Positions 1 through 64,000 of a stretch of 64,000 nt of DNA are shown in pieces. The stretch covers positions 186,001 through 250,000 of the forward strand of contig NZ_AP014879.1 of assembly GCF_002355735.1 (NCBI RefSeq), given 5' to 3'. The stretch is from Sulfuricaulis limicola (GTDB taxonomy: Bacteria; Pseudomonadota; Gammaproteobacteria; Acidiferrobacterales; Sulfurifustaceae). The stretch's first letter is position 1. Every line of letters starts with the position of its first letter. The notes beneath the pieces are model-generated. The model did no database searches, had not been told where the DNA came from, and saw only the letters and a list, made by a program, of their open reading frames with translations. The position numbers were made by a program, and so were the translations under genes.

Positions 1-618
<618 letters not shown>

Positions 619-644
619 GCCGTCGCTGTTCTATCCACACCCGC

Positions 645-670
645 AACGGGCCGGTATAATCCGGCCCGTT
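645..670 (+). terminator. rpoD terminator-like hairpin with a TATAAT loop
   Basis: A perfect 10-bp inverted repeat, AACGGGCCGG at 645-654 and CCGGCCCGTT at 661-670, surrounds the six-base loop TATAAT. It sits 27 bases after the rpoD stop and is followed by GTCGTTTGGG rather than a clean T-run, so it is not a textbook intrinsic terminator. The loop is also a perfect -10 hexamer, 17 bases upstream of the tRNA 5' end and followed by a GC-rich stretch like a stringent discriminator. No convincing -35 was found. Confidence 0.6.
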
Positions 671-677
671 GTCGTTT

Positions 678-1000
678 GGGCCTGTAGCTCAGTTGGTTAG
701 AGCAGGGGACTCATCACAATGGTGCGCTCGTGTTGAAAGATACGAGATGAACGGGATGAATTCAGGGAAACCTTCCAGCCATGGCTGATGGCAACCCTGA
801 GCCAAGCCGGGAGTACACTCCCGGAAGGTGCAGAGACTACCTGAGGGCTTGAGCGCCCTTGATCACAGGCTTGAGCGTCCCGCGCCCTAACTTCTCTTGC
901 TGCAATAGGGATGAGGGCGGTGAGATAGTCCACTCCTGTCGGAAACGGCGGGGCAGAGTGAATCCCTTGGTCCTAGGTTCGAGTCCTAGCGGGCCCACCA
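678..1000 (+). tRNA. ileX: tRNA-Ile(CAU), interrupted by a group I intron
   Basis: The mature tRNA is formed from 678-714 and 961-1000. The acceptor stem GGGCCTG (678-684) pairs with CGGGCCC (990-996) with one U-G pair. The D arm is GCTC/GAGC, the anticodon stem GGGGA (705-709) pairs with TCCCT (963-967), and the T arm is CTAGG-TTCGAGT-CCTAG. The discriminator is A and CCA is encoded. The anticodon is CAT (712-714). The body, especially the anticodon stem and TTGGTC variable region, resembles E. coli tRNA-Ile2, whose C34 is changed to lysidine by TilS so that it reads AUA, more than elongator tRNA-Met. Its place just after rpoD also matches E. coli ileX. Elongator tRNA-Met is the alternative. 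Splicing is required before the tRNA can work. Confidence 0.9.
715..960 (+). ncRNA. Group I intron (subgroup IC3-like) in the anticodon loop
   Basis: This 246-nt insert separates anticodon base U36 (714) from A37 (961). Group I hallmarks are visible. The last exon base is U and can form the U-G splice-site wobble with an internal guide GTG at 722-724. A P2 stem CTCGT/ACGAG is at 727-731/742-746. The core contains GATGGCAACCCTGAGCCAAGC, a 7-bp stem CCGGGAG/CTCCCGG (807-813/818-824) and the P7 strands GGTGCAGAGACTA (828-839) and ATAGTCC (925-931). The last intron base is G (960). The core closely follows the well-known Azoarcus tRNA-Ile(CAU) ribozyme as remembered. No homing endonuclease is encoded; the only small open frames inside have no such motif. 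Confidence 0.9.
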
Positions 1001-1028
1001 AATTTCTCACGACGAGATGTAACAAGCC

Positions 1029-1571
1029 ATGCGCCTCATCGGATGCTTCTGTTTGCTGCTGATGGCGGGATGCGCCGGGGTGGAGCGCGCGCCGCCCGAG
1101 AGCAGCGCACCACCGCCGGAGATGGCGGCGACCGAGCCTGCCAAGCCCGGCCCTGCTGATGCGGCTGTCGCCAGGACCGAGCCACCGGCAGCAGGCATCC
1201 CGGCAAAGCTTCCCGCGGAACCGTCCGTCAAAAAACCGGACGCCACGCCAGTTCCTGCGAAGAAAGCGACGCCACCACCTTTGGATCTGACAGCATTGGA
1301 GACCCGGCTCAAGGAAACCAAGGCCATCGGCGTGTTCACCAAGATCACGCTCAAGAACCAGGTCGATGATCTGCTGGAGCAATTCCGTGCGTATTACCAG
1401 GGTCGGGCCAAGACCTCTCTCGCCGAGCTGCGGCGGCCGTACGACGGTCTGGTCCTCAAGGTGCTCTCGCTCCTGCAGGACGGTGACCCGGAACTGGCAC
1501 ACGCGATCGTGGCTTCGCGCGAGGCGATCTGGGGCATCCTGGCCGACCCCAACAAGTTTGCCACTCTCTAA
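1029..1571 (+). CDS. Putative lipoprotein, function unknown
   Basis: A 180-residue protein starting just after the tRNA. Residues 1-15 are a lipoprotein signal with lipobox LMAGC, so Cys15 should be lipidated and the protein anchored in the inner or outer membrane facing the periplasm. Residues 16-80 are a Pro/Ala-rich linker. Residues about 85-180 are predicted helical and charged (LKETKAIGVFTKITLKNQVD, DGDPELAHAIVASREAIWGI). The family is not recognised. It is followed 21 nt later by another small exported protein, so the two may be co-transcribed. Confidence 0.85.
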   Translation: MRLIGCFCLLLMAGCAGVERAPPESSAPPPEMAATEPAKPGPADAAVARTEPPAAGIPAKLPAEPSVKKPDATPVPAKKATPPPLDLTALETRLKETKAIGVFTKITLKNQVDDLLEQFRAYYQGRAKTSLAELRRPYDGLVLKVLSLLQDGDPELAHAIVASREAIWGILADPNKFATL

Positions 1572-1592
1572 TCTGACCGCAGGAGAAACGCG

Positions 1593-1847
1593 ATGAACAA
1601 ACGTGTAAAGGCTTGGGCGCTGGTTGTGATGATGACGGCGTTTTTCACCGGACCGGCGCGGGCGGCGGAAGACGCGGCGCTGCTCAAGGACATGACGTCC
1701 GTGATCGCGCTCCTCGGGCTGCCCTGCGGCAAGGCCGTCAACGCCGTCAAGAAAGGTGACAACGACCACGTCGTGACCTGCCAGGACGGCAACCGCTACC
1801 GGGTATTTCTGAACGCCGAGGGCCGGGTCGTGGCGGAGAAACAATAA
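1593..1847 (+). CDS. Small exported periplasmic protein, function unknown
   Basis: An 84-residue protein with a clean Sec signal peptide (cleavage probably after ARA, residue 24). An AGGAG ribosome site lies about 7 nt before the ATG. The mature 60 residues contain two Cys, in LPCGK and VTCQDG, which could form a disulfide. The family is not recognised. Its codon use and GC content fit the neighbours. Confidence 0.8.
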   Translation: MNKRVKAWALVVMMTAFFTGPARAAEDAALLKDMTSVIALLGLPCGKAVNAVKKGDNDHVVTCQDGNRYRVFLNAEGRVVAEKQ

Positions 1848-1880
1848 CGCCCGGCGTTGGCTTGAATTAAGAAGACGAAA

Positions 1881-1956
<76 letters not shown>

Positions 1957-2046
1957 ATTTGCACGAAAAAGGGAGGGGCATTATAGGGAGCCCGCCGCCT
2001 CAATTCAAACCGCGGGATCCCCTGAATTCCAGCCGATGGGAGTGAA

Positions 2047-2316
2047 TTACTTCGGCGCGACGAAGCCTTCGGGCGGTTTGGAGCCGGATCCGAAGAAGAA
2101 TTTTTCCATCTCGCCCTCGATCAGCTTGCGCGCCTTGGGGTCGAGCGGATTCAGGCGGTATTCGTTCATCAGCATGGTCTGGTGGCCGAGCCACATCTTC
2201 CACGCCTCCTTCGAGACGTTTTCCCAGATGCGCTTGCCGAGCTCACCGGGGTAGGTCGGGTAATCCAGTCCCTCGGCCTCTTTGCCGAGCTTGACGCACT
2301 TCACCATGCGGGCCAT
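2047..2316 (-). CDS. yggX: Fe(2+)-trafficking / oxidative-protection protein YggX
   Basis: An 89-residue protein of normal family length. It begins [11 protein letters not shown] with the family's conserved Cys7, and keeps [40 protein letters not shown] and KFFFGSG. YggX proteins protect Fe-S clusters against oxidation. The start overlaps the mutY stop by one base (TGATG), so translation is probably coupled. The pairing with mutY, an Fe-S enzyme, is the usual gammaproteobacterial arrangement. Confidence 0.95.
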
Positions 2317-3377
2317 CAGTTTGTTTCCTCAATACTCATCAGTTGTTCAAGCAGACGTTTCACCGGCGCGCTGAGTCCGCGCCGATCGGGTCGGCGCACG
2401 TTATACCAGACTGTTTCGGCATTCTCCATTGCCCGATCCGTTCCCCCCACCAGCCGCGCGGGTATCGGCGTGATGTCGAGATGAAAGTGACTGAAGCTGT
2501 GGCGCAGCATCGGCCATGGCGATTCGGTGCAGATGTTGAGCCCCAACGTCTTGCGGCACCACTGACGCACGTTGCCATCGGCGCATTCGGGAAAGCCCCA
2601 CAGGCCGCCCCACAGCCCCGCGGGCGGACGGCGCGCGAGCAATACGCGCCCGCGCGCATCGCGAATCATGAGCATGTGCGTAGCCTTGACCGGCGTTTTC
2701 TGTTTGGCGGCGCGCACCGGAAAATCCTGCGGCGTGCCCGAACGATGACCGCGGCAGTCGGTTCGCAACGGGCATCCCGTGCATTGGGGTTTGGCGCGCG
2801 CGCATACGGTGGCGCCCAGGTCCATGATCGCCTGGGTGTAGTCGGCGATCCGCGAGCGCGGAGTATGTTTTTCCGCTAGCTGCCACAGGCTTTCTTCCGT
2901 TGCGCGTTTGTTCACCGGCGTATCGATGGCGTGGTAACGCGCGAGCACGCGTTTGACGTTGCCATCAAGGATTGGATGACGCTGATCGAAGGCGAGCGCG
3001 AGAATCGCGCCCGCGGTGGAGCGGCCAACGCCGGGCAGGTCCGTGACCGCTTCAAAGCCGCGCGGAAATTTGCCAGCGTGTTCGCGCACGATCCGCTGCG
3101 CCGCTTGGTGCAGGTTGCGCGCGCGGGCGTAATAACCGAGGCCGGTCCACAGATGCAGCACCTCATCGAGTTTGGCCTGAGCCAGTGATTGCACGTTCGG
3201 GAAACGCGCGATGAAGCGCTCGAAATAGGGAATGACCGTCGTAACCTGCGTCTGTTGCAGCATGATCTCCGAGACCCAGATGCGGTAGGCATCGCGTTTG
3301 CGTTTCCACGGCAGGGTCTTGCGCCCGTGGCGGTCGTACCACGCAAGCAGGCGGCGGCTCAGGGAGGCTTTACTCAT
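2316..3377 (-). CDS. mutY: A/G-specific adenine DNA glycosylase
   Basis: A 353-residue base-excision repair enzyme that removes adenine mispaired with 8-oxoguanine. The HhH-GPD fold occupies residues 1-185, with catalytic Glu37 in [10 protein letters not shown], the helix-hairpin-helix [12 protein letters not shown] (114-125) and Asp138 in LDGN. The [4Fe-4S] ligands are C192, C199, C202 and C208 (C-x6-C-x2-C-x5-C). Residues about 230-340 form the NUDIX-like 8-oxoG-sensing domain with the conserved FSHFHLDI. All key residues are present. It overlaps the upstream gene by 8 nt and is coupled to yggX, so all three form one minus-strand operon. Confidence 0.97.
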
Positions 3378-3924
3378 GTTTAGCCAGGGCCTCGACTTCG
3401 AGCGCGGTGAGCCGGATTTCGCGGCGCAGGAAATATTTCACCACCGGCGGGCCGATCAGGGGCGGGATGAAAAAATCCGGCACCAGTTCGGCGGTGTAAT
3501 GCAGCCGTGTTTTCGCGCCCTCGGCCACCACTTGCCAGTGCTCGTTGCCTTCCCGGAAGTCGCTTTGCTCCGGGACTTCGCTGACTGAAATTTCCGTTTG
3601 TGGCCTCGCCTCGATGTCCACCATGCGCTTGACGGTCTTGCAGAAGATCAGCACACAGGCCTCGAGCGTGACCCCGACGCGGTGGTGATTGGCATCCGTC
3701 TGTTTCAGGATCCGGCTCTCGGTGATGATTTTCGACACCCGCGGCAGGCGCTCGTAATCGGTCATGATCTGCCACACCTTGTCACGCGGGGCGTCGAGCA
3801 GCACCTCGAAGGACACGGTGTAGCGGCCGTTGGCATGTGTGGTTTCGAGCCGTTCGATGGCGCCGGCCATGGCCACGGGGACCCACAGACCGAGGGCTAG
3901 GATGGCGGTTGCGCGTAGCCACAT
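3370..3924 (-). CDS. Exported SRPBCC (START-like) domain protein
   Basis: A 184-residue protein with a signal peptide (residues 1-20, ending AMA). The rest is a polyketide-cyclase/COQ10-type SRPBCC fold: FEVLLDAPRDKVWQIMTDYE near the start, a middle strand region, and the closing helix region PPLIGPPVVKYFLRREIRL. Such folds bind hydrophobic ligands; the ligand here cannot be named. It overlaps mutY by 8 nt and follows the AsmA gene by 12 nt, so it is probably in one transcript with them. Confidence 0.8.
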   Translation of the reverse strand: MWLRATAILALGLWVPVAMAGAIERLETTHANGRYTVSFEVLLDAPRDKVWQIMTDYERLPRVSKIITESRILKQTDANHHRVGVTLEACVLIFCKTVKRMVDIEARPQTEISVSEVPEQSDFREGNEHWQVVAEGAKTRLHYTAELVPDFFIPPLIGPPVVKYFLRREIRLTALEVEALAKHE

Positions 3925-3936
3925 GGGGCGCCGCCG

Positions 3937-5649
3937 CTATTTGAGGAACTTGAGCTTGTCTTTCAGCTTTTGTTCCAGTTTCTGCTCGACCTTTTGCTTC
4001 GCTTCTTCCTTCTTCTGCTCCACCTTGCCCTTGAGCAGCGCGCTGGTGTCGACCCGGAACTTGGGACTGGCGAAGGGTCCGGAAATGATGATCGGGTATT
4101 CGCCCACCGTGACCCTGTAATCGAGGGTCTGCCGGGGCAGGTCGGCCGAGCCCTTGCCACTGACGTTCACCAGGTCCGGGCTCTGGACCTTGAGGTCGTC
4201 GTTTTGCACCACTCCATTGGTTATCCGCGCGGTTCCGCTCAGTTGCGTGAAGGGCGTCTCATCCGCGGGCTGGGGTTTCAGTTCGGTCAGTTTCTGCAAC
4301 AGGTTGTCGCGTTGCGCGGTCTTGACGGTGTCGATCATTTTCTTCAGGTCCATGCCCCGGACCGCGCCCTTTTGCACGGAGAATGAGGCCGTTCCGTTGA
4401 GCGTTTCCATGATGCGGTTGGCGTCCAGCCCTTGGGCTGTGACCTTGGCGCCCAGATTGGCCGTGCCGGTGAACTTGTCGAATTGCAGCGCATCCTTGAG
4501 TGCCGGCGCCAGTTCAATACCGCTGACGGATTCGTCGATGGTCAGCAGCGGTGTCTTGCCGCGCACGTCCAGCGCGGTGTGGCCGGCATAGCTGCCGTTG
4601 TAGAGCTTGGCCTTGTTGGGGCCGAGGGTGATCAGACCGTTTTTGGCGCTGACTTGGACCGTCACGTCGGTCGAGCGCAGGTTCATGGTCTTGAGTTTGC
4701 CGATGCCGAGCTTGCCCTGCAGGTCGAGCGAGCGCAGCAGGCTCAACGGGATCTCCACCGGTTCGGCCGGCGCTGTCGCGGCGGGTTTCGCGGCGTCGGC
4801 AGGGGCAGGCGCGGGCATGTAGCGATCGAGATCGATCTGGTCCAGCGCCAGGTCGAAGCGGTAGGCCGGCTTGCCGAAATTCTTGATTGCCAGAGAGCCG
4901 GTCAGGCTGGATTCGTCCACGGCCAGCGCCAGGTTGGTGATCTCCAACGACTGTTTTTCGAGGTCGAGCTTGATGCGGGATTTCAGATCGAGATGCTTGC
5001 TCACTGGCGGTTTGCCGCTCTCTACGTCGAAGGCCAGATGCACGTCCACCGGCTCACCCACGACGATCCTGCCGGTCTGCAGATCCAGGTTGCGCACGGC
5101 GTATTGTGCGTTGCTGGCCTGATCTTTCCAGCTCACGTCTGCCTTGCGGATGTCGATCTTGTTGACGCTGACACTACGGATATCGAACTCCTTGCCGGTC
5201 TCAGGTTTCGCCGCCGGCTTTTCAGCGGGTTTCGCCTTATCGGCGGGAGCCAGCAGATCGTCCCAGTTGGTTTTGCCGGCGGTATTCTTGGCGAGGTTGA
5301 GCTTGAGCCCGTTGAGGAAAACCGTGTCCACGCTCACGCGCAGGCGCAGCAGTGGCAGCAGCTCAACCTTGGCGCCGGCGCCGTCGAGGCGCGCGAACGG
5401 CTCGGGTCCGAAGCCCGGGGCGTTGCCCAGTTCGAGCTTGCCGGTCTCGAAACCGATCCAGGGGAAGAACGACCAGCCGAGCTTGCCCTCGATGCGCAGC
5501 TCGCGGCCGGTCTTGTCCCTGACCAGCTTGATGATGTCATCCTTGTAGTCGTTGGGATCGAACAGCAGCGACAGGGTGACGGTGGCGACGATGAACAGGG
5601 CGACCAGGCCGCCCAGCACGAGGCCCAATATTTTCAGGGTTTTTTTCAC
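3937..5649 (-). CDS. AsmA-family envelope protein
   Basis: A 570-residue protein anchored by one N-terminal transmembrane helix (about 7-30), followed by the AsmA signature (DPNDYKDDIIKLVRDKTGRE, then LGWSFFPWIGFETGKLELGN). A middle Ala/Pro/Lys-rich linker lies near residues 135-155, and the C-terminal AsmA-2 domain has the usual GTASFSVQKGAVRGMDLKKM segment. It ends in a highly charged Glu/Lys/Gln coiled-coil tail. The family bridges inner and outer membranes and affects lipid transport and outer-membrane assembly. It is the first gene of the minus-strand run that ends at yggX. Confidence 0.93.
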   Translation of the reverse strand: MKKTLKILGLVLGGLVALFIVATVTLSLLFDPNDYKDDIIKLVRDKTGRELRIEGKLGWSFFPWIGFETGKLELGNAPGFGPEPFARLDGAGAKVELLPLLRLRVSVDTVFLNGLKLNLAKNTAGKTNWDDLLAPADKAKPAEKPAAKPETGKEFDIRSVSVNKIDIRKADVSWKDQASNAQYAVRNLDLQTGRIVVGEPVDVHLAFDVESGKPPVSKHLDLKSRIKLDLEKQSLEITNLALAVDESSLTGSLAIKNFGKPAYRFDLALDQIDLDRYMPAPAPADAAKPAATAPAEPVEIPLSLLRSLDLQGKLGIGKLKTMNLRSTDVTVQVSAKNGLITLGPNKAKLYNGSYAGHTALDVRGKTPLLTIDESVSGIELAPALKDALQFDKFTGTANLGAKVTAQGLDANRIMETLNGTASFSVQKGAVRGMDLKKMIDTVKTAQRDNLLQKLTELKPQPADETPFTQLSGTARITNGVVQNDDLKVQSPDLVNVSGKGSADLPRQTLDYRVTVGEYPIIISGPFASPKFRVDTSALLKGKVEQKKEEAKQKVEQKLEQKLKDKLKFLK

Positions 5650-5668
5650 GGCGCTGCCTCCGGGGAGA

Positions 5669-5742
5669 TGGAGCGGGCGAAGGGAATCGAACCCTCGTCT
5701 CTAGCTTGGGAAGCTAGGGTAATACCATTATACGACGCCCGC
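5669..5742 (-). tRNA. tRNA-Gly(CCC)
   Basis: Minus-strand 74-nt gene with acceptor stem GCGGGCG/CGCCCGC, anticodon stem CTAGC/GCTAG around loop TTCCCAA (anticodon CCC), T arm GTTCGATTC, discriminator T and encoded CCA (5669-5671). It lies 19 nt upstream of asmA on the same strand. Confidence 0.95.
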
Positions 5743-5824
5743 GTGCGTTGCTTGGCCATTCGCACTAGAATAAGCCCTCATTGTATCGATTTTCAGGCCG
5801 TTGTCTGCAACCCGCCCGCATTCC

Positions 5825-6037
5825 GTGAAGATCATTTTGAACGGACAGGAGAAACCGCTGGCCGCCCCGCTCACCGTGGCGGCCCTGCTCGCCGAAATGG
5901 GGCTGGCGGAACGGCGGGTGGCGGTTGAGGTCAACCGCGAAATCGTGCCGCGCAGCCGGCACGGTGAGCTTGAACTGAAAGACAACGATCGCGTCGAAGT
6001 CGTGTTTGCCATTGGGGGCGGAAGCAAATGGTGGTAA
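5825..6037 (+). CDS. thiS: Thiamine biosynthesis sulfur carrier ThiS, with extra C-terminal residues
   Basis: A ubiquitin-like protein that carries sulfur as a C-terminal thiocarboxylate for thiazole formation by ThiG. The body matches Thi[39 protein letters not shown] and [15 protein letters not shown] at 5825 gives 70 residues. A TTG at 5801 would add 8 and has a weak CAGG before it, so the start is uncertain. The oddity is the end: after the glycines come Ser-Lys-Trp-Trp, whereas ThiS normally ends at Gly-Gly. The last 10 bases overlap the start of thiG. The extra residues would have to be removed, or the carrier works differently. Confidence 0.9.
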
Positions 6038-6840
6038 CCGCTGAAACCATCCGTAAGACCACGAACGATCCGCTGGTGATCGCCGGCCGGGCGTACTCGT
6101 CGCGCCTGCTGGTCGGCACCGGCAAGTACAAGGACCTCGAGGAAACCCGGCGCGCGGTCGAGGCGAGCGGGGCGCAGATCATCACCATCGCGGTGCGGCG
6201 CACCAACATCGGCCAGAATCCGAACGAGCCGAGCCTGACCGAGGTGCTGCCGCCGTCGAAATACACCTACCTGCCCAACACCGCCGGTTGTTACAGTGCC
6301 GAGGACGCGATACGCACCTGCCGCCTGGCGCGCGAGTTGCTCGATGGCCACGACCTGGTGAAGCTGGAAGTGCTGGGCAGCGAAAAGACCCTGTATCCCG
6401 ACATTCCCCAGACGCTGGCGGCGGCTGAAACCCTGATCCAGGACGGCTTCAAGGTCATGGTGTACACCAACGACGATCCGATCGTGGCCCGGAAATTCGC
6501 CGAGATGGGTTGCGTTGCCGTCATGCCGCTGGCGGCGCCGATCGGTTCCGGCCTCGGTATCCGCAATCCCTACAACATTCGCTTCATCGTGGAAGAGGCC
6601 ACCGTGCCGATCCTGGTGGACGCCGGCGTGGGCACGGCCAGCGATGCCGCCATCGCCATGGAACTCGGTTGCGATGGCGTGCTCATGAACACCGCCATTG
6701 CCGGGGCGCAGAACCCGGTACTCATGGCGCAGGCCATGAAAAAGGCGATCGAAGCCGGGCGCGAGGCCTTTCTCGCCGGGCGCATGCCGCGCAAGCAATA
6801 CGGCTCGCCGTCGTCGCCCCTCGGCGGGACGTTTTTCTAG
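6028..6840 (+). CDS. thiG: Thiazole synthase
   Basis: A 270-residue TIM-barrel enzyme that makes the thiamine thiazole from deoxyxylulose phosphate, dehydroglycine and the ThiS thiocarboxylate. Visible are the N-terminal strand [11 protein letters not shown], the Schiff-base Lys112 in LVKLEVLG, the [10 protein letters not shown] loop and the phosphate-binding end ([30 protein letters not shown]). Length is normal. The start overlaps thiS by 10 nt, suggesting coupled translation. No thiamine-pyrophosphate riboswitch was recognised upstream of the pair. Confidence 0.97.
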
Positions 6841-6843
6841 TGT

Positions 6844-6925
6844 TAACCACAGAGAGCGCAGAGAACACAGAGTAAATCATTTCTGATTTGAAGCTCTCTG
6901 TGCCCTCCGTGATCTCTGTGGTTGA
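6844..6925. repeat. Intergenic imperfect inverted repeat (CACAGAG type)
   Basis: AACCACAGAGA at 6845-6855 is the exact reverse complement of TCTCTGTGGTT at 6913-6923, with further CAGAG/CTCTG pairs inside. The element fills the gap between thiG and trmB. Elements of this wording are common extragenic repeats in proteobacterial genomes. It could act as a transcription stop for thiSG, but there is no T-run. Confidence 0.7.
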
Positions 6926-6934
6926 TAATCATAC

Positions 6935-7627
6935 ATGACTCTCTCTACAAGGCCGCTCCGGTCGATCCGCAGTTTCGTGCGCCGCGAGAGTCGCATCACG
7001 CCGGCGCAGGTGCGCGCGCTCGGGGAATTGTGGCCGCGCTACGGCATCCCGGAAGGCCAGGCGCCGCTGGACTGGCGGTCCGTCTTCGGACGTCGGGCCC
7101 AGGTAGTTCTCGAAATCGGTTTCGGCAACGGCGAGGCGCTGGCCGCCGCCGCCGCGGCGCATCCGGAAATAAATTATCTCGGCATCGAAGTGCACCGCCC
7201 CGGTGCGGGCAGCCTGCTGCGCCGGATCGAGACAGGGGCGATGGAGAACGTGCGGCTGATGCTGGGCGACGCGAAGGAGATTCTGGAGCAGCGCGTGGCC
7301 GATGGATCACTCACCGGCGTGCATCTTTTTTTTCCCGACCCGTGGCCGAAGAAACGCCATCACAAGCGCCGCCTGGTGCAGCCGGATTTTGCCGCGCTGG
7401 TGACGCGCAAGCTGGCGCCCGGCGGGTATTTCCACCTGGCCACGGACTGGCCGGCGTATGCGGAACACATGGAGGTGGTATTGTCCGCGACCCCGGGACT
7501 GGCTGATGTCAGCAGGACGGCGCAGGGTCAGGCGCTGATAGCGGAGCGGTTATCAACCCGCTTCGAGCAGCGCGGACGCAAACTGGGCCATGAGGTGCGG
7601 GATCTGGTGTATTCGCGAAAGGCCTGA
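6935..7627 (+). CDS. trmB: tRNA (guanine-N7)-methyltransferase
   Basis: A 230-residue SAM-dependent enzyme that methylates G46 of tRNA. The SAM-binding motif is VLEIGFGNGEAL. The family signature FFPDPWPKKRHHKRRLVQ follows, with the conserved Asp and the basic tRNA-binding residues, then GGYFHLATDWPAYAEHM. The N-terminus (RSFVRRESRITPAQ) is typical. Length and all motifs are normal. Confidence 0.96.
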   Translation: MTLSTRPLRSIRSFVRRESRITPAQVRALGELWPRYGIPEGQAPLDWRSVFGRRAQVVLEIGFGNGEALAAAAAAHPEINYLGIEVHRPGAGSLLRRIETGAMENVRLMLGDAKEILEQRVADGSLTGVHLFFPDPWPKKRHHKRRLVQPDFAALVTRKLAPGGYFHLATDWPAYAEHMEVVLSATPGLADVSRTAQGQALIAERLSTRFEQRGRKLGHEVRDLVYSRKA

Positions 7628-7951
7628 TCAGGCCGCGTCGCCGTTCAATTTTCCCCGGTTCACGAGTTCTTCTTTTTGCTTGCGCGTCAGCAGCCGCAGG
7701 GAACACTCGCGGATCAGCGCCTCGGAGCGGCTCTGGCAGGTTTCGTGGTAGCGCAGGATCACCGGCCGCCGGCTGCGGGTGTAGCGCGAGCCGGTGCCGT
7801 CGTTGTGCTGTTGCTGGCGCCGTTCGAGATCGTTGGTGATGCCGGTGTAGAACGAGCCGTCGCTGCATTCGATGATGTACACGAACCACGGCTGTTCCGC
7901 GGCGGCAGCGCTGCCATCCCGGCTGGCTTCGGGTCGGTCATCCTGTGACAT
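7628..7951 (-). CDS. GIY-YIG domain protein (UPF0213 / YhbQ family)
   Basis: A 107-residue single-domain protein with a GIY-YIG nuclease fold: the first motif WFVYIIECSDGSFYTGITND, then the conserved Arg/His region RRQQQHNDGTGSRYTRSRRP and the Glu in SEALIRECSLRLL. Stand-alone members are thought to act in DNA processing; the exact role is unclear. It is not attached to the tRNA intron at 715-960 and is not a homing enzyme for it. Convergent with trmB, with the stops adjacent. Confidence 0.88.
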   Translation of the reverse strand: MSQDDRPEASRDGSAAAAEQPWFVYIIECSDGSFYTGITNDLERRQQQHNDGTGSRYTRSRRPVILRYHETCQSRSEALIRECSLRLLTRKQKEELVNRGKLNGDAA

Positions 7952-7960
7952 GATAAAAAC

Positions 7961-8806
7961 CTAGTTGAGGTTGGCGACGATCTGTTTCAGCTCGGCGATG
8001 CGCTTGTGCACGTCCTGGGCGTCGCCCGAGCCCGGTCGCAGGCTGAGGTAGGACTGGTAATTTTCCAGCGCCGCGCGGAAGCACTCCAGCTGTTCGTAGA
8101 TGCGGCCGCGGTCGCGCACTTCATCGGGTTGGTCCGGCTGGATCACCAGGATCCGGTCCACCACGGTGAGCGCCTTGTCGAACTGCTCGCGCCGCAGGTA
8201 GGCGCCCTTGAGGTTGCGCAGCATGCGCACCAGGATGTCCTTCTTGCCGGCCGCGATCAGCAGCCGCTCAAGCGGCGCGGCATTGACGGATTCCGCCGGG
8301 CCGTAGGTTTCCTCGAGTATCTCCTCGAGGTCTTCCTTGCTCAGCAGGCTGCCGCCGGAGAACGGGTCGAGCACGACCTCGCCTTCGCGGGTCGAGAATT
8401 TGACCAGAAAGTGACCGGGGAAGGACACGCCCTTAAGCGGCAGGCCCAGGCGCCGGCCGACCTCCATGTAAATGATGGAGAGGGTGATAGGGATGCCGCG
8501 CTTGCGGTCCAGCACCTCGTTCAGGAAGCTGTTGCGCGGGTCGTCGTAATTCTCGACATCACCGGAAAAGCCCTGTTCCACGAACAGGAACTGGTTGAGG
8601 GTTACCAGGGTATCCTCCAGCCCGGCCTGCGCGGGCAGCCGCTCCTGTACGCCGGTAGCCAGTTCATCGATCTGCCGCAGGTAGGCCTCGATGTCCAGAC
8701 CGGGGTATTCCTCGACCGCGATAAGCAGCGCCGCTTCCGCCAGATTCAGCTCCTGCTCGGAGATTTTGGCGATTCGGGCGAGACGTTCGTGCATGCGTGA
8801 TTCCAT
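7961..8806 (-). CDS. SirB1-family transglutaminase-like / TPR protein
   Basis: About 281 residues from ATG 8806; ATG 8794 is an alternative with a better GGAAT site. The N-terminal helices are followed by a transglutaminase-like core (FLNEVLDRKRGIPITLSIIY, VGRRLGLPLKGVSFPGHFLV, VVLDPFSGG) in which the family's His is kept but a classical Cys is not obvious. The C-terminal 100 residues are tetratricopeptide-like (AYLRREQFDKALTVVDRILV, FRAALENYQSYLSLRPGSGD). This matches SirB1/YchA proteins. The biochemical role is not known. A perfect 7-bp hairpin (GCCGTCC/GGACGGC, 8812-8827) lies in the leader. Confidence 0.85.
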   Translation of the reverse strand: MESRMHERLARIAKISEQELNLAEAALLIAVEEYPGLDIEAYLRQIDELATGVQERLPAQAGLEDTLVTLNQFLFVEQGFSGDVENYDDPRNSFLNEVLDRKRGIPITLSIIYMEVGRRLGLPLKGVSFPGHFLVKFSTREGEVVLDPFSGGSLLSKEDLEEILEETYGPAESVNAAPLERLLIAAGKKDILVRMLRNLKGAYLRREQFDKALTVVDRILVIQPDQPDEVRDRGRIYEQLECFRAALENYQSYLSLRPGSGDAQDVHKRIAELKQIVANLN

Positions 8807-8968
8807 GTTCAGCCGTCCGGGGACGGCGGGGTTCCGTATTGCTCTGGTTAAGGATAGCAGACGGATCAAAGCGCGCGCGGCGCTGAGTGCCTCGGAGAAA
8901 CACAAGGCCATTCAGTGAGTTGAACGGGATTTCTGGTGTGAAACTGAAAATAAAAAATCGGCGCGAGG

Positions 8969-9217
8969 CTATCCGAGGCGTGCCGGGACGATGGCAATTT
9001 CCATTTTGTCATTGACCGCAGAATCGGCCTCGGCGAACTGGCGGTTGAGCGTGACTTTCACGGCGTCCTCCCGGAGCGCCTTTTCCCAGCCTTCGCCGCG
9101 CGTCCGCAGCCATGCCAGCAGCGTGCGTACGTCGGTCACCGACCCCGGCAAAGCGACTTCTTCGGAAGCGCGGCCGAATTTGTCCACAAGTATTGAAAAA
9201 TAAAGGATTTTTGCCAT
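8969..9217 (-). CDS. MoaD/ThiS-like ubiquitin-fold protein lacking terminal Gly-Gly
   Basis: An 82-residue protein resembling the small molybdopterin-synthase subunit: AKILYFSILVDKFGRASEEV, TLLAWLRTRGEGWEKAL, KVTLNRQFAEADSAV and DKMEIAIVPA. MoaD carries sulfur on a C-terminal Gly-Gly, but here the chain ends ARLG, with only one Gly. No moaE, moaA or second moaD is in the window, although moaC, moaB, moeA and mobA lie 40 kb away. It may be a paralogue with another task, or a MoaD whose end has decayed. Confidence 0.75.
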   Translation of the reverse strand: MAKILYFSILVDKFGRASEEVALPGSVTDVRTLLAWLRTRGEGWEKALREDAVKVTLNRQFAEADSAVNDKMEIAIVPARLG

Positions 9218-9277
9218 GGGCAGGGCTGTGGATATCAGTATCGCCAGGGTAGTCAGGCGCCTATTTTAAGCGCTTTG

Positions 9278-10225
9278 TCAGGGGGTAAAACAGTCAAGAT
9301 CGTTGGCGAATTGGACCGGCCCCGCATAGCGCTGGCGTATGGCAGCCAGGGTTTCCTCCTCTTTTCCCAAGGTACGCAACATGCGGTGTGACAACACCAG
9401 TTGCTTGATCTGGGCTTGCTGCGCTATCGCTCCAATCACTGAGGGCGGCATGTGCAGGTCACGCTCCACGCCGCTCGCGCCCTCGGGCACGGCGTTATGG
9501 GCAATGAAAAGATCGGCGCCCTGCGCCAGGCGTGCGAGCTGCTCGCCGCGCCCGTTGGTGTCGCCGCTGAAAACCACGTTTTTTCCACCTGCCGTGACGC
9601 GCCAGGCCAGCGCCGGGATGTTTCCGTGGGTCACGGGAACGGCGCTGGCGCGTAATCTTTCATTGGCGAAAGGGTACACGGTTTCATCGCCCGGTTGGCG
9701 GCGGGCCTTGAGCTTGCCCGACAACGGATAGACATCCTGGGGCTGTAGCTTGTAGCCGCCGCGCACCAACGGATTCAGGAAACCGCCGAGATAGCGATAG
9801 GCGCCGCGCACGCTGTCGAACTGGGTGCGGACGAACGCGACCGTGGACGGCATGAACCTGTTGCCATCGGGGCCGTAGATCGGCAGTGGCCGCGTGCGCT
9901 CCTCGAAGTACGACGACTTCACCAGCGCCGGCAGATCGGCGGTGTGATCGGCATGCAGATGGGTGAGCAGGATGACATCGAGATCGGACACCGTGGCCCC
10001 GGATTCGCCGAAGCGCAGCGCCGCGCCACCGCCGATGTCCACCAATACCCGCGGCCTGCCCTCGATCCACACCAGGTAACTGCTGGAGGCGCGCCGGTCC
10101 TGCAGCTCCGGACCGCCCGAACCCAGCACCTGGACCTGAACCGGCGCGGCGGTGCCGCAGGTCTGCGCCGCCGCGGCCGGGAGCCATGCAAGATTGAACA
10201 ATACCAGGAGCAGGCGAACGATCAC
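9278..10225 (-). CDS. Exported metallo-beta-lactamase-fold hydrolase
   Basis: A 315-residue protein with a signal peptide (about 1-20). The metal-binding motif HLHADH (His89, His91, Asp93, His94) follows VILLT. Later ligands are probably His in PVTHGN, Asp in FSGDTNG and His in VLSHRM. The overall pattern is closer to RNase Z/arylsulfatase-type members than to true beta-lactamases. Being exported, it acts in the periplasm; the substrate is unknown. It overlaps the rof-like gene by 4 nt. Confidence 0.88.
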   Translation of the reverse strand: MIVRLLLVLFNLAWLPAAAAQTCGTAAPVQVQVLGSGGPELQDRRASSSYLVWIEGRPRVLVDIGGGAALRFGESGATVSDLDVILLTHLHADHTADLPALVKSSYFEERTRPLPIYGPDGNRFMPSTVAFVRTQFDSVRGAYRYLGGFLNPLVRGGYKLQPQDVYPLSGKLKARRQPGDETVYPFANERLRASAVPVTHGNIPALAWRVTAGGKNVVFSGDTNGRGEQLARLAQGADLFIAHNAVPEGASGVERDLHMPPSVIGAIAQQAQIKQLVLSHRMLRTLGKEEETLAAIRQRYAGPVQFANDLDCFTP

Positions 10226-10473
10226 GCTGGTTCCACGCGCTGGATGCGGTCGAGACGGATGCTCAGGGTTTCGCCTTGGCCCCCGCGACAGATGAGAAAT
10301 TCCTCGTGATTGACGGTTTTGAGATCGAGCGGCAGCACCACCTGGTCGTAATGGACATTGTCCTCGCGCCAGCGCAGGTGCAGTTTCTGCCGGTGCAGGA
10401 TGGCGATCTCGTATTCCGAATAGCGCGCGCAGGCGATCGGGGAATACGGGTCGTGGTTCAGGGGTTCAGTCAT
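10222..10473 (-). CDS. rof: Rof-like (YaeO) Rho-binding antiterminator
   Basis: An 83-residue protein with the Rof pattern: YSPIACARYSEYEIAILHRQ, a beta-strand core, and the closing GETLSIRLDRIQRV. Rof binds Rho and inhibits termination. Similarity is motif-level only. It overlaps the preceding CPXCG gene by 8 nt and the exported hydrolase by 4 nt, so the three are likely one transcript. Confidence 0.75.
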   Translation of the reverse strand: MTEPLNHDPYSPIACARYSEYEIAILHRQKLHLRWREDNVHYDQVVLPLDLKTVNHEEFLICRGGQGETLSIRLDRIQRVEPA

Positions 10474-10654
10474 TTTCGCGATGCACCTCTAGGCCCGTCA
10501 GCTCGCCGTCCACGTCGACCTCCACTTGGAACAGGATCGGCCGGCAGCAGACATAGCAGTCCTCAATGTATTCCTGATTCCCGCCCGAGGTGTCGATCTC
10601 GGTCTCGAACGTTTCCCCGCAGTACGGGCACTGGACGCTTTGCAGGCTGGTCAC
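10466..10654 (-). CDS. CPXCG-motif cysteine-rich protein
   Basis: A 62-residue protein with a zinc-ribbon-like arrangement: CPYCGE at residues 9-14 and CYVCCRP at about 33-39. It matches the small CPXCG Cys-rich family found beside varied housekeeping genes. It probably binds zinc; no specific function is known. First gene of a three-gene minus-strand run, divergent from lexA. Confidence 0.82.
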   Translation of the reverse strand: MTSLQSVQCPYCGETFETEIDTSGGNQEYIEDCYVCCRPILFQVEVDVDGELTGLEVHREND

Positions 10655-10712
10655 AGTCTCCAGTCTAACAGGGTTTTCCGTCCCTCTTGAGACCGCGGGG
10701 TTTTCGTTGCGG

Positions 10713-10741
10713 TTGCATCAGGCCCGGGGAAGGCTTATGCT
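10713..10741 (+). promoter_or_regulatory. Sigma-70 promoter of the lexA-dinB operon
   Basis: TTGCAT (10713-10718) and TATGCT (10736-10741) are separated by exactly 17 bases and point towards lexA. The predicted transcription start (about 10748) falls at the first base of the LexA-type operator. Confidence 0.7.
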
Positions 10742-10747
10742 GAGTGA

Positions 10748-10762
10748 GAACAAAATGAGAAC
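10748..10762 (+). promoter_or_regulatory. Putative LexA operator (GAAC-N7-GAAC direct repeat)
   Basis: GAAC at 10748-10751 and GAAC at 10759-10762 are separated by seven bases. This is the complement of the GTTC-N7-GTTC SOS box known from Alphaproteobacteria, not the CTGT-N8-ACAG box of enterobacteria. It overlaps the predicted +1 and lies 18 bases before the lexA ATG, ideal for autorepression. Confidence 0.6.
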
Positions 10763-10780
10763 ATATCAGGATAAGCGAGC

Positions 10781-11386
10781 ATGCCGACCGACCGTTCCCG
10801 CCAGGTGTATGACTTCATCCGTGCCTATACCGCGCGCCACGGTTACGCGCCCAAGCTGCGCGAGATCGGGGCGCAGCTCGGCATCCGCTCGCGCGGCGTG
10901 GTGCACCGCCACCTGCGCGCGCTGGAAGCGGAAGGGCTGTTGCGCATTGAGCCGGACCGCGCCCGCGGCATCCGCCTGCGCGGCCGTGCCCTGGCCGCGG
11001 CACGGCCGGGACAACTGCCCCTGCTCGGGCGCATCGCCGCGGGGCGGCCGATCGAGGCCATTCCCGGCGAGGACGACATCGACCTGTCCGAATTCTTCGT
11101 CAACCACAACCGCTTCGTGCTGCGCGTGGCGGGCGACTCCATGATCGAGGACGGCATTCTCGACGGCGACATGGTGGTGGTGGAAAAGCGCGACAGCGCC
11201 GACAACGGCGAGATCGTGGTGGCGCTCATCGACGGCGTCGAGGCCACGCTCAAGCGCCTGCAGAAAAACCGCGACGGCAGCGTGACCCTGCGGCCGGCCA
11301 ATGCCACGCTGCCGCCAATGCGTTACAGCGCCGCGCGTGTGCGCATTCAAGGCGTAGTAGTCGGACAATTCCGTTCATATAGATGA
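10781..11386 (+). CDS. lexA: LexA-type SOS repressor
   Basis: A 201-residue self-cleaving repressor. The winged helix-turn-helix occupies residues 1-65 (APKLREIGAQLGIRSRGVVH, then ALEAEGLLRI and RGIRLRG). The cleavage site is Ala87-Gly88 in RIAAGRP. The S24 peptidase dyad is Ser120 (AGDSMIEDGI) and Lys158 (EATLKR). All autocleavage residues are intact. The recognition helix S-R-G-V-V-H differs from the E. coli S-P-N-A-A-E, consistent with the different operator seen upstream. An AGGA site precedes the ATG. It is followed after 3 nt by dinB, so it may be a second, operon-specific LexA; whether a canonical lexA exists elsewhere cannot be seen. Confidence 0.93.
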   Translation: MPTDRSRQVYDFIRAYTARHGYAPKLREIGAQLGIRSRGVVHRHLRALEAEGLLRIEPDRARGIRLRGRALAAARPGQLPLLGRIAAGRPIEAIPGEDDIDLSEFFVNHNRFVLRVAGDSMIEDGILDGDMVVVEKRDSADNGEIVVALIDGVEATLKRLQKNRDGSVTLRPANATLPPMRYSAARVRIQGVVVGQFRSYR

Positions 11387-11389
11387 GCC

Positions 11390-12637
11390 ATGAACGCACC
11401 AACACGTCTCTGGCCGCGGGCCATTCTGCACATCGACATGAACGCCTTTTTCGCGTCGGTCGAGCAGCGTGATTTTGCCGAGCTGCGCGGCAAGCCGGTC
11501 GGCGTTACCAACGGCGAGGTCGGCACTACGCTTATCACCTGTTCCTACGAGGCACGCGCCTTCGGCGTGAAAACCGGCATGCGCGTGTACGACGCGCGCC
11601 GGCTCTGTCCCGGGCTGATCCAGCGCCCGGCGCGGCCCAAGGTTTATGCCGCCATCTCCACGCGCATCATGCACGCGCTCAAGGACATCAGCCCGGACGT
11701 GGAGGTGTTCAGCGTGGACGAGGCCTTCCTCGACGTGACCCACTGCCAGCGCCTGCACGGGTCGCCCGAGCATATCGCGCAGCTCGCGCGCCAGCGCATC
11801 CACGACATCAGCGGCGGGTTGCCCTGTTCCATCGGCGTGGCCGGCACCAAATCCACCGCCAAAATCGCCTCGGACCTGAAGAAACCGAACGGCCTGACGG
11901 TGATCCCGCCGTGGGAGGCGCGCGAACTTTTGGACGGGGTGCCGATGAAAAAGTTGTGCGGCCTGGGCCCCAACATCGCCGAATTTTTGTCGTTGTACGG
12001 CGCGCAAACCTGCGGCGACGTGGCGCGTTTGCCCATGACCGTGCTGGCGCGCCGCTACGGCGTGACCGGGAAATACCTGTGGCTGGCGTGCCAGGGCAAG
12101 GACACGGCCCCGGTGGCGCCCGAGGTCGCGTCGCCCCAATCCATCGGTCACGGCAAGGTGCTGCCGCCGCATACCCGCACGGCGCCGGTCATTGAAATTT
12201 ACCTGCGGCACATGTGCGAGAAAGTGGCGGCGCGCCTGCGCCGCTACGACATGCAGGCCGGCCAGCTGTATGTCGGCCTGCGGCTGGAGGCGCCGTGCGA
12301 GGACATCGGCCAGTTATTCCCGTTGCCGTATGGGATGTTCGATGGAAAGCAGTTGTTCGAATTGGCCTGGAAATTTCTCCGCTGCCGGTGGCACGGCGAG
12401 GCCGTAACCCACGTGCAGGTGACGGCTGCCGGCCTGCGGGCCGGCTCCGGTCAGCTTGAGCTTTTTACCGCGGATGACAGCCGCGTCACGCGCCGCTTCA
12501 GCGCCATCGACCGCATCAACCTGCGGTATGGCGAATTCACCGTGGCCCCGGCGATCCTGCTCGGCCGTTCCACCATGCCCAACGTCATCGCCCCCGCCTG
12601 GCGCCCGGATGGACACCGGCAGCACATCCCGGAATAG
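11390..12637 (+). CDS. dinB: Y-family (DinB-like) translesion DNA polymerase
   Basis: A 415-residue error-prone polymerase. The metal-binding residues are Asp16 in LHIDMNAFFASVEQ and Asp110-Glu111 in FSVDEAFLD. The fingers motif TCSYEARAFGVKTGM and the thumb segment GLPCSIGVAGTKSTAKIASD are present. The little-finger domain follows (about 230-350). The catalytic set is complete. It lies 3 nt after lexA, so should be SOS-induced. The last 29 nt overlap the next gene. It is not ImuB, which lacks the catalytic acids. Confidence 0.92.
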   Translation: MNAPTRLWPRAILHIDMNAFFASVEQRDFAELRGKPVGVTNGEVGTTLITCSYEARAFGVKTGMRVYDARRLCPGLIQRPARPKVYAAISTRIMHALKDISPDVEVFSVDEAFLDVTHCQRLHGSPEHIAQLARQRIHDISGGLPCSIGVAGTKSTAKIASDLKKPNGLTVIPPWEARELLDGVPMKKLCGLGPNIAEFLSLYGAQTCGDVARLPMTVLARRYGVTGKYLWLACQGKDTAPVAPEVASPQSIGHGKVLPPHTRTAPVIEIYLRHMCEKVAARLRRYDMQAGQLYVGLRLEAPCEDIGQLFPLPYGMFDGKQLFELAWKFLRCRWHGEAVTHVQVTAAGLRAGSGQLELFTADDSRVTRRFSAIDRINLRYGEFTVAPAILLGRSTMPNVIAPAWRPDGHRQHIPE

Positions 12638-13688
12638 GCCCGCGAAGGGCCGCGGCGCCGTCTCGAATCCCGATGGCCGGTTCGAGCGGCTGAACCGCGA
12701 CCCGTACGACGATGGCTGGGCCGCGGAGGAAGGGATTCCGCCACTCCGGACCACGGTACGCATTGAGCAATGCCGCACGATCATCGCGCACAACGATTCG
12801 CCCGACATTCCCTTCGATCAGTCCATCAATCCGTATCGGGGCTGCGAGCACGGCTGTGTTTACTGCTACGCACGGCCCAGCCACGCCTACGCCGGATTGT
12901 CGGCGGGTCTCGATTTCGAAACCAAACTGTTCGCCAAGACCAACGCCGCCGAGCGGCTGCGCGCCGAGCTGGCCAGGCCCGGTTATATCTGCCGCCCGCT
13001 GGCGCTGGGCAGCAACACCGATCCCTACCAGCCGATCGAGCGGCGCTACCGCGTCATGCGTCAGATCCTCGAAGTGTTATCTGAATGCGAGCACCCGCTG
13101 ACCATCGTCACCAAGTCGGCGCTGATCGAGCGCGACCTCGACCTGCTGGCACCGATGGCGCGCAAGCATCTGGTGCATGCCTTCGTCTCTGTCACCACGC
13201 TCGACCGGTCACTGGCGCGCCGTCTGGAGCCGCGTGCCGCCGCACCCGCGCGACGGCTCGAGGCCGTGCAGCGGCTGGCCGCGGCCGGGGTACCGGTGGG
13301 GGTGATGGTGGCGCCGGTGATTCCGGCGCTGAACGATCATGACATCGAAAACATTCTGGAGCGGGCGCGCGCCGCCGGGGCCGACTGGGCGGGTTACGTG
13401 CTGTTGCGCCTGCCGCACGAGGTCAAGGACCTGTTCCGCGAATGGCTGGCGCGGCACGAGCCGCTCAGGGCGGAACATGTCATGAGCCTGGTGCAGGGCG
13501 CGCGTGGCGGGCGCGACAACGATCCGCGTTTCGGAGTACGCATGCGCGGCACCGGGGCGGTCGCCGATCTCATCGGAAACCGTTTTGCCGTGGCCTGCCG
13601 GCGCCTCGGTTTCAATGAAGAAGAACGTGAGCTCGATTGCACGCGATTCCGCGCGCCCGTGGCCGGGCCTCAACTCGCATTATTCTGA
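12609..13688 (+). CDS. Radical SAM protein, spore-photoproduct-lyase-like (PA0069 type)
   Basis: 359 residues from ATG 12609; the open frame extends upstream, but only this start fits the family. The radical SAM cluster motif is Cys79-x3-Cys83-x2-Cys86 in RGCEHGCVYCYAR. It is followed by the SplB-like barrel (ICRPLALGSNTDPYQPIE, LTIVTKSALIERDLDLL, VAPVIPALND). Members are related to spore photoproduct lyase; the substrate of this branch is not established. The start overlaps the dinB end by 29 nt, placing it in the SOS operon and hinting at a DNA-damage role. Confidence 0.88.
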   Translation: MDTGSTSRNRPAKGRGAVSNPDGRFERLNRDPYDDGWAAEEGIPPLRTTVRIEQCRTIIAHNDSPDIPFDQSINPYRGCEHGCVYCYARPSHAYAGLSAGLDFETKLFAKTNAAERLRAELARPGYICRPLALGSNTDPYQPIERRYRVMRQILEVLSECEHPLTIVTKSALIERDLDLLAPMARKHLVHAFVSVTTLDRSLARRLEPRAAAPARRLEAVQRLAAAGVPVGVMVAPVIPALNDHDIENILERARAAGADWAGYVLLRLPHEVKDLFREWLARHEPLRAEHVMSLVQGARGGRDNDPRFGVRMRGTGAVADLIGNRFAVACRRLGFNEEERELDCTRFRAPVAGPQLALF

Positions 13689-13702
13689 TGCCCAAAATAA
13701 TA

Positions 13703-13726
13703 AGGGCCGGCGTCCATGCCAGCCCT
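13703..13726. terminator. Bidirectional terminator-like hairpin
   Basis: AGGGCCGGC (13703-13711) pairs with GCCAGCCCT (13718-13726) with one C-A mismatch and a six-base loop. It is flanked by AATAATA on the left and a T-rich GATTGTTTTG on the right. It lies between two convergent genes and could end both transcripts. Confidence 0.55.
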
Positions 13727-13749
13727 GATTGTTTTGAAACAAGTATCAG

Positions 13750-14247
13750 TTATTTCTTGATGTAGTAGCGGTACACGCCACGCGCGTCTTCCGTCATGCC
13801 CAGCAGCTTGTGGCCGGTGGACTTGACCCAGCTGTTGACCTCGATCGGCGAGGCCTTGCAGTCGCTGATCAGTTTTATGTTCTGGCCGGCCTTGACCTGC
13901 GCTATGGCCTTGTTGGCTTCCAGTACCGGTGTCGGGCAGGGATGGCCAATGACGTCCACCGACCGTTCCACCGGCCACCGATCGCCCTTCAGGATGTAAA
14001 AGCCGAAGCCCTTGGGCCGGGTCCGGTCAATGAACAGCAACTGGTTGTTCGTCTGTTTGGCCCAGACATAAAGATCGTTTTCCATGCTCGGATAGTCGCT
14101 GACCAGCAGCATCACCTGGCCTTCCTCCAGCGAGCGCAGAGTGCGGCGCAGCGAGGGCAGCGGTCCGGGCGATGCCATTCCGTTCAGGTCGAGCGTGATC
14201 TGCGGCTTCATGGCAGACATGTCGTGGGTTTTGGTGGTTGCGGTCAT
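13750..14247 (-). CDS. Tandem TusA/SirA-domain sulfurtransferase-like protein
   Basis: 165 residues from the ATG at 14247, chosen because GAGG precedes it and the upstream open frame is not family-like. Two TusA-like domains lie in tandem. Domain 2 (about 93-165) has the sulfur-accepting Cys104 in GHPCPTPVLEANKAI. Domain 1 (about 15-88) aligns along its length (GMASPGPLPSLRRTLRSLEE) but has Ser26 where the Cys should be, so it cannot carry a persulfide. TusA proteins relay sulfur for tRNA thiolation, molybdenum cofactor or sulfur oxidation. The protein stands alone with no dsr or hdr genes nearby. Confidence 0.85.
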   Translation of the reverse strand: MTATTKTHDMSAMKPQITLDLNGMASPGPLPSLRRTLRSLEEGQVMLLVSDYPSMENDLYVWAKQTNNQLLFIDRTRPKGFGFYILKGDRWPVERSVDVIGHPCPTPVLEANKAIAQVKAGQNIKLISDCKASPIEVNSWVKSTGHKLLGMTEDARGVYRYYIKK

Positions 14248-14468
14248 GGTGACGCCTCGTGTCCTTGGGTTATCAAAACAATGGCTATATATGTGCAAAG
14301 GCTATGCCAGTGCCGGTCATGGCGGATTCACAAGCCAAATCAAGGACAATTGAGGCCGGCACGGCAAGCGGGCGATATGGATCTGGGCAGACAGAGACAT
14401 GCCCGGCGCCGGGCGACGGCGCTGAAGCCTGGCACGGCCCCGGCCATGAGGGTTTGCCGAAACCGCGT

Positions 14469-14485
14469 CTGGCACGGAACTTGTA
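14469..14485 (+). promoter_or_regulatory. Putative sigma-54 promoter (-24/-12)
   Basis: CTGGCACG-GAAC-TTGTA at 14469-14485 matches the sigma-54 consensus YTGGCACG-N4-TTGCW except for T in place of C at the -12 GC. The -24 GG is at 14471-14472. The start would be near 14496, 29 bases before the HD-GYP regulator ATG. The rest of the 277-nt gap (14248-14524) has two further GGCACGG copies (14357-14363 and 14433-14439) and no gene. Confidence 0.5.
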
Positions 14486-14524
14486 CCGTTTACCCGCATA
14501 ACAACAGCAGTTTGGGGTGCCCGT

Positions 14525-15721
14525 ATGAATCCGCTCGTTCTCCTCCTGGACGACAGCAGGGAGAATCATGAGTTACTGCCACGGATGCTCAAGGGACTGC
14601 CCGGAATGGATACCGTTCAGACCATGTGTTTCGCCAGCGGCGGCGAGGCGCTCGCCTGGTGCCGCGAAAACGAACCCGACCTGTGCCTGGTGGACTACCA
14701 CATGCCGGGCATGAACGGGATTGCCTTCATTACCGAAGTTCGCAAGCTTCCCCGTTTCGGGGGCATTCCCATGATCATGATCAGCGGCGCCGCCGACGCC
14801 GAGCTGCGGCAGCGCGCCCTCCTGAGCGGCGCCAACGATTTCCTGACGCGACCGGTCGATGCGGAAGAATTCAAGGCGCGCGTTTACAGCCTGTTGTCGC
14901 TGCGCATGAGCCTCATCAATCCGCCTGACAAAATTGCCGGGAGCAGTTTTGGACGGAGAAGCGAAGCGACGCCGGCCCCGGGCAGCTCCGTTGTGAGGGG
15001 CGAGCCCCGGGGAGGGGGCGAGCAACGGGTGGAACGGCTGGCGCACGACGTGGAGCTGCTCGAGCGCCAGGCGCTCGAGCGCGAGCACGAACAGATCATC
15101 TTCAAGCTGTCCCGGCTCAGCAGTACGCGCGACGAGGAAACCGGCAACCACATGCACCGGGTGGCGCATATCTCGCGCCTGATCGCGAGCGAGCTGGGGC
15201 ACGACGAGCAGTTCTGCGACATGATCTACCTGGCCGCGCCGATGCACGACATCGGCAAGGTCGGTATCCCGGACAAGATCCTGCTCAAGCCCGGCCGGCT
15301 TACGGCCGAGGAGTGGGAGATCATGAAGACGCACACCATCATCGGTTACAACGTGCTCAAGGACTCGAGCTCGCCGCTGTTGCGCATGGGCGCCGACATC
15401 GCGCATTCGCACCACGAGAAATATGGCGGCCAGGGTTACCCGCAGGGACTGGTGGGCGAGGCGATACCGGTGGTGGGACGCATCGTGGCGGTGGCCGACG
15501 AGCTGGACGCGCTGTTGTCGGTGCGCCCGTACAAGCATGCCTGGAATCTCAAGGACGCACTGGAACAGATGCGACGCGAGCGCGGGCGGCATTTCGATCC
15601 CGCCTGCATCGACATCATGTTGCGGCACATCGACGCGATCCTGGCAATCCAAAAGAAGTTCGCCGACGCATCCGAAGTCATCCTTCCCGAGGCGCCAGCC
15701 CTGCAACGCGGGGTGGCCTGA
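14525..15721 (+). CDS. Response regulator with HD-GYP cyclic-di-GMP phosphodiesterase domain
   Basis: A 398-residue RpfG-like protein. The receiver domain is residues 1-125, with phospho-acceptor Asp57 (CLVDYHMPGMNG) and the acidic pair at 9-10. The HD-GYP domain is about 190-385, with metal ligands in HMHRVAH, His241-Asp242 (PMHDIGKVGIPD), HSHHEKYGGQGYPQG (297-307) and VADELDALLS. The GYP loop reads Gly-Gly-Gln-Gly-Tyr-Pro, so the enzyme should be able to degrade cyclic di-GMP. The linker (about 140-170) is encoded by a dispersed repeat. No partner kinase is adjacent. Confidence 0.93.
   Translation: MNPLVLLLDDSRENHELLPRMLKGLPGMDTVQTMCFASGGEALAWCRENEPDLCLVDYHMPGMNGIAFITEVRKLPRFGGIPMIMISGAADAELRQRALLSGANDFLTRPVDAEEFKARVYSLLSLRMSLINPPDKIAGSSFGRRSEATPAPGSSVVRGEPRGGGEQRVERLAHDVELLERQALEREHEQIIFKLSRLSSTRDEETGNHMHRVAHISRLIASELGHDEQFCDMIYLAAPMHDIGKVGIPDKILLKPGRLTAEEWEIMKTHTIIGYNVLKDSSSPLLRMGADIAHSHHEKYGGQGYPQGLVGEAIPVVGRIVAVADELDALLSVRPYKHAWNLKDALEQMRRERGRHFDPACIDIMLRHIDAILAIQKKFADASEVILPEAPALQRGVA
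14949..15023. repeat. Dispersed repeat copy A, inside the HD-GYP gene linker
   Basis: TTGGAC...AGCGAAGCGACGCCGGCCC, followed by GGGGCGAGCCCC and GGGGGCGAGC. The order and wording match a second copy at 23406-23473 in an intergenic region (TTGGAC...AGCGCAGCGACGCTGGCCC, then GGGCGAGCGCC and GCGCGAGC). Here the element is translated in frame as part of the receiver/HD-GYP linker. Confidence 0.6.
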
Positions 15722-15752
15722 TCATCCGGCGGGCGGGAGAGCCCCGAATTAT

Positions 15753-16571
15753 TCAGCGCGCGGGTGCCGGCACGGTGCCCGCTGGCGGCTCTGCCTCCCC
15801 ATACTTGCGCTGGTACCAGAACAGCCCCAGACGCTCGCGCAGGGCGTTGCTGCTCAAGCGCAGGCCGTAGGCGGACGGGAAATATCCCAGTGTTTCGCGG
15901 TCTTCCTTGTTGAGCGTGGTGAATCCCATGGGCGCGGGGACAGTGCTGAGCCCCTGATTTTCGAACGCCCACACGGCGCGCGGCATGTGCGCCGCGTGGG
16001 TGACGAGATAGACGCGTCGCACCCCTGCCTCCGCCAGCATGAGTTTCGTGTATCGGGCGTTTTCATAGGTATTGGCGGATTTGTTTTCCACCCATTTGAC
16101 CTGGACCCGGAAGTCGCTCGCCAATGAAGCCTGCATCAGCTCGGCTTCCGACAGCGCCTCGCCGTAGGGACGCCCGCCGCTGACCAGGATCGGCAGGCCG
16201 GTGAGGCGGTGCAGCCAGGCGCCGTAACGCAGGCGCTCCAGTGCCAGCGTATTCACGCTGTCGCCGCCCCCGTATTCCGGGGCCTCGGTGTAACGGCCAC
16301 CGCCCAGGATGACGATGGCGCCGGGCAGCGCGCCGGTGTCGGTTGCCGCCGGCAGCCGCAGCGGCGGGAAGCGGGATTCGATGCCCCGCATCAACTGGTG
16401 GCCGGTCAACGGCAGGCTCAGCACCAGCAACGCGCCGGTGCTGGCGAGCACGATGAGGCTCCCGAACAGTTGCCAGCGGATCTGGATGAGAAATCCGAGC
16501 AGGGCAATGACGATGATGATGCCCGGGGGCAGCAGGAACAGCGCCTGGATTTTGGGCAGGATGTCGACCAC
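15753..16571 (-). CDS. YdcF/ElyC-like DUF218 membrane protein
   Basis: About 272 residues from GTG 16571, 5 nt after the lipA stop; the open frame extends upstream into lipA. Two N-terminal membrane helices (PPGIIIVIALLGFLI, LIVLASTGALLVLSLPL) are followed by a periplasmic DUF218 domain with GAIVILGGGR, LPILVSGGRPYGEA, ENKSANTYENA and VYLVTHAAHMPRAVWAFENQ. ElyC/SanA relatives support envelope integrity and peptidoglycan-precursor handling. Last gene of the minus-strand cell-wall/lipoate block. Confidence 0.87.
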   Translation of the reverse strand: MVDILPKIQALFLLPPGIIIVIALLGFLIQIRWQLFGSLIVLASTGALLVLSLPLTGHQLMRGIESRFPPLRLPAATDTGALPGAIVILGGGRYTEAPEYGGGDSVNTLALERLRYGAWLHRLTGLPILVSGGRPYGEALSEAELMQASLASDFRVQVKWVENKSANTYENARYTKLMLAEAGVRRVYLVTHAAHMPRAVWAFENQGLSTVPAPMGFTTLNKEDRETLGYFPSAYGLRLSSNALRERLGLFWYQRKYGEAEPPAGTVPAPAR

Positions 16572-16575
16572 GTGG

Positions 16576-17532
16576 TCAGAAGGAGTGTCCGGCCGCCTGC
16601 TGTTCGGCGTGATAGGAGGAACGCACCATCGGGCCGCTGGCGACATTGCGGAAACCCATGGCGCGCGCGGCCGCGGCGAACTCGTCGAACTCCGCCGGCG
16701 TCACGAAGCGCGTCACCGGCAGGTGATGCCGGCTTGGCTGCAGGTACTGGCCGACCGTGAGCAGCTCGCAGCCGTGATCGCGCAGGTCACGCATCACTTC
16801 CAGAATTTCCTCGTTGGTCTCGCCGAGGCCCACCATCAGGCCGGACTTGGTCGGGACGCCGGGATGATATTCCCGGAAGCGACGCAGCAGTTCCAGCGAG
16901 TGCCGGTAGTCGGCGCCCGGGCGCGCGGCCTTGTACAGGCGCGGCACGGTTTCCAGATTGTGGTTGAACACGTCCGGCAGCGCCGCGCCCAGCGCCTCGA
17001 GCGCCACGTCCATCCGGCCGCGGAAATCCGGCACCAGCACCTCGATCGAGGTGGCGGGCGTGTGCCGGCGCACGGCGTTGATGCAGGCGGCGAAATGCGC
17101 CGCGCCGCCGTCACGCAGATCGTCGCGATCGACCGAGGTGATGACCACGAACTTAAGTTTCATTTCAGAAATCGCGCGCGCCAGATTCTCCGGCTCGTCG
17201 GTGTCGAGCGGCAGCGGCCGGCCGTGGGCCACGTCGCAGAACGGGCAGCGGCGCGTGCACAACCGGCCCATGATCATGAAGGTGGCGGTGCCGTGACTGA
17301 AGCATTCGCCCAGATTCGGGCACGAGGCCTCTTCGCACACCGTGTGCAGCGCGTGCGCGCGCAGCAGGTGCTTCAGGCGGCCGACCTCGGGATGGGTCGG
17401 GGCCTTGGCGCGGATCCAGGCCGGTTTGCGCGGCAGCTCCGCCTGCGGCGCGATCTTGATGGGAATGCGCGCGGTTTTGGCCGCGCCCTTCTGGTCGATC
17501 GGCGCGTGTGACGGCAATTTGTCCTTGTCCAC
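16576..17532 (-). CDS. lipA: Lipoyl synthase
   Basis: A 318-residue radical SAM enzyme that inserts two sulfurs into protein-bound octanoate. The auxiliary cluster motif Cys66-x4-Cys71-x5-Cys77 ([12 protein letters not shown]) and the radical SAM motif Cys92-x3-Cys96-x2-Cys99 (CTRRCPFC) are complete. The family ending VRSSYHAEQ is present, with its conserved Arg-Ser-Ser. It lies 5 nt after lipB, so the pair is co-translated. Confidence 0.98.
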
Positions 17533-17537
17533 GGTGT

Positions 17538-18221
17538 TTACAAAGACTCGACTGGGGGTTTGTCCGGTGACGGATGGCAGTCAGTATAACCCAGCTCGCC
17601 AGTCAGTTTCCCGGCCAGCTCCTGGCCGATGGTTATAAGGTCGGCGCGTACGCCCAGATCTGCCAGCTGCGTAACCGGTTGGCCGGGATAACCGCAGGGA
17701 TCGATGCGGGAAAAGGGCGAGAGATCCATGTCGATATTGAGCGCCAGACCGTGATAACTGCATCCCCGCTTCACGCGCAGGCCGAGCGAGGCGATTTTGC
17801 CTTGCGCGGTGTAAACGCCGGGCGCGCCCACGCGCCGTTCGCCGTGGATTCCATGGTCAGCCAGCAGTTCGATGACGGACTGTTCCAGCGCGGTGACCAG
17901 ACGTTTAGGCCCCCAACCGCGGCGTTGCAGGTCCCTGAGAATGTAAGCCACGAGCTGCCCCGGTCCGTGATAGGTGATGTCGCCGCCGCGATCAGTGTAC
18001 GCCAACGGGATGTCGCCGATATGCGTGCGCGTGCCGTCGCGGCCCTTGAGGCCCATGGTGAACACCGGCAGGTGTTCCAGCAGCCATATCTCGTCCGGCG
18101 TTTGCGGCGTGCGCGCCGCGGTGAAGTCCTGCATGGCGCTGAATGCCTTCGCGTAGTCCACGCGCCCGAGCAAGCGCAGCGTCACGCTGTCAGCCGGTGC
18201 CACGTGGCGTGCCGCGCGCAT
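17538..18221 (-). CDS. lipB: Octanoyl-[acyl carrier protein]:protein octanoyltransferase
   Basis: A 227-residue enzyme that moves octanoate from ACP to lipoate-dependent enzymes, the step before LipA. It has the substrate loop [15 protein letters not shown] and the Lys142/Cys176 dyad ([13 protein letters not shown] and RIDPCGYPG). Length is normal. Its start overlaps the stop of the aminotransferase gene by one base, so dat-lipB-lipA is a coupled set. Confidence 0.97.
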
Positions 18222-19087
18222 CAGTTCACCTGCCCCCGGATGAAGGCCTGTTTGTATTCTTTATAGAGCGCGAACATTTTGGCGTGCATCGGCCCCGGTT
18301 TGCCGTCGCCCACCGGCTTGCCGTCGATGCGCGTGATCGGCAGGATTTCCTTGGTCGAGCTGGTCAGCCATACCTCGTCCGCGGACGACAGCATTTCAAT
18401 TTTTACCGGCAGCTCATCGCAGGGAATGCCCTTGGCGTGCGCGATCTCGACCACCAGGTCGCGCGTGATGCCGGGCAGGATGAAGGGCCCCTTGGGGGCC
18501 GTCACCAGACGACCGTTTTTGACGATGAAGATGTTGCTGGCCGCGCCCTCGGTGACGACGCCGTCGCGCACCAGAATCGCCTCCGCCGCGCCCTGGTCGA
18601 TCGCCTGCTGCCGCAGCAGCGCATTGGCCAGCAGCGCGATGGCCTTGATGTCGCAGCGCTGCCAGCGGATGTCGGCCGTCGTTACCGCCGCCACGCCCTG
18701 CGCCAGATGCTCCGGCGGGGAATATTTCAGCGGCTGGGCGTAGGCGAACACCGTCGGCGTGATGTTGGGCGGAAAGGCGTGGTCGCGCGGCGCGACGCCG
18801 CGCGTGACCTGCAAATAGATGGACTGATCGCCGCTTCCCGCCGCCAACAGGCGCGTAAAAATATCGTTCCATTCCATCGGCGTGTGCGGATTGCGCAGGC
18901 GGATGGCGGAGAGACTTGCGTCCAGGCGCGCCAGATGATGCGACAGGCGGAACAGCCGGCCGCCGAAAACCGGAATCACTTCGTAGACGCCGTCGCCGAA
19001 AATAAATCCGCGATCGAAGACCGATACCCGGGCCTGGTCGGGCGGGAGAAACTCGCCGTTGAGATATACCTGTGTCAGGTTTGCCAT
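18221..19087 (-). CDS. dat: D-amino-acid aminotransferase (class IV PLP)
   Basis: A 288-residue fold-type IV PLP enzyme. It has VYLNGEFLPPDQARVSVFDRG at the N-terminus, the PLP lysine Lys148 (QRCDIKAIALLANALLRQQA), VVTEGAASNIFIVKNG with its conserved Glu, and LPGITRDLVVEIA. This pattern, and the place between dacA and lipB, suggest D-alanine aminotransferase supplying D-Ala/D-Glu for peptidoglycan. Branched-chain aminotransferase is the alternative but is usually longer. Confidence 0.88.
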   Translation of the reverse strand: MANLTQVYLNGEFLPPDQARVSVFDRGFIFGDGVYEVIPVFGGRLFRLSHHLARLDASLSAIRLRNPHTPMEWNDIFTRLLAAGSGDQSIYLQVTRGVAPRDHAFPPNITPTVFAYAQPLKYSPPEHLAQGVAAVTTADIRWQRCDIKAIALLANALLRQQAIDQGAAEAILVRDGVVTEGAASNIFIVKNGRLVTAPKGPFILPGITRDLVVEIAHAKGIPCDELPVKIEMLSSADEVWLTSSTKEILPITRIDGKPVGDGKPGPMHAKMFALYKEYKQAFIRGQVN

Positions 19088-19153
19088 GTGCGAAAACAGC
19101 AGACCGCCGCAGCGCTTCTGCCTTGACTCCTCAAAATGGGATTGGGTGAAACG

Positions 19154-20326
19154 TTACTGTAACCAGAGTTGGACTCTGTCGATAGTGCGCTGCAGGATAT
19201 TGCCGGTGCCGATCGCCTGCAGCGCCACCAGGGGGTATTCCGCGTACGGCTGCCGATCCAGGTCGAGCGCCAGCGTGCCCATGACCTGCCCCTGTTGCAC
19301 CGGCGCCGCCAGTTCCTGTCGCACCACCAGGCGGGCATGCAGCTTTTCGTGCCAGCCGCGGGGCAGCGTCAGGAACAGGTTCTGGCGCACGCCCAGGGGA
19401 AGCATGGACTGGTCGCCCATCCACAGGCGTACCCGCAGGGCCGGGACATCGGCGGCGTACAGCAGGCGCGTTTCGAAATGACGGAACCCGTGTTCCAGGA
19501 GTTTCTGGCCGGCGCTCACCCGGGCGGCGTCGTCGCGGGCGCCGAGCACCGTGGCGATCAGGCGCATGCCGTCGCGGTTGGCCGAGGCGCTGAGACAGAA
19601 TCCCGCCCCCCGGGTGTGGCCGGTTTTCACGCCGTCCACATGCGGGTCGCGCCACAGCAGCGCATTGTGATTGTGCTGGGTGATATCGAGATAGGTGAGC
19701 TCCTTCAGCGCGAACCACCCGTAATATTCGGGAAAATCCCGGATCAGGGCCGAGGTCAGGCGGGCCAGATCGTGTGCGGTGGATACCTGGCCCGGTTCGT
19801 CCTGGCCCGTGGCATTCACGAACGAAGTTTTTTCCAGTCCGAGTGCGCGCGCCGCCAGGTTCATTTCCATGACGAAGCTGGCCTCGTTTTTCGCCGCGTG
19901 TTCCGCGAGGGCGACGGCCGCGTCATTGGCGGAAACCACGATCATGCCCCGCAACAGTTCTTCCGCGCGCGCCGTGGTGCCGGGGCGCAGGAACAGTCGC
20001 GCCCCATTGGTTTTGACGGCCTGTGGGCTGATGGCGACATCATCATCGAGCCGCAGTTTGCCGGCCTTCAGTTTCGCGAACAGCACATAGGCCGTCATGA
20101 GCTTGGTGAGGCTGGCGGGAGCAAGCGCCTTGTCGCCGTTGCGTTCCGCCAGCACCTGACCGCTGTGGTGGTCCATGAGTACCCAGGCCGGCGCCGCGAT
20201 CTCCGGCGGGGGTATCTCGGGAGGCGCCGCTACAGCCACTCGACTGCATAACAGGCAAACAAATGCTGTATAAAACAAAAGCGAATGGACAGGATTCACA
20301 GGATTAACAGGATTTCTTGTTCGCAA
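19154..20326 (-). CDS. dacA: D-alanyl-D-alanine carboxypeptidase (PBP5/6 type)
   Basis: A 390-residue penicillin-binding protein that trims pentapeptides. The three active-site motifs are Ser72-x-x-Lys75 (ASLTK), Ser-Ala-Asn (VVSANDAAVALAEHA) and Lys-Thr-Gly (GVKTGHTRGAG). The PBP5 C-terminal domain follows, ending in an amphipathic helix (LQRTIDRVQLWLQ) that anchors it to the inner membrane. The start is unusual: there is no ATG before the signal peptide. TTG at 20326 has an AGGA 9 nt upstream; GTG 20299 is an alternative. Both lie in a CCTGTNAAT repeat, so the first residues read Asn-Pro-Val three times. Confidence 0.95.
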   Translation of the reverse strand: MRTRNPVNPVNPVHSLLFYTAFVCLLCSRVAVAAPPEIPPPEIAAPAWVLMDHHSGQVLAERNGDKALAPASLTKLMTAYVLFAKLKAGKLRLDDDVAISPQAVKTNGARLFLRPGTTARAEELLRGMIVVSANDAAVALAEHAAKNEASFVMEMNLAARALGLEKTSFVNATGQDEPGQVSTAHDLARLTSALIRDFPEYYGWFALKELTYLDITQHNHNALLWRDPHVDGVKTGHTRGAGFCLSASANRDGMRLIATVLGARDDAARVSAGQKLLEHGFRHFETRLLYAADVPALRVRLWMGDQSMLPLGVRQNLFLTLPRGWHEKLHARLVVRQELAAPVQQGQVMGTLALDLDRQPYAEYPLVALQAIGTGNILQRTIDRVQLWLQ

Positions 20327-20373
20327 GATTTTTAATCCTGTAAATCCTGTAAATCCTGTTAATCCTGTCTATT
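20286..20373. repeat. CCTGTNAAT / ACAGGATT repeat array
   Basis: Short units fall in two arms around a core at about 20313-20330. The left arm has ACAGGATT three times (20289-20313, last unit incomplete). The right arm has AATCCTGT four times (20333-20369), so the arms are inverted with respect to each other and could fold into a hairpin. The array covers the rlpA-dacA gap and the first codons of dacA, and supplies the AGGA ribosome site. Such arrays are common extragenic repeats in proteobacteria. Confidence 0.75.
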
Positions 20374-20389
20374 GATTTTTTCAGTAATT

Positions 20390-21259
20390 TCACTCGACCA
20401 CGATGCGGGCGTCACGGATGCCGAGCTGCGCGGCGCGTTCCGTCAGGCGGTCGCCTTCCTCCACGCTGGCCAGCGGCCCGATGCGCACGCGGTAGACCGG
20501 CGCGGCATCCGTGCCGCCGCTGGTTTGGGAAGACTGGACGAATATCGGCCGCAGCGCCTCGCGTTCGAGGCGGTCGCGCAGGCTGACGGCGTTCTCCCGC
20601 TGCGCGAACGCCCCCACTTGCAGATAGAGTTTCGGATTCGCCGCCGGTGCCGGGGCCACGGATATTTCCTCGGCCGCCGCGGCCGGCGGGATGATCTGGA
20701 GCGGATAGGTCTTGACCACCTGCGTCGCGGGCTCGCCGGGACCGACGGCCTCGATCTCGACGACACCGGTGCCGGTGCCGAGAATGCCGAGCCTGGCGGC
20801 CGCGGCGTAGGAAAGATCGATCAGGCGGTTGTGCAGAAACGGCCCGCGGTCATTGACGCGCACGACCACGGAGCGGTCATTCTGCAGGTTACGCACGCGC
20901 ACGTAGGATGGCAGCGGCAGTGTCTTGTGCGCCGCGGTCATGGCGTACATGTCGTAGGGTTCGCCGCTCGAGGTGCGCTTGCCGTGAAATTTCTTTCCAT
21001 ACCAGGAGGCGACGCCGCGCTCGCGGTAACCGCCGGTATCCGCCAGCGGCGTGTAGGTGACGCCATAGACCGAATAGGGGTTGTTGCCGGAGGCGGAGCG
21101 GGGCTCGTCCTTCGGCACCGCGTCCGGAATATTCGCGATGTCGGCCGGCGGGCTGGTCTCGGGACCATCGTCTTCGTAATAGCCGCCGGGACGCGAGAGC
21201 GTGCCGCAGGCGGAAAGCAGCAGCAGTAATGGAATCAACAGCAACCAGCGTGAGGTCAT
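20390..21259 (-). CDS. rlpA: Septal-ring lytic transglycosylase RlpA
   Basis: A 289-residue lipoprotein (lipobox LLSACG, Cys18). The double-psi beta-barrel domain (about 80-170) has the family motifs GVASWYGKKFHGKRTSSGEP, MTAAHKTLPLPS and VVVRVNDRGPFLHNRLIDLS, with the catalytic Asp and His. A C-terminal SPOR domain (about 210-285: YLQVGAFAQRENAVSLRDRL) binds denuded septal glycan. It cleaves stem-peptide-free glycan at the division site. Start overlaps the mltB stop by 4 nt. Confidence 0.96.
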   Translation of the reverse strand: MTSRWLLLIPLLLLLSACGTLSRPGGYYEDDGPETSPPADIANIPDAVPKDEPRSASGNNPYSVYGVTYTPLADTGGYRERGVASWYGKKFHGKRTSSGEPYDMYAMTAAHKTLPLPSYVRVRNLQNDRSVVVRVNDRGPFLHNRLIDLSYAAAARLGILGTGTGVVEIEAVGPGEPATQVVKTYPLQIIPPAAAAEEISVAPAPAANPKLYLQVGAFAQRENAVSLRDRLEREALRPIFVQSSQTSGGTDAAPVYRVRIGPLASVEEGDRLTERAAQLGIRDARIVVE

Positions 21260-22266
21260 GATGACGGATTTTCCTCCATGCGTCGGCGTATCAGCTCGCC
21301 CAGCTCGACCACCGCCATGGCATAGCGTTTGTTGAGATTATAACGGGTGATGGCGTAAAAATTGTCGTATCCCAGCCGGTATACGGGTCCGTTCTCGCCT
21401 TCCAGCGAGATGAGCGCGGCACGCCGCCCGGGATCGTCGCGCCGGAGCGGAAAAACACCGTAATCCGCCAATTGGCGCACGGACAGGGACGGTTTCAAAC
21501 CGAGCTTTTCGACCCAGAAATGCAGCGAGCCTTTGAGGCGCGCCTCGCCGATCACCGGCGCGCCCGGCTGCCAGCCATGGCGGTGGAGGTAATGCGCCAC
21601 GCTGCCGATGGCATCCACGGGATTGTCCAGCAGGTCGCGTTTGCCGTCGCCGTCGAAATCAACCGCCAGCCGGCGGTAACTGCTGGGCATGAATTGCGGC
21701 AGGCCCATGGCCCCGGCGTAAGAGCCCTTGACGCGGCAGGCATCGAGGCCGGTCTCGCGCGTCAGCAGCAGGAATTCCTCCAGCTCCTTGCGAAAAAAGT
21801 CCGCGCGCGGCGGGTACTGGAGCGTCAGCGTGGTCAGCGCGTCGAGGATCGGATAATTGCCCGCGTTGCGCCCGTAGCGGGTTTCCACCCCGATGATCGC
21901 AACGATGATTTCGGGCGCGACGCCGTATTGCTCCTGCGCGCGCGAAATATCCCTGGCATATTCCTTCCAGAAGCGGACGCCACGCTGCGCGCCGTCCTCG
22001 GTCACGAAGCTTTTGCGGTACTCGTACCATGGCAGCAGTTCCCGCGGACGCTCCATGGCCTCAATGATGTCGGGACGGATGGTGGCGCAGCGAAAAACCT
22101 GTTTCAGCTCTTTGGCGGAAAAACCGTGCTTCTCGCCCATCTCGGCGGCGAAGCTGCGAAGCGCGGGGTATTTGGCCAGGTTGAGCGCCTGCGCCACGGG
22201 GGAAATCGCCAGGATTGCCAGGGCAGCGCAAATAATCGGCAATCTTCCCGGGCGGGCGGAATACAT
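21256..22266 (-). CDS. mltB: Membrane-bound lytic murein transglycosylase B
   Basis: A 336-residue exported protein. The signal peptide ends near AQA (residue 27); there is no lipobox Cys, so this member is probably soluble in the periplasm. The catalytic Glu128 is in VAIIGVETRYGRNAG. Other family segments are YAGAMGLPQFMPSSYR, AVDFDGDGKRDL and VDAIGSVAHYLHRHGW. It cleaves peptidoglycan to anhydro-muropeptides. Confidence 0.95.
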   Translation of the reverse strand: MYSARPGRLPIICAALAILAISPVAQALNLAKYPALRSFAAEMGEKHGFSAKELKQVFRCATIRPDIIEAMERPRELLPWYEYRKSFVTEDGAQRGVRFWKEYARDISRAQEQYGVAPEIIVAIIGVETRYGRNAGNYPILDALTTLTLQYPPRADFFRKELEEFLLLTRETGLDACRVKGSYAGAMGLPQFMPSSYRRLAVDFDGDGKRDLLDNPVDAIGSVAHYLHRHGWQPGAPVIGEARLKGSLHFWVEKLGLKPSLSVRQLADYGVFPLRRDDPGRRAALISLEGENGPVYRLGYDNFYAITRYNLNKRYAMAVVELGELIRRRMEENPSS

Positions 22267-22278
22267 ATTAGTTAAATG

Positions 22279-23355
22279 TTATTCAGTGATCTTGCGATGC
22301 GTCTGGATGCTCATGATGATGCCGAACGCCGCCATGATCGTTACGATGGAAGTTCCGCCGTAGCTCATCACCGGCAGCGGCACGCCGACGATGGGCAGGA
22401 TGCCGGTGACCATGCCCATGTTCACGAAGAAATACAGGAAGAAGGTCAGGCTCAGACTCCCCGCCAGCAGGCGCGTGTACGTGTCCTTGGCGAGGTAGGC
22501 GATCAACAGGCCGCGCGCGACGATAATGGTGTAAATCGATAGCATCAACAGGCTGCCGAGCAGGCCGAACTCCTCCGCGTACACGGCGAAGATGAAGTCG
22601 GTGGAGGATTCCGGCAGGTAATCCAGATGCGCCTGGCTGGAATTGAGCCAGCCCTTGCCGTAGATGCCGCCGGAACCCACGGCGATCATGGCCTGGATGG
22701 TGTGATAACCGGTGCCGAGCGGATCGGCCTCCGGGTTGAACAGCGTGAGCACGCGCTGGCGCTGGTAATCGTGCAGGTGACCCCACGCGAACGGCGCGGC
22801 GATGGCGATGACGGTGAGCAGGGTGATGATCACGCGCCAGCGCATGCCTCCGAGGAACAGCACGAAGGTGCCGGCGCCGAACACGAGCAGTGCCGTGCCG
22901 AGATCGGGCTGCTTGAAGATCATGAAGGCGGGAATCGCCATGATGAGAAAACCCAGCGCCAGCTTCGGCAGCGTCGGTGGCAGGTTGCCGCGCGCGAGAA
23001 ACCACGCCAGCATCATCGGCACGCCCAGTTTCATGATCTCGGAAGGCTGAAACTGGAAAAAGCCGAGGTTCAGCCAGCGCTGCGCGCCCTTGCCGATCAC
23101 GCCGATGGCCAGCACCGCGATCAGCAGCAGCATGCCGGCGACGAAGATATAGGGCGACCATCGTTCCAGAATCTCGGGCCGTATCTGGGCCACGAACAGC
23201 AGCACGGTGAAGCCGAGCACCAGCCGCAGGAGATGGCCGAGAGTGGCGTCCAGGTCCTTGGCGCTGCCGCTGTAGACCACGAACAGGCTGATGGCCGCCA
23301 GCGCCAGCAGCGCGTAGAACAGGGTCTTGTCGAGATGCAGCCGTTCTATATTCAT
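22279..23355 (-). CDS. rodA: Peptidoglycan polymerase RodA (SEDS family)
   Basis: 358 residues from the ATG at 23355 (MNIERLHLDKT); the 40 upstream in-frame residues come from a repeat region. About ten membrane helices are visible. SEDS signatures are QPSEIMKLGVPMMLAWFL, FKQPDLGTALLVFGAGTFV (with the catalytic Asp), GTGYHTIQAMIAVGSGGIYG, LPESSTDFIFAVYAEEFG and LPVMSYGGTS. RodA polymerises glycan strands during elongation with its partner PBP2, encoded just upstream. Confidence 0.96.
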   Translation of the reverse strand: MNIERLHLDKTLFYALLALAAISLFVVYSGSAKDLDATLGHLLRLVLGFTVLLFVAQIRPEILERWSPYIFVAGMLLLIAVLAIGVIGKGAQRWLNLGFFQFQPSEIMKLGVPMMLAWFLARGNLPPTLPKLALGFLIMAIPAFMIFKQPDLGTALLVFGAGTFVLFLGGMRWRVIITLLTVIAIAAPFAWGHLHDYQRQRVLTLFNPEADPLGTGYHTIQAMIAVGSGGIYGKGWLNSSQAHLDYLPESSTDFIFAVYAEEFGLLGSLLMLSIYTIIVARGLLIAYLAKDTYTRLLAGSLSLTFFLYFFVNMGMVTGILPIVGVPLPVMSYGGTSIVTIMAAFGIIMSIQTHRKITE

Positions 23356-23405
23356 AAGATTTTGTAGCCGCTGATGAACGCGGGCAATTTTGTCGGGAAT
23401 GAAAA

Positions 23406-23473
23406 TTGGACAACGGAGCGCAGCGACGCTGGCCCGAGCGTTAGCGAGGGCGAGCGCCAGGGACGGCGCGAGC
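23406..23473. repeat. Dispersed repeat copy B, rodA-mrdA gap
   Basis: Begins TTGGAC and contains AGCGCAGCGACGCTGGCCC, GGGCGAGCGCC and GGCGCGAGC; same order as copy A at 14949-15023. It lies in the 250-nt gap between mrdA and rodA. Confidence 0.6.
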
Positions 23474-23475
23474 AT

Positions 23476-23536
23476 AAACGCAGATTAAAAGAAGCAACAA
23501 TCATTTCAATTATATAATCAGCGTTCATCTGCGTTT
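23476..23536. repeat. Inverted repeat AAACGCAGAT / ATCTGCGTTT
   Basis: AAACGCAGAT (23476-23485) and ATCTGCGTTT (23527-23536) are perfect reverse complements with a 41-nt AT-rich loop. A related GCTGATGAACGCGG lies at 23369-23382. Together with copy B it fills the mrdA-rodA gap, where no gene is seen. Confidence 0.65.
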
Positions 23537-23605
23537 GCATCCTTAGCTCCGTAATCGGCGCATCCCTGCGCCACTTCTATCTGCGGTTTCAGAAATATTA
23601 TTCAT

Positions 23606-25489
23606 CTATTCATCATTCTCCGACGCCGGCGCCGGCGCCGCCGCACCCGCCGTTTTGCCCAGGATCACGTGGTCCATGATCTTGCGCGCGATAGGCGCGG
23701 CCGCGGAGCTGCCGTGACCGCCGTTTTCGACGATCACGGCCACCGCCACTTTCGGGTCCTCGACCGGTGCGAAGGAGATGAACAACGCATGGTCGCGGAA
23801 ACGCTCCGGCGTGAGTTTCTCGCTGTAGGACTGGCCCTGCGCGATGCCCTTCACCTGCGCCGTGCCGGTCTTGCCGGCGATCTTGTACGGGGCGTTGTAA
23901 CCGATGCCATAGGCGGTTCCCCGGTTGGTGTGCACCACGTCCATGAGGTTGCGGATCTGGATATCCAGGTGCTCCTTTTTCTTCAGCAGGATCTGACCGG
24001 CGGTTTCGGGAACGGTTTCGCTCGCCACCTGGGTCCTGGCATCGACCGTGGCGCGCACCAGCCGCGGCTTCATGCGCACGCCGTGATTGGCCAGCGTGGC
24101 GGTGGCCGTGGCCAGTTGCATCGGCGTCACCAGCACCGATCCCTGGCCGATGCCGGTGATGACGGTCTCGCCCGGGTACCAGGGTTGCCCGCGCGCCTTT
24201 TTCCACGCTACCGAGGGCAGCAGGCCTTCCGATTCGTTCAGGAGGTCCACGCCGGTTTTGGCGCCAAAGCCGAAGGGCTCGAGGAATTTTTTCATGGCGT
24301 CCACTTCCATGGCCACCGCCAGTTTGTAGAAGTACACGTCGCAGGATTGCACCACGGCATCGTGCAGGTTCACGATCCCGTGCCCGGTTTTTTTCCAGTC
24401 GCGGAACTGGTGCGAGCTGCCGGGCAGCGTGAACCAGCCGGGACAGACGACCGGCTTGCTGGCGTCAAAATTATCCACCTCCAGCGCCGCCAGGCCGAGG
24501 AAGGCCTTGATGGTGGAACCCGGCGCGTACTGGCCGTTGAGCGCGCGGTTGATGAGCGGCTTGTCCGGATCGTTGAGCAACGCGTCGTAGGAATCCTGGT
24601 CGATGCCGTTGACGAAGGGGTTGGGATCGTAGGTGGGCGTGCTGACGAAGGCGAGGATGGCGCCGGTCGCGGGCTCCATGGCGATGACCGCGCCGCGCCG
24701 CTGGCCGAGTGTCTGCTCCGCCAGCGCCTGGAGCTTGGCATCGATGCTGAGAGTCAGGTTTTTGCCGGCGACCGGGGCGATGCGTTCGAGAATGCGCAGG
24801 GAGCGCCCGTGGGCGTTGGTTTCCACCTTCTCGAACCCGACCTGGCCGAGCAGGGTTTTTTCATAACTGATCTCAACGCCCAGTTTGCCGATGTGCTGCA
24901 TGCCGCGGTAGGCGGCCTTGTCGATGCGTTCCAGTTCCTGTTCGTTGATGCGCCCGACATAGCCCAGAAAATGCACTCCCAGGCCGGCGAGCGGGTAATG
25001 CCGCTGCAACCGCGCCTCGAGCTCGACGCCGCTGAAATAGGTGCGGCGCACGGCCAGCCGCGCCGCTTCTTCCTCGGTCAGGTTGGAACGCAGCAGGATA
25101 TTTTCGAAGCGCGGCCGCTCGCGCAGCTGCTTGCGGAAGGCCTTCAGGTCGGCCTCGTTCAGGCTGACCACCTGTTTCAGCTCCTCCAGCAGCGAATTCA
25201 TGTCATCCACCTGTTCCGGGATGATTTCCAGCGTGTACACCGGGTAGTTCTGCGCCAGCACCACGCCGTTGCGGTCGAGCACCAGGCCGCGCGGCGGCTG
25301 GATCGGGATCGGCTTGATGCGGTTGGCCTGCGACAGCGTCTCGAAGTGGCGATGCGCGAAAATCTGCAAATAAACCAGGCGCAGGAACAGTGCCAGGATC
25401 AGCGTGAGGACGATGGCGCCAATCACCGTCAGCCGCGAATTGAATACCCGGCTTTCCCGGAACTGATCCTTGATGGGGATATTCAGCAT
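23606..25489 (-). CDS. mrdA: Penicillin-binding protein 2, elongation transpeptidase
   Basis: A 627-residue class B PBP. One membrane helix (about 20-42) is followed by the pedestal domain (LSQANRIKPIPIQPPRGLVL) and the transpeptidase domain. Active-site motifs: Ser325-x-x-Lys328 (APGSTIKAF), Ser-Cys-Asp (VQSCDVYFYKLA) and Lys-Thr-Gly (IAGKTGTAQ). It crosslinks new glycan during rod elongation with RodA and MreBCD. It ends in an Ala/Pro-rich tail. It follows mreD by 31 nt. Confidence 0.97.
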   Translation of the reverse strand: MLNIPIKDQFRESRVFNSRLTVIGAIVLTLILALFLRLVYLQIFAHRHFETLSQANRIKPIPIQPPRGLVLDRNGVVLAQNYPVYTLEIIPEQVDDMNSLLEELKQVVSLNEADLKAFRKQLRERPRFENILLRSNLTEEEAARLAVRRTYFSGVELEARLQRHYPLAGLGVHFLGYVGRINEQELERIDKAAYRGMQHIGKLGVEISYEKTLLGQVGFEKVETNAHGRSLRILERIAPVAGKNLTLSIDAKLQALAEQTLGQRRGAVIAMEPATGAILAFVSTPTYDPNPFVNGIDQDSYDALLNDPDKPLINRALNGQYAPGSTIKAFLGLAALEVDNFDASKPVVCPGWFTLPGSSHQFRDWKKTGHGIVNLHDAVVQSCDVYFYKLAVAMEVDAMKKFLEPFGFGAKTGVDLLNESEGLLPSVAWKKARGQPWYPGETVITGIGQGSVLVTPMQLATATATLANHGVRMKPRLVRATVDARTQVASETVPETAGQILLKKKEHLDIQIRNLMDVVHTNRGTAYGIGYNAPYKIAGKTGTAQVKGIAQGQSYSEKLTPERFRDHALFISFAPVEDPKVAVAVIVENGGHGSSAAAPIARKIMDHVILGKTAGAAAPAPASENDE

Positions 25490-25520
25490 GGATCAAACCG
25501 CGGCGGAGTTCCGAATCCTC

Positions 25521-26012
25521 TCAAGCAATGCCGCCGCGTCGCCGCAGGTCGCGCAGGATGACGAACAGCCACGGCCACAACAGGGCGCCGACGATGCTGG
25601 GCGTCCAGTAACTGAACGTCTCCGGGGCCTGGCCGATGGCGCCGCGAATCCACAGCACCAGCAATTGATTGACCACCAGCAGCCCGAGCACCGACACCGC
25701 CTGTTGCCAGCGCGGAAACATGCGCAACTGCAAATGCAGGCGCACGGCGAGGAACGCCGTCAGGCTTTTGGCGAGCGCGTTGCTGCCGAGCAGCGAGCCG
25801 TACAGGATGTCCTGGATGAAACCCATCAGCCATCCGGTGCCGACGGAAACGCGCTCCGGAACGGCCAGGCACCAGTAGATCAGCACCAGTCCGACCCAGT
25901 CGGGCCGGAACGGTTCGGCCCACACCGGAAACGGCATGATGGCGAGTATGACCGCGGCGGCGAAGGTGCCGATCAGCGTCACGCGGCGGCGCCCGTCCGG
26001 GCCCAGTCTCAT
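25521..26012 (-). CDS. mreD: Rod-shape-determining protein MreD
   Basis: A 163-residue integral membrane protein with about five helices. It keeps RPDWVGLVLIYWCLAVPERV and GTGWLMGFIQDILYGSLLGS, the MreD core, and a Trp-rich last helix. It links MreC/MreB to the RodA-PBP2 pair. Its start overlaps the mreC stop by 4 nt (ATGA). Confidence 0.94.
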   Translation of the reverse strand: MRLGPDGRRRVTLIGTFAAAVILAIMPFPVWAEPFRPDWVGLVLIYWCLAVPERVSVGTGWLMGFIQDILYGSLLGSNALAKSLTAFLAVRLHLQLRMFPRWQQAVSVLGLLVVNQLLVLWIRGAIGQAPETFSYWTPSIVGALLWPWLFVILRDLRRRGGIA

Positions 26013-26869
26013 TTGGATTTGCCTCCGCTCTTGGGCGTCGCGCTAACGCGCCAGATCAGCAGCACCTGCTTGCCGTGGTTGAGCTGCGCCGCGGGTCTGG
26101 CAGTGATGGACAGGAACGCCTCGTTCGGATCGTTCACGATCTTCGTCACCTGCGCCACCGGGTAACCCGGCGGAAACGTCCCGCCCATGCCGGAGCTCAC
26201 CAGCAGGTCGCCTTCCTGGATGTCGGCGTTGGCGGTGAGGTAGGGCACTTTGACCGTGTCGGGATTGCCGGTGCCGAAGACCAGGGCGCGCAGGCCGCTG
26301 CGGTTGTCGAGCACGGGAATGGCGTGACCGGCGTCGGTGATGAGCGTCACGCGACTGACGTTGCCGGCCACCTGCGTGACCTGGCCCATGATGCCGTGCG
26401 CGTCGATCACCGACTGGCCGACGTACACGCCGTCCTTGGCGCCCTTGGCGACGACGACCTTGCGCGTGAACGGTTCGGCGCTGACCTCGACCAGCTCGGC
26501 CGCGATGGCCCTGTCGGCCACCTGCGCGGCGCTCACCAGCATCTGGCGCAGACGCTGGTTTTCCTGTTCCAGGGCCTCGAACTGCTGCAGCTTGGCCAGC
26601 AACGCCTGGCGTTCGGCCAGCAGTTTCTCGTTGTCCACGCGCAGGGTGCCGCGGGTGGTGAAGAAGTCAGCCAGGCCGCCGACCACGTAGGCCGGGGTGG
26701 CGGCGATCAGCTGGATGGGGTAGGCCAGGGTGTTCAGGCCGGCGCGGATTTTTTCCAGGTGATGCCCGCGATGGTCGAGCATCATCAGCGCCACCGACAG
26801 GGCGGACAGCAGGACCAGCCGGGTGAGATGGGAGGGCGCCCCGATGGGTCGGCCGAAAACGTTAATCAT
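26009..26869 (-). CDS. mreC: Rod-shape-determining protein MreC
   Basis: A 286-residue bitopic protein. An N-terminal membrane helix (LVLLSALSVALMMLDHR) is followed by a coiled coil (about 75-115: LLAERQALLAKLQQFEALEQ) and the beta-barrel periplasmic domain (GAKDGVYVGQSVIDAHGIMG, VLDNRSGLRALVFGTG, GDLLVSSGMGGTFPPGYPVA). It scaffolds the elongasome and activates PBP2. Length is normal. Confidence 0.95.
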   Translation of the reverse strand: MINVFGRPIGAPSHLTRLVLLSALSVALMMLDHRGHHLEKIRAGLNTLAYPIQLIAATPAYVVGGLADFFTTRGTLRVDNEKLLAERQALLAKLQQFEALEQENQRLRQMLVSAAQVADRAIAAELVEVSAEPFTRKVVVAKGAKDGVYVGQSVIDAHGIMGQVTQVAGNVSRVTLITDAGHAIPVLDNRSGLRALVFGTGNPDTVKVPYLTANADIQEGDLLVSSGMGGTFPPGYPVAQVTKIVNDPNEAFLSITARPAAQLNHGKQVLLIWRVSATPKSGGKSK

Positions 26870-26937
26870 AAATCATGCGCGCCGCGACGATGCAGGAGCA
26901 AGCCTGGTGTCGCGTGAAACAGGATGTCGGGAGCGAT

Positions 26938-27981
26938 CTATTCGTATACAAAAACATCGCCCAGTGTTTCGGCCTCCATGAGCGCCCGGCCGCAGCCGCG
27001 CACCACGCAGGTGAGGGGATCTTCCGTGATGATGATCGGCAGCCCGGTCTGTTCCGCGAGCATGCGGTCGATGTCGCGCAGCAGCGCGCCGCCGCCCGAG
27101 ACCACCAGGCCCTTTTCGGCGATGTCGGCGCCGAGTTCCGGCGGCGTCTGTTCCAGCGCGATCTTGATGGCGCCGATGATGCCGGCGAGGCATTCCGAGA
27201 GCGCCGCGTGGATTTCCTGGCTGTTCAGCGCCTGCGCGCGCGGCACGCCGTCGGCGATGTGCCGGCCCTTGACCTCCACCTGCTTGATCTCGCTGCCTTC
27301 CCAGGCGGTGCCGATTTCCTTCTTCACCTGCTCGGCGCTGGCCTCGCCGATGAGCAGGCCGTACTTGCGGCGCACGTAGTTGACGATCGACTCGTCCATC
27401 TTGTCGCCGGCGATGCGCAGCGAATGCGAATACACGATGCCGCCGAGCGAGATCACGCCGACCTCGCTGGTGCCGCCGCCGATGTCGAGCACCATCGAGC
27501 CGGTGGCTTCCATGATCGGCAGGTCGGCGCCGATCGCCGCGGCCATCGGTTCCTCGATGAGAAACACTTCGCGCGCGCCGGTGCTCATCGCCGCCTCGCG
27601 AATGGCGCGGCGCTCGACCTGCGTCGAGCCGCAGGGCACGCAGATGACGATGCGCGGGCTCGGCTGGAACAGCCGGTTCTCGTGCACCTTGCGGATGAAG
27701 TACTTGAGCATCTCGCCGGTGATGGTGAAGTCGGCGATCACGCCTTCCTTCATCGGGCGGATCGCCTGGATCGAGCCCGGGGTGCGGCCGAGCATCTTCT
27801 TGGCCTCGTGACCGACGGCGAGAATGGCGCGGTTGTTGCGGCTGGTGAAGTCCTGGCGGATGGCGACGACCGAGGGCTCGTTCAGCACGATGCCCTTGTC
27901 GCGCACGAAAATCAGGGTGTTGGCGGTGCCCAGGTCGATGGCGATATCGCTGGAAAAGAAACCACGAAGGCTTTTGAACAT
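26938..27981 (-). CDS. mreB: Actin-like cell-shape protein MreB
   Basis: 347 residues from ATG 27981; the upstream in-frame codons are discarded because the protein begins [20 protein letters not shown] as in its family. Actin-fold nucleotide motifs: [11 protein letters not shown] (phosphate 1), [13 protein letters not shown] (phosphate 2), [13 protein letters not shown] and [13 protein letters not shown] (adenosine). It polymerises under the inner membrane and positions the elongation machinery. It heads mreBCD-mrdA-rodA and diverges from gatCAB. Confidence 0.98.
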
Positions 27982-28108
27982 GAGGAAGATTCTGTCCTTA
28001 GAAGGCGTTTCGGAACGCGCTAACTGTATCAACCGCAATCGGGCGGTTCAACCGGCGGGACGAATATGATAGTTTTCGATTTCATTCCTATCCCTTGAAC
28101 GAAATCGC

Positions 28109-28396
28109 ATGTCTCTGGACCGCGAACAGGTACGCAAGATCGCGCATCTTGCGCGTTTGCACATCACCGGGCAAGAGGCCGACGCCTACGCCGGCACGCT
28201 TTCCCGCATCCTCGGTCTGATCGAGCAGATGAACGCGGTGGACACCGCTGGCGTCGCGCCCATGGCCCATCCGAACGAGGCCGGCCTGCGGCTGCGCGAG
28301 GATGCGGTCACCGAGTCCGATCAGCGCGAGAAATTCCAGAAAATCGCCCCGGCGGTCGAGGCCGGGCTGTACCTGGTCCCCAAGGTCATAGAGTAG
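28109..28396 (+). CDS. gatC: Asp-tRNA(Asn)/Glu-tRNA(Gln) amidotransferase subunit C
   Basis: A 95-residue clamp subunit of normal length: [60 protein letters not shown] and [11 protein letters not shown]. It stabilises GatA-GatB. First gene of gatCAB, divergent from mreB with a 127-nt shared promoter region. Confidence 0.96.
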
Positions 28397-28425
28397 TTTT
28401 CGCCGCCCGGACGTCAAGAACCGCC

Positions 28426-29880
28426 ATGTTTGAAAAGACCGTTGCCGAACTGTCGCGCGCCCTGGCCCGCAAGGAAGCCTCGAGCGTCGAGCTGACCCGG
28501 GCGTTACTGGACCGGATTAATAAGTATAAGGACCTGAACGCCTTCATCACCGTGGACCCGGAGCGCTCGTTGGCCCAGGCCAAAGCCGCCGATGCCCGGA
28601 TCGCCAGGGGCGAGGGGGCAGCGCTGACCGGTGTGCCCATCGCCCAGAAGGACATTTTCTGCGCCGACGGCTGGCTCACCACCTGTGGCTCGAAAATCCT
28701 GTCCAACTTCATCGCCCCCTACGACGCGACGATCATAGATAAATTCAACCAGGCCGGCGCCGTGTGCCTGGGCAAGACCAACATGGACGAGTTCGCCATG
28801 GGTTCGTCCAACGAGACTTCCTATTATGGTGCGGTGAAGAACCCCTGGGGCACCGGCCGGGTCCCGGGCGGCAGCTCGGGCGGCTCGGCCGCGGCGGTGG
28901 CCGCGCGGCTGGCACCGGCCGCGACCGGCACCGACACCGGTGGCTCCATCCGCCAGCCGGCCGCGCTCACCGGCCTGACCGGGCTCAAGCCCAGCTACGG
29001 GCGCGTGTCGCGCTACGGCATGATCGCCTTCGCCTCCTCGCTCGACCAGGGTGGCCCCATGTGCCGCAGCGCCGAGGACTGCGCCCTGCTGCTGAATACC
29101 ATGGCCGGTTTCGATCCGCGCGATTCGACCTCAGTGGATGAACCGGTGCCGGATTACACGAAATCGCTCAATAACGACATCCAGGGCCTGCGCATTGGCC
29201 TGCCCAAGGAATATTTCAGCGAAGGCCTGAGCCCGGAGGTGGCGCAGGTGGTCCAGGCCGCGATCGGCGAGTACAAAAAACTCGGCGCGCAGATCGTGGA
29301 GATCAGCCTGCCGAACTCGAAGCTCGCGATCCCGTGCTACTACGTGCTGGCCCCGGCCGAGGCGTCCTCGAACCTGTCGCGTTTCGATGGCGCGCGCTAC
29401 GGTTATCGCGCCAAGGACTATACCGATCTGCTCGACATGTACTGCAAGACACGCGCGGAAGGCTTCGGCGCCGAGGTGAAGCGGCGCATCATGATCGGCA
29501 CTTATGCGCTGTCCGCCGGCTATTACGATGCCTATTACCTGAAGGCGCAGCAGCTGCGGCGCCTGATCGCGCAGGATTTCGAGCGCGCCTTCCAGTCCTG
29601 CGATGTCATCATGGGTCCGACCAGCCCCACGACCGCGTTCAAGATCGGCGAGAAGAGCGACGACCCGGTGGCCATGTATTTGAGCGACATTTACACGATT
29701 TCCGTGAATCTCGCCGGCCTGCCGGGCATGTCCATTCCCGCCGGTTTCGCTCCCGACGGCCTGCCGGTGGGCCTGCAACTGGTCGGTCGCTATTTCGACG
29801 AAGCGCGCCTGCTCAACGTCGCGCACCGCTACCAGCAGGCGACGGACTGGCATCAGCGCATGCCGAAGGGATTCAGCTGA
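28426..29880 (+). CDS. gatA: Asp-tRNA(Asn)/Glu-tRNA(Gln) amidotransferase subunit A
   Basis: A 484-residue amidase that releases ammonia from glutamine. The Ser-cisSer-Lys triad is seen: Lys75 in [11 protein letters not shown], and the two serines in [20 protein letters not shown] and [13 protein letters not shown]. The rest ([34 protein letters not shown]) is typical. The stop overlaps the gatB start by one base. Having gatCAB implies that Gln-tRNA and/or Asn-tRNA is made indirectly. Confidence 0.98.
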
Positions 29881-31313
29881 TGGAATGGGAAACCGTCATC
29901 GGTCTTGAAGTCCACGCCCAGCTCATGACAAAGAGCAAGGCGTTCTCGGGCGCAGCCACGAAATACGGCGCCGAGCCGAACACCCAGGCCTGCGCGGTGG
30001 ATATTGCCCTGCCGGGCGTGCTCCCGGTGTTTAATAAAGAAGCCGCGCGCATGGCAGTGAAGTTTGGACTCGCCATCGGCGCGGCCATCAATCACCGCTC
30101 GGTGTTCGCGCGCAAGAATTATTTCTACCCCGACCTGCCCAAGGGCTACCAGATCAGCCAGTACGAACTGCCGGTCGTGGCCAAGGGCCAGATCACCATC
30201 GACGTCGATGGCGTGGAAAAGGTCGTCGGCATTACCCGCGCGCATCTGGAAGAAGACGCCGGCAAGTCGCTGCACGAGGATTTCCACGGCATGACCGGCA
30301 TCGACCTCAACCGCGCCGGCACGCCGCTGCTCGAGATCGTCTCCGAGCCGGACATGCGTTCGCCCAAGGAGGCCGTGGCCTACCTGAAAAAGCTGCACGA
30401 GCTGGTGCGTTATCTCGAAATCTGCGACGGCAACATGCAGGAAGGCTCGTTCCGTTGCGACGCCAACGTCTCGGTGCGCCCGAAAGGCGAAACCAAATTC
30501 GGCACCCGCGCCGAGCTCAAGAACATCAATTCCTTCCGCTTCGTCGAGAAGGCCATTGAATTCGAGGTCGAGCGCCAGATCGAGCTGATTGAAGGTGGCG
30601 GGAAAGTGGTGCAGGAGACGCGCCTGTACGACTCCGACAAGGACGTCACGCGTTCCATGCGCAGCAAGGAAGAGGCCATGGATTACCGCTACTTCCCCGA
30701 TCCCGACCTGCCGCCCCTGGTACTGGACCAGGCCTTCATCGATGCCGTCAAAACCACCCTGCCTGAATTGCCGAACGCCAAGCGTGTGCGGTTCATGAAG
30801 GATTACGGGCTCAATGCCTATGACGCCGGCGTATTAACCTCCTCTCGCGAACTGGCCGATTACTACGAGCAGGTGGTGCGCGAATCGAAGGCCGATTCCA
30901 AGATCGCCGCCAACTGGGTCACGGGCGAACTGGCAGCGTTCCTCAACCGCGACAACAAGGAAATTACCGCGTCACCGGTGACGGTGGCGATGATGTCAGG
31001 CTTGCTCAAACGCCTCGCCGACAACACCATCTCCGGCAAGATCGCGAAAGAAGTTTTCGAGGCCATGTGGAACGGCGAGGGCGATGCCGACGCCGTGATC
31101 GAAAAGAAGGGCCTGAAACAGATCACCGACACCGGCGCGATCGAGAAAGTCATTGACGAAGTGATCGCGAAAAACCCGAAGCAGCTCGAGCAGTACCGCG
31201 CCGGCAAGGAAGCGCTGTTCGGCTATTTCGTCGGCCAGGTGATGAAGGCCTCGCAGGGCAAGGCCAATCCGGCGCAGGTCAACGAACTGCTGAAGAAAAA
31301 ATTATCTTCATAG
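29880..31313 (+). CDS. gatB: Asp-tRNA(Asn)/Glu-tRNA(Gln) amidotransferase subunit B
   Basis: 477 residues from the ATG at 29880, which shares its A with the gatA stop. It begins [20 protein letters not shown] and keeps [52 protein letters not shown] and the C-terminal YqeY-like tRNA-binding domain ([15 protein letters not shown]). It activates the misacylated aminoacyl-tRNA and receives ammonia from GatA. Confidence 0.98.
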
Positions 31314-31330
31314 CAGTTGCTCGTTTCATT

Positions 31331-33226
31331 TCAGATTTCGATCTGCGTCCCCAGTTCAATCACCCGGTTCGCGGGCAGGTTGAAGTATTCCACCGGGCTG
31401 CTGGCGTTGCGCGCCAGCATGGAGAACAGGCGCTCGCGCCACAACGCCATGCCTTCGTAGTGGATACTCGGGATCACGGTCTCGCGGCTGAGGAAGAACG
31501 AGGTCTGGAGCGGCTGGAATTCCAGCTCGTGCTCGCGGCACAGTTCCAGTGCCTGCATGACGTCGGGCCGGTCCTTGAAGCCGAAATCAACGGTGAGCTG
31601 GAAGCAGTTGTTGCCCAGGTCCTTGATGTGAATGCGCTCCTTCGCCGGCACCCACGGTACGTCCTTGATGACCACCGTTAGGAAGATCACGCGCTCGTGC
31701 AGCACCTTGTTGTGCGCGAGGTTGTGCAGCAGCGCGTGTGGCACCGCTCCCTGGGTTGAGGTCAGGAACACCGCCGTGCCGGGCACGCGCACAGGCGGGT
31801 GGCGCATCAGCGAATCCAGAAACGTGTCCAGCGGCACCGAGGTCTGTCGCAGGCGCGTCAGCAGGATTTCACGCCCGCGCCGCCAGGTCACCATGAGGGT
31901 GAAAACCGCCGCACCCATGACCAGCGGAAACCAGCCGCCGTCGAGCACCTTGAGCAGGCTGGCCGAGAAGAATGCGAGGTCCACCAGGAAGAAAAAGCCG
32001 GTGGCGATGCCCGCCAGCAACAAACTGAAGCCCCAGCCGAAGCGGATCACGAAAAAGGTTAGGAGGGTGGTGATCAGCATCGTGCCCATCACGGATACGC
32101 CGTAGGCCGAGGCGAGGCGGGAGGACGAGCCGAACCCGGTCACGGCGGCGAGCACGGCGGCGAGCAGGATCCAGTTTACGGCCGGCAGATAAATCTGTCC
32201 GATTTCCTTCGCCGAAGTGTGCTGGATGTTCATGCGCGGCAGGTAGCCGAGCTGGATCGCCTGTCGGGTGATCGAGTAGGCGCCTGAAATCGTCGCCTGC
32301 GAGGCGATGACGGTGGCCGCGGTCGCGAGCGCGATCATCAGATACAGTGCCCAGCCCGGATAAGCGAGGTAGAAAGGGTTGTCGATGGCCTGGGGGTTGG
32401 CAATCAACAGCGCGCCCTGTCCGAAATAATTGAGCACCAGCGCCGGAAGCACCAGACCGAACCACGCCAGACGCACCGCGCGCTTGCCGAAATGCCCCAT
32501 GTCGGCATACAACGCCTCGGCGCCGGTAAAGGCGAGCAGTACCGCGCCGAGCACCACGAACGAGGCGAAGCCGTGGCCGGTGGCGAAGCGCAACGCATGC
32601 AGCGGGTCGACAGCCTGGAGCACGACGGGATTCTGGACGATATGGTGAATTCCGACGGCACCGAGGGCGAGGAACCACAGCACACAGATCGGGCCGAAGA
32701 ACGCCCCCACGACCGCGGTGCCGTGGCGCTGGAACATGAACAGCGTCACCAGCACGATTACCGCAATCGGAATCACATAGTGTTTGAACGCCGCAGTGCC
32801 GACTTCGAGTCCTTCGACTGCGGACAGCACCGAGATCGCCGGCGTCAGTACCGCATCGCCGTAGAACAGCGACGCGCCGACCACGCCGAGCGCCAGGATC
32901 GACTTGCGCCAGCGCGGCTGGTCCTTGACGGCGGAGGAGGCCAGCGCCAGCAACGCCATGATGCCGCCCTCGCCCTTGTTGTTGGCGCGCATGATAAGCA
33001 TCACGTATTTGAACGTGACCACGATCATGAGCGACCAGAAAATGGTCGAGAGCCCGCCGAGGATGTTGGCGGTTTCGAGCGCGATGCCGTGACTCGGGCC
33101 GAAGGTTTCCTTGACGGCATAGAGCGGGCTGGTGCCGATGTCGCCGTAAACGATGCCGAGGGCGAGCAAGGCGAGTCCGGCGGTGGAGGATTTCTGCGGT
33201 TGCGCTTCGCTGTTGTTGTTTTTCAA
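31331..33226 (-). CDS. kup: Potassium uptake protein Kup
   Basis: A 631-residue transporter with about 12 membrane helices in the first 450 residues. Signatures: LGIVYGDIGTSPLYAVKETF near the start, NNKGEGGIMALLALAS, GASLFYGDAVLTPAISVLSA and TGAEALYADMGHFGKRAVRL. The C-terminal 170 residues are cytoplasmic, with the usual VPGTAVFLTS and end segment. It is a proton-coupled low-affinity potassium importer. Convergent with gatB, 17 nt apart. Confidence 0.96.
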   Translation of the reverse strand: MKNNNSEAQPQKSSTAGLALLALGIVYGDIGTSPLYAVKETFGPSHGIALETANILGGLSTIFWSLMIVVTFKYVMLIMRANNKGEGGIMALLALASSAVKDQPRWRKSILALGVVGASLFYGDAVLTPAISVLSAVEGLEVGTAAFKHYVIPIAVIVLVTLFMFQRHGTAVVGAFFGPICVLWFLALGAVGIHHIVQNPVVLQAVDPLHALRFATGHGFASFVVLGAVLLAFTGAEALYADMGHFGKRAVRLAWFGLVLPALVLNYFGQGALLIANPQAIDNPFYLAYPGWALYLMIALATAATVIASQATISGAYSITRQAIQLGYLPRMNIQHTSAKEIGQIYLPAVNWILLAAVLAAVTGFGSSSRLASAYGVSVMGTMLITTLLTFFVIRFGWGFSLLLAGIATGFFFLVDLAFFSASLLKVLDGGWFPLVMGAAVFTLMVTWRRGREILLTRLRQTSVPLDTFLDSLMRHPPVRVPGTAVFLTSTQGAVPHALLHNLAHNKVLHERVIFLTVVIKDVPWVPAKERIHIKDLGNNCFQLTVDFGFKDRPDVMQALELCREHELEFQPLQTSFFLSRETVIPSIHYEGMALWRERLFSMLARNASSPVEYFNLPANRVIELGTQIEI

Positions 33227-33355
33227 TCAAATCTCCCGGAAGGAGGGCGAATGCGCGCGCACGTTACTCCGACACCCCGGGAGTTGCAAGCCGACGAGGC
33301 CCTGTGCACGGCAGGCCAACGGGCCGATAAAGGAAAAACCCGGTGGCCGGCCGTA

Positions 33356-34324
33356 TCAGAACCGCCAGCTCGCGCCGGCGGCCGCCGTCCATCCGGGCGT
33401 GAGCTGAAGGCCGTTGACGCGCTGGTACAGCGGCAATTGCACGAAACCGTAGATCCTGGCGGCGCGGCTCAGGGTATAACTCAGGCCCGGGCTCAGCCAC
33501 ACGAAGCTTCCACCGCTGTCCAATGGCTCGGCCTCGCCGCCGCGGTCGCGATCCTTGATCTGCGTATTGAGCTGCATCAGTCCGCTCCAGGCAGGCGACA
33601 GGGGATAGCTCATGCCCAGGTCAAACAGGTATTGATTGCCCGGACGGAAGTCATCGCGGGCGTTGAGCGGATATTGAACCTGCGCCTGCAGGAATCCGCT
33701 GGCGATTTGCGTTCCGAAATTCAGCGGGCCGTTGAGGTACATTCCGATAATCGCATCGGTGGTGCCGCTGCCGGGTTGCAGCGTGCGCTCGGCGGGATCG
33801 CCGTCGTCATTGACGACGTCGGTTTTTCCTGTCGGCAGTTTCAGTCCGAGAATCACGCCGTGGGTGTTGAGTGACTCGCCGTCGCTCGCGAGCCCGTGCC
33901 GCGCGGTGACGCGCATGTCGCCGAGTTCGGATATGTCCCAGCTCTCGGGCAGCTGCGCGCCGTGATGGTTGTGGATGTGCCAGTGCCGGCGATCCACCCA
34001 CGGCGCTGTGACGGAGACGCCCCAATCGGCGCTGATGCTGTAATCCAGCGTGGCAACCAGATTGCGGTTGAGCGTCCGGGTTTCATCGTGATGACGCGGC
34101 AGCGCGCCGACCGGCACCCGTTCACGCCCGGCCAACGGCTGGTCGAGATCGATGTATTCATAGCGCAGGTCCAGCCGCATGCCGGTTCCGGTCCACGCGC
34201 CCTGACTTTCCCAATGCGTGTTCAGGGTGCAGAAGGCGGCGCCACAACTGGCATGTGCTGCCAGTGCGGTGAACAGACCAATAAAAGATATCAGCGCACA
34301 AGCTGACAGGATTTTGCTTTTCAC
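33356..34324 (-). CDS. Putative outer-membrane beta-barrel protein
   Basis: About 322 residues from GTG 34324, chosen because GGGAG sits 5 nt upstream. A signal peptide (ending about ALAAHA) is followed by alternating beta-strand segments such as RLDLRYEYIDLDQ and GVILGLKLPTGKTDV, ending WRF with the terminal aromatic residue used by the BAM complex. A His-rich patch (WHIHNHHGAQ) could bind metal. The specific family is not recognised. It follows the copper receptor gene on the same strand, so it may take part in copper handling. Confidence 0.8.
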   Translation of the reverse strand: MKSKILSACALISFIGLFTALAAHASCGAAFCTLNTHWESQGAWTGTGMRLDLRYEYIDLDQPLAGRERVPVGALPRHHDETRTLNRNLVATLDYSISADWGVSVTAPWVDRRHWHIHNHHGAQLPESWDISELGDMRVTARHGLASDGESLNTHGVILGLKLPTGKTDVVNDDGDPAERTLQPGSGTTDAIIGMYLNGPLNFGTQIASGFLQAQVQYPLNARDDFRPGNQYLFDLGMSYPLSPAWSGLMQLNTQIKDRDRGGEAEPLDSGGSFVWLSPGLSYTLSRAARIYGFVQLPLYQRVNGLQLTPGWTAAAGASWRF

Positions 34325-34391
34325 TTTTTCTCCCGGCGGCACAGCCGTTTATTGTTGGAACGAATCTAAAGAAGCAGGCAAACAGGCGCAA

Positions 34392-34408
34392 TGCGACAAG
34401 ATGTCGCA
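34392..34408. promoter_or_regulatory. Perfect palindromic operator-like site TGCGACA-N3-TGTCGCA
   Basis: A 7-bp perfect inverted repeat with a three-base spacer, between the copper-receptor stop and the barrel gene start. The half-sites GCGAC/GTCGC resemble those reported for RegA/PrrA-type redox regulators, and regBA is encoded 3 kb away. Assignment is tentative. Confidence 0.4.
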
Positions 34409-34431
34409 CCGGCCGCCAACCGCCGTCAGAT

Positions 34432-36390
34432 TCAATCCAGCGCGATGCTCGCCTTGAGCCAGAGATTGCGCCCCGGTTCATTCACGCGCGTGGTCTGCGT
34501 GTAACCCGCCACCGCGGCCCCGGCGCGGCTGATGTGCTCGGCATAGGCCATGTCGAACAGGTTGTCGATGCCGGCGCTGATGAGCGTTCCCTTCTTCGGG
34601 CGGTAGCCGGCGTTGAGCGAATACACCGTGAAACCCGGTGTCGGTCCGATATCCTGCCCGACGACACTGCCGTAACCGACTTGCACCCGGTCCTGGTTGT
34701 CCACGGCGCGCGCCAGCACGCCGAACGACCAGGTCCTGTCGTCGTATCCGAGTCCGAGGCGTCCTTCGAGCGGCGGGATCTGCGCCAGCGGCACGTGGTC
34801 GGTGTCGTTGTCACCGCGAACCCAGGCGAGCGCCGCCGTGGCCTTCCACGCTCCGCCCAGCGCATAGGCCAGGTCGGCCTCGGCGCCATGGGTGCTGGCG
34901 TCGATGTTGCGCGCGGTGTTGTCGTTGCGCGTCAGAATGAAATCGTCGATCTTCGCGATGAAGACCGAGACCGAGGCGCGCCATTTTTCGCCGGTATGGA
35001 TCACGCCGGCGTCGAGCTGGTTGCTCTTCTCGGGATCGAGAAAGAAATTGTTGTAGGTGCTGCGCTCCCACCAGTCGGCCGGGCGCTCGGCGTGCCCGAG
35101 CCCGACGTAATAGAGGCGCGGCGCCGTTTCCCGCTCATAGCGCAGGAACGCCGCCCGGGTGCGGTCGGTGTCGCTGCTGAGCGCGCCCGAGCCGGTGGTT
35201 TTTTCGTTGTCCACGTTGAGCCGGTCGAAGCGCAGGCCGCCGACCAGCCGTTGCCGGTCGTCCAGCGCATGTTCGGCCTCGGCGAACACGCCGGTGCCGG
35301 CGAAGGTCATGTCCGGCGTGCGCGCCACGGTATTGATGTCGGGGGCGGCCGTCATGCTGCTGGCGGTGCGCAACGTATGCTCGTTTTGCTGGTAATCGAG
35401 GCCAACGGTCAGGGAGGTATGGGAAGTCAGCAACAATTCGCCGGCCACGCGCGCGCCCTGCGTCGCGCGGTCCGGATTGCTGATCATGTACATCGCCGCC
35501 GTCTTCGGCCGCAGCGAGAAGTTGTCCATCACGTGATCCACGTAGTTGTGGTAGACCTGCGCCTCGAGTTTGCCGAGCAGCGGCGAGATGTTGGATTTCT
35601 CCAATTTCATTCCATAACCGGTGCGGTCGAACAGGGTGCCGTCCATGCCGCGGTCGGCATAGCGCGCCTCACCGTCGCTGCGGTCCACCGACAGTTCCAC
35701 GCGCGTATTTGCGTCCGGCGTCCAGCCGCCGATGAAGCTCGTGCTCCAGCGTGTGTAGGCGGAGTGCACCTCGTTGCCGGCGCCGTCCTCGTAGTCGTTG
35801 GCGCTGGTGCGCGTGCCTATCACGCGCGCGAATCCGGCGGGTACGCCACCGGTGACGTCGAGTATTTCATCGTGGCGGTCGAAACTGCCGACCAGCACGC
35901 CGCCGAAGGCGCGCATGCCGGATTCCCCGAAGGCGCGCGCGTCGCGCTCGAACAGCGCGGTGCCGGCGAGGTTGCCGCCGCCGTAGAGCACGGTCTGCGG
36001 GCCCTTGAGCACGGTGATGCGGTCGTAGGACTCGGGAAACACATAGGCCGTCGGCGGGTCCATGCGCATGCCGCAGCCGCCGAGGATGTACTGGCCGTCC
36101 ATGAGGACGTTCAGGCGCGAACCGGCCAGCCCGCGCAACACCGGGTCACCATCGGTGCCGCCCTTGCGCACCGCCGAGAAGCCCGGGATGTTTTTCAAAT
36201 AGTCGGCGCCGTCATGCGCCGGCACCGGCTGGCGTGGAGATTTGGGATCGGTAACGATGGTCAACGGGTCCGAGACCTGCGGCGCTGTGACGATGACTTC
36301 ATCGAGCAGGGGGTTGTCTTCGGACAGGGCGACGGTGGGCAGGGCGGTCATGAGGGCGAGTATCAGGGCGCGCCGGACAGGTGCTTGCAT
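34432..36390 (-). CDS. TonB-dependent copper receptor (OprC/NosA type)
   Basis: A 652-residue outer-membrane receptor. The signal peptide ends near ALS, followed by a TonB box (DEVIVTAP), the plug (about 40-165) and a 22-strand barrel. The plug motif LMDGQYILGGCGMRMDPPTA, with its Cys and Met residues, is characteristic of the copper receptor group, and VLKGPQTVLYGGGNLAGT follows. It ends in a short strand (LWLKASIALD). It probably imports copper at low supply, useful for copper enzymes of respiration. A tonB gene is 45 nt upstream. Confidence 0.92.
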   Translation of the reverse strand: MQAPVRRALILALMTALPTVALSEDNPLLDEVIVTAPQVSDPLTIVTDPKSPRQPVPAHDGADYLKNIPGFSAVRKGGTDGDPVLRGLAGSRLNVLMDGQYILGGCGMRMDPPTAYVFPESYDRITVLKGPQTVLYGGGNLAGTALFERDARAFGESGMRAFGGVLVGSFDRHDEILDVTGGVPAGFARVIGTRTSANDYEDGAGNEVHSAYTRWSTSFIGGWTPDANTRVELSVDRSDGEARYADRGMDGTLFDRTGYGMKLEKSNISPLLGKLEAQVYHNYVDHVMDNFSLRPKTAAMYMISNPDRATQGARVAGELLLTSHTSLTVGLDYQQNEHTLRTASSMTAAPDINTVARTPDMTFAGTGVFAEAEHALDDRQRLVGGLRFDRLNVDNEKTTGSGALSSDTDRTRAAFLRYERETAPRLYYVGLGHAERPADWWERSTYNNFFLDPEKSNQLDAGVIHTGEKWRASVSVFIAKIDDFILTRNDNTARNIDASTHGAEADLAYALGGAWKATAALAWVRGDNDTDHVPLAQIPPLEGRLGLGYDDRTWSFGVLARAVDNQDRVQVGYGSVVGQDIGPTPGFTVYSLNAGYRPKKGTLISAGIDNLFDMAYAEHISRAGAAVAGYTQTTRVNEPGRNLWLKASIALD

Positions 36391-36435
36391 GCTTGGGTTT
36401 CCTTTGTGTCTTGAGTGGTGGTGAAGAGAATCGAT

Positions 36436-37044
36436 TCAGCTTTCGAGGCGAAAAATGATCGGCACGTCGACCCAGGATTCGACCGGCGTGTCGCCGCGCC
36501 GTGCGGGAACAAAACGCCAGCGCCGCACGGTTTGCAGGGCGGCGTCATCGAGCACGGCATGGCCGCTGCTGCGCTTGAGCAGCACCTCATGGCTCATGCC
36601 GCTGGCGCTGACTTGTACGCTCAAGATCACCCGCCCCTGTGCGCCATGACGGCGCGCAACCAGGGGATAGGGCGGCTTGGGATTGTTCAACGTGGCTACG
36701 TCGTAGCGTGATTCGATCAGGGGTTCGCTGCCCGCGATTTCGGCGCTTTCCGGCACGGCCGTGGTCTCGGCATCGGGTTGGCCGGCGCCGGTTTCCGTGA
36801 GGTAGGGAATTTCCCGCGCGATGGAATTCGAAATGCTGGCCGATGCGGCTGAAGCTTTCGGCGCCGGATTGGCGGCCGGTTCCGCGAGCAGGGCGACTTC
36901 AATCGTTTCGAACATCCCCGGCCGGGGCGCGGAAACGGCGAAGGGCCCGAAGCCGAGCATGGCGCCAATATGTACGGCCACTGACAGGCCAAGGGCCGTC
37001 CAGGACGCGGGCGGGAGGTTATGCCGGTAAAACGCGATGCTCAT
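36436..37044 (-). CDS. tonB: TonB-family energy transducer
   Basis: A 202-residue protein with an N-terminal membrane anchor (about 15-40: ASWTALGLSVAVHIGAMLGF), an Ala/Pro-rich periplasmic spacer shorter than in E. coli TonB, and the C-terminal domain (PPYPLVARRHGAQGRVILSV, SSGHAVLDDAALQTVRRWRF, VDVPIIFRL). No exbB/exbD lies nearby, so these are presumably shared from elsewhere. It heads the minus-strand set tonB-receptor-barrel and probably serves that receptor. Confidence 0.92.
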   Translation of the reverse strand: MSIAFYRHNLPPASWTALGLSVAVHIGAMLGFGPFAVSAPRPGMFETIEVALLAEPAANPAPKASAASASISNSIAREIPYLTETGAGQPDAETTAVPESAEIAGSEPLIESRYDVATLNNPKPPYPLVARRHGAQGRVILSVQVSASGMSHEVLLKRSSGHAVLDDAALQTVRRWRFVPARRGDTPVESWVDVPIIFRLES

Positions 37045-37129
37045 CCGGATGGCAAAGCGAAATAGTCTGTTATTGTCGAGAACCGGAAACTAGAGGGGGC
37101 GTGGGCGGCAATCAATATGGCATATTGAC

Positions 37130-37210
37130 GCAGGCCATCAATGGCCTGCGCCCTCCGGGCGCGCTAAAGCGCGCCCAAATTCGCTCCCGGCGAATTTGTG
37201 TCGCGCGACA
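37130..37210. repeat. Four consecutive inverted repeats in the tonB-regB divergent region
   Basis: Back-to-back perfect palindromes: GCAGGCCAT/ATGGCCTGC (37130-37149), GGGCGCGC/GCGCGCCC (37157-37176, TAAA loop), AAATTCG/CGAATTT (37177-37197) and TGTCGCGCGACA (37199-37210). They occupy most of the 237-nt gap between divergent genes. No reverse transcriptase, integrase or coding frame is associated. Confidence 0.8.
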
Positions 37211-37281
37211 AATTGACACACAGGCCGGACAGGGTTTTTATCGAGACCACAATATAGGAATATGTCCTCGGAATTTATTGC

Positions 37282-38562
37282 ATGAGTGCCGCCGCGTCAG
37301 ACGTTTCCTCGAACGCCATCAACCTGCGGCGCCTGATCGTGCTGCGCTGCATCGCGCTCGCCGGACAGTTCCTGGCGGTGTGGATCGCGGTAACCTCGCT
37401 GCACATGGCGCTGCCGCTGCGGCCGCTGATCGGCATCATCACCGCCCTGGCGCTGTTCAATTTTCTGACCTGGCTGCGCATGCAGCGCCCCTGGCCGGTG
37501 GGTGAGGCTGAATTGTTTTTCCATCTGGCGCTGGACGTGGCGGCGCTGACGGCATTGCTTTATTTCAGCGGTGGCTCGACCAACCCCTTCGTGATCCTTT
37601 ATTTGTTGCCACTGGCGCTGACCGCCGCGGCGCTGCCCGCGGGTTATGCCTGGGCCATGGTGGCGGTGAGCATCACCTGTTATTCCCTGCTGATGTTTTA
37701 TTACATCCCGCTGCCGCACAGTCACGGCGACCACGATGATTTCGGCCTGCATGTGCTGGGGATGTGGCTCGGCTTCCTGCTGAGCGCGGCGCTGATCGCC
37801 TGGTTCGCGGTGCGCATGAGCGAGACGCGCCGTTCGCGCGACCGCCTGCTGGCGCAGATGCGGGAGGATGAATTGCGCAACGAGCGCATCGTGGCGCTCG
37901 GCACGCTCGCCGCCGGCGCGGCGCACGAGCTGGGCACGCCGCTGTCCACCATGGCGGTGCTGGCCAAGGACATGGAGGGCGATGCCGCCGCGCCGTCGTC
38001 GATGCGCGCCAACCTGCGCGTCCTGCGCGAGCAGGTGGATCGCTGCAAATCCATCCTTTCGTCGCTGTCGGCCTCGGCCGGCGCGTCGCGCGCCGAGGGC
38101 GGCCGGCGCGTGCCGCTCGAGGTTTATCTCGCTGAAGTCGTCAATGACTGGCAGCAGATGCGCCGCGGCGTTTCCGTGCGACGTCATTTCGAAGGGCCGC
38201 GGCCGTCACCGGAAATCATCGCGGAGCAGACCCTGAGCCAGGCCATCGTGAACATCCTGAACAATGCCGCGGATTCTTCGCCCGACAACGTCGAGATCAA
38301 GGCGAACTGGAACGAGCGGGAACTGGTGCTGGAGATCAGTGACCGCGGCGGGGGGTTGACGCCCGAGACCGCGCGCGCCGCCGGCCAGCCGTTTTTCACC
38401 ACCAAGGCGCCGGGGCAGGGCCTCGGCCTCGGGCTGTTTCTGGCGCATGCCGCCCTGCGCCGTTTCGGCGGGACGGTGCAGATGTATAATCGCGAAGGTG
38501 GCGGTGTATGCACGCAGCTCATGCTGCCCCTGGCCAATCTGCGCGTGGACGGTGTCCCATGA
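37282..38562 (+). CDS. regB: Redox sensor histidine kinase RegB/PrrB
   Basis: A 426-residue membrane kinase with six helices in residues 15-180. It carries the RegB quinone-binding loop GGSTNPF (97-103), the H-box AAGAAHELGTPLSTMA with phospho-His215, and the redox-sensing Cys255 (EQVDRCKSIL). The ATP-binding part has NILNNAADSSP, ISDRGGGL and GQGLGLGLFLAHAALRRFGG. RegB responds to the quinone pool and oxygen and phosphorylates RegA, whose gene overlaps it by 4 nt. Confidence 0.96.
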   Translation: MSAAASDVSSNAINLRRLIVLRCIALAGQFLAVWIAVTSLHMALPLRPLIGIITALALFNFLTWLRMQRPWPVGEAELFFHLALDVAALTALLYFSGGSTNPFVILYLLPLALTAAALPAGYAWAMVAVSITCYSLLMFYYIPLPHSHGDHDDFGLHVLGMWLGFLLSAALIAWFAVRMSETRRSRDRLLAQMREDELRNERIVALGTLAAGAAHELGTPLSTMAVLAKDMEGDAAAPSSMRANLRVLREQVDRCKSILSSLSASAGASRAEGGRRVPLEVYLAEVVNDWQQMRRGVSVRRHFEGPRPSPEIIAEQTLSQAIVNILNNAADSSPDNVEIKANWNERELVLEISDRGGGLTPETARAAGQPFFTTKAPGQGLGLGLFLAHAALRRFGGTVQMYNREGGGVCTQLMLPLANLRVDGVP

Positions 38563-39110
38563 ATGACGCAAATGCAGCGGACAAACCGAGCCTGCTCCTG
38601 GTGGACGATGACGTCACCTTCTGCCAGGTGCTGTCGGCGGCGCTGGAGCGGCGCGGGTTCACGGTGCACGTGGCGCACAGCGTCAGCCAGGGACTCACGG
38701 CGGCGGAAGCCGATCCGCCGGAGTATGCGGTGGTCGATCTCAAGATGCCCGGACCGTCGGGTCTGGAGCTGGTTAAAAAACTGAAGGAACTGGATGCGCA
38801 CACCCGGATCGTGGTGCTGACGGGCTATGCCAGCATCGCCACCGCGGTCGAGGCCATCAAGCTGGGCGCCATTCACTATCTCGCCAAGCCGGCGGACGCC
38901 GATGAAATCGTCGCCGCCTTCCAGCGCGACAGCGGCAACGCCACGGTGGCAGTGGAGACCAAACCGCTGCCGCTGTCACGCCTCGAATGGGAACACATCC
39001 AGAAGGTGCTGACGGAGTGCGGCGGCAACATTTCCGAAACCGCGCGCCGCCTCGGCATGCACCGGCGCACCTTACAACGCAAGCTCGCCAAGCGGCCGGC
39101 ACGGGCCTGA
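38559..39110 (+). CDS. regA: Redox response regulator RegA/PrrA
   Basis: 183 residues from the ATG at 38559, which overlaps the regB stop as ATGA. Receiver domain with phospho-Asp60 (AVVDLKMPGPSGLE), conserved Thr (VVLTGYAS) and Lys (LAKPADADEI). A Fis-type helix-turn-helix closes the protein (GGNISETARRLGMHRRTLQR), nearly identical in style to RegA/PrrA/ActR. It controls respiration and energy genes in response to redox state. Confidence 0.96.
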   Translation: MNDANAADKPSLLLVDDDVTFCQVLSAALERRGFTVHVAHSVSQGLTAAEADPPEYAVVDLKMPGPSGLELVKKLKELDAHTRIVVLTGYASIATAVEAIKLGAIHYLAKPADADEIVAAFQRDSGNATVAVETKPLPLSRLEWEHIQKVLTECGGNISETARRLGMHRRTLQRKLAKRPARA

Positions 39111-39142
39111 CCGGCGGAAGTAGAACCTGCCTTAAACAAAGC

Positions 39143-39222
39143 CGTCATTCCGGCGCAAGCCGCAATCCAGAATATTATTTTTTGATTTAATAATCTGGAC
39201 CCCGGCTTTCGCCGGGGTGACG
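39143..39222. repeat. Extragenic inverted-repeat element (CGTCATTCC ... GGGGTGACG)
   Basis: A long imperfect palindrome: CGTCATTCCGGCGCAAGCC and AATCCAG on the left, CTGGACCCC and GGCTTTCGCCGGGGTGACG on the right, with an AT-rich centre. It lies between convergent regA and hflD. This is a widespread type of extragenic palindrome in proteobacteria and may act as a transcription stop. Confidence 0.7.
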
Positions 39223-39239
39223 AGTTTTTTAACGACCTG

Positions 39240-39902
39240 CTAGTTCTCCCGCGCCGCACCCAGGCTTTCAAGAATACCCGCCGCTTCGCCGGCAATCTTT
39301 TTCCGGCTGAACAGCAACTGCCAGCGGCTGCCGCCAAGCTGGTGCCACAGGAATGCCGAGCGGATGCCGGCGAACAGCGCCGCGCGTACCCTGGCGGCGA
39401 TCAGCGGGTTACTCAGGTGGCCGTGTTCGCCGTTGACCATGATGCGCGGCGTCAACGTGCTGATGGTCTGGGTGTAGAGTTCCGCGAGTTTTTCCACCAG
39501 GCGCGGGTGCAGCGTCTCGCTGTTTTCCGCCGCCTCGAAAAATTTCATCTGTTCGCGGGTGGCCTCGATGCCGCGGCGGACGGCGTCCTGCATCTCCGGG
39601 TGCCGGCGCATCTGGCCTTCGAGGTGAATCATGCTGATGACATAGCGGGCGATCTCGACGTCGTTGGCATCGGTGTTGCCGCCGGCCAGCTTGTCGCGCA
39701 GCAGCTCCAGACCGGGCCGGACGCCTTGCGCGCCGCCGTACACGGACTCGGTGGTGGGCGCGTCGATGATCAGCAGGCTCTGCACGCTGGCAGCCAGGGT
39801 GGACGGCTCGGCGCGGCCTTCGCGCGCCAGTTGCTGCGCCAGCCGCGCGGCCTGGAACAGGCCGGCGAGGGCCAATATGCGGTCGGTATAGGCGGTGCTC
39901 AT
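39240..39902 (-). CDS. hflD: High-frequency lysogenization protein HflD homologue
   Basis: A 220-residue, mostly helical membrane-associated protein: DRILALAGLFQAARLAQQLA at the N-terminus, VYGGAQGVRPGLELLRDKL, VEIARYVISMIHLEGQM, LYTQTISTLTPRIMVNGEHG and ALFAGIRSAFLWHQLGGSRW. These match HflD, normally encoded next to mnmA; mnmA is not adjacent here. In E. coli it interacts with phage lambda CII; its housekeeping role is not clear. Confidence 0.92.
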   Translation of the reverse strand: MSTAYTDRILALAGLFQAARLAQQLAREGRAEPSTLAASVQSLLIIDAPTTESVYGGAQGVRPGLELLRDKLAGGNTDANDVEIARYVISMIHLEGQMRRHPEMQDAVRRGIEATREQMKFFEAAENSETLHPRLVEKLAELYTQTISTLTPRIMVNGEHGHLSNPLIAARVRAALFAGIRSAFLWHQLGGSRWQLLFSRKKIAGEAAGILESLGAAREN

Positions 39903-40009
39903 GGGATGCGGTCTGGCAGCAGTCGATGGGACGACCAGTTTAAACGCAAGCGGCGGGAGCGGCCAGAAACGGGATCGATCCGTGCCGCGCGGCGGGTGAA
40001 ATGCCGGGC

Positions 40010-40270
40010 TCAGTCTTCCTTCATGCAGGCGCGCTCGACCTCGACGCGCTTCACGCCCGGCACGCCTTCGACGGCGCGCTTGATTTGCGCCACGATGTTT
40101 TCGGCGTAGGGGCAGTAGGGCGTGGTCAGCTGGATGTCGAGGTGCACGTAGTCGTCGACGATGTCCATCTCCTGGACAAATCCCAGATCGACAATGTTGT
40201 GTCGCAGCTCCGGGTCGATGACCTTCCGGAGTGCATCGTAGACCATGGCTTCGGTAATGCGCGTGACCAT
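40010..40270 (-). CDS. MIP18/DUF59-family Fe-S assembly protein (SufT/PaaD-like)
   Basis: 86 residues from the ATG at 40270, which has GAGG upstream. The DUF59 fold is seen in MVYDALRKVIDPELRHNIVD, LGFVQEMDI, VHLDIQLTTPYCPYAENIVA (with the family Cys) and VEGVPGVKRVEVE. Relatives assist Fe-S cluster maturation. It stands alone between hflD and a VOC protein, so no partner is implied. Confidence 0.86.
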   Translation of the reverse strand: MVTRITEAMVYDALRKVIDPELRHNIVDLGFVQEMDIVDDYVHLDIQLTTPYCPYAENIVAQIKRAVEGVPGVKRVEVERACMKED

Positions 40271-40386
40271 CGGGACAACCTCGGTATCAATGCAATGGAC
40301 CCAGTCTAGCAAATCATGCCGCCGCTGTACCGCATACCCGATGGCCGTTATCAACTTAGGGGAATGTCGCCTGCTTCTGCATCACG

Positions 40387-40827
40387 TCACAGCCGCAGCG
40401 GCTTCACCGGCGCCTCCATCCATTCCTGTGCATGACGCCAGTCAACGCCTGGATCGTCCACGAACAGCTCGATTTCATTGCCGTCCGGATCGCGCAGGTA
40501 CAGGCTCTGGCTCACGGTGTGGTCGGACATGCCCTCGATGTCATGACCGTGGGCGTGCACGCGGTCGCGCACCCGGCGCAGGTCGTCGAGGCTGTCGCCG
40601 ACCTTCCAGCCCACGTGATACAGGCCGATGCGCCGGCCTGGCAACGGCCCGGGCGCCGCGCCGACCTCGATCAGCAATAACTCATGATGTGTGGCGCCGC
40701 CGGTGAGCATGGCGGCGCGGCCGTTGAAAATCCGTCCGGCGACCTCCAGCCCCACCACGTCGCGGTAGAACGCCGTGGATTTTTCCAGATCGCGTACGTA
40801 GAAAACCACATGCCCGAGGGTAACCAT
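40387..40827 (-). CDS. VOC (glyoxalase/extradiol dioxygenase-fold) protein
   Basis: A 146-residue vicinal-oxygen-chelate protein. Metal ligands are probably His6 (VTLGHVVFYVRDLEKS), His in LYHVGWKVGDS and Glu in DPDGNEIELFVD. The YLRDPDGNEIELF signature is typical of catechol-2,3-dioxygenase-like members. The substrate is unknown. AAGGAT precedes the ATG. Confidence 0.87.
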   Translation of the reverse strand: MVTLGHVVFYVRDLEKSTAFYRDVVGLEVAGRIFNGRAAMLTGGATHHELLLIEVGAAPGPLPGRRIGLYHVGWKVGDSLDDLRRVRDRVHAHGHDIEGMSDHTVSQSLYLRDPDGNEIELFVDDPGVDWRHAQEWMEAPVKPLRL

Positions 40828-40946
40828 GGCTTTATCCTTGGTTGACTATAATAGGGGGCGACGCGGGCCATCATAAACCAGTTCGTGAAATCCCCGCGTC
40901 GTCATCGGCAGGCTTGGCGCAACAGGGACTCCGCGAAAGCGGAAAC

Positions 40947-42101
40947 ATGAAGGATATGGCGGATAAACCCAGGGTAGGGCTGATACTGGCCGGCGGCGGC
41001 GCGCGCGCGGCCTACCAGGTGGGCGTGCTCAAGGCCATCGCCGAACTGCTCCCGCGCGAATCCCCCAATCCGTTCCCGGTCCTGTGCGGCACCTCGGCCG
41101 GTGCCATCAATGCCACCACCCTGGCGATTTACGCCACCCGGTTTCACGAAGGCGTGCGGCGCCTCAACCACGTGTGGCGCAATTTCACCGTGCACCAGGT
41201 TTTCCGCGCCGACGTGCCCGGCGTATTTGCCAACGGCATGCGCTGGCTGGGTGCCATGATACTGGGCGGGTTGGGCCGGCGTAACCCACGTGCACTGCTC
41301 GACCGCGCGCCGCTGCGCCAGCTGCTGCAACGGACCATGCCCTGCGACCGGATTCAACAGTCGATCGACGCGGGCGCGCTGCATGCCCTGAGCGTCACGG
41401 CCTCGGGTTACAGTTCGGGACAGTCCGTGACCTTCTTCCAGGGCGTGTCCTCGCTGGCCGCGTGGCGCCGCTCGCGGCGTGTCGGCAGCGCGGCCAACAT
41501 CACCATCGATCACCTCATGGCGTCTTCGGCCATCCCCTTCATTTTTTCCGCGATCAAGATCAATCGCGAATTTTTCGGCGACGGCTCCATGCGCCAGATC
41601 GCGCCCATCAGCCCGGCGCTGCACCTCGGCGCGGAGCGCGTGCTGGTGGTGGGCGTGCGTTATGAAAACCCTTCCGCGGCGCGCGCGGAGTCCGACGAAT
41701 ACCCCTCGCTGGCGCAGATCGCCGGCAATGTCCTGAACAGCATATTCCTGGATAGCCTCGAGGCCGACCTCGAGCGCCTGCAGCGCATCAACAAGACCAT
41801 CAGCCTGATTTCCGCTGACCAGTTGCGCGAGGGCGGGGTGACGCTGCGCAGCGTCGACGTGCTGGTGATCGCGCCGAGCGCGGACCTGGAAAAAATCGCC
41901 GCGCGCCACGCGCACCACCTGCCAAGCTCGATACGCTTCCTGCTGCGCGGCCTCGGCGCCTTCAACCGCAACGGCTCGAACCTGGTGAGTTACCTGCTGT
42001 TCGAAAAACCCTTCTGCCGCGAGCTGATCGACCTGGGCTACAAGGACGCCATGCACCGCAAGGAGGAGATCCTGCGGTTCCTGGATATGCCGGGCGCATG
42101 A
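40947..42101 (+). CDS. Patatin-like phospholipase
   Basis: 384 residues from ATG 40947 (an upstream in-frame ATG at 40842 looks less likely). The oxyanion hole AGGGARAAYQVGVL (15-28), nucleophile Ser50 in GTSAG and the dyad Asp in DGSMRQ are intact, so it should be an active lipid acyl hydrolase. The C-terminal half has the extra segment seen in bacterial patatins of the RssA-unrelated group. The stop overlaps the DUF2905 gene by 4 nt. No signal peptide: cytoplasmic or membrane-peripheral. Confidence 0.9.
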   Translation: MKDMADKPRVGLILAGGGARAAYQVGVLKAIAELLPRESPNPFPVLCGTSAGAINATTLAIYATRFHEGVRRLNHVWRNFTVHQVFRADVPGVFANGMRWLGAMILGGLGRRNPRALLDRAPLRQLLQRTMPCDRIQQSIDAGALHALSVTASGYSSGQSVTFFQGVSSLAAWRRSRRVGSAANITIDHLMASSAIPFIFSAIKINREFFGDGSMRQIAPISPALHLGAERVLVVGVRYENPSAARAESDEYPSLAQIAGNVLNSIFLDSLEADLERLQRINKTISLISADQLREGGVTLRSVDVLVIAPSADLEKIAARHAHHLPSSIRFLLRGLGAFNRNGSNLVSYLLFEKPFCRELIDLGYKDAMHRKEEILRFLDMPGA

Positions 42102-42298
42102 CGCGCATTCTCGTCACGCTCGGAATTATTCTGATTGTTGTCGGGCTGGCCTGGCCGTGGCTAGTCAAACTCGGTCTTGGACGTTTGCCGGGGGATATCG
42201 TGATCGAGCGGGAGAATTTCCGGTTTTACTTTCCGATTACGACGATGGTTTTGGCCAGTTTAGTTGTGTCATTAATATTCTGGCTATTCCGAAAATAG
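42098..42298 (+). CDS. DUF2905 small membrane protein
   Basis: A 66-residue protein with two membrane helices (3-25 and 45-64) joined by GLGRLPGDIVIERENFRFYF, the DUF2905 signature. Function unknown. Translationally coupled to the patatin gene (ATGA overlap). Confidence 0.88.
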   Translation: MTRILVTLGIILIVVGLAWPWLVKLGLGRLPGDIVIERENFRFYFPITTMVLASLVVSLIFWLFRK

Positions 42299-42308
42299 AC
42301 TAGTACCA

Positions 42309-42521
42309 ATGAACACAACGGTGAAAGGGGTGTTGCGTTATTTTCTTGCCATAGTGGGAGGCTTAGTTCTTCTGGTTCCGCTCGGCGCCTTGTTTGATCG
42401 TATGAATTGGCCCGTTTTTCACGGCTGGGGGCTCATCCACGGGTCATTCATAATTGCCTGGCCGCTTTTAACTTGGTTATTGTTAAAGTTAGGACCATGG
42501 ATCAAAAAAATTCGCAGTTAA
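42309..42521 (+). CDS. Small membrane protein, unknown
   Basis: A 70-residue protein with two predicted membrane helices (about 9-27 and 43-63) and a basic C-terminus (WIKKIRS). It follows DUF2905 by 10 nt, so probably belongs to the same operon. Base composition is more AT-rich than the neighbours, as is the end of DUF2905. No family recognised. Confidence 0.6.
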   Translation: MNTTVKGVLRYFLAIVGGLVLLVPLGALFDRMNWPVFHGWGLIHGSFIIAWPLLTWLLLKLGPWIKKIRS

Positions 42522-42935
42522 GGGGACCAGGTTCATTTTTTGAGACGCTGAGCATTGAGAGGTTTTGCTAACCTCCCCGTAGCGCGCGCCGAGTACCGCA
42601 GCCCCACCGGGAGCAGTTAAGCGAGACCGTGTTCGAGCCCGAGGCGCGTTTCCCAGCGCCCGGCGAGTTGGTCGAGCGCCCGGTGGGGCGAGGAACGGAG
42701 GAAGATGTCGCGCGCTCCGGGGTGTGTTTCTTTTGGTTACTTTTCTTTGCACAAGCAAAGAAAAGTAACCTGCCGTGGGTCAGCCACCCACAAGTAATAC
42801 GCGGGCGAAGCCCGCTCGACCATCACCCCTCTCCCCTTACAGGGGAGAGGGAACAAAAAGAAAAGCCGCCCGAAGGGCGGCTTTGTTATTTACTTCCTGG
42901 GTCCCCGCTTCCGCGGGGACGACGGCAAAGAAAAA
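42522..42935. repeat. Repeat-rich intergenic region with strong palindromes
   Basis: A 414-nt gap without a gene. It holds a 16-bp perfect inverted repeat GGTTACTTTTCTTTGC/GCAAAGAAAAGTAACC (42735-42770, ACAA loop), a GC-rich leading part with CCACCGGGAG and CGCCCGGTGGGGCG segments, GCGGGC/GCCCGC (42801-42815), a terminator-like stem (42862-42884) and GTCCCCGC/GCGGGGAC (42901-42920). The TTTTGGTTACTTTTC palindrome is a common extragenic repeat type in gammaproteobacteria. Confidence 0.75.
42862..42884. terminator. Terminator-like hairpin AAAGCCGCCC-GAA-GGGCGGCTTT
   Basis: A perfect 10-bp stem with a GAA loop, flanked by A-rich sequence on the left and TTTGTTATTT on the right. It lies between convergent genes and could terminate both, especially the minus-strand lipoprotein transcript, which would gain a T-run from the A-rich side. 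Confidence 0.7.
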
Positions 42936-43397
42936 CTAGTGCGATACTCTCGTGACGCCACCACCCGACAGTATCCGCACGCGTTCGCCGACCTTGAATA
43001 TCTCCTTCTCTTCGGCGGCCTGGGTCACGGCGATCAGGCGGCCGCCATCGAGCTTGACTGTAATCTCCACGCCTTTCTGCTTGGTGGTACCTTCTTCCAC
43101 AGCCGCACCGGCAACGCCGCCGACGACGGCGCCCAAGACGCCGCCGATGATCTGACCTTTGCCGCCGCCTACATTGCTGCCAGCGACACCGCCAACCACG
43201 GCGCCGGCACCGGTGCCGACGCCGGACTTGGTGCCTTCAATCTTCACCTCGCGCACGGATTCCACCGTGCCCATCTGCACTTCCTGGACCCCGCGAGTCT
43301 GGGTGCGTTCGTAATCGCCGCTGCCAAGGCCGCCGGCGCAGGCGGAAAGCAGCAAGGTCGTCAGCAGACTGGCAATGAGTGCAACGGTGTGGCGCAT
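42936..43397 (-). CDS. SlyB/Pcp-like glycine-zipper outer-membrane lipoprotein
   Basis: A 153-residue lipoprotein (lipobox LLSACA, Cys20). A glycine-zipper helix hairpin spans about 60-102 (GVGTGAGAVVGGVAGSNVGG, GQIIGGVLGAVVGGVAGAAV). A C-terminal strand region (VEITVKLDGGRLIAVTQ, FKVGERVRIL) resembles SlyB/Pcp. Such proteins support outer-membrane stability under stress. Confidence 0.9.
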   Translation of the reverse strand: MRHTVALIASLLTTLLLSACAGGLGSGDYERTQTRGVQEVQMGTVESVREVKIEGTKSGVGTGAGAVVGGVAGSNVGGGKGQIIGGVLGAVVGGVAGAAVEEGTTKQKGVEITVKLDGGRLIAVTQAAEEKEIFKVGERVRILSGGGVTRVSH

Positions 43398-43474
43398 GAT
43401 CGTCTCCGGCGTTGGTAAATAAAAACCAGTGTATCACCCTTGGATACGCGCCGGCATGTCGAGTTCCCGACCGG

Positions 43475-43732
43475 CTACTGGCGCACGAAGTCTATAACGA
43501 TCAGCCCCGGCTCGCGGTTGACGTAATTGATGCTGACCGTGGAGCCGTAACGTTGTTGCAGCTGGTTCAGCAGTGGAATCGGGTCGTGGTCGTTGGCAAA
43601 GCGCATGGTCTCGCCCGGTTGCAGCGCGTCGAGCGCGCCGAATATGGCGGCATGGCGAAAGCGCTTGGCGATGCCGCGCGCGTCGAAGGGGTAGATCTGT
43701 TCGGGCAGAAGATGCAGGTGCGGTCCGGACAT
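43475..43732 (-). CDS. DUF2249 protein
   Basis: An 85-residue protein with the DUF2249 pattern: FDARGIAKRFRHAAIFGALD, LQPGETMRFANDHDPIPLLN, QLQQRYG and PGLIVIDFV. DUF2249 proteins often sit beside NnrS, hemerythrin-like and denitrification genes; the biochemical role is unknown. An FNR-type palindrome (43840-43853) is upstream with a -10-like TAAATT. Confidence 0.85.
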   Translation of the reverse strand: MSGPHLHLLPEQIYPFDARGIAKRFRHAAIFGALDALQPGETMRFANDHDPIPLLNQLQQRYGSTVSINYVNREPGLIVIDFVRQ

Positions 43733-43839
43733 GGGGCCTCCAGGTTAAGGTTGATCGGGTCGGTTTCACCCCGGTGGATTGACCCTCCGCCCGGCAGGTG
43801 AATACCCAAGCAATTTAATCAGGAATTAAACGGGGCACC

Positions 43840-43853
43840 TTGATGGAGATCAA
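43840..43853 (-). promoter_or_regulatory. FNR/DNR-type box TTGAT-N4-ATCAA
   Basis: Perfect palindrome in front of the minus-strand DUF2249 gene. On that strand a -10-like TAAATT begins exactly 22 nt after the box, which places the box near -41.5 (class II activation). The 201-nt gap to the flavoprotein gene has no other feature. Confidence 0.75.
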
Positions 43854-43933
43854 GCCGGTTTGAAGCGCCCAACGTTGGGGTTCGGCGCTGCGCGCCTCAC
43901 CCCAACCTACATTAAAACCAAAACTAGCGGGGT

Positions 43934-46900
43934 TCAAACGCGCGCGACCTGGTGTTGCGTCAACAGATAATCCAGCCACTGGCTGGTCAGGTGCTCCTGT
44001 ACCCGGTTCTGCGACAGGCGCTGGTCGAGGTTGTCGAGGTCGACGATGTCGAGCGGCTGGTCCTGCCACGAGCAGCTGAACACCGCCTTGGTGCGCTTGC
44101 CGGTGGCAGGGTCGATCTGCCATTGCAGGCATTGCGAGCACACGCCCTTGAGACAGCATTGCATCGGGGTGTTGATCGAGCCGGTTGTCGCCGGTTGCTG
44201 CGTCAGGTACGGCTTAAGCTCCTTTTTGCGGCCGTCGCGGATCAGGCGCACCAGCCGGTTGCTGCCGACCACCAGCATGCGCGTGACTTCTTCGAGCTTG
44301 ATCGGAACGTCGCCGAGCTTGCCCGCGGCGTATTGCACGATCGCGTCCAGCACCGGCGCGGTGACGGCGCGGTCCTGCGGCCGGCGCGGCTTGACCGGCG
44401 CGCCGCCGGCGGTGATCCACAGCACCGCGTCCGCGGCCGCCTCGATCTCGTCCTGGCAGAACACATCCTGCGCGCTGTCGAAGCAGCCGACGAACAGCAC
44501 GCGGTTGTGCTTCTCACGCAGCGCTCTTCCGGTGGATTGCACGTGCGCCGCGCCGTGGCGGCCGCCGATGAAAAGAATGGTCTCACCGCCATCCGGAATG
44601 GTCGCGCGCACGCCGGTCGGGCCCATGAGCGCCACCGGCTCGCCCGGCTTCAGCCCCGCCACCAGGCGCGAGCTGGCGCCGCGCTCGATCACCATGAGCG
44701 ACACCAGGCCCGTGGCCGGGTCGACGCGCGCGCCGGTCATGGCCAGCGCCTCGGTTTGCAGGCGCGTGCCGTCCACCAGCGCCGACTGCGTCTCGAAATT
44801 CTGCAGGCGGAAGAACTGTCCGGCCTTGAATCGTTTCGCCGCCATCGGCGCGCGCACCGTGAGCTGCACCACCGAGGGCGTGAGGCGCCGGACCGACTCC
44901 ACCCGCGCGGCCAGCGCTTCCTCGATGCGCGCGCGGAATTGATGGTATTCCCTGACGTCGCCTTTCTGGTTCACGCGCGCGCCGAGCGTCGCCACGATTT
45001 TGGGATAGGTGCGCAGCCCGGAGGCGACGGCCTTGACCACGCTGCCGTGGAACACCGGGTGCGTATCGCCGAGAAAACTCACGTGCCGCCCCTCGGGGCT
45101 CGTGTAGGACGTGAATGGGCCGAAGTCGGGAATCTTGCAATGCGGCGCGACCGCGATCGGCTCCAGGCCGCCGAGCACGGCGTGGTGGGTCTGGTAGTGA
45201 CCGCGTTCCTTGAGGAACGTGTTCTTGTGTTCGAACTCGTAGGCCACGTTCGGGCGCGCGCCGGTGGCGACCAGAATCGCGCGCGTCGGGATGACCACTT
45301 CCTCGCCGGTATCCAGCCACTTGCCGTTTTCATCCGGCCGCAGCCGTTTGGCCAGCAGCGCCTCGACCTGGCCGTCGGCGTCCACGCGCGCCTCTTTCGG
45401 GTCGAGGCCCTCGGCGTAGTAAATGCCTTCCTCGAAGGCCTTGATGATTTCCTCGTGGTTGCGGGTGTAGGCCGGCGACTGGTTCATGCCCTTGCGGTAG
45501 GCGATGGTGACGCCGCCCCACTGGCGGATGAGTTTCAGGAAATCGGGCGCGGTGCCGGCCGTGCGTGCGCGTTCACGCTCCGCGCGCACCGCGCGGCCGT
45601 GGGCGAGAAATTCATCGAGGATATTCAGCGAGGCCTTGTCGAGCCCGGCGCGCACCGCGGCTTCACCTTTGGCCTTGGCCAGCGTCTCGTAGCGCTCCAG
45701 CATCTTTTCGACCTGCACGATGTAATACGCCTGGATCTCGGTGGCGGTATCCACGCCGGTGAGGCCGCCGCCGATCACCACCGCCGGCAGGCGCACCTGC
45801 AGGTTGGCGAGGCTGGAATGCTTGGCGGCGCCGGTCAGTTGCAGCGCCATGAGGAAATCGTTGGCCTGGCGCATGCCGGGCGCGAGGCTGCCGGGGATGG
45901 GCAGGGCCTGCGGCAGGCCGGCGCCGATGCAGATGGCGATGTGATCGAAGCCGAGGTGCCAGGCGTCCTCCACGGTCAGCGTGCCGCCGAAACGCACGCC
46001 GCCGAACACCTGGAAATGCGGACGCCGCGCCAGCGACAGATAGATGAGCTTGAGGAAGTTCTTGTCCCAGCGGTTGGTGATGCCGTACTCGGCCACACCG
46101 CCGAAGCCCGCCATGATGCGGGTGTCGAGGGATTCCTCGAGCGTCGTGAAATCGCGGATCGGCTCGCGCACCAGCTCCTCGGGCAGTGGCTCGATCTTGA
46201 GCCCTTCCGCGCCGACCACGGCGAAGCCTTCCATGAGCATGTGATGCGCCAGCGTGAAGCCCGCCGGGCCCATGCCGAACACCAGCACCTTGAGGCTGTT
46301 ATAGGGTTTGGGCAACCATTGTTGTGGGCGCAGCGGGTTCCAGCGGATCAGCAGGTCGTAGATCTCCACACCCCACGGCAGGTCGAGCACGTCGGTGAGG
46401 ATGCGTGTCTCGGCCTGCGGGATGTTCACCGGGTCCTGCTTCTGGTAGATGCAGGCCTTCATGCAGTCGTTGCAGATGCGATGCCCGGTGGCGGCGCACA
46501 TCGGGTTGTCGACCGTGATCATGGCGAGCGCGCCGATGGTATGCCCCGACTTTTTCAGGCTGTGCATCTCGGAAATCTTCTCGTCCAGCGGGCAGCCGGT
46601 GAGCGTCACGCCCAGCGGATTGACCTTGAGGCCCTTGTCCGGCTCACCTTTTTTTTCCGGGAAACCTTTGGAGCAGAAGTCGCCGTCGTGGTCGTGGCAG
46701 TAGATGCAGTAATTGATTTCGTTCTGCACCTCGCGCGCGCCCATGCGCGGGTCGGTGAGCCGGAAGCCGTCGCGCGGGCGCAGGTGCTCCGCCGGCCCGG
46801 CCACGCGCCCGACGGCGTCGTTGAGCGGCACGATCGGGACCAGCCTCTGGTGGTCGATGCCCTCCGGCAGGCGGAAGCTCACCCAGCCTTTGACCGCGGC

Positions 46901-47461
46901 CTTGCCCTCGGGCACGGTGAGCGCGCGCAGGCACCAGCGCGTGAGTTTCTCGATGGGCTCAGCATGGGCCTTTTCGTCCAGCAGCAATTTCTCGCCATAT
47001 TTCGCGATCGCCAGCTCGCGATCAGTGGAGTCGAGGCTCGCCTGTTTGAGTGTTTGCGTCAGCCACGCGTCCAGTTCGGCGAAGCTCTCGAATTCCTCTT
47101 TTTTCAGCAGGCGCCGGCGGGCGCGGCGCTGCACGAACAGTTTCTTGAAATGAAACACCGGATCGTGCGCCAGCGTGCCGCGGCGCGTGGCTTCCAGCGC
47201 ATCCCGGATGTTGAAGAGATGGGCGATGAACTCGTCCAGCACCGGCCCGCAGGCAAGCAGCAGTTCGCTCACCTGCAACGGCGTGAGGGTTTCCTTGCCG
47301 GCGCGCCAGGCGATGAGAGAATCGTGCGCCTTGGCGTCGTGTTCGCGCAGGCGCTCCAGGAACAGGCCGTCGATCTTTTGCAGGCCTTCCGGCGTGAACA
47401 ACTCGGCGAAGGTCAGGCCGTGATTCAGCACCAGGGCCGGCGACAGTTCGGGTCGGGACAT
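43934..47461 (-). CDS. Large fused flavin/Fe-S pyridine-nucleotide oxidoreductase (GltD/NfnB-like plus PyrK/NfnA-like)
   Basis: A 1175-residue multidomain protein. Residues 1-240 are helical and not assigned. Cys clusters at C252/C255/C263/C290 and C322/C330/C333/C337 probably bind Fe-S centres. Residues 390-830 are a GltD-like disulfide-oxidoreductase module with two dinucleotide motifs (VLVFGMGPAGFTL, 393-405; VVIGGGLTGVDTA, 561-573) and the ATG-type loop LVATGARPN. Residues 850-1075 are a ferredoxin-NADP-reductase/PyrK-like module. A PyrK-like [2Fe-2S] set lies at C1103/C1108/C1111/C1130. It resembles the two subunits of the bifurcating Nfn complex joined in one chain. Role inferred: electron transfer between NAD(P)H and a ferredoxin-like partner. 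Confidence 0.82.
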   Translation of the reverse strand: MSRPELSPALVLNHGLTFAELFTPEGLQKIDGLFLERLREHDAKAHDSLIAWRAGKETLTPLQVSELLLACGPVLDEFIAHLFNIRDALEATRRGTLAHDPVFHFKKLFVQRRARRRLLKKEEFESFAELDAWLTQTLKQASLDSTDRELAIAKYGEKLLLDEKAHAEPIEKLTRWCLRALTVPEGKAAVKGWVSFRLPEGIDHQRLVPIVPLNDAVGRVAGPAEHLRPRDGFRLTDPRMGAREVQNEINYCIYCHDHDGDFCSKGFPEKKGEPDKGLKVNPLGVTLTGCPLDEKISEMHSLKKSGHTIGALAMITVDNPMCAATGHRICNDCMKACIYQKQDPVNIPQAETRILTDVLDLPWGVEIYDLLIRWNPLRPQQWLPKPYNSLKVLVFGMGPAGFTLAHHMLMEGFAVVGAEGLKIEPLPEELVREPIRDFTTLEESLDTRIMAGFGGVAEYGITNRWDKNFLKLIYLSLARRPHFQVFGGVRFGGTLTVEDAWHLGFDHIAICIGAGLPQALPIPGSLAPGMRQANDFLMALQLTGAAKHSSLANLQVRLPAVVIGGGLTGVDTATEIQAYYIVQVEKMLERYETLAKAKGEAAVRAGLDKASLNILDEFLAHGRAVRAERERARTAGTAPDFLKLIRQWGGVTIAYRKGMNQSPAYTRNHEEIIKAFEEGIYYAEGLDPKEARVDADGQVEALLAKRLRPDENGKWLDTGEEVVIPTRAILVATGARPNVAYEFEHKNTFLKERGHYQTHHAVLGGLEPIAVAPHCKIPDFGPFTSYTSPEGRHVSFLGDTHPVFHGSVVKAVASGLRTYPKIVATLGARVNQKGDVREYHQFRARIEEALAARVESVRRLTPSVVQLTVRAPMAAKRFKAGQFFRLQNFETQSALVDGTRLQTEALAMTGARVDPATGLVSLMVIERGASSRLVAGLKPGEPVALMGPTGVRATIPDGGETILFIGGRHGAAHVQSTGRALREKHNRVLFVGCFDSAQDVFCQDEIEAAADAVLWITAGGAPVKPRRPQDRAVTAPVLDAIVQYAAGKLGDVPIKLEEVTRMLVVGSNRLVRLIRDGRKKELKPYLTQQPATTGSINTPMQCCLKGVCSQCLQWQIDPATGKRTKAVFSCSWQDQPLDIVDLDNLDQRLSQNRVQEHLTSQWLDYLLTQHQVARV

Positions 47462-47591
47462 GAGGGCTTCGATGTAAATCTTGTGTTGGCTGGTTCAGCG
47501 AGCGCGTATTGTAAGTCCTGCTACGCCGGAATGCATGAGACAAAACGCGACGCCCGGCAATTTGGGGCCGGGCGTTGCGACGGGCCGTACG

Positions 47592-47789
47592 CTATTTCGT
47601 CTTGCAGGTGTTGATGCCGAGCAGCGCCCAGCCCGGGCACCAGCCAAAGACCACGGTCAGGATGGGAATAATCCCGATCAGCCCGAGCCAGCGCAGGTTG
47701 CCTTCCAGAAAGTACAGCAGGCTGAGGAGTCCGATACCTATTAGAACGCGCAGGGTCTTGTCGACAGGATGACCGACATTGCATTGCAT
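47592..47789 (-). CDS. DUF2892 small inner-membrane protein
   Basis: A 65-residue protein with the DUF2892 pattern: NVGHPVDKTLRVLIGIGLLS, then a second helix with GLIGIIPILTVVFGWCPGWA and LLGINTC. Two membrane helices are expected. A strong AGGAGG lies 4 nt before the first ATG. Family members occur with rhodanese domains and in sulfur or nitrogen-oxide gene sets. Function unknown. Confidence 0.88.
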   Translation of the reverse strand: MQCNVGHPVDKTLRVLIGIGLLSLLYFLEGNLRWLGLIGIIPILTVVFGWCPGWALLGINTCKTK

Positions 47790-47862
47790 AAAACCTCCTT
47801 TTGCTCGGGGAAAATATCCCCATCACTATAAACAGGTAACGTGGGGCAGGGCCGGCCTCATT

Positions 47863-48336
47863 TCAACGCCGCCACTCGCCCGATTTCCCGCCGGATTTGG
47901 CCACCAGACCGATGTCGGTCAGCGTCATGCCGCGATCCACGGCCTTGCACATGTCATAGATGGTGAGCAGGGCGATTTCGACGGCGGTCAGCGCCTCCAT
48001 TTCGACGCCCGTCTGCGCCCGGGTGCGCACGGTGGCGCGACAAAATACCGCAGAACGTTTTTCATCGGCCGTCAGCTCGATATCCACGGCGCTGAGGGGA
48101 ATGGCATGGCACAGCGGGATGAGCTCGGCGGTTTTCTTGGCCGCCATGATGCCGGCCACGCGCGCCACCGCGAGTACGTCGCCTTTTTTGTGCCCGCCTT
48201 CAATGATGAGCCGGAGCGTTTCCGGCTGCATGCGGATCAGTCCTTCGGCCACGGCCTCACGCGCGGTAATGTCTTTCGCGCCCACGTCGACCATGCGCGC
48301 CGCGCCGGATTCGTCGAGATGGGTCAGTTTGGCCAT
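47863..48336 (-). CDS. moaC: Cyclic pyranopterin monophosphate synthase MoaC
   Basis: A 157-residue enzyme of the first step of molybdenum-cofactor synthesis, acting after MoaA. Signatures: [78 protein letters not shown] and MCKAVDRGM with the active-site Lys/Asp. Complete and of normal length. moaB follows upstream on the same strand. Confidence 0.97.
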
Positions 48337-48340
48337 AAAA

Positions 48341-48427
48341 AATTCCTGATTTCTAATTTCTGATTCCTGACCGGACTACGCAACGTGATACTCAGAGTCA
48401 AATATGACAAATCTGAAATCAGGAATT
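48341..48427. repeat. Inverted repeat between moaB and moaC
   Basis: AATTCCTGATTTC (48341-48353) and GAAATCAGGAATT (48415-48427) are perfect 13-bp reverse complements enclosing an AT-rich 61-nt spacer. The element fills the 95-nt moaB-moaC gap. Confidence 0.7.
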
Positions 48428-48431
48428 CGGT

Positions 48432-48971
48432 TCATTTGGGCGCCGGATCGTGCCGGATGCGCGGCAGCATTTCGGTGAGGTTGCAAGGACCGGTGGTTGC
48501 GTTCAACTGCGGCAGAATGATCTTGTCCATGCCGGTGCGGCAGGCACCGGTCGAGCCCGGCAGGCAGAAGATGAAGGTGTCGTCGGCCACGCCGGCGAGC
48601 GCGCGCGACTCGATGGTGGAAGTCCCGATCTCCTCGTAGGACAGCCAGCGGAACAGCTCGCCGAAACCGGGGATGGGCTTGGTGATGAGCGGCGCCACGG
48701 CCTCGGGTGTCACGTCGCGCCGGGTCAGGCCGGTGCCGCCGGTGGAGATGACCGCGTCCACGCTTTTGTCCGCTACCCAGGCACGCAACTGTGCGCGCAG
48801 TTTCTCGACGTCGTCTGGCAGGATGACGCGCGCCGCCAGCTTGTGTCCGGCGCTTTCCAGCCGTTCCTGGATGAGATCGCCGGAAGTGTCGTTCGCGCGC
48901 GTGCGCGTGTCCGACACCGTCAGGATCGCGACGTTCAGGGGGATGAAAGGGCCTTTGGTTTTTTTGCTCAT
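48432..48971 (-). CDS. moaB: Molybdenum cofactor biosynthesis protein MoaB
   Basis: A 179-residue MogA/MoaB-fold protein: [60 protein letters not shown] and [19 protein letters not shown]. Thought to adenylylate molybdopterin before molybdate insertion. It is longer than MogA at neither end; MoaB is the better label from the sequence style. Confidence 0.94.
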
Positions 48972-48981
48972 GAATGGAATC

Positions 48982-49056
48982 AGTGAAAAGTTAAAAGTGT
49001 AAAGTGAAAAGTTTATGAGGTTTTCATTTTACATTTTTAACTTTTCATTTTTCACT
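48982..49056. repeat. AGTGAAAAGTTAAAAG-type inverted repeat
   Basis: AGTGAAAAGTTAAAAGTG at the left and TTAACTTTTCATTTTTCACT at the right form an imperfect long palindrome in the moaB/regulator gap. AT-rich against a GC-rich background; a common extragenic repeat type. Confidence 0.65.
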
Positions 49057-49061
49057 GCTTT

Positions 49062-49766
49062 TTACTCTTTCGGCGGCAGGTGCACGATCTCGCGCAGGGC
49101 CTGCACGTCGCGGATGGTGATGTGATTGCCGTGCACCTCGATCAGGCCGCCCTGGCGCAGCTTGGCCAGGATGCGCGACAGCGTCTCCGGCTGGATCGCG
49201 AGACGCGAAGCGATGACGCCCTTGGGCGTGGTGAGCTGCACCTCGGGCGAGGTCCTGACGTCGCGCGGGATTTCCTCGAGCAGATAGGCCACCAGGCGGT
49301 AGGTGGCGTTTTGCAGCGTCAGGCTTTCGATCTGGTTCACCAGCATGTGCAGGCGCCGGCTCATGGAACCCAGCAGGCCGAAGGTGGCGTCGCTCGAATC
49401 GCGCAACAGGTTGAGAAAGGCCTTCTGCTCGAAGGCGTAGAGCCGGCTTTCGTTGATGGCTTCGGCGTTGACCGGGTAGCGCCCCTGGGCGCCCATGAAC
49501 ATGACCGCCTCGGCGAAGGTCTCGCCCGGGCGCATGATCTCGATGATTTTCTCGTCGCCTTCCGGAGACAGGCGGAACAGCTTGACCAGTCCATCGCGCA
49601 GGAAATAAAACCGTTCCGCCGGCTGTCCCTGGCGGAACAGCGTCTTGCCGGTATCGAGATGGATGTCCTGCATGCCGTTGACGAGCGTTTGCAGATGCGG
49701 CTCCGACATGTCGGCGAACAGGTAGGCGCGGCGCAACTCGCGCGCGGCATCGGGTGATCGGTTCAT
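49062..49766 (-). CDS. dnr: Crp/Fnr-family regulator, DNR-like
   Basis: A 234-residue regulator. The N-terminal cyclic-nucleotide-like sensor (GKTLFRQGQPAERFYFLRDG, FAEAVMFMGAQGRYPVNAEA) has no Fe-S cysteines, so it is not FNR itself. The C-terminal helix-turn-helix reads PKGVIASRLAIQPETLSRIL. This is the layout of DNR, the haem-dependent nitric-oxide sensor controlling denitrification. Its place beside moa genes and an FNR-type box supports that reading; the ligand is inferred. Confidence 0.85.
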   Translation of the reverse strand: MNRSPDAARELRRAYLFADMSEPHLQTLVNGMQDIHLDTGKTLFRQGQPAERFYFLRDGLVKLFRLSPEGDEKIIEIMRPGETFAEAVMFMGAQGRYPVNAEAINESRLYAFEQKAFLNLLRDSSDATFGLLGSMSRRLHMLVNQIESLTLQNATYRLVAYLLEEIPRDVRTSPEVQLTTPKGVIASRLAIQPETLSRILAKLRQGGLIEVHGNHITIRDVQALREIVHLPPKE

Positions 49767-49795
49767 GGCGTAATCATAACCTCAGTCAGGGCCGC

Positions 49796-49809
49796 TTGAC
49801 CAAGGTCAA
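49796..49809. promoter_or_regulatory. FNR/DNR-type box TTGAC-CAAG-GTCAA
   Basis: A perfect palindrome in the 127-nt gap between the divergent DNR-like and thioredoxin-like genes, 30 nt from the DNR-like ATG. It could serve either direction. A TATGAT lies 17 nt away towards the regulator gene, so the box may overlap its -35 and give autoregulation. Confidence 0.65.
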
Positions 49810-49893
49810 TGCCCTTGCCGGCGCTTCACTCCAATGTACCTCGGCGTTGCTCCGTGTGCGTTTCACCCTCGGCCCGAAGGATAAAGACAGGTT

Positions 49894-50157
49894 ATGAAGG
49901 TACAACTGGTGGTCACGGACGCGTGCGCGCCGTGTGATCAGGCCGAGGCGGTCTGGCGCGTGGTGGCGGCCGAACGCGAACTGGATTTCACGGTCGTGCA
50001 CCTGGACTCGCCCGAGGGCCAGTGGATCGTGAACCGCTGGCGGCTGCGCACGGTCCCGGCGCTGGTCATCGACGACAAGCTGGTGGCCATCGGCGTGCAG
50101 AGCCCGGTCGAGGCGCGCGCCTTGGTGGCGCGGGCGCCGCAGCGAAAATATCCCTGA
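49894..50157 (+). CDS. Small thioredoxin/glutaredoxin-fold protein
   Basis: An 87-residue protein with a Cys-Ala-Pro-Cys redox motif at 11-14 (TDACAPCDQA) and the cis-Pro loop LRTVPALVIDDKLV. The fold matches thioredoxin-like small disulfide reductases. No signal peptide, so cytoplasmic. Lies just before moeA and may share its transcript (31-nt gap). Confidence 0.82.
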   Translation: MKVQLVVTDACAPCDQAEAVWRVVAAERELDFTVVHLDSPEGQWIVNRWRLRTVPALVIDDKLVAIGVQSPVEARALVARAPQRKYP

Positions 50158-50188
50158 ATCAGGGCAGGCTCTGGGACGGGGACGCGAA

Positions 50189-51406
50189 ATGCGCTACCGT
50201 CTTGGGATGCTGACTTTGGAACAAGCCCGCGACGCCATTCTCGCGGAAGTAACGCCATCGGCCTCGACGCAGACAGTGTCGTTGGCGCAGGCGCATGGCC
50301 GTTTCGCCGCGCAGGAACTGCACGCACAGGTCGATAACCCCGCGTTCGACAATTCCGCCATGGACGGCTATGCCGTGCGCGCCGCCGACCTGGTGGCCGC
50401 CGGTTTCGCGCTGCCGCTGCGCGGCGAGTGCCGCTGCGGCGATGCGCCGGGCAAGCTCGCCGCCGGAACCACGATGCGCATTTTCACCGGCGCGCCCATG
50501 CCCGAGGGTGCCGACACCATCGTGATCCAGGAGGATGTAAAGTTCGAAGACAACAGGGTCATTTTTCCCAAATCGGCGCAGCCGGGCAGTCACCTGCGCC
50601 GCCGTGGCGAGGATTTCCGGCGCGGCGATACGCTGTATCGTCCCGGACGAAAACTGTCGGCTTACGACCTGGCGCTGTTGTCCGCCGCCGGTGTGGCGGA
50701 AATTCCGGTTTATCCCCGGGCGCGCGTGCTGGTGGCCGCCACCGGCGACGAGCTGGTGGCGCCCGGCACGCCGCTGCAACCCGGCCAGATATACGAATCC
50801 AATCGCCTGGCGACATTATTATTGCTGCGCGAGCTGGGCATGGACGCCGTGGACGGCGGCACGGTGCGCGACGACCCGGCCGCGTTGCGCGCCTGGCTCC
50901 AGTCCTCCACGGATTATGACTTCGTCATCACCAGCGGCGGCGCCTCGGTCGGCGATCACGATTTGGTGAAGCAGGTGTTCGCCGAGATCGGCGAGATAAA
51001 ATTCTGGAAGGCGAAGATCAAGCCGGGCAAGCCGATCGCCTTCGGGCGCGTGGGAACGCGCACGCATTTTTTCGCGCTGCCCGGCAACCCGGTGTCGAGT
51101 CTCGTGACCTTCAAGCTGTTCGTCGAGCCCGCGCTCATCGCCTGGCATCACGGCGCCTCGCACCTGCCGCAACTGGCGGCGACCGCCGCCAACGATTTCC
51201 GGCGTCACCCCGGCCGCACCGAGTTCTTGCGCGCGCGGATCGTGGCCGAAGGTGGCAAGCTCGTCGCCACCGCCCTGCGCGGCCAGGGCTCGCACATGCT
51301 GGGACCGCTGCGCGAGACCAACGGATTCATCCGCGTCGAGGCCGACAGCGCCGGTTTCCAGCAGGGTGAATCGGTTGTGGTTATTCCCTTGAGCACGGAA
51401 TTCTGA
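50189..51406 (+). CDS. moeA: Molybdopterin molybdenumtransferase
   Basis: A 405-residue enzyme that inserts molybdate into adenylylated molybdopterin. Visible: NPAFDNSAMDGYAVRAADL, MRIFTGAPMPEGADTIVIQE, SHLRRRGEDFRRGD, VAATGDELVAPGTPLQPGQI, TSGGASVGDHD and FALPGNPVSSLVTFKLFV. The ATG at 50189 has a GGGGA before it; ATG 50207 is the alternative. It precedes mobA by 5 nt. Confidence 0.96.
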   Translation: MRYRLGMLTLEQARDAILAEVTPSASTQTVSLAQAHGRFAAQELHAQVDNPAFDNSAMDGYAVRAADLVAAGFALPLRGECRCGDAPGKLAAGTTMRIFTGAPMPEGADTIVIQEDVKFEDNRVIFPKSAQPGSHLRRRGEDFRRGDTLYRPGRKLSAYDLALLSAAGVAEIPVYPRARVLVAATGDELVAPGTPLQPGQIYESNRLATLLLLRELGMDAVDGGTVRDDPAALRAWLQSSTDYDFVITSGGASVGDHDLVKQVFAEIGEIKFWKAKIKPGKPIAFGRVGTRTHFFALPGNPVSSLVTFKLFVEPALIAWHHGASHLPQLAATAANDFRRHPGRTEFLRARIVAEGGKLVATALRGQGSHMLGPLRETNGFIRVEADSAGFQQGESVVVIPLSTEF

Positions 51407-51411
51407 CGGCG

Positions 51412-52005
51412 ATGGAAATTGCGACACGCGACATCACGGGCGTCATTCTCGCCGGCGGCCGCGGCAGTCGCCTCGGCGGCGCCGACAAGGGCCTGGTGCC
51501 TCTGCGCGGCCGGCCGCTGGTGGAATATGCCATCGATGCCTTGCGGCCGCAGGTGGGCGCGCTTTTGATCAGCGCCAACCGCCATCGCGACATCTATGCA
51601 TCCTACGGATACCCGGTGATCGCCGACGTCATGGGCGATTACGACGGACCGCTGGCGGGGATGTTAAGCGCCATGCGTGCCGCCGGCACCGCTTATATTC
51701 TGACCACGCCGTGCGACGCCCCGTCGATCCCGGCCGATCTGGCCCGGCGTCTGGCCGAAGCCCTGGTCAGCAACAATGCCGTTGCATCGGCGGTTTCCTT
51801 GCAGGGAAGTCTGCAGCCGGTGTTTGCCCTGCTGCGCTGCAGCCTGGCCGGCGATCTGGAGAAGTGCCTGAAACAGGGTGAACGCGGGGCCGGCGAATGG
51901 CTGCGTCGCCACCATGTGGTGCCGGTGGATTTTTCGGGCGCCACCGGGGAATTCGTGAATATCAACACCCCGCAGGAATTGCTGGCGCAGCAACATTACG
52001 GCTGA
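51412..52005 (+). CDS. mobA: Molybdenum cofactor guanylyltransferase MobA
   Basis: A 197-residue nucleotidyltransferase making the Mo-bis-MGD cofactor used by nitrate reductase and other DMSO-reductase-family enzymes. Signatures: GVILAGGRGSRLGGADKGLV with the GTP-binding loop, LLISANRH, GDYDGPLAGMLSAM, TTPCDAPSIPADL and FVNINTPQEL. Normal length and motifs. Confidence 0.96.
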   Translation: MEIATRDITGVILAGGRGSRLGGADKGLVPLRGRPLVEYAIDALRPQVGALLISANRHRDIYASYGYPVIADVMGDYDGPLAGMLSAMRAAGTAYILTTPCDAPSIPADLARRLAEALVSNNAVASAVSLQGSLQPVFALLRCSLAGDLEKCLKQGERGAGEWLRRHHVVPVDFSGATGEFVNINTPQELLAQQHYG

Positions 52006-52006
52006 A

Positions 52007-52048
52007 TTGACATAGATCAATATCCTGTCCGGGCGACTCCCCTAGATT
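52007..52048 (+). promoter_or_regulatory. FNR-type box and promoter of the fnr-like gene
   Basis: TTGAC-ATAG-ATCAA (52007-52020) is followed, exactly 22 nt later, by a -10-like TAGATT (52043-52048). The box starts one base after the mobA stop. This class II layout upstream of an FNR gene suggests control by DNR or autoregulation. Confidence 0.75.
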
Positions 52049-52102
52049 GAAGCCACCTGTCGCGGCCCCGATCGCGAAGGGGGAGATACCGGTAATCAAG
52101 AT

Positions 52103-52840
52103 ATGGCTACCTGTGCCTGTGAGATCAATGCCTGTGTCCTGTGTGAAGACCGGATTTATTCCGGGCTTTCGAAGGAACAGGTTTGCCACATACGCGAACA
52201 CCTGGTCCGCGAGATGTATGAACCGCACGAGGTGCTGTTCCGCGAGGGTGACGAGGCGACCTCCCTGTTCTCGCTGCGTTCCGGCCAGATCAAGCTCACG
52301 ACCTCGATGCCGGACGGGCGGCAGCAGATTTTGCGGCTCGTGGTCGCGGGCCAGCTGCTGGGCATCGAGACTTTCAAGGCCCAGCGCTACCCGTTCACCG
52401 CCGAGGCGCTCACCGACGTGGTCGCCTGCAAAATCAGCCACAACGACCTGCGGCAAATCCTCGAGTTGAATCCGGCCGTGTCCTTGCGCCTGATCGAGTC
52501 GCTCAGCCAGCAACTGGACCAGGCCGAGTCCCTGATTCGCGATCTCGGGCTGAAGACGTCGCTGGAGAAGGTGTCGAGTTTCCTGTTGTCGCTGATACCG
52601 CAACGCGGCGATCCGGGCGCCGAGCTGCCGCTGCGGCTGTCGCGGCGCGAAATCGCCGAAATGCTCGGCTTGACGGAAGAGACCGTGAGCCGCGTCATGG
52701 CCGACTTCGCGCGCAGGAAAATCATCGGAAGCGGGAAAGGTTACATCCGCATCCTCGACCGCAAGTGGCTCGGGGAGACCGCCGGGGTCAGGAACGATTC
52801 AACCGCCGCCGGACTGCGTGTCGTGGCCGGTCACTCCTGA
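52103..52840 (+). CDS. fnr: FNR-type oxygen-sensing transcription regulator
   Basis: A 245-residue Crp/Fnr protein. The N-terminus is Cys-rich (C4, C6, C11, C14, C28) and a further Cys109 lies in DVVACKISHN, giving the four ligands needed for an oxygen-labile [4Fe-4S] cluster. The sensor fold has LFREGDEATSLFSLRSGQIK. The helix-turn-helix LSRREIAEMLGLTEETVSRV carries the E-x-x-S-R recognition pattern that reads TTGAT. It probably activates anaerobic genes in this region. Confidence 0.93.
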   Translation: MATCACEINACVLCEDRIYSGLSKEQVCHIREHLVREMYEPHEVLFREGDEATSLFSLRSGQIKLTTSMPDGRQQILRLVVAGQLLGIETFKAQRYPFTAEALTDVVACKISHNDLRQILELNPAVSLRLIESLSQQLDQAESLIRDLGLKTSLEKVSSFLLSLIPQRGDPGAELPLRLSRREIAEMLGLTEETVSRVMADFARRKIIGSGKGYIRILDRKWLGETAGVRNDSTAAGLRVVAGHS

Positions 52841-52851
52841 CCCGACTGTCG

Positions 52852-54183
52852 TCAATCGCCGGCCACGGGCAACTGCACCGTCGCCAGGAACCCACCCAGA
52901 ATTTCCGAACGGCCGAAGCTGATCCACCCGCCGTAGTCTGACGCTGTCTGCATCGCGATGGCGAGTCCCAGGCCTTGCCCGGGCGTGGATTCGTCCAGCC
53001 GCGTGCCGCGTTGCGCGAGGGTGGCCAGGCTCTCATCCGGACAGCCGGATCCGTCGTCGTGGACGCGGAGCGTGACGGCACCTTCGTTGATCGCCACCTC
53101 AAGCAGCACTTCGCGCCTGCTCCATTTGCAGGCGTTGTCCAGCAGATTGCCCAGCAGCTCCAGCATGTCCTCGCGGTCCGCCGGAAACGCCACCGCGGCC
53201 GGCATGCGCAGGTTTATCCCGAGCGGTTTGTCGCGATAAAGCGCCTTGAGGGTTTCGACGAGCGCCGGCAACTCCGTGGCAAAATCGAAACGCCGGCCTG
53301 GCAGGGCGGCGCCCGATAGCCGCGCGCGCCTGAGTTCGCGCTCGATGAGGTGTTTCATGGTCCGGAGCTGTTCCGTCATGGCCTGGCGCGTGGCCACGGC
53401 ATCGGTCTTTTCTTCCTCCACCTGGTGTGTCAGCAGCGTGAGCGGTCCCTTCAGGGCGTGTGCGAGATTGCCCAACGCCTGGCGCGAACGCGCCAGGCGT
53501 TGCGTCATTGCCGCGAGCAGGTGGTTGAGTTCCCTGACCAGCGGCGACAGCTCGGCGGGAACCGCTTCATTCAGCCGGGAGACTTCACCCTGCTCCAGTT
53601 GCCTGAGTTCCGTCCGTGTCCGGCGCAACGGACGCAAACCGTGACGCACCAGCCACGCCTGGAGCGCCAGCAACAGCGCCAGCGCGGCGAGCGAGACCAG
53701 CGCGTAGCGGTTGCGGAACTCGCGCATCTCGCCCTCGAGCGGCGCAAGATCCTCGGCAACGGAGATGACAATGCGCCGACCCTGCCATTCGAAAATCCGT
53801 GCATGCATGATCAGGGATTGCGCTTGTGGTCCGGGGACGTGTTGCGTCAGCGTTCCGCTCGCGGTCCCGGAAACGGCAGGCAGATCCTGATCCCACAGGG
53901 AGCGCGAGCGCAGCGTCTGATTGCCGGAGTCGATGCGGTAATAGCTGCCCGAAAAGGGCTGCCGGTAAATCTTCTCGATGCGATCCGGCGCGAGCTGCAA
54001 GCGTCCGGCGGTATCGAAGGAAATGCCGGTGAGGAGATTTTCGATGTTGTGCTCCATGTGCACCTTGAAGCCTGACTCGCTCAGGTGACGCAAGGTCACT
54101 GATACCACCAGCCACTGCAGGGAGAACACCGCCACGAGACTGACGGCGAGGCTGACACCGAGATATTTCTGGATCGAGCGCAT
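52852..54183 (-). CDS. Two-component sensor histidine kinase (PhoQ-like)
   Basis: A 443-residue membrane kinase: TM1 about 8-30, a periplasmic sensor domain (32-158), TM2 about 162-180, HAMP, then the H-box LGNLAHALKGPLTLL with phospho-His242. The ATPase part has LGNLLDNACKWS, VHDDGSGCP and GQGLGLAIAMQTASDYGGWI. The sensor and H-box style fit PhoQ-like kinases. The signal is unknown. The start overlaps the regulator stop by one base; with the PepSY and cytochrome b561 genes it forms an envelope-stress-type operon. Confidence 0.92.
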   Translation of the reverse strand: MRSIQKYLGVSLAVSLVAVFSLQWLVVSVTLRHLSESGFKVHMEHNIENLLTGISFDTAGRLQLAPDRIEKIYRQPFSGSYYRIDSGNQTLRSRSLWDQDLPAVSGTASGTLTQHVPGPQAQSLIMHARIFEWQGRRIVISVAEDLAPLEGEMREFRNRYALVSLAALALLLALQAWLVRHGLRPLRRTRTELRQLEQGEVSRLNEAVPAELSPLVRELNHLLAAMTQRLARSRQALGNLAHALKGPLTLLTHQVEEEKTDAVATRQAMTEQLRTMKHLIERELRRARLSGAALPGRRFDFATELPALVETLKALYRDKPLGINLRMPAAVAFPADREDMLELLGNLLDNACKWSRREVLLEVAINEGAVTLRVHDDGSGCPDESLATLAQRGTRLDESTPGQGLGLAIAMQTASDYGGWISFGRSEILGGFLATVQLPVAGD

Positions 54184-54845
54184 CAGGATTTGGCGCCGAA
54201 GACATACCCCTGGCCGCGCCGGGTTTGAATCACGCCGGGATCGAGTTTTTCCCGCAACCGGCGTATGTATACCTCGATCACGTTGCTGTCGCGCTCCGAG
54301 TCGAAATCGTACACGTGTTCGGTGAGCTCGGTTTTGGAAAGGATTTTCCCCGGATGCAGCATGAAGTAGCGCAGCAGGCGGAATTCCGTGCCCGTCAGTT
54401 CGACGGTTTTCCCGTTGTACGTGACCGTCTGGCGTTCCTCGTCGAGCGCGAGGTCAGCCGTGCGGATGCCGCCTTTCGGTTCGCCGTGCCGGCGACGGAT
54501 GATGGCGCCGACCCGCGCGATCAGCTCTTCGACATGGAACGGTTTGGCGAGATAGTCGTCCGCCCCGGCCTTGAAACCGTCCACCTTTTCCTGCCAGGTG
54601 TCGCGCGCGGTCAGGATGATGACGGGCATGGTCCTGCCGCGCGTGCGCCAGTGCTTCAGTACCTCAAGCCCCGGACGCCGCGGCAGTCCGAGGTCGAGCA
54701 CCACGGCGTCATAGGACTCGCTGTTGCCGAGGTGTTCGGCGTCCTCGCCGTTATCGGCGGTGTCGACGGCGTAACCGGCGCGCTCCAGCGCCTGTTCCAG
54801 GCTGGCGCACAGTGCCGCGTCGTCTTCCACCACCAGCAGTCGCAC
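54183..54845 (-). CDS. OmpR/PhoP-family response regulator
   Basis: A 220-residue regulator. Receiver domain with acidic pair 8-9, phospho-Asp51 (AVVLDLGLPRRPGLEVL), Thr in IILTARDTW and Lys in DYLAKPFHVEEL. The winged-helix output domain is intact (ELTGTEFRLLRYFMLHPGKI, SERDSNVIEVYIRRLREKLD). It pairs with the kinase gene that overlaps it. Confidence 0.95.
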   Translation of the reverse strand: MRLLVVEDDAALCASLEQALERAGYAVDTADNGEDAEHLGNSESYDAVVLDLGLPRRPGLEVLKHWRTRGRTMPVIILTARDTWQEKVDGFKAGADDYLAKPFHVEELIARVGAIIRRRHGEPKGGIRTADLALDEERQTVTYNGKTVELTGTEFRLLRYFMLHPGKILSKTELTEHVYDFDSERDSNVIEVYIRRLREKLDPGVIQTRRGQGYVFGAKS

Positions 54846-54846
54846 C

Positions 54847-55152
54847 TTACTTTTCCCGTTTTGCCTTCAGCAATTCCCCGCTTTTGGCATCGTATTCCAG
54901 TTCATGCACCACGCCTTTTTCATCCACGACCTTCACTTCATAGACATAGCGCCGGGATTCTCTTTCCAGCTCGGTTTCCACGATGCGTCCGGGTTGATGC
55001 TGCCGCACCTTTTCCAGTATCTGCTCCAGCGGCTGGATGTCGCCGGCTTCCCGGAGTTTCCTGGCCTCATCCTGGCTTTCACCGGCGAAGCCGGATGTGG
55101 CGCCGGCCAGCAGAACGGCAACGGCGAGGAATGCCATGGCCGGTGTTTTCAT
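54847..55152 (-). CDS. Exported PepSY-domain protein
   Basis: 101 residues from the ATG at 55152 (AGGAG 7 nt upstream); the longer open frame is an artefact of the repeat upstream. A signal peptide (1-23) is followed by one PepSY domain (DIQPLEQILEKVRQHQPGRI, VYEVKVVDEKGVVHELEYDA). Such proteins are commonly encoded with PhoP/PhoQ-like systems and cytochrome b561. It ends one base before the regulator start. Confidence 0.9.
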   Translation of the reverse strand: MKTPAMAFLAVAVLLAGATSGFAGESQDEARKLREAGDIQPLEQILEKVRQHQPGRIVETELERESRRYVYEVKVVDEKGVVHELEYDAKSGELLKAKREK

Positions 55153-55210
55153 GGTAATACTCCTTTCAGCGTAATGGAAATTAGCGCCCAGTGCCCGGGG
55201 CGAACGGGCG

Positions 55211-55331
55211 ACTCCCTTCCGAGGCGAAGCTCCTTCGAAGGGAGTACGCCGGGCCGCCACAAGAAACCAAGTTCCTTGAGTCGCACCGGCCGCCACCGCC
55301 GAAAGAGCTGTCGCCTCGGGCGGTGGCGGCC
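55211..55331. repeat. Two GC-rich inverted repeats in the PepSY-cytochrome b561 gap
   Basis: ACTCCCTTC (55211-55219) pairs with GAAGGGAGT (55237-55245); GGCCGCCACCGCC (55288-55300) pairs perfectly with GGCGGTGGCGGCC (55319-55331) over 13 bp with an 18-nt loop. They lie in a 272-nt gap without a gene. Confidence 0.75.
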
Positions 55332-55424
55332 CCTTCGCAATGGGCGCATGTAGCCGCAAAGAACTCTGTTTGGTTTGGCACTATTACCGCTGTTTCCGAT
55401 GAGCTGTGTCACGGGCTTCGGCGG

Positions 55425-56066
55425 CTAGGCGCGCTTGCGTCCGGTGAACATGGCGCGCACCAGATTTTCCCGGTGCATCAGGCTGCCGACGATCACGCCG
55501 GCGATGTGCAGCGCGACCAGCAGCAGTGTCAGGTTGGCGAAGAACTCGTGCAGCTCTTCCCAGATTTCTCCGTTGCCCCCGTCTTTCTCGTCATCATCAT
55601 CGGCCACGGCTTTGGCGATTATCCCGGGCATGGTGACCTCGGCCCCGGCCGCGAGCGAGGCGAAGAGCCCGGTGCCCTTTTCCGTGTCCTGCAGGGCGAG
55701 GCCGGTGACGCCGGTGACAAGCAATGACACCAGCAATGCGATAATCATCATGCCACCCAAAGGGTTATGCCCAGGATAGTGTTTGGGATTTCCGCTCAGC
55801 ATTTCCCGGGCGTAGCCCAGCACGGTGGAAGGGCGGTAGACAAAATCACTGAAACGCGCGTAACGTGTGCCGACGAAGCCCCAGACGATGCGCACAAGAA
55901 CCAGGCCGATGACGGCGTACCCGGCCAGCTCGTGCAGGCGTGATTCCTCGTCGCCGGTGAGCCAGGCGATGGCAAAGGCCGTCACCAGCGACCAGTGGAA
56001 CAAACGCACCAGCGGGTCCCAGACCTTCACGGTCGCCGGGGCTGACGGGGTTTCGGGAAGGTTCAT
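55425..56066 (-). CDS. Cytochrome b561-type membrane protein
   Basis: A 213-residue protein with four helices. Haem-ligand histidines are expected in RLFHWSLVTAF, ESRLHELAGYAVI and LVALHIAGVIVGSLMHRENL; a periplasmic Asp/Glu-rich loop (ADDDDEKDGGN) lies between helices 3 and 4. It resembles Ni/Fe-hydrogenase-type b cytochromes. It probably passes electrons from quinol; the partner could be the adjacent exported protein. Confidence 0.9.
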   Translation of the reverse strand: MNLPETPSAPATVKVWDPLVRLFHWSLVTAFAIAWLTGDEESRLHELAGYAVIGLVLVRIVWGFVGTRYARFSDFVYRPSTVLGYAREMLSGNPKHYPGHNPLGGMMIIALLVSLLVTGVTGLALQDTEKGTGLFASLAAGAEVTMPGIIAKAVADDDDEKDGGNGEIWEELHEFFANLTLLLVALHIAGVIVGSLMHRENLVRAMFTGRKRA

Positions 56067-56224
56067 GACGGCCTCCTCAGGCAGGGTTATCGGTTGTCGC
56101 CGTGAATGCTAGCAACCAAAGCTGAAACCAAACTGAAAGGCGCGGAACGACGGGGCTGTGTTACCCTTGGGACGGAGATAGGGCGGCCGCACTCGAGCAA
56201 TACATACGATTTTCAGGAGCCACC

Positions 56225-56623
56225 ATGCCGGAACTGTCCGAAAAGCAGCTGCAAGACTTTGCGTCGCGCCTGAGAGACCGGCGCGAGGAGCTGCGCGAGA
56301 TCATCCATCGCGAACTGGCCAGCTCGACGCAGGAAGACTACACCGAGCTCGCCGGCATGGTGCACGACGCCGGGGATGAGTCTTTTGCGGAATTGCTGCG
56401 CGGCATCAACCTGACCACGCGCGCCCGCGAGCTCGATGAAATCCGCGACGTGGAGGCCGCGCTCGAGCGCATCAAGAACGGCATTTACGGCACCTGTACC
56501 GATTGCAACGACAGCATCGCCCTCGACCGTCTCAACGCCTATCCGACGGCGAAACGCTGCATCAACTGCCAGAGCCGGCACGAAAACCGCCGGGGCGGGC
56601 GCGACGCCACGCCCAGTCTTTAA
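56225..56623 (+). CDS. DksA/TraR-family zinc-finger protein
   Basis: A 132-residue protein with a helical hairpin (1-75) and a C4 zinc finger C91-x2-C94-x17-C112-x2-C115 (CTDCNDSIALDRL, AKRCINCQ). DksA relatives bind the RNA polymerase secondary channel; the hairpin tip here lacks the canonical Asp pair in the DksA spacing, so the role could differ. It is monocistronic. Confidence 0.9.
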   Translation: MPELSEKQLQDFASRLRDRREELREIIHRELASSTQEDYTELAGMVHDAGDESFAELLRGINLTTRARELDEIRDVEAALERIKNGIYGTCTDCNDSIALDRLNAYPTAKRCINCQSRHENRRGGRDATPSL

Positions 56624-56650
56624 TCATTCGCACTGATTTTGTTTAGAACT

Positions 56651-56731
56651 GTAGGGCGCAATAAGCGCAGCGCATTGCGCCGCATGTAATCTGCATCCGG
56701 CGCATTACGGCTGTCGCCTAATGCGCCCTAC
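56651..56731. repeat. Extragenic palindrome GTAGGGCGCA ... TGCGCCCTAC
   Basis: A 10-bp perfect terminal inverted repeat (56651-56660/56722-56731) with further GCGCAT-type symmetry inside. It lies between convergent dksA-like and nitronate monooxygenase genes. A common repeat type in proteobacterial genomes. Confidence 0.75.
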
Positions 56732-56744
56732 GGGTTGACTGTGC

Positions 56745-57908
56745 TCAGATAGCGGCACCGGCCGAACGCCCGGTCAGCAGGACTTCCAGCAGCTCGCGCA
56801 CCTTGCGTATCTCCGCGCCGAAGGGCAGCGATTCCGAACCGCGGAAGAACAGGCCCTGCTGAATGTTGCCGCGCTGCGCCGCCGCCAGCTGGGTTTCGAT
56901 GCAGAACTGGCCGGCATGGGGATTGCCGTCCTTGAAGCCGCAATGCGCCAGGCACTCGAGCCGGCTCGGGCACTGGGAGCATTCGGGGGTCGCCCTGGCC
57001 CGCAGTTTTTCTTCCTTCGCCAGGTAGTTTTTCAGCCACGGTGTCAGCACCGCGCGCGCCGGCAGCCCGGCGGCGCTCATGAACGTGACGATCTCTTCCG
57101 GTTTCGCTTCGGCCAGCACCTTCTTGAAGTTGGGATGGGCGTCGCATTCCTCGGTGACGGCGAACGGCGTGCCGATCTGGGCGCCGGCGGCGCCCATGTC
57201 GAACAGTTCCTTGAGCTTCTGGAATGAATTGACGCCGCCCGCGGGTATCAATGGAATGCTGCCAAGCGCGATGCCCAGCTCCTGGAACACACGCCGGATT
57301 TCCTCCAGCACGCGCCCGAAGTCGAATTTCGGATCGTTCACTTCTTCCATGCGCGTGGCGCCGAGATGGCCGCCGGCGTAGCGCGGGTGCTCGATGACGA
57401 TGGCGTCCGGCAGCCGCCCCTTGCGCATCCATTTCTTCAGCACCGCGCGCACGCCGCGTTCTTCCGAAAGGATCGGGATCAGGGAGACGTTTTTGAATTT
57501 TTCCGTGAGCTCGGGCAGGTCGAACGGCAGTCCGGCGCCCGAGATGATGGCGTTGGCGCCGCTCTTGCAGGCCTGCACCACCAGCTCGGCGTAATTCGAC
57601 AGCGCGCGCATCACGTTCACCGCCACGAAGCCGTCCGGCGCGATCTCGTGTGCGGCGCGGATCTCGCGGTCGAGCGCCTCGATGTTGGCGGCGCTGTGGA
57701 CTACCGGGTCGTGGCATTTGCGCAGGCGCTGCATGATGTCCGGATACAGGCGCCGCAGGTCGACGCTGGCGATGGTGCCGACGGCGCCTTCCTTTGCGAC
57801 CGCGCCCGCCAGGCGGTGTCCGGAAATGCCCACGCCCATGCCGCCCTGGATGATGGGAAGCAGCTGACGCCCACGGATCGTGAGCAGAGGGAAGGAAGTT
57901 GGGATCAT
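56745..57908 (-). CDS. Nitronate monooxygenase-family flavoprotein
   Basis: 387 residues from ATG 57908; the frame also has an upstream TTG at 57926. A TIM-barrel FMN enzyme: LPIIQGGMGVGISGHRLAGA, GFVAVNVM, ANAIISGAGLPFDLPEL, IPAGGVNSFQKLKELFDMGA and AGAQIGTPFAVTEE. A Cys-rich C-terminal part (CSQCPSRLECLAHCG, then GQFCIE) may bind an Fe-S cluster or zinc. It oxidises nitronates in its family. An FNR-type box lies upstream. Confidence 0.87.
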   Translation of the reverse strand: MIPTSFPLLTIRGRQLLPIIQGGMGVGISGHRLAGAVAKEGAVGTIASVDLRRLYPDIMQRLRKCHDPVVHSAANIEALDREIRAAHEIAPDGFVAVNVMRALSNYAELVVQACKSGANAIISGAGLPFDLPELTEKFKNVSLIPILSEERGVRAVLKKWMRKGRLPDAIVIEHPRYAGGHLGATRMEEVNDPKFDFGRVLEEIRRVFQELGIALGSIPLIPAGGVNSFQKLKELFDMGAAGAQIGTPFAVTEECDAHPNFKKVLAEAKPEEIVTFMSAAGLPARAVLTPWLKNYLAKEEKLRARATPECSQCPSRLECLAHCGFKDGNPHAGQFCIETQLAAAQRGNIQQGLFFRGSESLPFGAEIRKVRELLEVLLTGRSAGAAI

Positions 57909-57955
57909 GGGCCGGGTCTGATGCAACAGGCTAACCGGTTGCGCGCGGAAAAGTG

Positions 57956-57969
57956 TTGATCAAGGTCAA
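57956..57969 (-). promoter_or_regulatory. FNR/DNR-type box TTGAC-CTTG-ATCAA
   Basis: Read towards the nitronate monooxygenase gene on the minus strand. A weak -10-like TAGCCT lies exactly 22 nt after it. The start would fall about 12 nt before the ATG at 57908, giving a very short leader. Confidence 0.65.
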
Positions 57970-58012
57970 CTCGCAGCCGGATCACGGACGCGCAGCAGGT
58001 TTTGAGACAGCT

Positions 58013-58408
58013 TCAGCCGATATAAGGCAACACCTGTCGCGTCAGCGCCACCAGGACGATATAAAGGAATATGGCCAGCGCCACGAGCCAGGCGGTGACG
58101 CGGATCTGCTTCGTTTTCCCGTATTTCAGGCCGACAGCGCCGACGACGATATAGGCGATAAGCGCCAGCACCTTGGCCGTGAGCCAGCCGTGCACGAAGG
58201 GGTATTGCCGGATCAGCCACGCCAGCAGAATGGCCGAAACCAGCAGCGTCGTATCAATAATATGCGGCAGCACCCGCACCCATGTCTTATGCAGCCAGGG
58301 CGATTCGCGGATCATCCAGATGCCGCGGATGAAAAAGCCGGCGCCGGAAAGCACGACGCAGGTGACGTGCACGTGCTTGAGCAGCGACCACATCGATTCC
58401 AGGTTCAT
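58013..58408 (-). CDS. SirB2-like membrane protein
   Basis: 131 residues from ATG 58408 (MNLESMWSLL); the longer frame begins inside nnrS. Four helices with the SirB motif: HVTCVVLSGAGFFIRGIWM, RVLPHIIDTTLLVSAILLAW and KVLALIAYIVVGAVGLKYG. The His in LPHIIDT is conserved. Found beside nnrS and nitrogen-oxide genes in many genomes. Function unclear. It starts 3 nt after the nnrS stop. Confidence 0.87.
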   Translation of the reverse strand: MNLESMWSLLKHVHVTCVVLSGAGFFIRGIWMIRESPWLHKTWVRVLPHIIDTTLLVSAILLAWLIRQYPFVHGWLTAKVLALIAYIVVGAVGLKYGKTKQIRVTAWLVALAIFLYIVLVALTRQVLPYIG

Positions 58409-58410
58409 GG

Positions 58411-59652
58411 TTATCCCGATTTCCCGTCCACGCGCCGGCGCACGTACATCGGTGCGTACAGCCAGGCCCACAGCAGGAAGGATAGCAGCCAGGTCGTCGC
58501 CGCCAAACCGTTCAAAACACTGCCCGCCGTGCCGGGCGTGAATTCCGCGGCGATGCGCAGCACGGCGGCGATATTGACTCCGAACAGCACGCGCCAGGTG
58601 AGATCATCGGCCTCGAGCGCGCGGCCGGAATGGCCGAGCGTGACGCGCGAGGCCATGGCCACCACCATGCCGGTGAAGAAGCCGATGCCCAGCGCGTGCA
58701 GCGGCACGCGCCCCAGATGGTCAGTGCCGGTGACGAGCAGTGCCAGGCTTTGCACCGCGTAGAGCGTCATGCCGATGCCGAGCCACAGGAAAGCGATATG
58801 CAACATGGCCAACAGCCGCGCATGGAAGCTGCGGCGGAACTGCCAGACCCAGGAGTGATGCAGCGCCGCTGCCGCCAACGGCGCATCCGCGAGGAAGCGC
58901 CACGCCGGCAGGCCGGCGATCTCGAACGCCGTGTGCGCCACGACGCAGATCACCATCACCGGCGGCCCCCAGGCGGGGCGCACCATCAGGTAATTCATGA
59001 GCGCGCTCTGGCTGAAGAACGGGATCATGCGATGCGCCACCAGAAACACCACCGGCAGCAGAAACAGCCACAGTCCGGTCTCGCGCGCCAGCTGGAACGC
59101 CAGCGGCGACCGGGTCACGACACCTGCCAGGAAGCACGCAATGCCGACCGCGCCGGCGGCGAGCGCGAGATTGAGCAGACGCTCGTGCGGGCCGCGTTTG
59201 GGCGCCTGGCGGTAGACCGTGAACAGGGAGTAGAGCGCCACCACCCATCCCGCCAGTTGCAGTACCAGCGCCAACGCCACGAGCAGAGAAGAAATGAACA
59301 GGCCCGCGTAAAACAAAACCATCCCCGTTACGAGAAGAATGAAGACGGAGACGTATTGCGTGGCCGGTATGATCGCTCCGCCCATCCAGCGCGGGTAAAC
59401 CGTGAACAGGAATCCGAAAATGAAAAACGGGAACAGCCCGAACAGCATCAGAAACACATGCACCGAAGTGGAGGACAGTACGAGCGGCAGGGGTGGCCAC
59501 CAACCCACGCGTGCGAGCAGTTCCGTGAGCCAGAACAGCATGATCAGGACCGTCTGGAGCACGCCGGGGAGGAACATCATCCGGTGCGGGGCGGCGGCGA
59601 ATACCCGCCAGAAGCCCGGTTCCGGGCTGGCTGCTGAAGCTGATGGAGGCAT
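58411..59652 (-). CDS. nnrS: NnrS-family haem-copper membrane protein
   Basis: A 413-residue protein with about 12 membrane helices: RVFAAAPHRMMFLPGVLQTV near the start, FTVYPRWMGGAIIP, VFLVAHRMIPFFSQSALM, LPLHALGIGFFTGMVVAMAS and VTLGHSGRALEADD with the conserved His residues. NnrS is induced by nitric oxide and protects cells from nitrosative stress, especially iron-nitrosyl formation. AGGA lies 7 nt before the ATG and an FNR-type box is 57 nt upstream. Confidence 0.94.
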   Translation of the reverse strand: MPPSASAASPEPGFWRVFAAAPHRMMFLPGVLQTVLIMLFWLTELLARVGWWPPLPLVLSSTSVHVFLMLFGLFPFFIFGFLFTVYPRWMGGAIIPATQYVSVFILLVTGMVLFYAGLFISSLLVALALVLQLAGWVVALYSLFTVYRQAPKRGPHERLLNLALAAGAVGIACFLAGVVTRSPLAFQLARETGLWLFLLPVVFLVAHRMIPFFSQSALMNYLMVRPAWGPPVMVICVVAHTAFEIAGLPAWRFLADAPLAAAALHHSWVWQFRRSFHARLLAMLHIAFLWLGIGMTLYAVQSLALLVTGTDHLGRVPLHALGIGFFTGMVVAMASRVTLGHSGRALEADDLTWRVLFGVNIAAVLRIAAEFTPGTAGSVLNGLAATTWLLSFLLWAWLYAPMYVRRRVDGKSG

Positions 59653-59709
59653 GATCGATCCTGTGTTATTGGCCGCGGGTTTTTTAGCAATGCCGGCGCC
59701 CGCGGGGCA

Positions 59710-59723
59710 TTGATGAAAATCAA
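59710..59723 (-). promoter_or_regulatory. FNR-type box TTGAT-N4-ATCAA upstream of nnrS
   Basis: A perfect consensus palindrome. A -10-like CTAAAA begins exactly 22 nt after the box on the minus strand, then a roughly 23-nt leader reaches the nnrS ATG: a textbook class II FNR/DNR promoter. Confidence 0.78.
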
Positions 59724-59961
59724 GGGTGGCGCGGCGCTTTCGTTAAGTTACCGCAAAACCGGGTGAAAAACCCCGGCGCCTGAGAAATTTCATGCCTGAT
59801 CAACTATAAATTGGATATGGAAAGTAAGGTTTATCGCATTATGATTTCCCTGGAACAGGGGACATAACAGAAAACTGCCACGGCCGGCAGCACTGACAAC
59901 GAAACGGCAATCGCGTCATGCTGATTGGCGCGCGACGGCCAGTTGCGGAGAGCGGGGGCGC
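59724..59961. other. Intergenic region upstream of the GGDEF/EAL gene
   Basis: Between the nnrS promoter and the next gene. It holds AT-rich stretches (ATAAATTGGATATGG near 59807, TTATGATTTCC near 59838) that could contain the promoter, and no convincing ORF, repeat or RNA gene. Confidence 0.6.
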
Positions 59962-62900
59962 ATGGCGACAAAACCCGATATCAAGCGGAGACGTCTCCGA
60001 CGGCGGAGTGCGATATCACCGGCCGGCAAGCGCAAGCCAGCCAGCAATCTCTTGCGCAACATTGCCACGAGTTTGTCGGCTCTCTACGGGGAGCGCTACC
60101 TGCATTCGCTCACGCAGTACCTGACAAAAACCTTGGGCATGGAGTATGCCTTCGTCGGTGAACTGGCGAGCGACCGAAAGGAAACGGTGAATGTTGTCAG
60201 CGCCTGTTTGGACGGCAAGACTCAGGACAGCTTCAGCTACAGTCTGATCGATACCCCCTGCCAGCAGATCATCAGCCGCGGCGCCAGCGCCTACCCCCGC
60301 AAGGTGCAAAAATTGTTTCCCAGGGACCGTTATCTCGTCGATATCGGCGCCGAGTGTTATGTCGGTGTGCCCCTTTTCGGATCATCCGGACAACCGCTGG
60401 GCATGATCTCGGTTATCGGCCGTCACCCGTTGCGCAATCGGGAAATGGTGGAGTCGGTGTTGCAGGTTGTCGCGGCGCGCACCGGCACTGAACTGGAGCG
60501 GCAGCGCCTGTACCAGGAGCTGGGCGAAAGCTACCGCACCCTGACGACGCTGATGGCCAATCTCCCCGGCCTGGTTTATCGCTGTCGTAACGACAAGGAC
60601 TGGAGCATGGAATTCATCAGCCAGGGTTGCCTCCAGCTGACCGGCTACGCGCCTGATGATTTCGTCAAACGCCGTACGATCAGCTATGGCGAATTGATTC
60701 ATCCCAATGACCGGGAACCCGTCTGGGACGAAGTCCAGGCCGCGCTGAAGCAAAACCGTTCGTTTCAGCTGGTCTATCGCATCACGACGGCCGACGGCAA
60801 AATGAAATGGGTCTGGGAACAGGGCCGCGGTGTGTATTCCTCGCAGGGCGAGTTGCTGGCGCTGGAAGGTTTTGTCACCGACATCACCGAGCGCAAGCGC
60901 GCCGACGAGGCCCTGCTGAAGAGCGAGACCCGATTGCGCTCGATCGTTCAGACCGCGCTCAACGTCATTATTGTCCTGTCCCCCGACCACCGCATTCTGG
61001 AATTCAATCCCGAGGCCGAGCGCGTCTACGGGCGCCGGCGCGCAGAGGTCCTGGGAAAGGATTACTTCGAGCTGTTTCTGCCACCTGATCTGTGGCAGAC
61101 GGTGGACGATGACCTCAGGATGGTCATGTCCGGCAAGGAGACACGCGGGTTTGAAAACACCGTCCGCGCCACGGACGGCAGCAAGCGCATCATGATATGG
61201 AACGTCAGCCGTCTGGATGATACTGCGGGTCAGGCCATCGGCATCGTGGCGATCGGCCACGACATCACGGAGCAGCGCCAGACAGAGGCCGCCGCCAGCC
61301 AGCGCGAGCGCTTGTTGCATACCGTGCTGGAGGCCCTGCCGGTGGGGGTGTGGATTGCCGATCGCCACGGCAAGCTGGTGTCCGCCAACCCGGCCGCGCG
61401 AGCCATCTGGGCCGGCGCCCGGTATGTGGGCATCGAACAGTACGGTGAATACAAGGGTTGGTGGGTCGAAACCGGCAAGCCGATTGCCGCCGATGAATGG
61501 GGGATGGCGCGCGCCATCACAAAAGGCGAGGTCTCGCTCAATGAAGTCATCGATATTGAATGTTTCGATGATGCGCGCAAGACCATCCTGCATTCCGCCC
61601 TGCCCCTGCGTGGACTGGAGGGGGAAATCGCCGGCGCCATCGTCGTCAACCAGGACATCACCGAACTGCGGCGGGCGGAGGCGGCCCTGCGTGACAGCGA
61701 GGCACGGCTCAAGGAAGCGCAGCGTATCGCGCATATCGGCAGCTGGGAGCTTGACCTGGTGTCGAATCAGCTGACGTGGTCAGAGGAGATTTTCCGTATC
61801 TTCGAGGTCGATCCTCACCCTTCCGGCCCGTCTTATGAGCGGGTGTTTCTCGACGCGGTGCATCCGGATGATCGCGAGGCCGTCCATCGCGCCTATACCG
61901 AGTCGGTCACGAATCGTACGCCCTATGACATCACGCACCGGTTGCTGATGCCGGATGGGCGCATCAAATATGTGCACGAGCGCAGCGTGCACTACTACAA
62001 CGAAGAGGGCCTGCCGCTGCGTTCGGTGGGTACCGTGCAGGACGTCACCGAGCGCATGCGCGCCGAGCAGGCGTTGCGGCGTTCGGAGGAACGCTTGCGC
62101 GTCATTTACGATGCCAGCCCCGTGATCATCAGCGTTTCGCGCCTGGAAGACGGGCAGTTTCTGGAGGTGAACCCGACGTTTCTGCGCATCGGCGGCTGGA
62201 CGCGGGAGGAGGTGGTCGGCCGCACCTCATTCGAGGTCGGTGTCTGGATCGAGTCCCGGGACCGGGAAAAAATCATCGAAGGCGTGCGCGCGCATGGCGC
62301 CGTGCGCGATCTGGAAATCAGCTTCCGCATCAAGTCGGGCGAGGTGCGCCGGTTGTTGTGCAGCGTCGAGCTGATTCAGCTCGATCAGGGCGCCTGCCTG
62401 CTGCTGGTCGCGCAGGACATTACGGAGCGCAAGCAGGCCGAGTCACAGATGCAGAAACTCTCGCGTGCGCTCGAGCAGACCGCCGATGCCGTGCTGATCA
62501 CCGACCGCAACGGCGTGATCGAGTACGTCAACCCGGCCTTCGAACAGGTGTCCGGCTATACCTCCGCCGAGGCCGTCGGCCGCCAGCCGAACCTGCTCAA
62601 GTCCGGCCGGCAGGGCCCGGGGTTTTACGAGAATTTGTGGAAAACCATCCTGGCCGGCGAGGTCTTCAATGACGTGCTCATCAATCGCCGCAAGGACGGT
62701 TCCCTGTATTACGAGGAAAAGACCATCACGCCGATCAAGGACACCGACGGCCGCATCACGCACTTCGTCGCCACCGGCAAGGACATCACGGAGCGGATGC
62801 AGACACAGGAGCGTCTGGCCTTTATGGCGCAGCATGACCCGCTTACCGAGCTGCCGAACCGCGCCTTGCTGCTCGATCGCCTGAAACAGTCGCTGGCGGG

Positions 62901-64000
62901 AGCGCGCTGGCGCGAACGGCGCGCGGGGATATTGTTCGTGGACCTGGACCGTTTCAAGACCATCAACGACACCCTCGGTCATGAGGTGGGTGACCGCCTG
63001 TTGCAGCAGCTGGCCGAGCGGTTCCAGCGCAGCGTGCGCGACGGCGACACCGTGGCGCGCTTCGGGGGTGACGAGTTCGTGATACTGCTCGACGACGTCG
63101 CCTCCGAGGACGATGTGGCCGGCGTGGCGCAGAAAGTGCTGCAGGCGCTGACCCCGCCGTTTCAGGTCGACGGCCAGACGCTCTATGTCACGGCCAGCAT
63201 CGGCGTGAGCCTGTTCCCCAACGACGGCGAGGACGCCAGCACGCTGCTCCGGAACGCCGACATCGCCATGTATCGCGCCAAGGAGATGGGCAAGAACACC
63301 TATCAGTTCTACTCGGCGGACATGAGCTCGCGCGCCTTCGAGCGCCTGACGCTCGAATCGAACCTGCGCCGCGCGCTCGAACAGGGCGAGTTCCGTCTCT
63401 ATTACCAGCCGCAGGTCGACGTGACCACGGGCGCCATCGTCGGCGTCGAGGCGCTGCTGCGCTGGCAGCACCCGGAGTTCGGCCTGGTCATGCCGAACGA
63501 GTTCATTCCGCTGCTCGAGGAGACCGGCCTGATCGTACCGACCGGTGAGTGGGTGCTGGATACCGCCTGTGCGCAGCTGGCCGAGTGGCACGCGCAAGGC
63601 TGGCCGCGGTTGCGGTTGGCGGTGAATCTGTCGCCGCGCCAGTTTCAGACGCAGAACCTGACGACGGTGGTCAAACAGGCTGTCGACCGGCTCGACGGCG
63701 ACCCGGGAAGGCTGGAGCTTGAAATCACCGAAGGCATGCTGCTGCGGCATGCGCCCATCACGGCCGAGACCCTCGAGGCGCTGCATTCGCTCGGCGTGCG
63801 CATGGCGATCGACGACTTCGGCACCGGCTACTCGTCGCTTTCGTACCTGCGGCGTCTGCCGATCGACACGCTCAAGATTGATCGCATGTTCGTGCGCGAT
63901 ATTCCGCATGACCCCGACGACAGCGCCATCACGGTCGCGATCATCGCCCTGGTGCAGAGCATGAAGCTCGAAATGATCGCGGAGGGAGTGGAAAACACCG
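59962..64000 (+). CDS. GAF-PAS(x6)-GGDEF-EAL cyclic-di-GMP signalling protein, 5' part
   Basis: At least 1346 residues run from ATG 59962 off the right edge in one frame. A basic N-terminus (1-25) is followed by a GAF domain (about 35-190), then six PAS domains starting near 200, 325, 450, 580, 710 and 830, a GGDEF domain with the intact motif FGGDEF (1034-1039), and an EAL domain with VEALLRW (Glu1163) and DDFGTGYSS. Both catalytic motifs look active, so it could make and break cyclic di-GMP under several sensory inputs. No transmembrane segment is evident. The end of EAL is outside. Confidence 0.95.
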   Translation, partial: MATKPDIKRRRLRRRSAISPAGKRKPASNLLRNIATSLSALYGERYLHSLTQYLTKTLGMEYAFVGELASDRKETVNVVSACLDGKTQDSFSYSLIDTPCQQIISRGASAYPRKVQKLFPRDRYLVDIGAECYVGVPLFGSSGQPLGMISVIGRHPLRNREMVESVLQVVAARTGTELERQRLYQELGESYRTLTTLMANLPGLVYRCRNDKDWSMEFISQGCLQLTGYAPDDFVKRRTISYGELIHPNDREPVWDEVQAALKQNRSFQLVYRITTADGKMKWVWEQGRGVYSSQGELLALEGFVTDITERKRADEALLKSETRLRSIVQTALNVIIVLSPDHRILEFNPEAERVYGRRRAEVLGKDYFELFLPPDLWQTVDDDLRMVMSGKETRGFENTVRATDGSKRIMIWNVSRLDDTAGQAIGIVAIGHDITEQRQTEAAASQRERLLHTVLEALPVGVWIADRHGKLVSANPAARAIWAGARYVGIEQYGEYKGWWVETGKPIAADEWGMARAITKGEVSLNEVIDIECFDDARKTILHSALPLRGLEGEIAGAIVVNQDITELRRAEAALRDSEARLKEAQRIAHIGSWELDLVSNQLTWSEEIFRIFEVDPHPSGPSYERVFLDAVHPDDREAVHRAYTESVTNRTPYDITHRLLMPDGRIKYVHERSVHYYNEEGLPLRSVGTVQDVTERMRAEQALRRSEERLRVIYDASPVIISVSRLEDGQFLEVNPTFLRIGGWTREEVVGRTSFEVGVWIESRDREKIIEGVRAHGAVRDLEISFRIKSGEVRRLLCSVELIQLDQGACLLLVAQDITERKQAESQMQKLSRALEQTADAVLITDRNGVIEYVNPAFEQVSGYTSAEAVGRQPNLLKSGRQGPGFYENLWKTILAGEVFNDVLINRRKDGSLYYEEKTITPIKDTDGRITHFVATGKDITERMQTQERLAFMAQHDPLTELPNRALLLDRLKQSLAGARWRERRAGILFVDLDRFKTINDTLGHEVGDRLLQQLAERFQRSVRDGDTVARFGGDEFVILLDDVASEDDVAGVAQKVLQALTPPFQVDGQTLYVTASIGVSLFPNDGEDASTLLRNADIAMYRAKEMGKNTYQFYSADMSSRAFERLTLESNLRRALEQGEFRLYYQPQVDVTTGAIVGVEALLRWQHPEFGLVMPNEFIPLLEETGLIVPTGEWVLDTACAQLAEWHAQGWPRLRLAVNLSPRQFQTQNLTTVVKQAVDRLDGDPGRLELEITEGMLLRHAPITAETLEALHSLGVRMAIDDFGTGYSSLSYLRRLPIDTLKIDRMFVRDIPHDPDDSAITVAIIALVQSMKLEMIAEGVENT

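Follow-up and report, generated by a model that had tools for sequence, protein, structure and literature searches.

The locus lies in a 64,000-nt stretch of Sulfuricaulis limicola contig NZ_AP014879.1 (here called the window) and comprises three tightly packed genes on the forward strand. The first, lexA2 (10781..11386, ATG at 10781), encodes a LexA repressor-protease of 201 aa (TIGR00498, PF01726, PF00717). It is followed by dinB2 (11390..12637, ATG at 11390), encoding a Y-family DNA polymerase of 415 aa (PF00817, PF11799, PF21999), and by a gene for a PA0069-family radical-SAM protein of 359 aa (12609..13688, ATG at 12609; NF033668, PF04055). A 3-nt gap separates lexA2 from dinB2 and a 29-nt overlap joins dinB2 to the radical-SAM gene; re-reading of the sequence returned the coordinates and packing exactly as the initial annotation had given them. 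Upstream on the same strand, a putative promoter (10713..10741) is composed of a -35-like TTGCAT (10713-10718), a 17-nt spacer and a -10-like TATGCT (10736-10741). A putative LexA2 operator, the direct repeat GAAC-N7-GAAC (GAACAAAATGAGAAC; 10748..10762, forward strand), is situated at about +1 and was assigned from its motif and conservation.

LexA2 scored 181.8 bits against the whole-protein profile TIGR00498 (cut-off 110.95), and both PF01726 and PF00717 were above cut-off. The A87-G88 cleavage site and the S120/K158 dyad are present and were invariant in 19 aligned sequences. The recognition-helix region reads SRGVVHRHL, which is unlike the E. coli type, as had been noted from the window; a second lexA, for which a search had been proposed, was indeed found in the genome and encodes an E. 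coli-type LexA1 with an SPNAAE-type helix, its operon being preceded by a CTGTATAAATATACAG box. As both helices and boxes differ, LexA1 and LexA2 presumably bind distinct sites, and LexA2 presumably acts alongside LexA1 and independently of it. In 11 genomes, the 330 nt preceding the RecA-domain match contained neither box, so that the LexA2 circuit is not obviously in control of its own trigger. A phage origin was considered and is unsupported: the viral contigs contained no DinB2 relative, and LexA matched there only over residues 3-71 at 36%.

A consensus promoter scan yielded no site at threshold, and the putative lexA2 promoter is thus weak by consensus; a similar arrangement was seen upstream of lexA2 in several relatives (by eye, uncounted). 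With 1.69 occurrences of GAAC-N7-GAAC expected in the window, four were counted, a number reached by 9 of 100 shuffles. Since neither the promoter nor the loose operator stands out by consensus, the main support for the operator is its conservation. The exact repeat lies no more than 160 nt from the start of lexA2 in 23 of the order's 24 genomes, that of the window among them; L035, the one exception, has a single mismatch. This supports the operator proposed here at 10748-10762. Outside the order it was found at lexA2 in 16 of the 17 readable loci of the class, a count that leaves out L226. The exact repeat was absent from the Methylophaga plasmid lexA-dinB pair and from L231.

Further GAAC-N7-GAAC sites, for which a genome scan had been suggested, were obtained for the loose form (96 matches against 25 for the reversed control), whereas the strict form GAACANNNNNAGAACA matched just once in the 2.86-Mb genome, before lexA2 (reversed control 0). 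By base counting a single strict match is close to chance, and its weight therefore lies in its position before a lexA. Nineteen of the other 95 loose sites were inspected, and each was contained in a stop-to-stop frame of 100 codons or more on one strand or the other, although in GC-rich DNA this says little. Three of the sites (50134, 974139 and 413880) coincide with possible starts or lie close to one; the site at 413880 is followed after about 40 nt by a 354-aa ORF whose product looks, by eye, like a CorA-type transporter. None of the 19 had the consensus spacer and none was counted as a LexA2 target; further targets among the loose sites are possible. Because the strict operator occurs only once, the regulon of LexA2 probably extends little beyond its own operon. 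A search of 24 genomes returned 51 strict matches against 13 for the reversed control, with 21 at lexA2, 2 before another dinB2 and 28 elsewhere. Of the 30 matches away from lexA2 in relatives 19 were inspected: two (L086, L087) precede an intact dinB2 and 17 were set aside as single cases, L088 and L089 lying just before gene starts.

DinB2 combines the IMS and IMS_C domains (PF00817, 153.1 bits; PF11799, 45.3 bits) with PF21999 (31.7 bits), all above cut-off, and contains the catalytic carboxylates of the Y-family (D...DE) in HID and SVDE, all three of which are kept in the alignment with relatives. Near its C-terminus lies QLELF, which we take to be a clamp-type motif. The protein remained below the cut-off of all ten NCBIfam DNA polymerase IV models (closest NF002677, 244.5 against 256), whereas the other, canonical DinB of the genome passes the DNA polymerase IV model (412.7). 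For a RecA-NT-like tail of DinB2 the register was plausible and the hhalign P value of 0.077 not significant; DUF4113 reached an E value of 0.19 in one relative and did not match the window protein.

Among the 24 genomes of the order with LexA2, lexA lies upstream of a DinB2-type gene in 20, truncated forms counted. The gene after lexA2 is a DinB2 in 14 (13 whole and one, G042, split by contig ends; catalytic residues were inspected in 7), an inactivated relative in 6 and neither in 2, and two genomes have short contigs at lexA2. In the class outside the order, LexA2 was found upstream in 18 of the 28 best DinB2-type loci, with gaps of up to about 400 nt. Among the ten loci without an upstream LexA2, GAAC-N7-GAAC precedes dinB2 in four and an AT-rich CTG-N10-CAG in three. 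Three of the 18 LexA2-linked loci (L232, L234, L240) likewise have a loose CTG-N10-CAG ahead of dinB2, and L248 has one occurrence, so that this motif alone is weak. Gaps between lexA2 and dinB2 amount to 120 to about 850 nt in L038, L039, L042 and L047 and to about 185-406 nt in five loci of the class (L226, L227, L238, L240, L252), and co-transcription is therefore not a given. These data bear out the unit read from the window: a conserved operator, a lexA gene in first place and, after it, the gene for a catalytic-type Y-family polymerase. In having a lexA at the head of an operon with such a polymerase, it resembles the Geobacter-type lexA-imuB-C-polY operon, which according to PMC6511836 is damage-induced and transcribed as one unit. 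Unlike there, no ImuB-C gene lies between lexA2 and dinB2, and a radical-SAM gene is appended in three genomes. The three-gene set had been contrasted with known mutagenesis cassettes, but lexA with DinB or PolY, as well as SOS-controlled SplB-like enzymes, already appear in published work (PMC3765255, PMC6511836, PMC8565304).

The third gene had been read as a photoproduct-lyase (SplB)-like enzyme, an identity that was not upheld. The protein matched NF033668, the PA0069 family, over its full length with 521 bits (cut-off 360) and PF04055 with 65.2 bits, and stayed below the cut-offs for spore photoproduct lyase (TIGR04070, 24.1 against 400 bits; PF20903, 19.9 against 27). The three cysteines of its CX3CX2C cluster motif (C79, C83, C86) are shared by all 22 aligned sequences. 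This motif is present in spore photoproduct lyase as well and, together with the weak profile match to TIGR04070, makes up the likeness between the two; unlike in the lyase, no fourth cysteine is common to all members (C128 in 64%). No solved structure matched the protein at E 0.1. PA0069 and Rv2578c are LexA targets elsewhere; nothing on either of them together with LexA was found in the literature searched. Seven relatives were present on viral contigs, two of them at 61% and 53%. A nucleic acid would be a plausible substrate.

From the overlap, the radical-SAM gene is probably coupled to dinB2 and damage-inducible in the lineage of the window. The three-gene linkage, whose lack of conservation in relatives had been named as a refutation, was present in three of nine genomes of the genus, the gene being unlinked in two and without match in four, and did not extend further, as only 3 of the 24 genomes of the order that have the gene show it. 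It could be argued that the three genes form a single repair pathway, in which the radical-SAM enzyme chemically reverses the lesion bypassed by DinB2, and that the operon evolved for this pairing. The 29-nt overlap and the linked copies in two congeners (G047, 80%, and G042, 72% protein identity) are consistent with this, as is the SOS regulation of SplB-like enzymes in several species, mentioned in PMC8565304. However, besides the sparse linkage and a family score that is not that of photoproduct lyase, the gene was absent from 28 DinB2 loci of the class, each read to about 1.4 kb past dinB2. Moreover, within 400 nt upstream of 21 radical-SAM genes of relatives (two being the linked ones, L063 readable for 54 nt, and G026 and G034 omitted because their genes are fragmentary) GAAC-N7-GAAC was never found and a loose CTG-N10-CAG once. 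We therefore regard a dedicated pathway as unlikely. As linkage is confined to few genomes, the combination of bypass with radical-based repair seems to be optional and of recent date, the radical-SAM gene being a passenger on a lexA2-dinB2 core.

In half-site, spacing and position at lexA, the direct-repeat operator is like that of the alphaproteobacterial LexA regulon, given as GTTC-N7-GTTC in PMC8565304, and the initial annotation had called it the alphaproteobacterial form. It is not confined to Alphaproteobacteria, being used by LexA2 proteins of other families in the window's own class. Unlike in that regulon, the nearest named kin of the repressor are gammaproteobacterial and the genome contains one strict site. 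Among the best 80 of 586 LexA2 relatives, the nearest named ones are titled Gammaproteobacteria or its genera (87-50% identity), followed by a betaproteobacterium (49%) and acidobacteria (46%), and one record is titled Alphaproteobacteria (38%). The 80 LexA loci of named genomes had a DinB2-type neighbour in 3 cases (L106, L108, L112) and the motif in 19. Import of LexA2 and GAAC-N7-GAAC as a foreign cassette from Alphaproteobacteria would fit the shared motif and the helix region of the one record so titled (L179, SKSGIH), which is similar to that of LexA2, but the order of the relatives and the occurrence of the same operator form before LexA2 throughout the class render it very improbable.

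LexA2-led cassettes with imuA-imuB-dnaE2 are known, and the lexA2 operon is like this mutasome cassette in being, by prediction, a mutagenesis unit under LexA. It is unlike the cassette in that its own polymerase is catalytic-type. Neither imuA, imuB nor dnaE2 was found in the operon. A LexA-regulated imuA-imuB-dnaE2 cassette is named in PMC6511836. Descent by decay from a lexA2-imuA-imuB-dnaE2 cassette with the polymerase gene alone left is hardly credible, since DinB2, unlike ImuB, keeps its three catalytic carboxylates, since the genome contains one DnaE alpha-type subunit, two IMS proteins (DinB2 and the canonical DinB) and one RecA-family match, and since the full cassette, in the three genomes in which it was found (G021, G026 and G028), follows lexA1 with CTG-N10-CAG boxes, lexA2 being located elsewhere.

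We are fairly confident that the lexA2 operon is a minimal, self-regulated SOS mutagenesis switch. In such a switch, LexA2 bound to the direct-repeat operator over the transcription start would block its own operon. Upon DNA damage, RecA filaments would induce LexA2 to cut itself at Ala87-Gly88 by means of the Ser120/Lys158 dyad, residues that are all present. With the block lifted, one transcript would yield DinB2 and more LexA2, the latter resetting the switch. DinB2, given its domains and motifs, would dock on the sliding clamp via QLELF and copy past lesions. In the lineage of the window, the overlapping radical-SAM gene would be induced along with DinB2.

Unexpectedly, in eight genomes of three other families LexA2 is followed by a conserved, truncated relative of DinB2. 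These proteins have lost the fingers and the catalytic carboxylates. Their C-terminus lies at or shortly past the clamp-type motif, which is clear in five of the eight; omega was 0.13-0.21 for two pairs. A natural experiment in favour of the proposed switch is seen in G029 and G030, where the dead relative resides in the lexA2 operon and an intact DinB2 is encoded elsewhere with its own operator just before the start (GAACAGAATGAGAACA at L087:1995; GAACAAAATGAGAACA at L086:1977, identical to that of the window). In the polymerase tree the dead forms grouped together (SH-aLRT 91, with very long branches) and with LexA2-linked DinB2, and the LexA2 tree, which contains no alphaproteobacterial LexA rows, implied five changes between dead and active forms with weak support. 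Genomes of families f4 and f6 carry the lexA1-imuA mutasome cassette or its dnaE2. Inactive Y-family homologues, namely ImuB, the Kyrpidia-type, scDinB2 and gbDinB2, are described in PMC6511836 and PMC12926913, and the truncated proteins share with them the lack of catalytic carboxylates. Unlike these, they group with the LexA2-linked DinB2, have lost the fingers, adjoin lexA2 rather than dnaE2 and possess neither ImuB-C nor a clear RecA-NT-like tail. Tentatively, the DinB2 of a stand-alone LexA2-DinB2 translesion switch might have turned, perhaps once, into a dead, SOS-induced clamp-binding protein of thumb, little finger and clamp-type motif. In f4 and f6 it might, once induced, occupy the clamp and thereby restrict other translesion polymerases or pass the clamp on to them, so that a mutator would have become a damage-inducible brake.

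Taken together, the results suggest that a repressor and a polymerase, with an operator of their own, form a minimal SOS circuit in a cell that also has a canonical LexA. With LexA1 and LexA2 in the same cell, it could be possible to dissect two damage responses by genetics. The relatives provide a series from a catalytic-type DinB2 to a conserved dead remnant, in which a role of Y-family proteins on the clamp without polymerising can be tested. Finally, the radical-SAM enzyme is a PA0069-family member encoded downstream of a probable LexA operator, which gives an entry point to a family for which the NCBIfam model states no function.

Three tightly packed genes make up the operon in the window: lexA2 (10781-11386; TIGR00498, 181.8 bits against a cut-off of 110.95), the Y-family polymerase gene dinB2 (11390-12637), whose three Pfam domains score above cut-off, and a radical-SAM gene (12609-13688). 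A gap of 3 nt separates lexA2 from dinB2 and an overlap of 29 nt joins dinB2 to the radical-SAM gene, which confirmed the unit behind an operator proposed in the initial annotation. Upstream of lexA2 lie a putative promoter, TTGCAT-N17-TATGCT, and a putative operator, GAACAAAATGAGAAC (10748-10762). In the profile search, DinB2 matched ten NCBIfam models, each with a score below cut-off. The third protein belongs to the PA0069 family (521 bits against a cut-off of 360) and scored below the cut-offs of both photoproduct-lyase models; its initial description holds for the radical-SAM family, but its scores do not place it with the photoproduct lyases. The minus strand bears two genes divergent from lexA2, at 10222-10473 and 10466-10654, whose products are a ROF-like protein scoring below cut-off and a cysteine-rich CPXCG protein scoring above its own.

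A search of the host genome (2.86 Mb, single contig) for a second lexA, as had been suggested, identified LexA1, which carries the E. coli-type SPNAAE helix and is 37% identical to LexA2. A canonical DinB apart from DinB2 and a distantly UmuD-like S24-peptidase protein of 123 aa are also encoded. Among the matches listed, the nearest named LexA2 (L106, 87% identity) comes from a record titled Gammaproteobacteria, and on this ground the host was assigned to that class. Directly preceding lexA1, with a gap of 8 nt and behind a CTGTATAAATATACAG box, lies an integron integrase gene outside the window (TIGR02249, 485 bits; G000:C1:433593-435379, L057:4594-6380), and the canonical lexA1 appears to share an operon with it. 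The same order was found in G046 (L308, box CTGTATATATATACAG) and in G045 (L310, cut by a contig end), and was not seen at four further LexA loci (L309, L311, L312, L313). Three related 31-nt repeats beyond the pair look attC-like by eye. LexA2 was the sole LexA type detected at E 1e-15 in G039, G048 and G056, which are 94-97% complete.

A LexA2 orthologue was present in 24 of the 57 genomes of the order, the other 23 being about 50-91% identical to that of the window. An exact GAAC-N7-GAAC occurred within 160 nt before lexA2 in 23 of these 24, window included; the exception (L035) has one mismatch. The strict form, GAACANNNNNAGAACA, gave 51 matches over the 24 genomes against 13 for the reversed control, 21 of them at lexA2 and two before another dinB2. 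The proposed scan for further sites in the host genome returned the strict form once and the loose form 96 times, the latter probably in part through a dispersed repeat: ten matches read GAACC(G/A)C(A/G)GATGAAC (e.g. G000:C1:1005703, 1195295 and 258641) and look like copies that inflate the count. For recA, the 330 nt before the RecA-domain match contained neither of the two LexA-type boxes in 11 genomes with a complete match; a twelfth, G056, with its match in pieces, was left out. Read by eye, the operator repeat itself extends up to the start codon at several loci, where its GGAG might act as a ribosome-binding site. By eye, a separate short GACGAACGAGCGNAGCGAGTAGGGC-like repeat lies between operator and start codon of lexA2 in L034, L035, L036, L041, L044 and L045; the window showed no such repeat even with 3 mismatches allowed.

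Within the order, the gene after lexA2 encodes DinB2 in 14 genomes (13 whole, that of G042 split by contig ends) and a truncated relative in six, while two have neither (L041, L054); the remaining two loci end about 430 nt (L045) and 1,180 nt (L053) past lexA2, and these genomes (78% and 76% complete) gave no DinB-type match anywhere at E 1e-8. Catalytic residues were inspected in seven of the 14 DinB2 proteins. In the wider class, the profile of the truncated protein matched in 228 of 369 genomes. The 30 best matches, two of which (L223, L224) came from genomes already counted, left 28 loci, a top-scoring and non-random sample, of which 18 have LexA2 within about 400 nt upstream, two with a truncated partner. 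The exact motif, on either strand, precedes lexA2 in 16 of 17 readable class loci, and five class loci have long lexA2-dinB2 gaps. The ten loci without LexA2 upstream carry GAAC-N7-GAAC (four), AT-rich CTG-N10-CAG (three), a loose CTG-N10-CAG (L248) or neither (two). Counting against breadth, the best 80 LexA loci of named genomes had the motif in 19 and a DinB2-type neighbour in three. In a cultured case, the Methylophaga thalassica plasmid NZ_CP143310.1, lexA (44.5% identical) precedes a gene for DNA polymerase IV (49.4%), with no exact GAAC-N7-GAAC at the pair. On the Geobacter anodireducens plasmid pSD (L301), a LexA gene, a small ORF and an unannotated DinB-like stretch (41.7%, two pieces) resemble the published Geobacter operon.

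Conservation of the full three-gene linkage, in contrast, did not extend far. The radical-SAM gene occurs in 24 of the 57 order genomes and is linked to dinB2 in only three, those of the window, G047 and G042 (dinB end and radical-SAM gene on contig C10, dinB start with lexA2 on C126). All three belong to one genus, of whose nine genomes two carry the gene unlinked and four gave no match. Within 400 nt upstream of 21 relatives' radical-SAM genes, including the two linked ones and L063 (readable for 54 nt only) and excluding fragmentary genes of G026 and G034, GAAC-N7-GAAC was found in none and a loose CTG-N10-CAG in one. The gene is probably coupled to dinB2 in the window, and from its distribution it looks like a passenger.

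The truncated relatives, here called dead forms, follow lexA2 in G020 and G021 (family f4), G026, G028, G029 and G030 (f6) and, outside the order, G165 and G281 (f116). These proteins of about 297-340 aa share the N-terminal beginning of DinB2 (WPRA or similar), lack the fingers and align with it again from the D-I/V-T-H motif. In the alignment, read by eye, all eight have lost the first catalytic Asp and none keeps both residues of the DE pair. A Q-led motif, a candidate clamp motif by its consensus, occupies the position of DinB2's clamp motif in all eight, clearly in five (QMELF, QLELF, QLDLF and twice QLDMF) and more weakly in L051, L052 and L055. Only L048 and, by a narrow margin, L051 had Pfam Y-family domains above cut-off; NCBIfam matches were below cut-off, with none for L051. 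Since these scores are weak, kinship with DinB2 is argued from the alignment, from the position behind lexA2 and from the sub-cut-off NCBIfam matches. Pairwise omega was 0.21 (L052/L055) and 0.125 (L230/L233), against 0.107 and 0.054 for the adjacent LexA2 proteins and 0.168 for an intact DinB2 pair (L086/L087); by the omega of the two pairs, the dead forms are under constraint. On the polymerase tree they form one group next to the active DinB2 of the order (SH-aLRT 91 and 97), but their branches are very long and long-branch attraction may contribute; a single origin was not borne out by the LexA2 tree. An intact DinB2 is additionally encoded elsewhere in G029 and G030, preceded by its own putative operator and placed in a different subgroup of the polymerase tree.

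DnaE-type subunits were searched in 15 genomes. A second DnaE was found in G020, G021, G026 and G028, all with a dead form, and in none of seven genomes with active DinB2. In three of the four, G021, G026 and G028, the extra gene is preceded both by a lexA1 bearing CTG-N10-CAG boxes and by a diverged Y-family gene that was interpreted as imuB; in G029 and G030 lexA1 is followed by an imuA-like gene, with DnaE matches partial and missing, respectively. The imuA and imuB names are based on position, sequence by eye and weak RecA-family and IMS matches. Against the pattern, G165 and G281 have a dead form yet one DnaE. The association of dead form and second DnaE is only a correlation among genomes that cluster phylogenetically.

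Published work already describes operons of LexA and PolY, Y-family proteins without activity and SplB-like enzymes linked to the SOS response (PMC3765255, PMC12926913, PMC8565304, PMC6511836); SOS control of the SplB-like enzymes is covered in PMC8565304 and PMC3765255. For ImuB, drastically shortened forms in which thumb, little finger and ImuB-C are retained have been reported (PMC12926913), which gives a general precedent for an inactive Y-family protein of reduced size. Neither the LexA2-DinB2 pair of this lineage nor its fingerless dead form was found in the literature searched, mostly papers available without subscription.

Directly observed were the order of the genes, the residues, where the operator lies and how far it is conserved, and the one strict site. 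Our confidence in a self-regulated LexA2-DinB2 switch was lowered because a single strict site is close to chance expectation and because of the long gaps in five class loci; judged from sequence, the whole model nevertheless seems quite probable. LexA2 would repress the operon at +1 through the putative operator, RecA-triggered cleavage of LexA2 would then induce it, and DinB2 would carry out translesion synthesis through the clamp.
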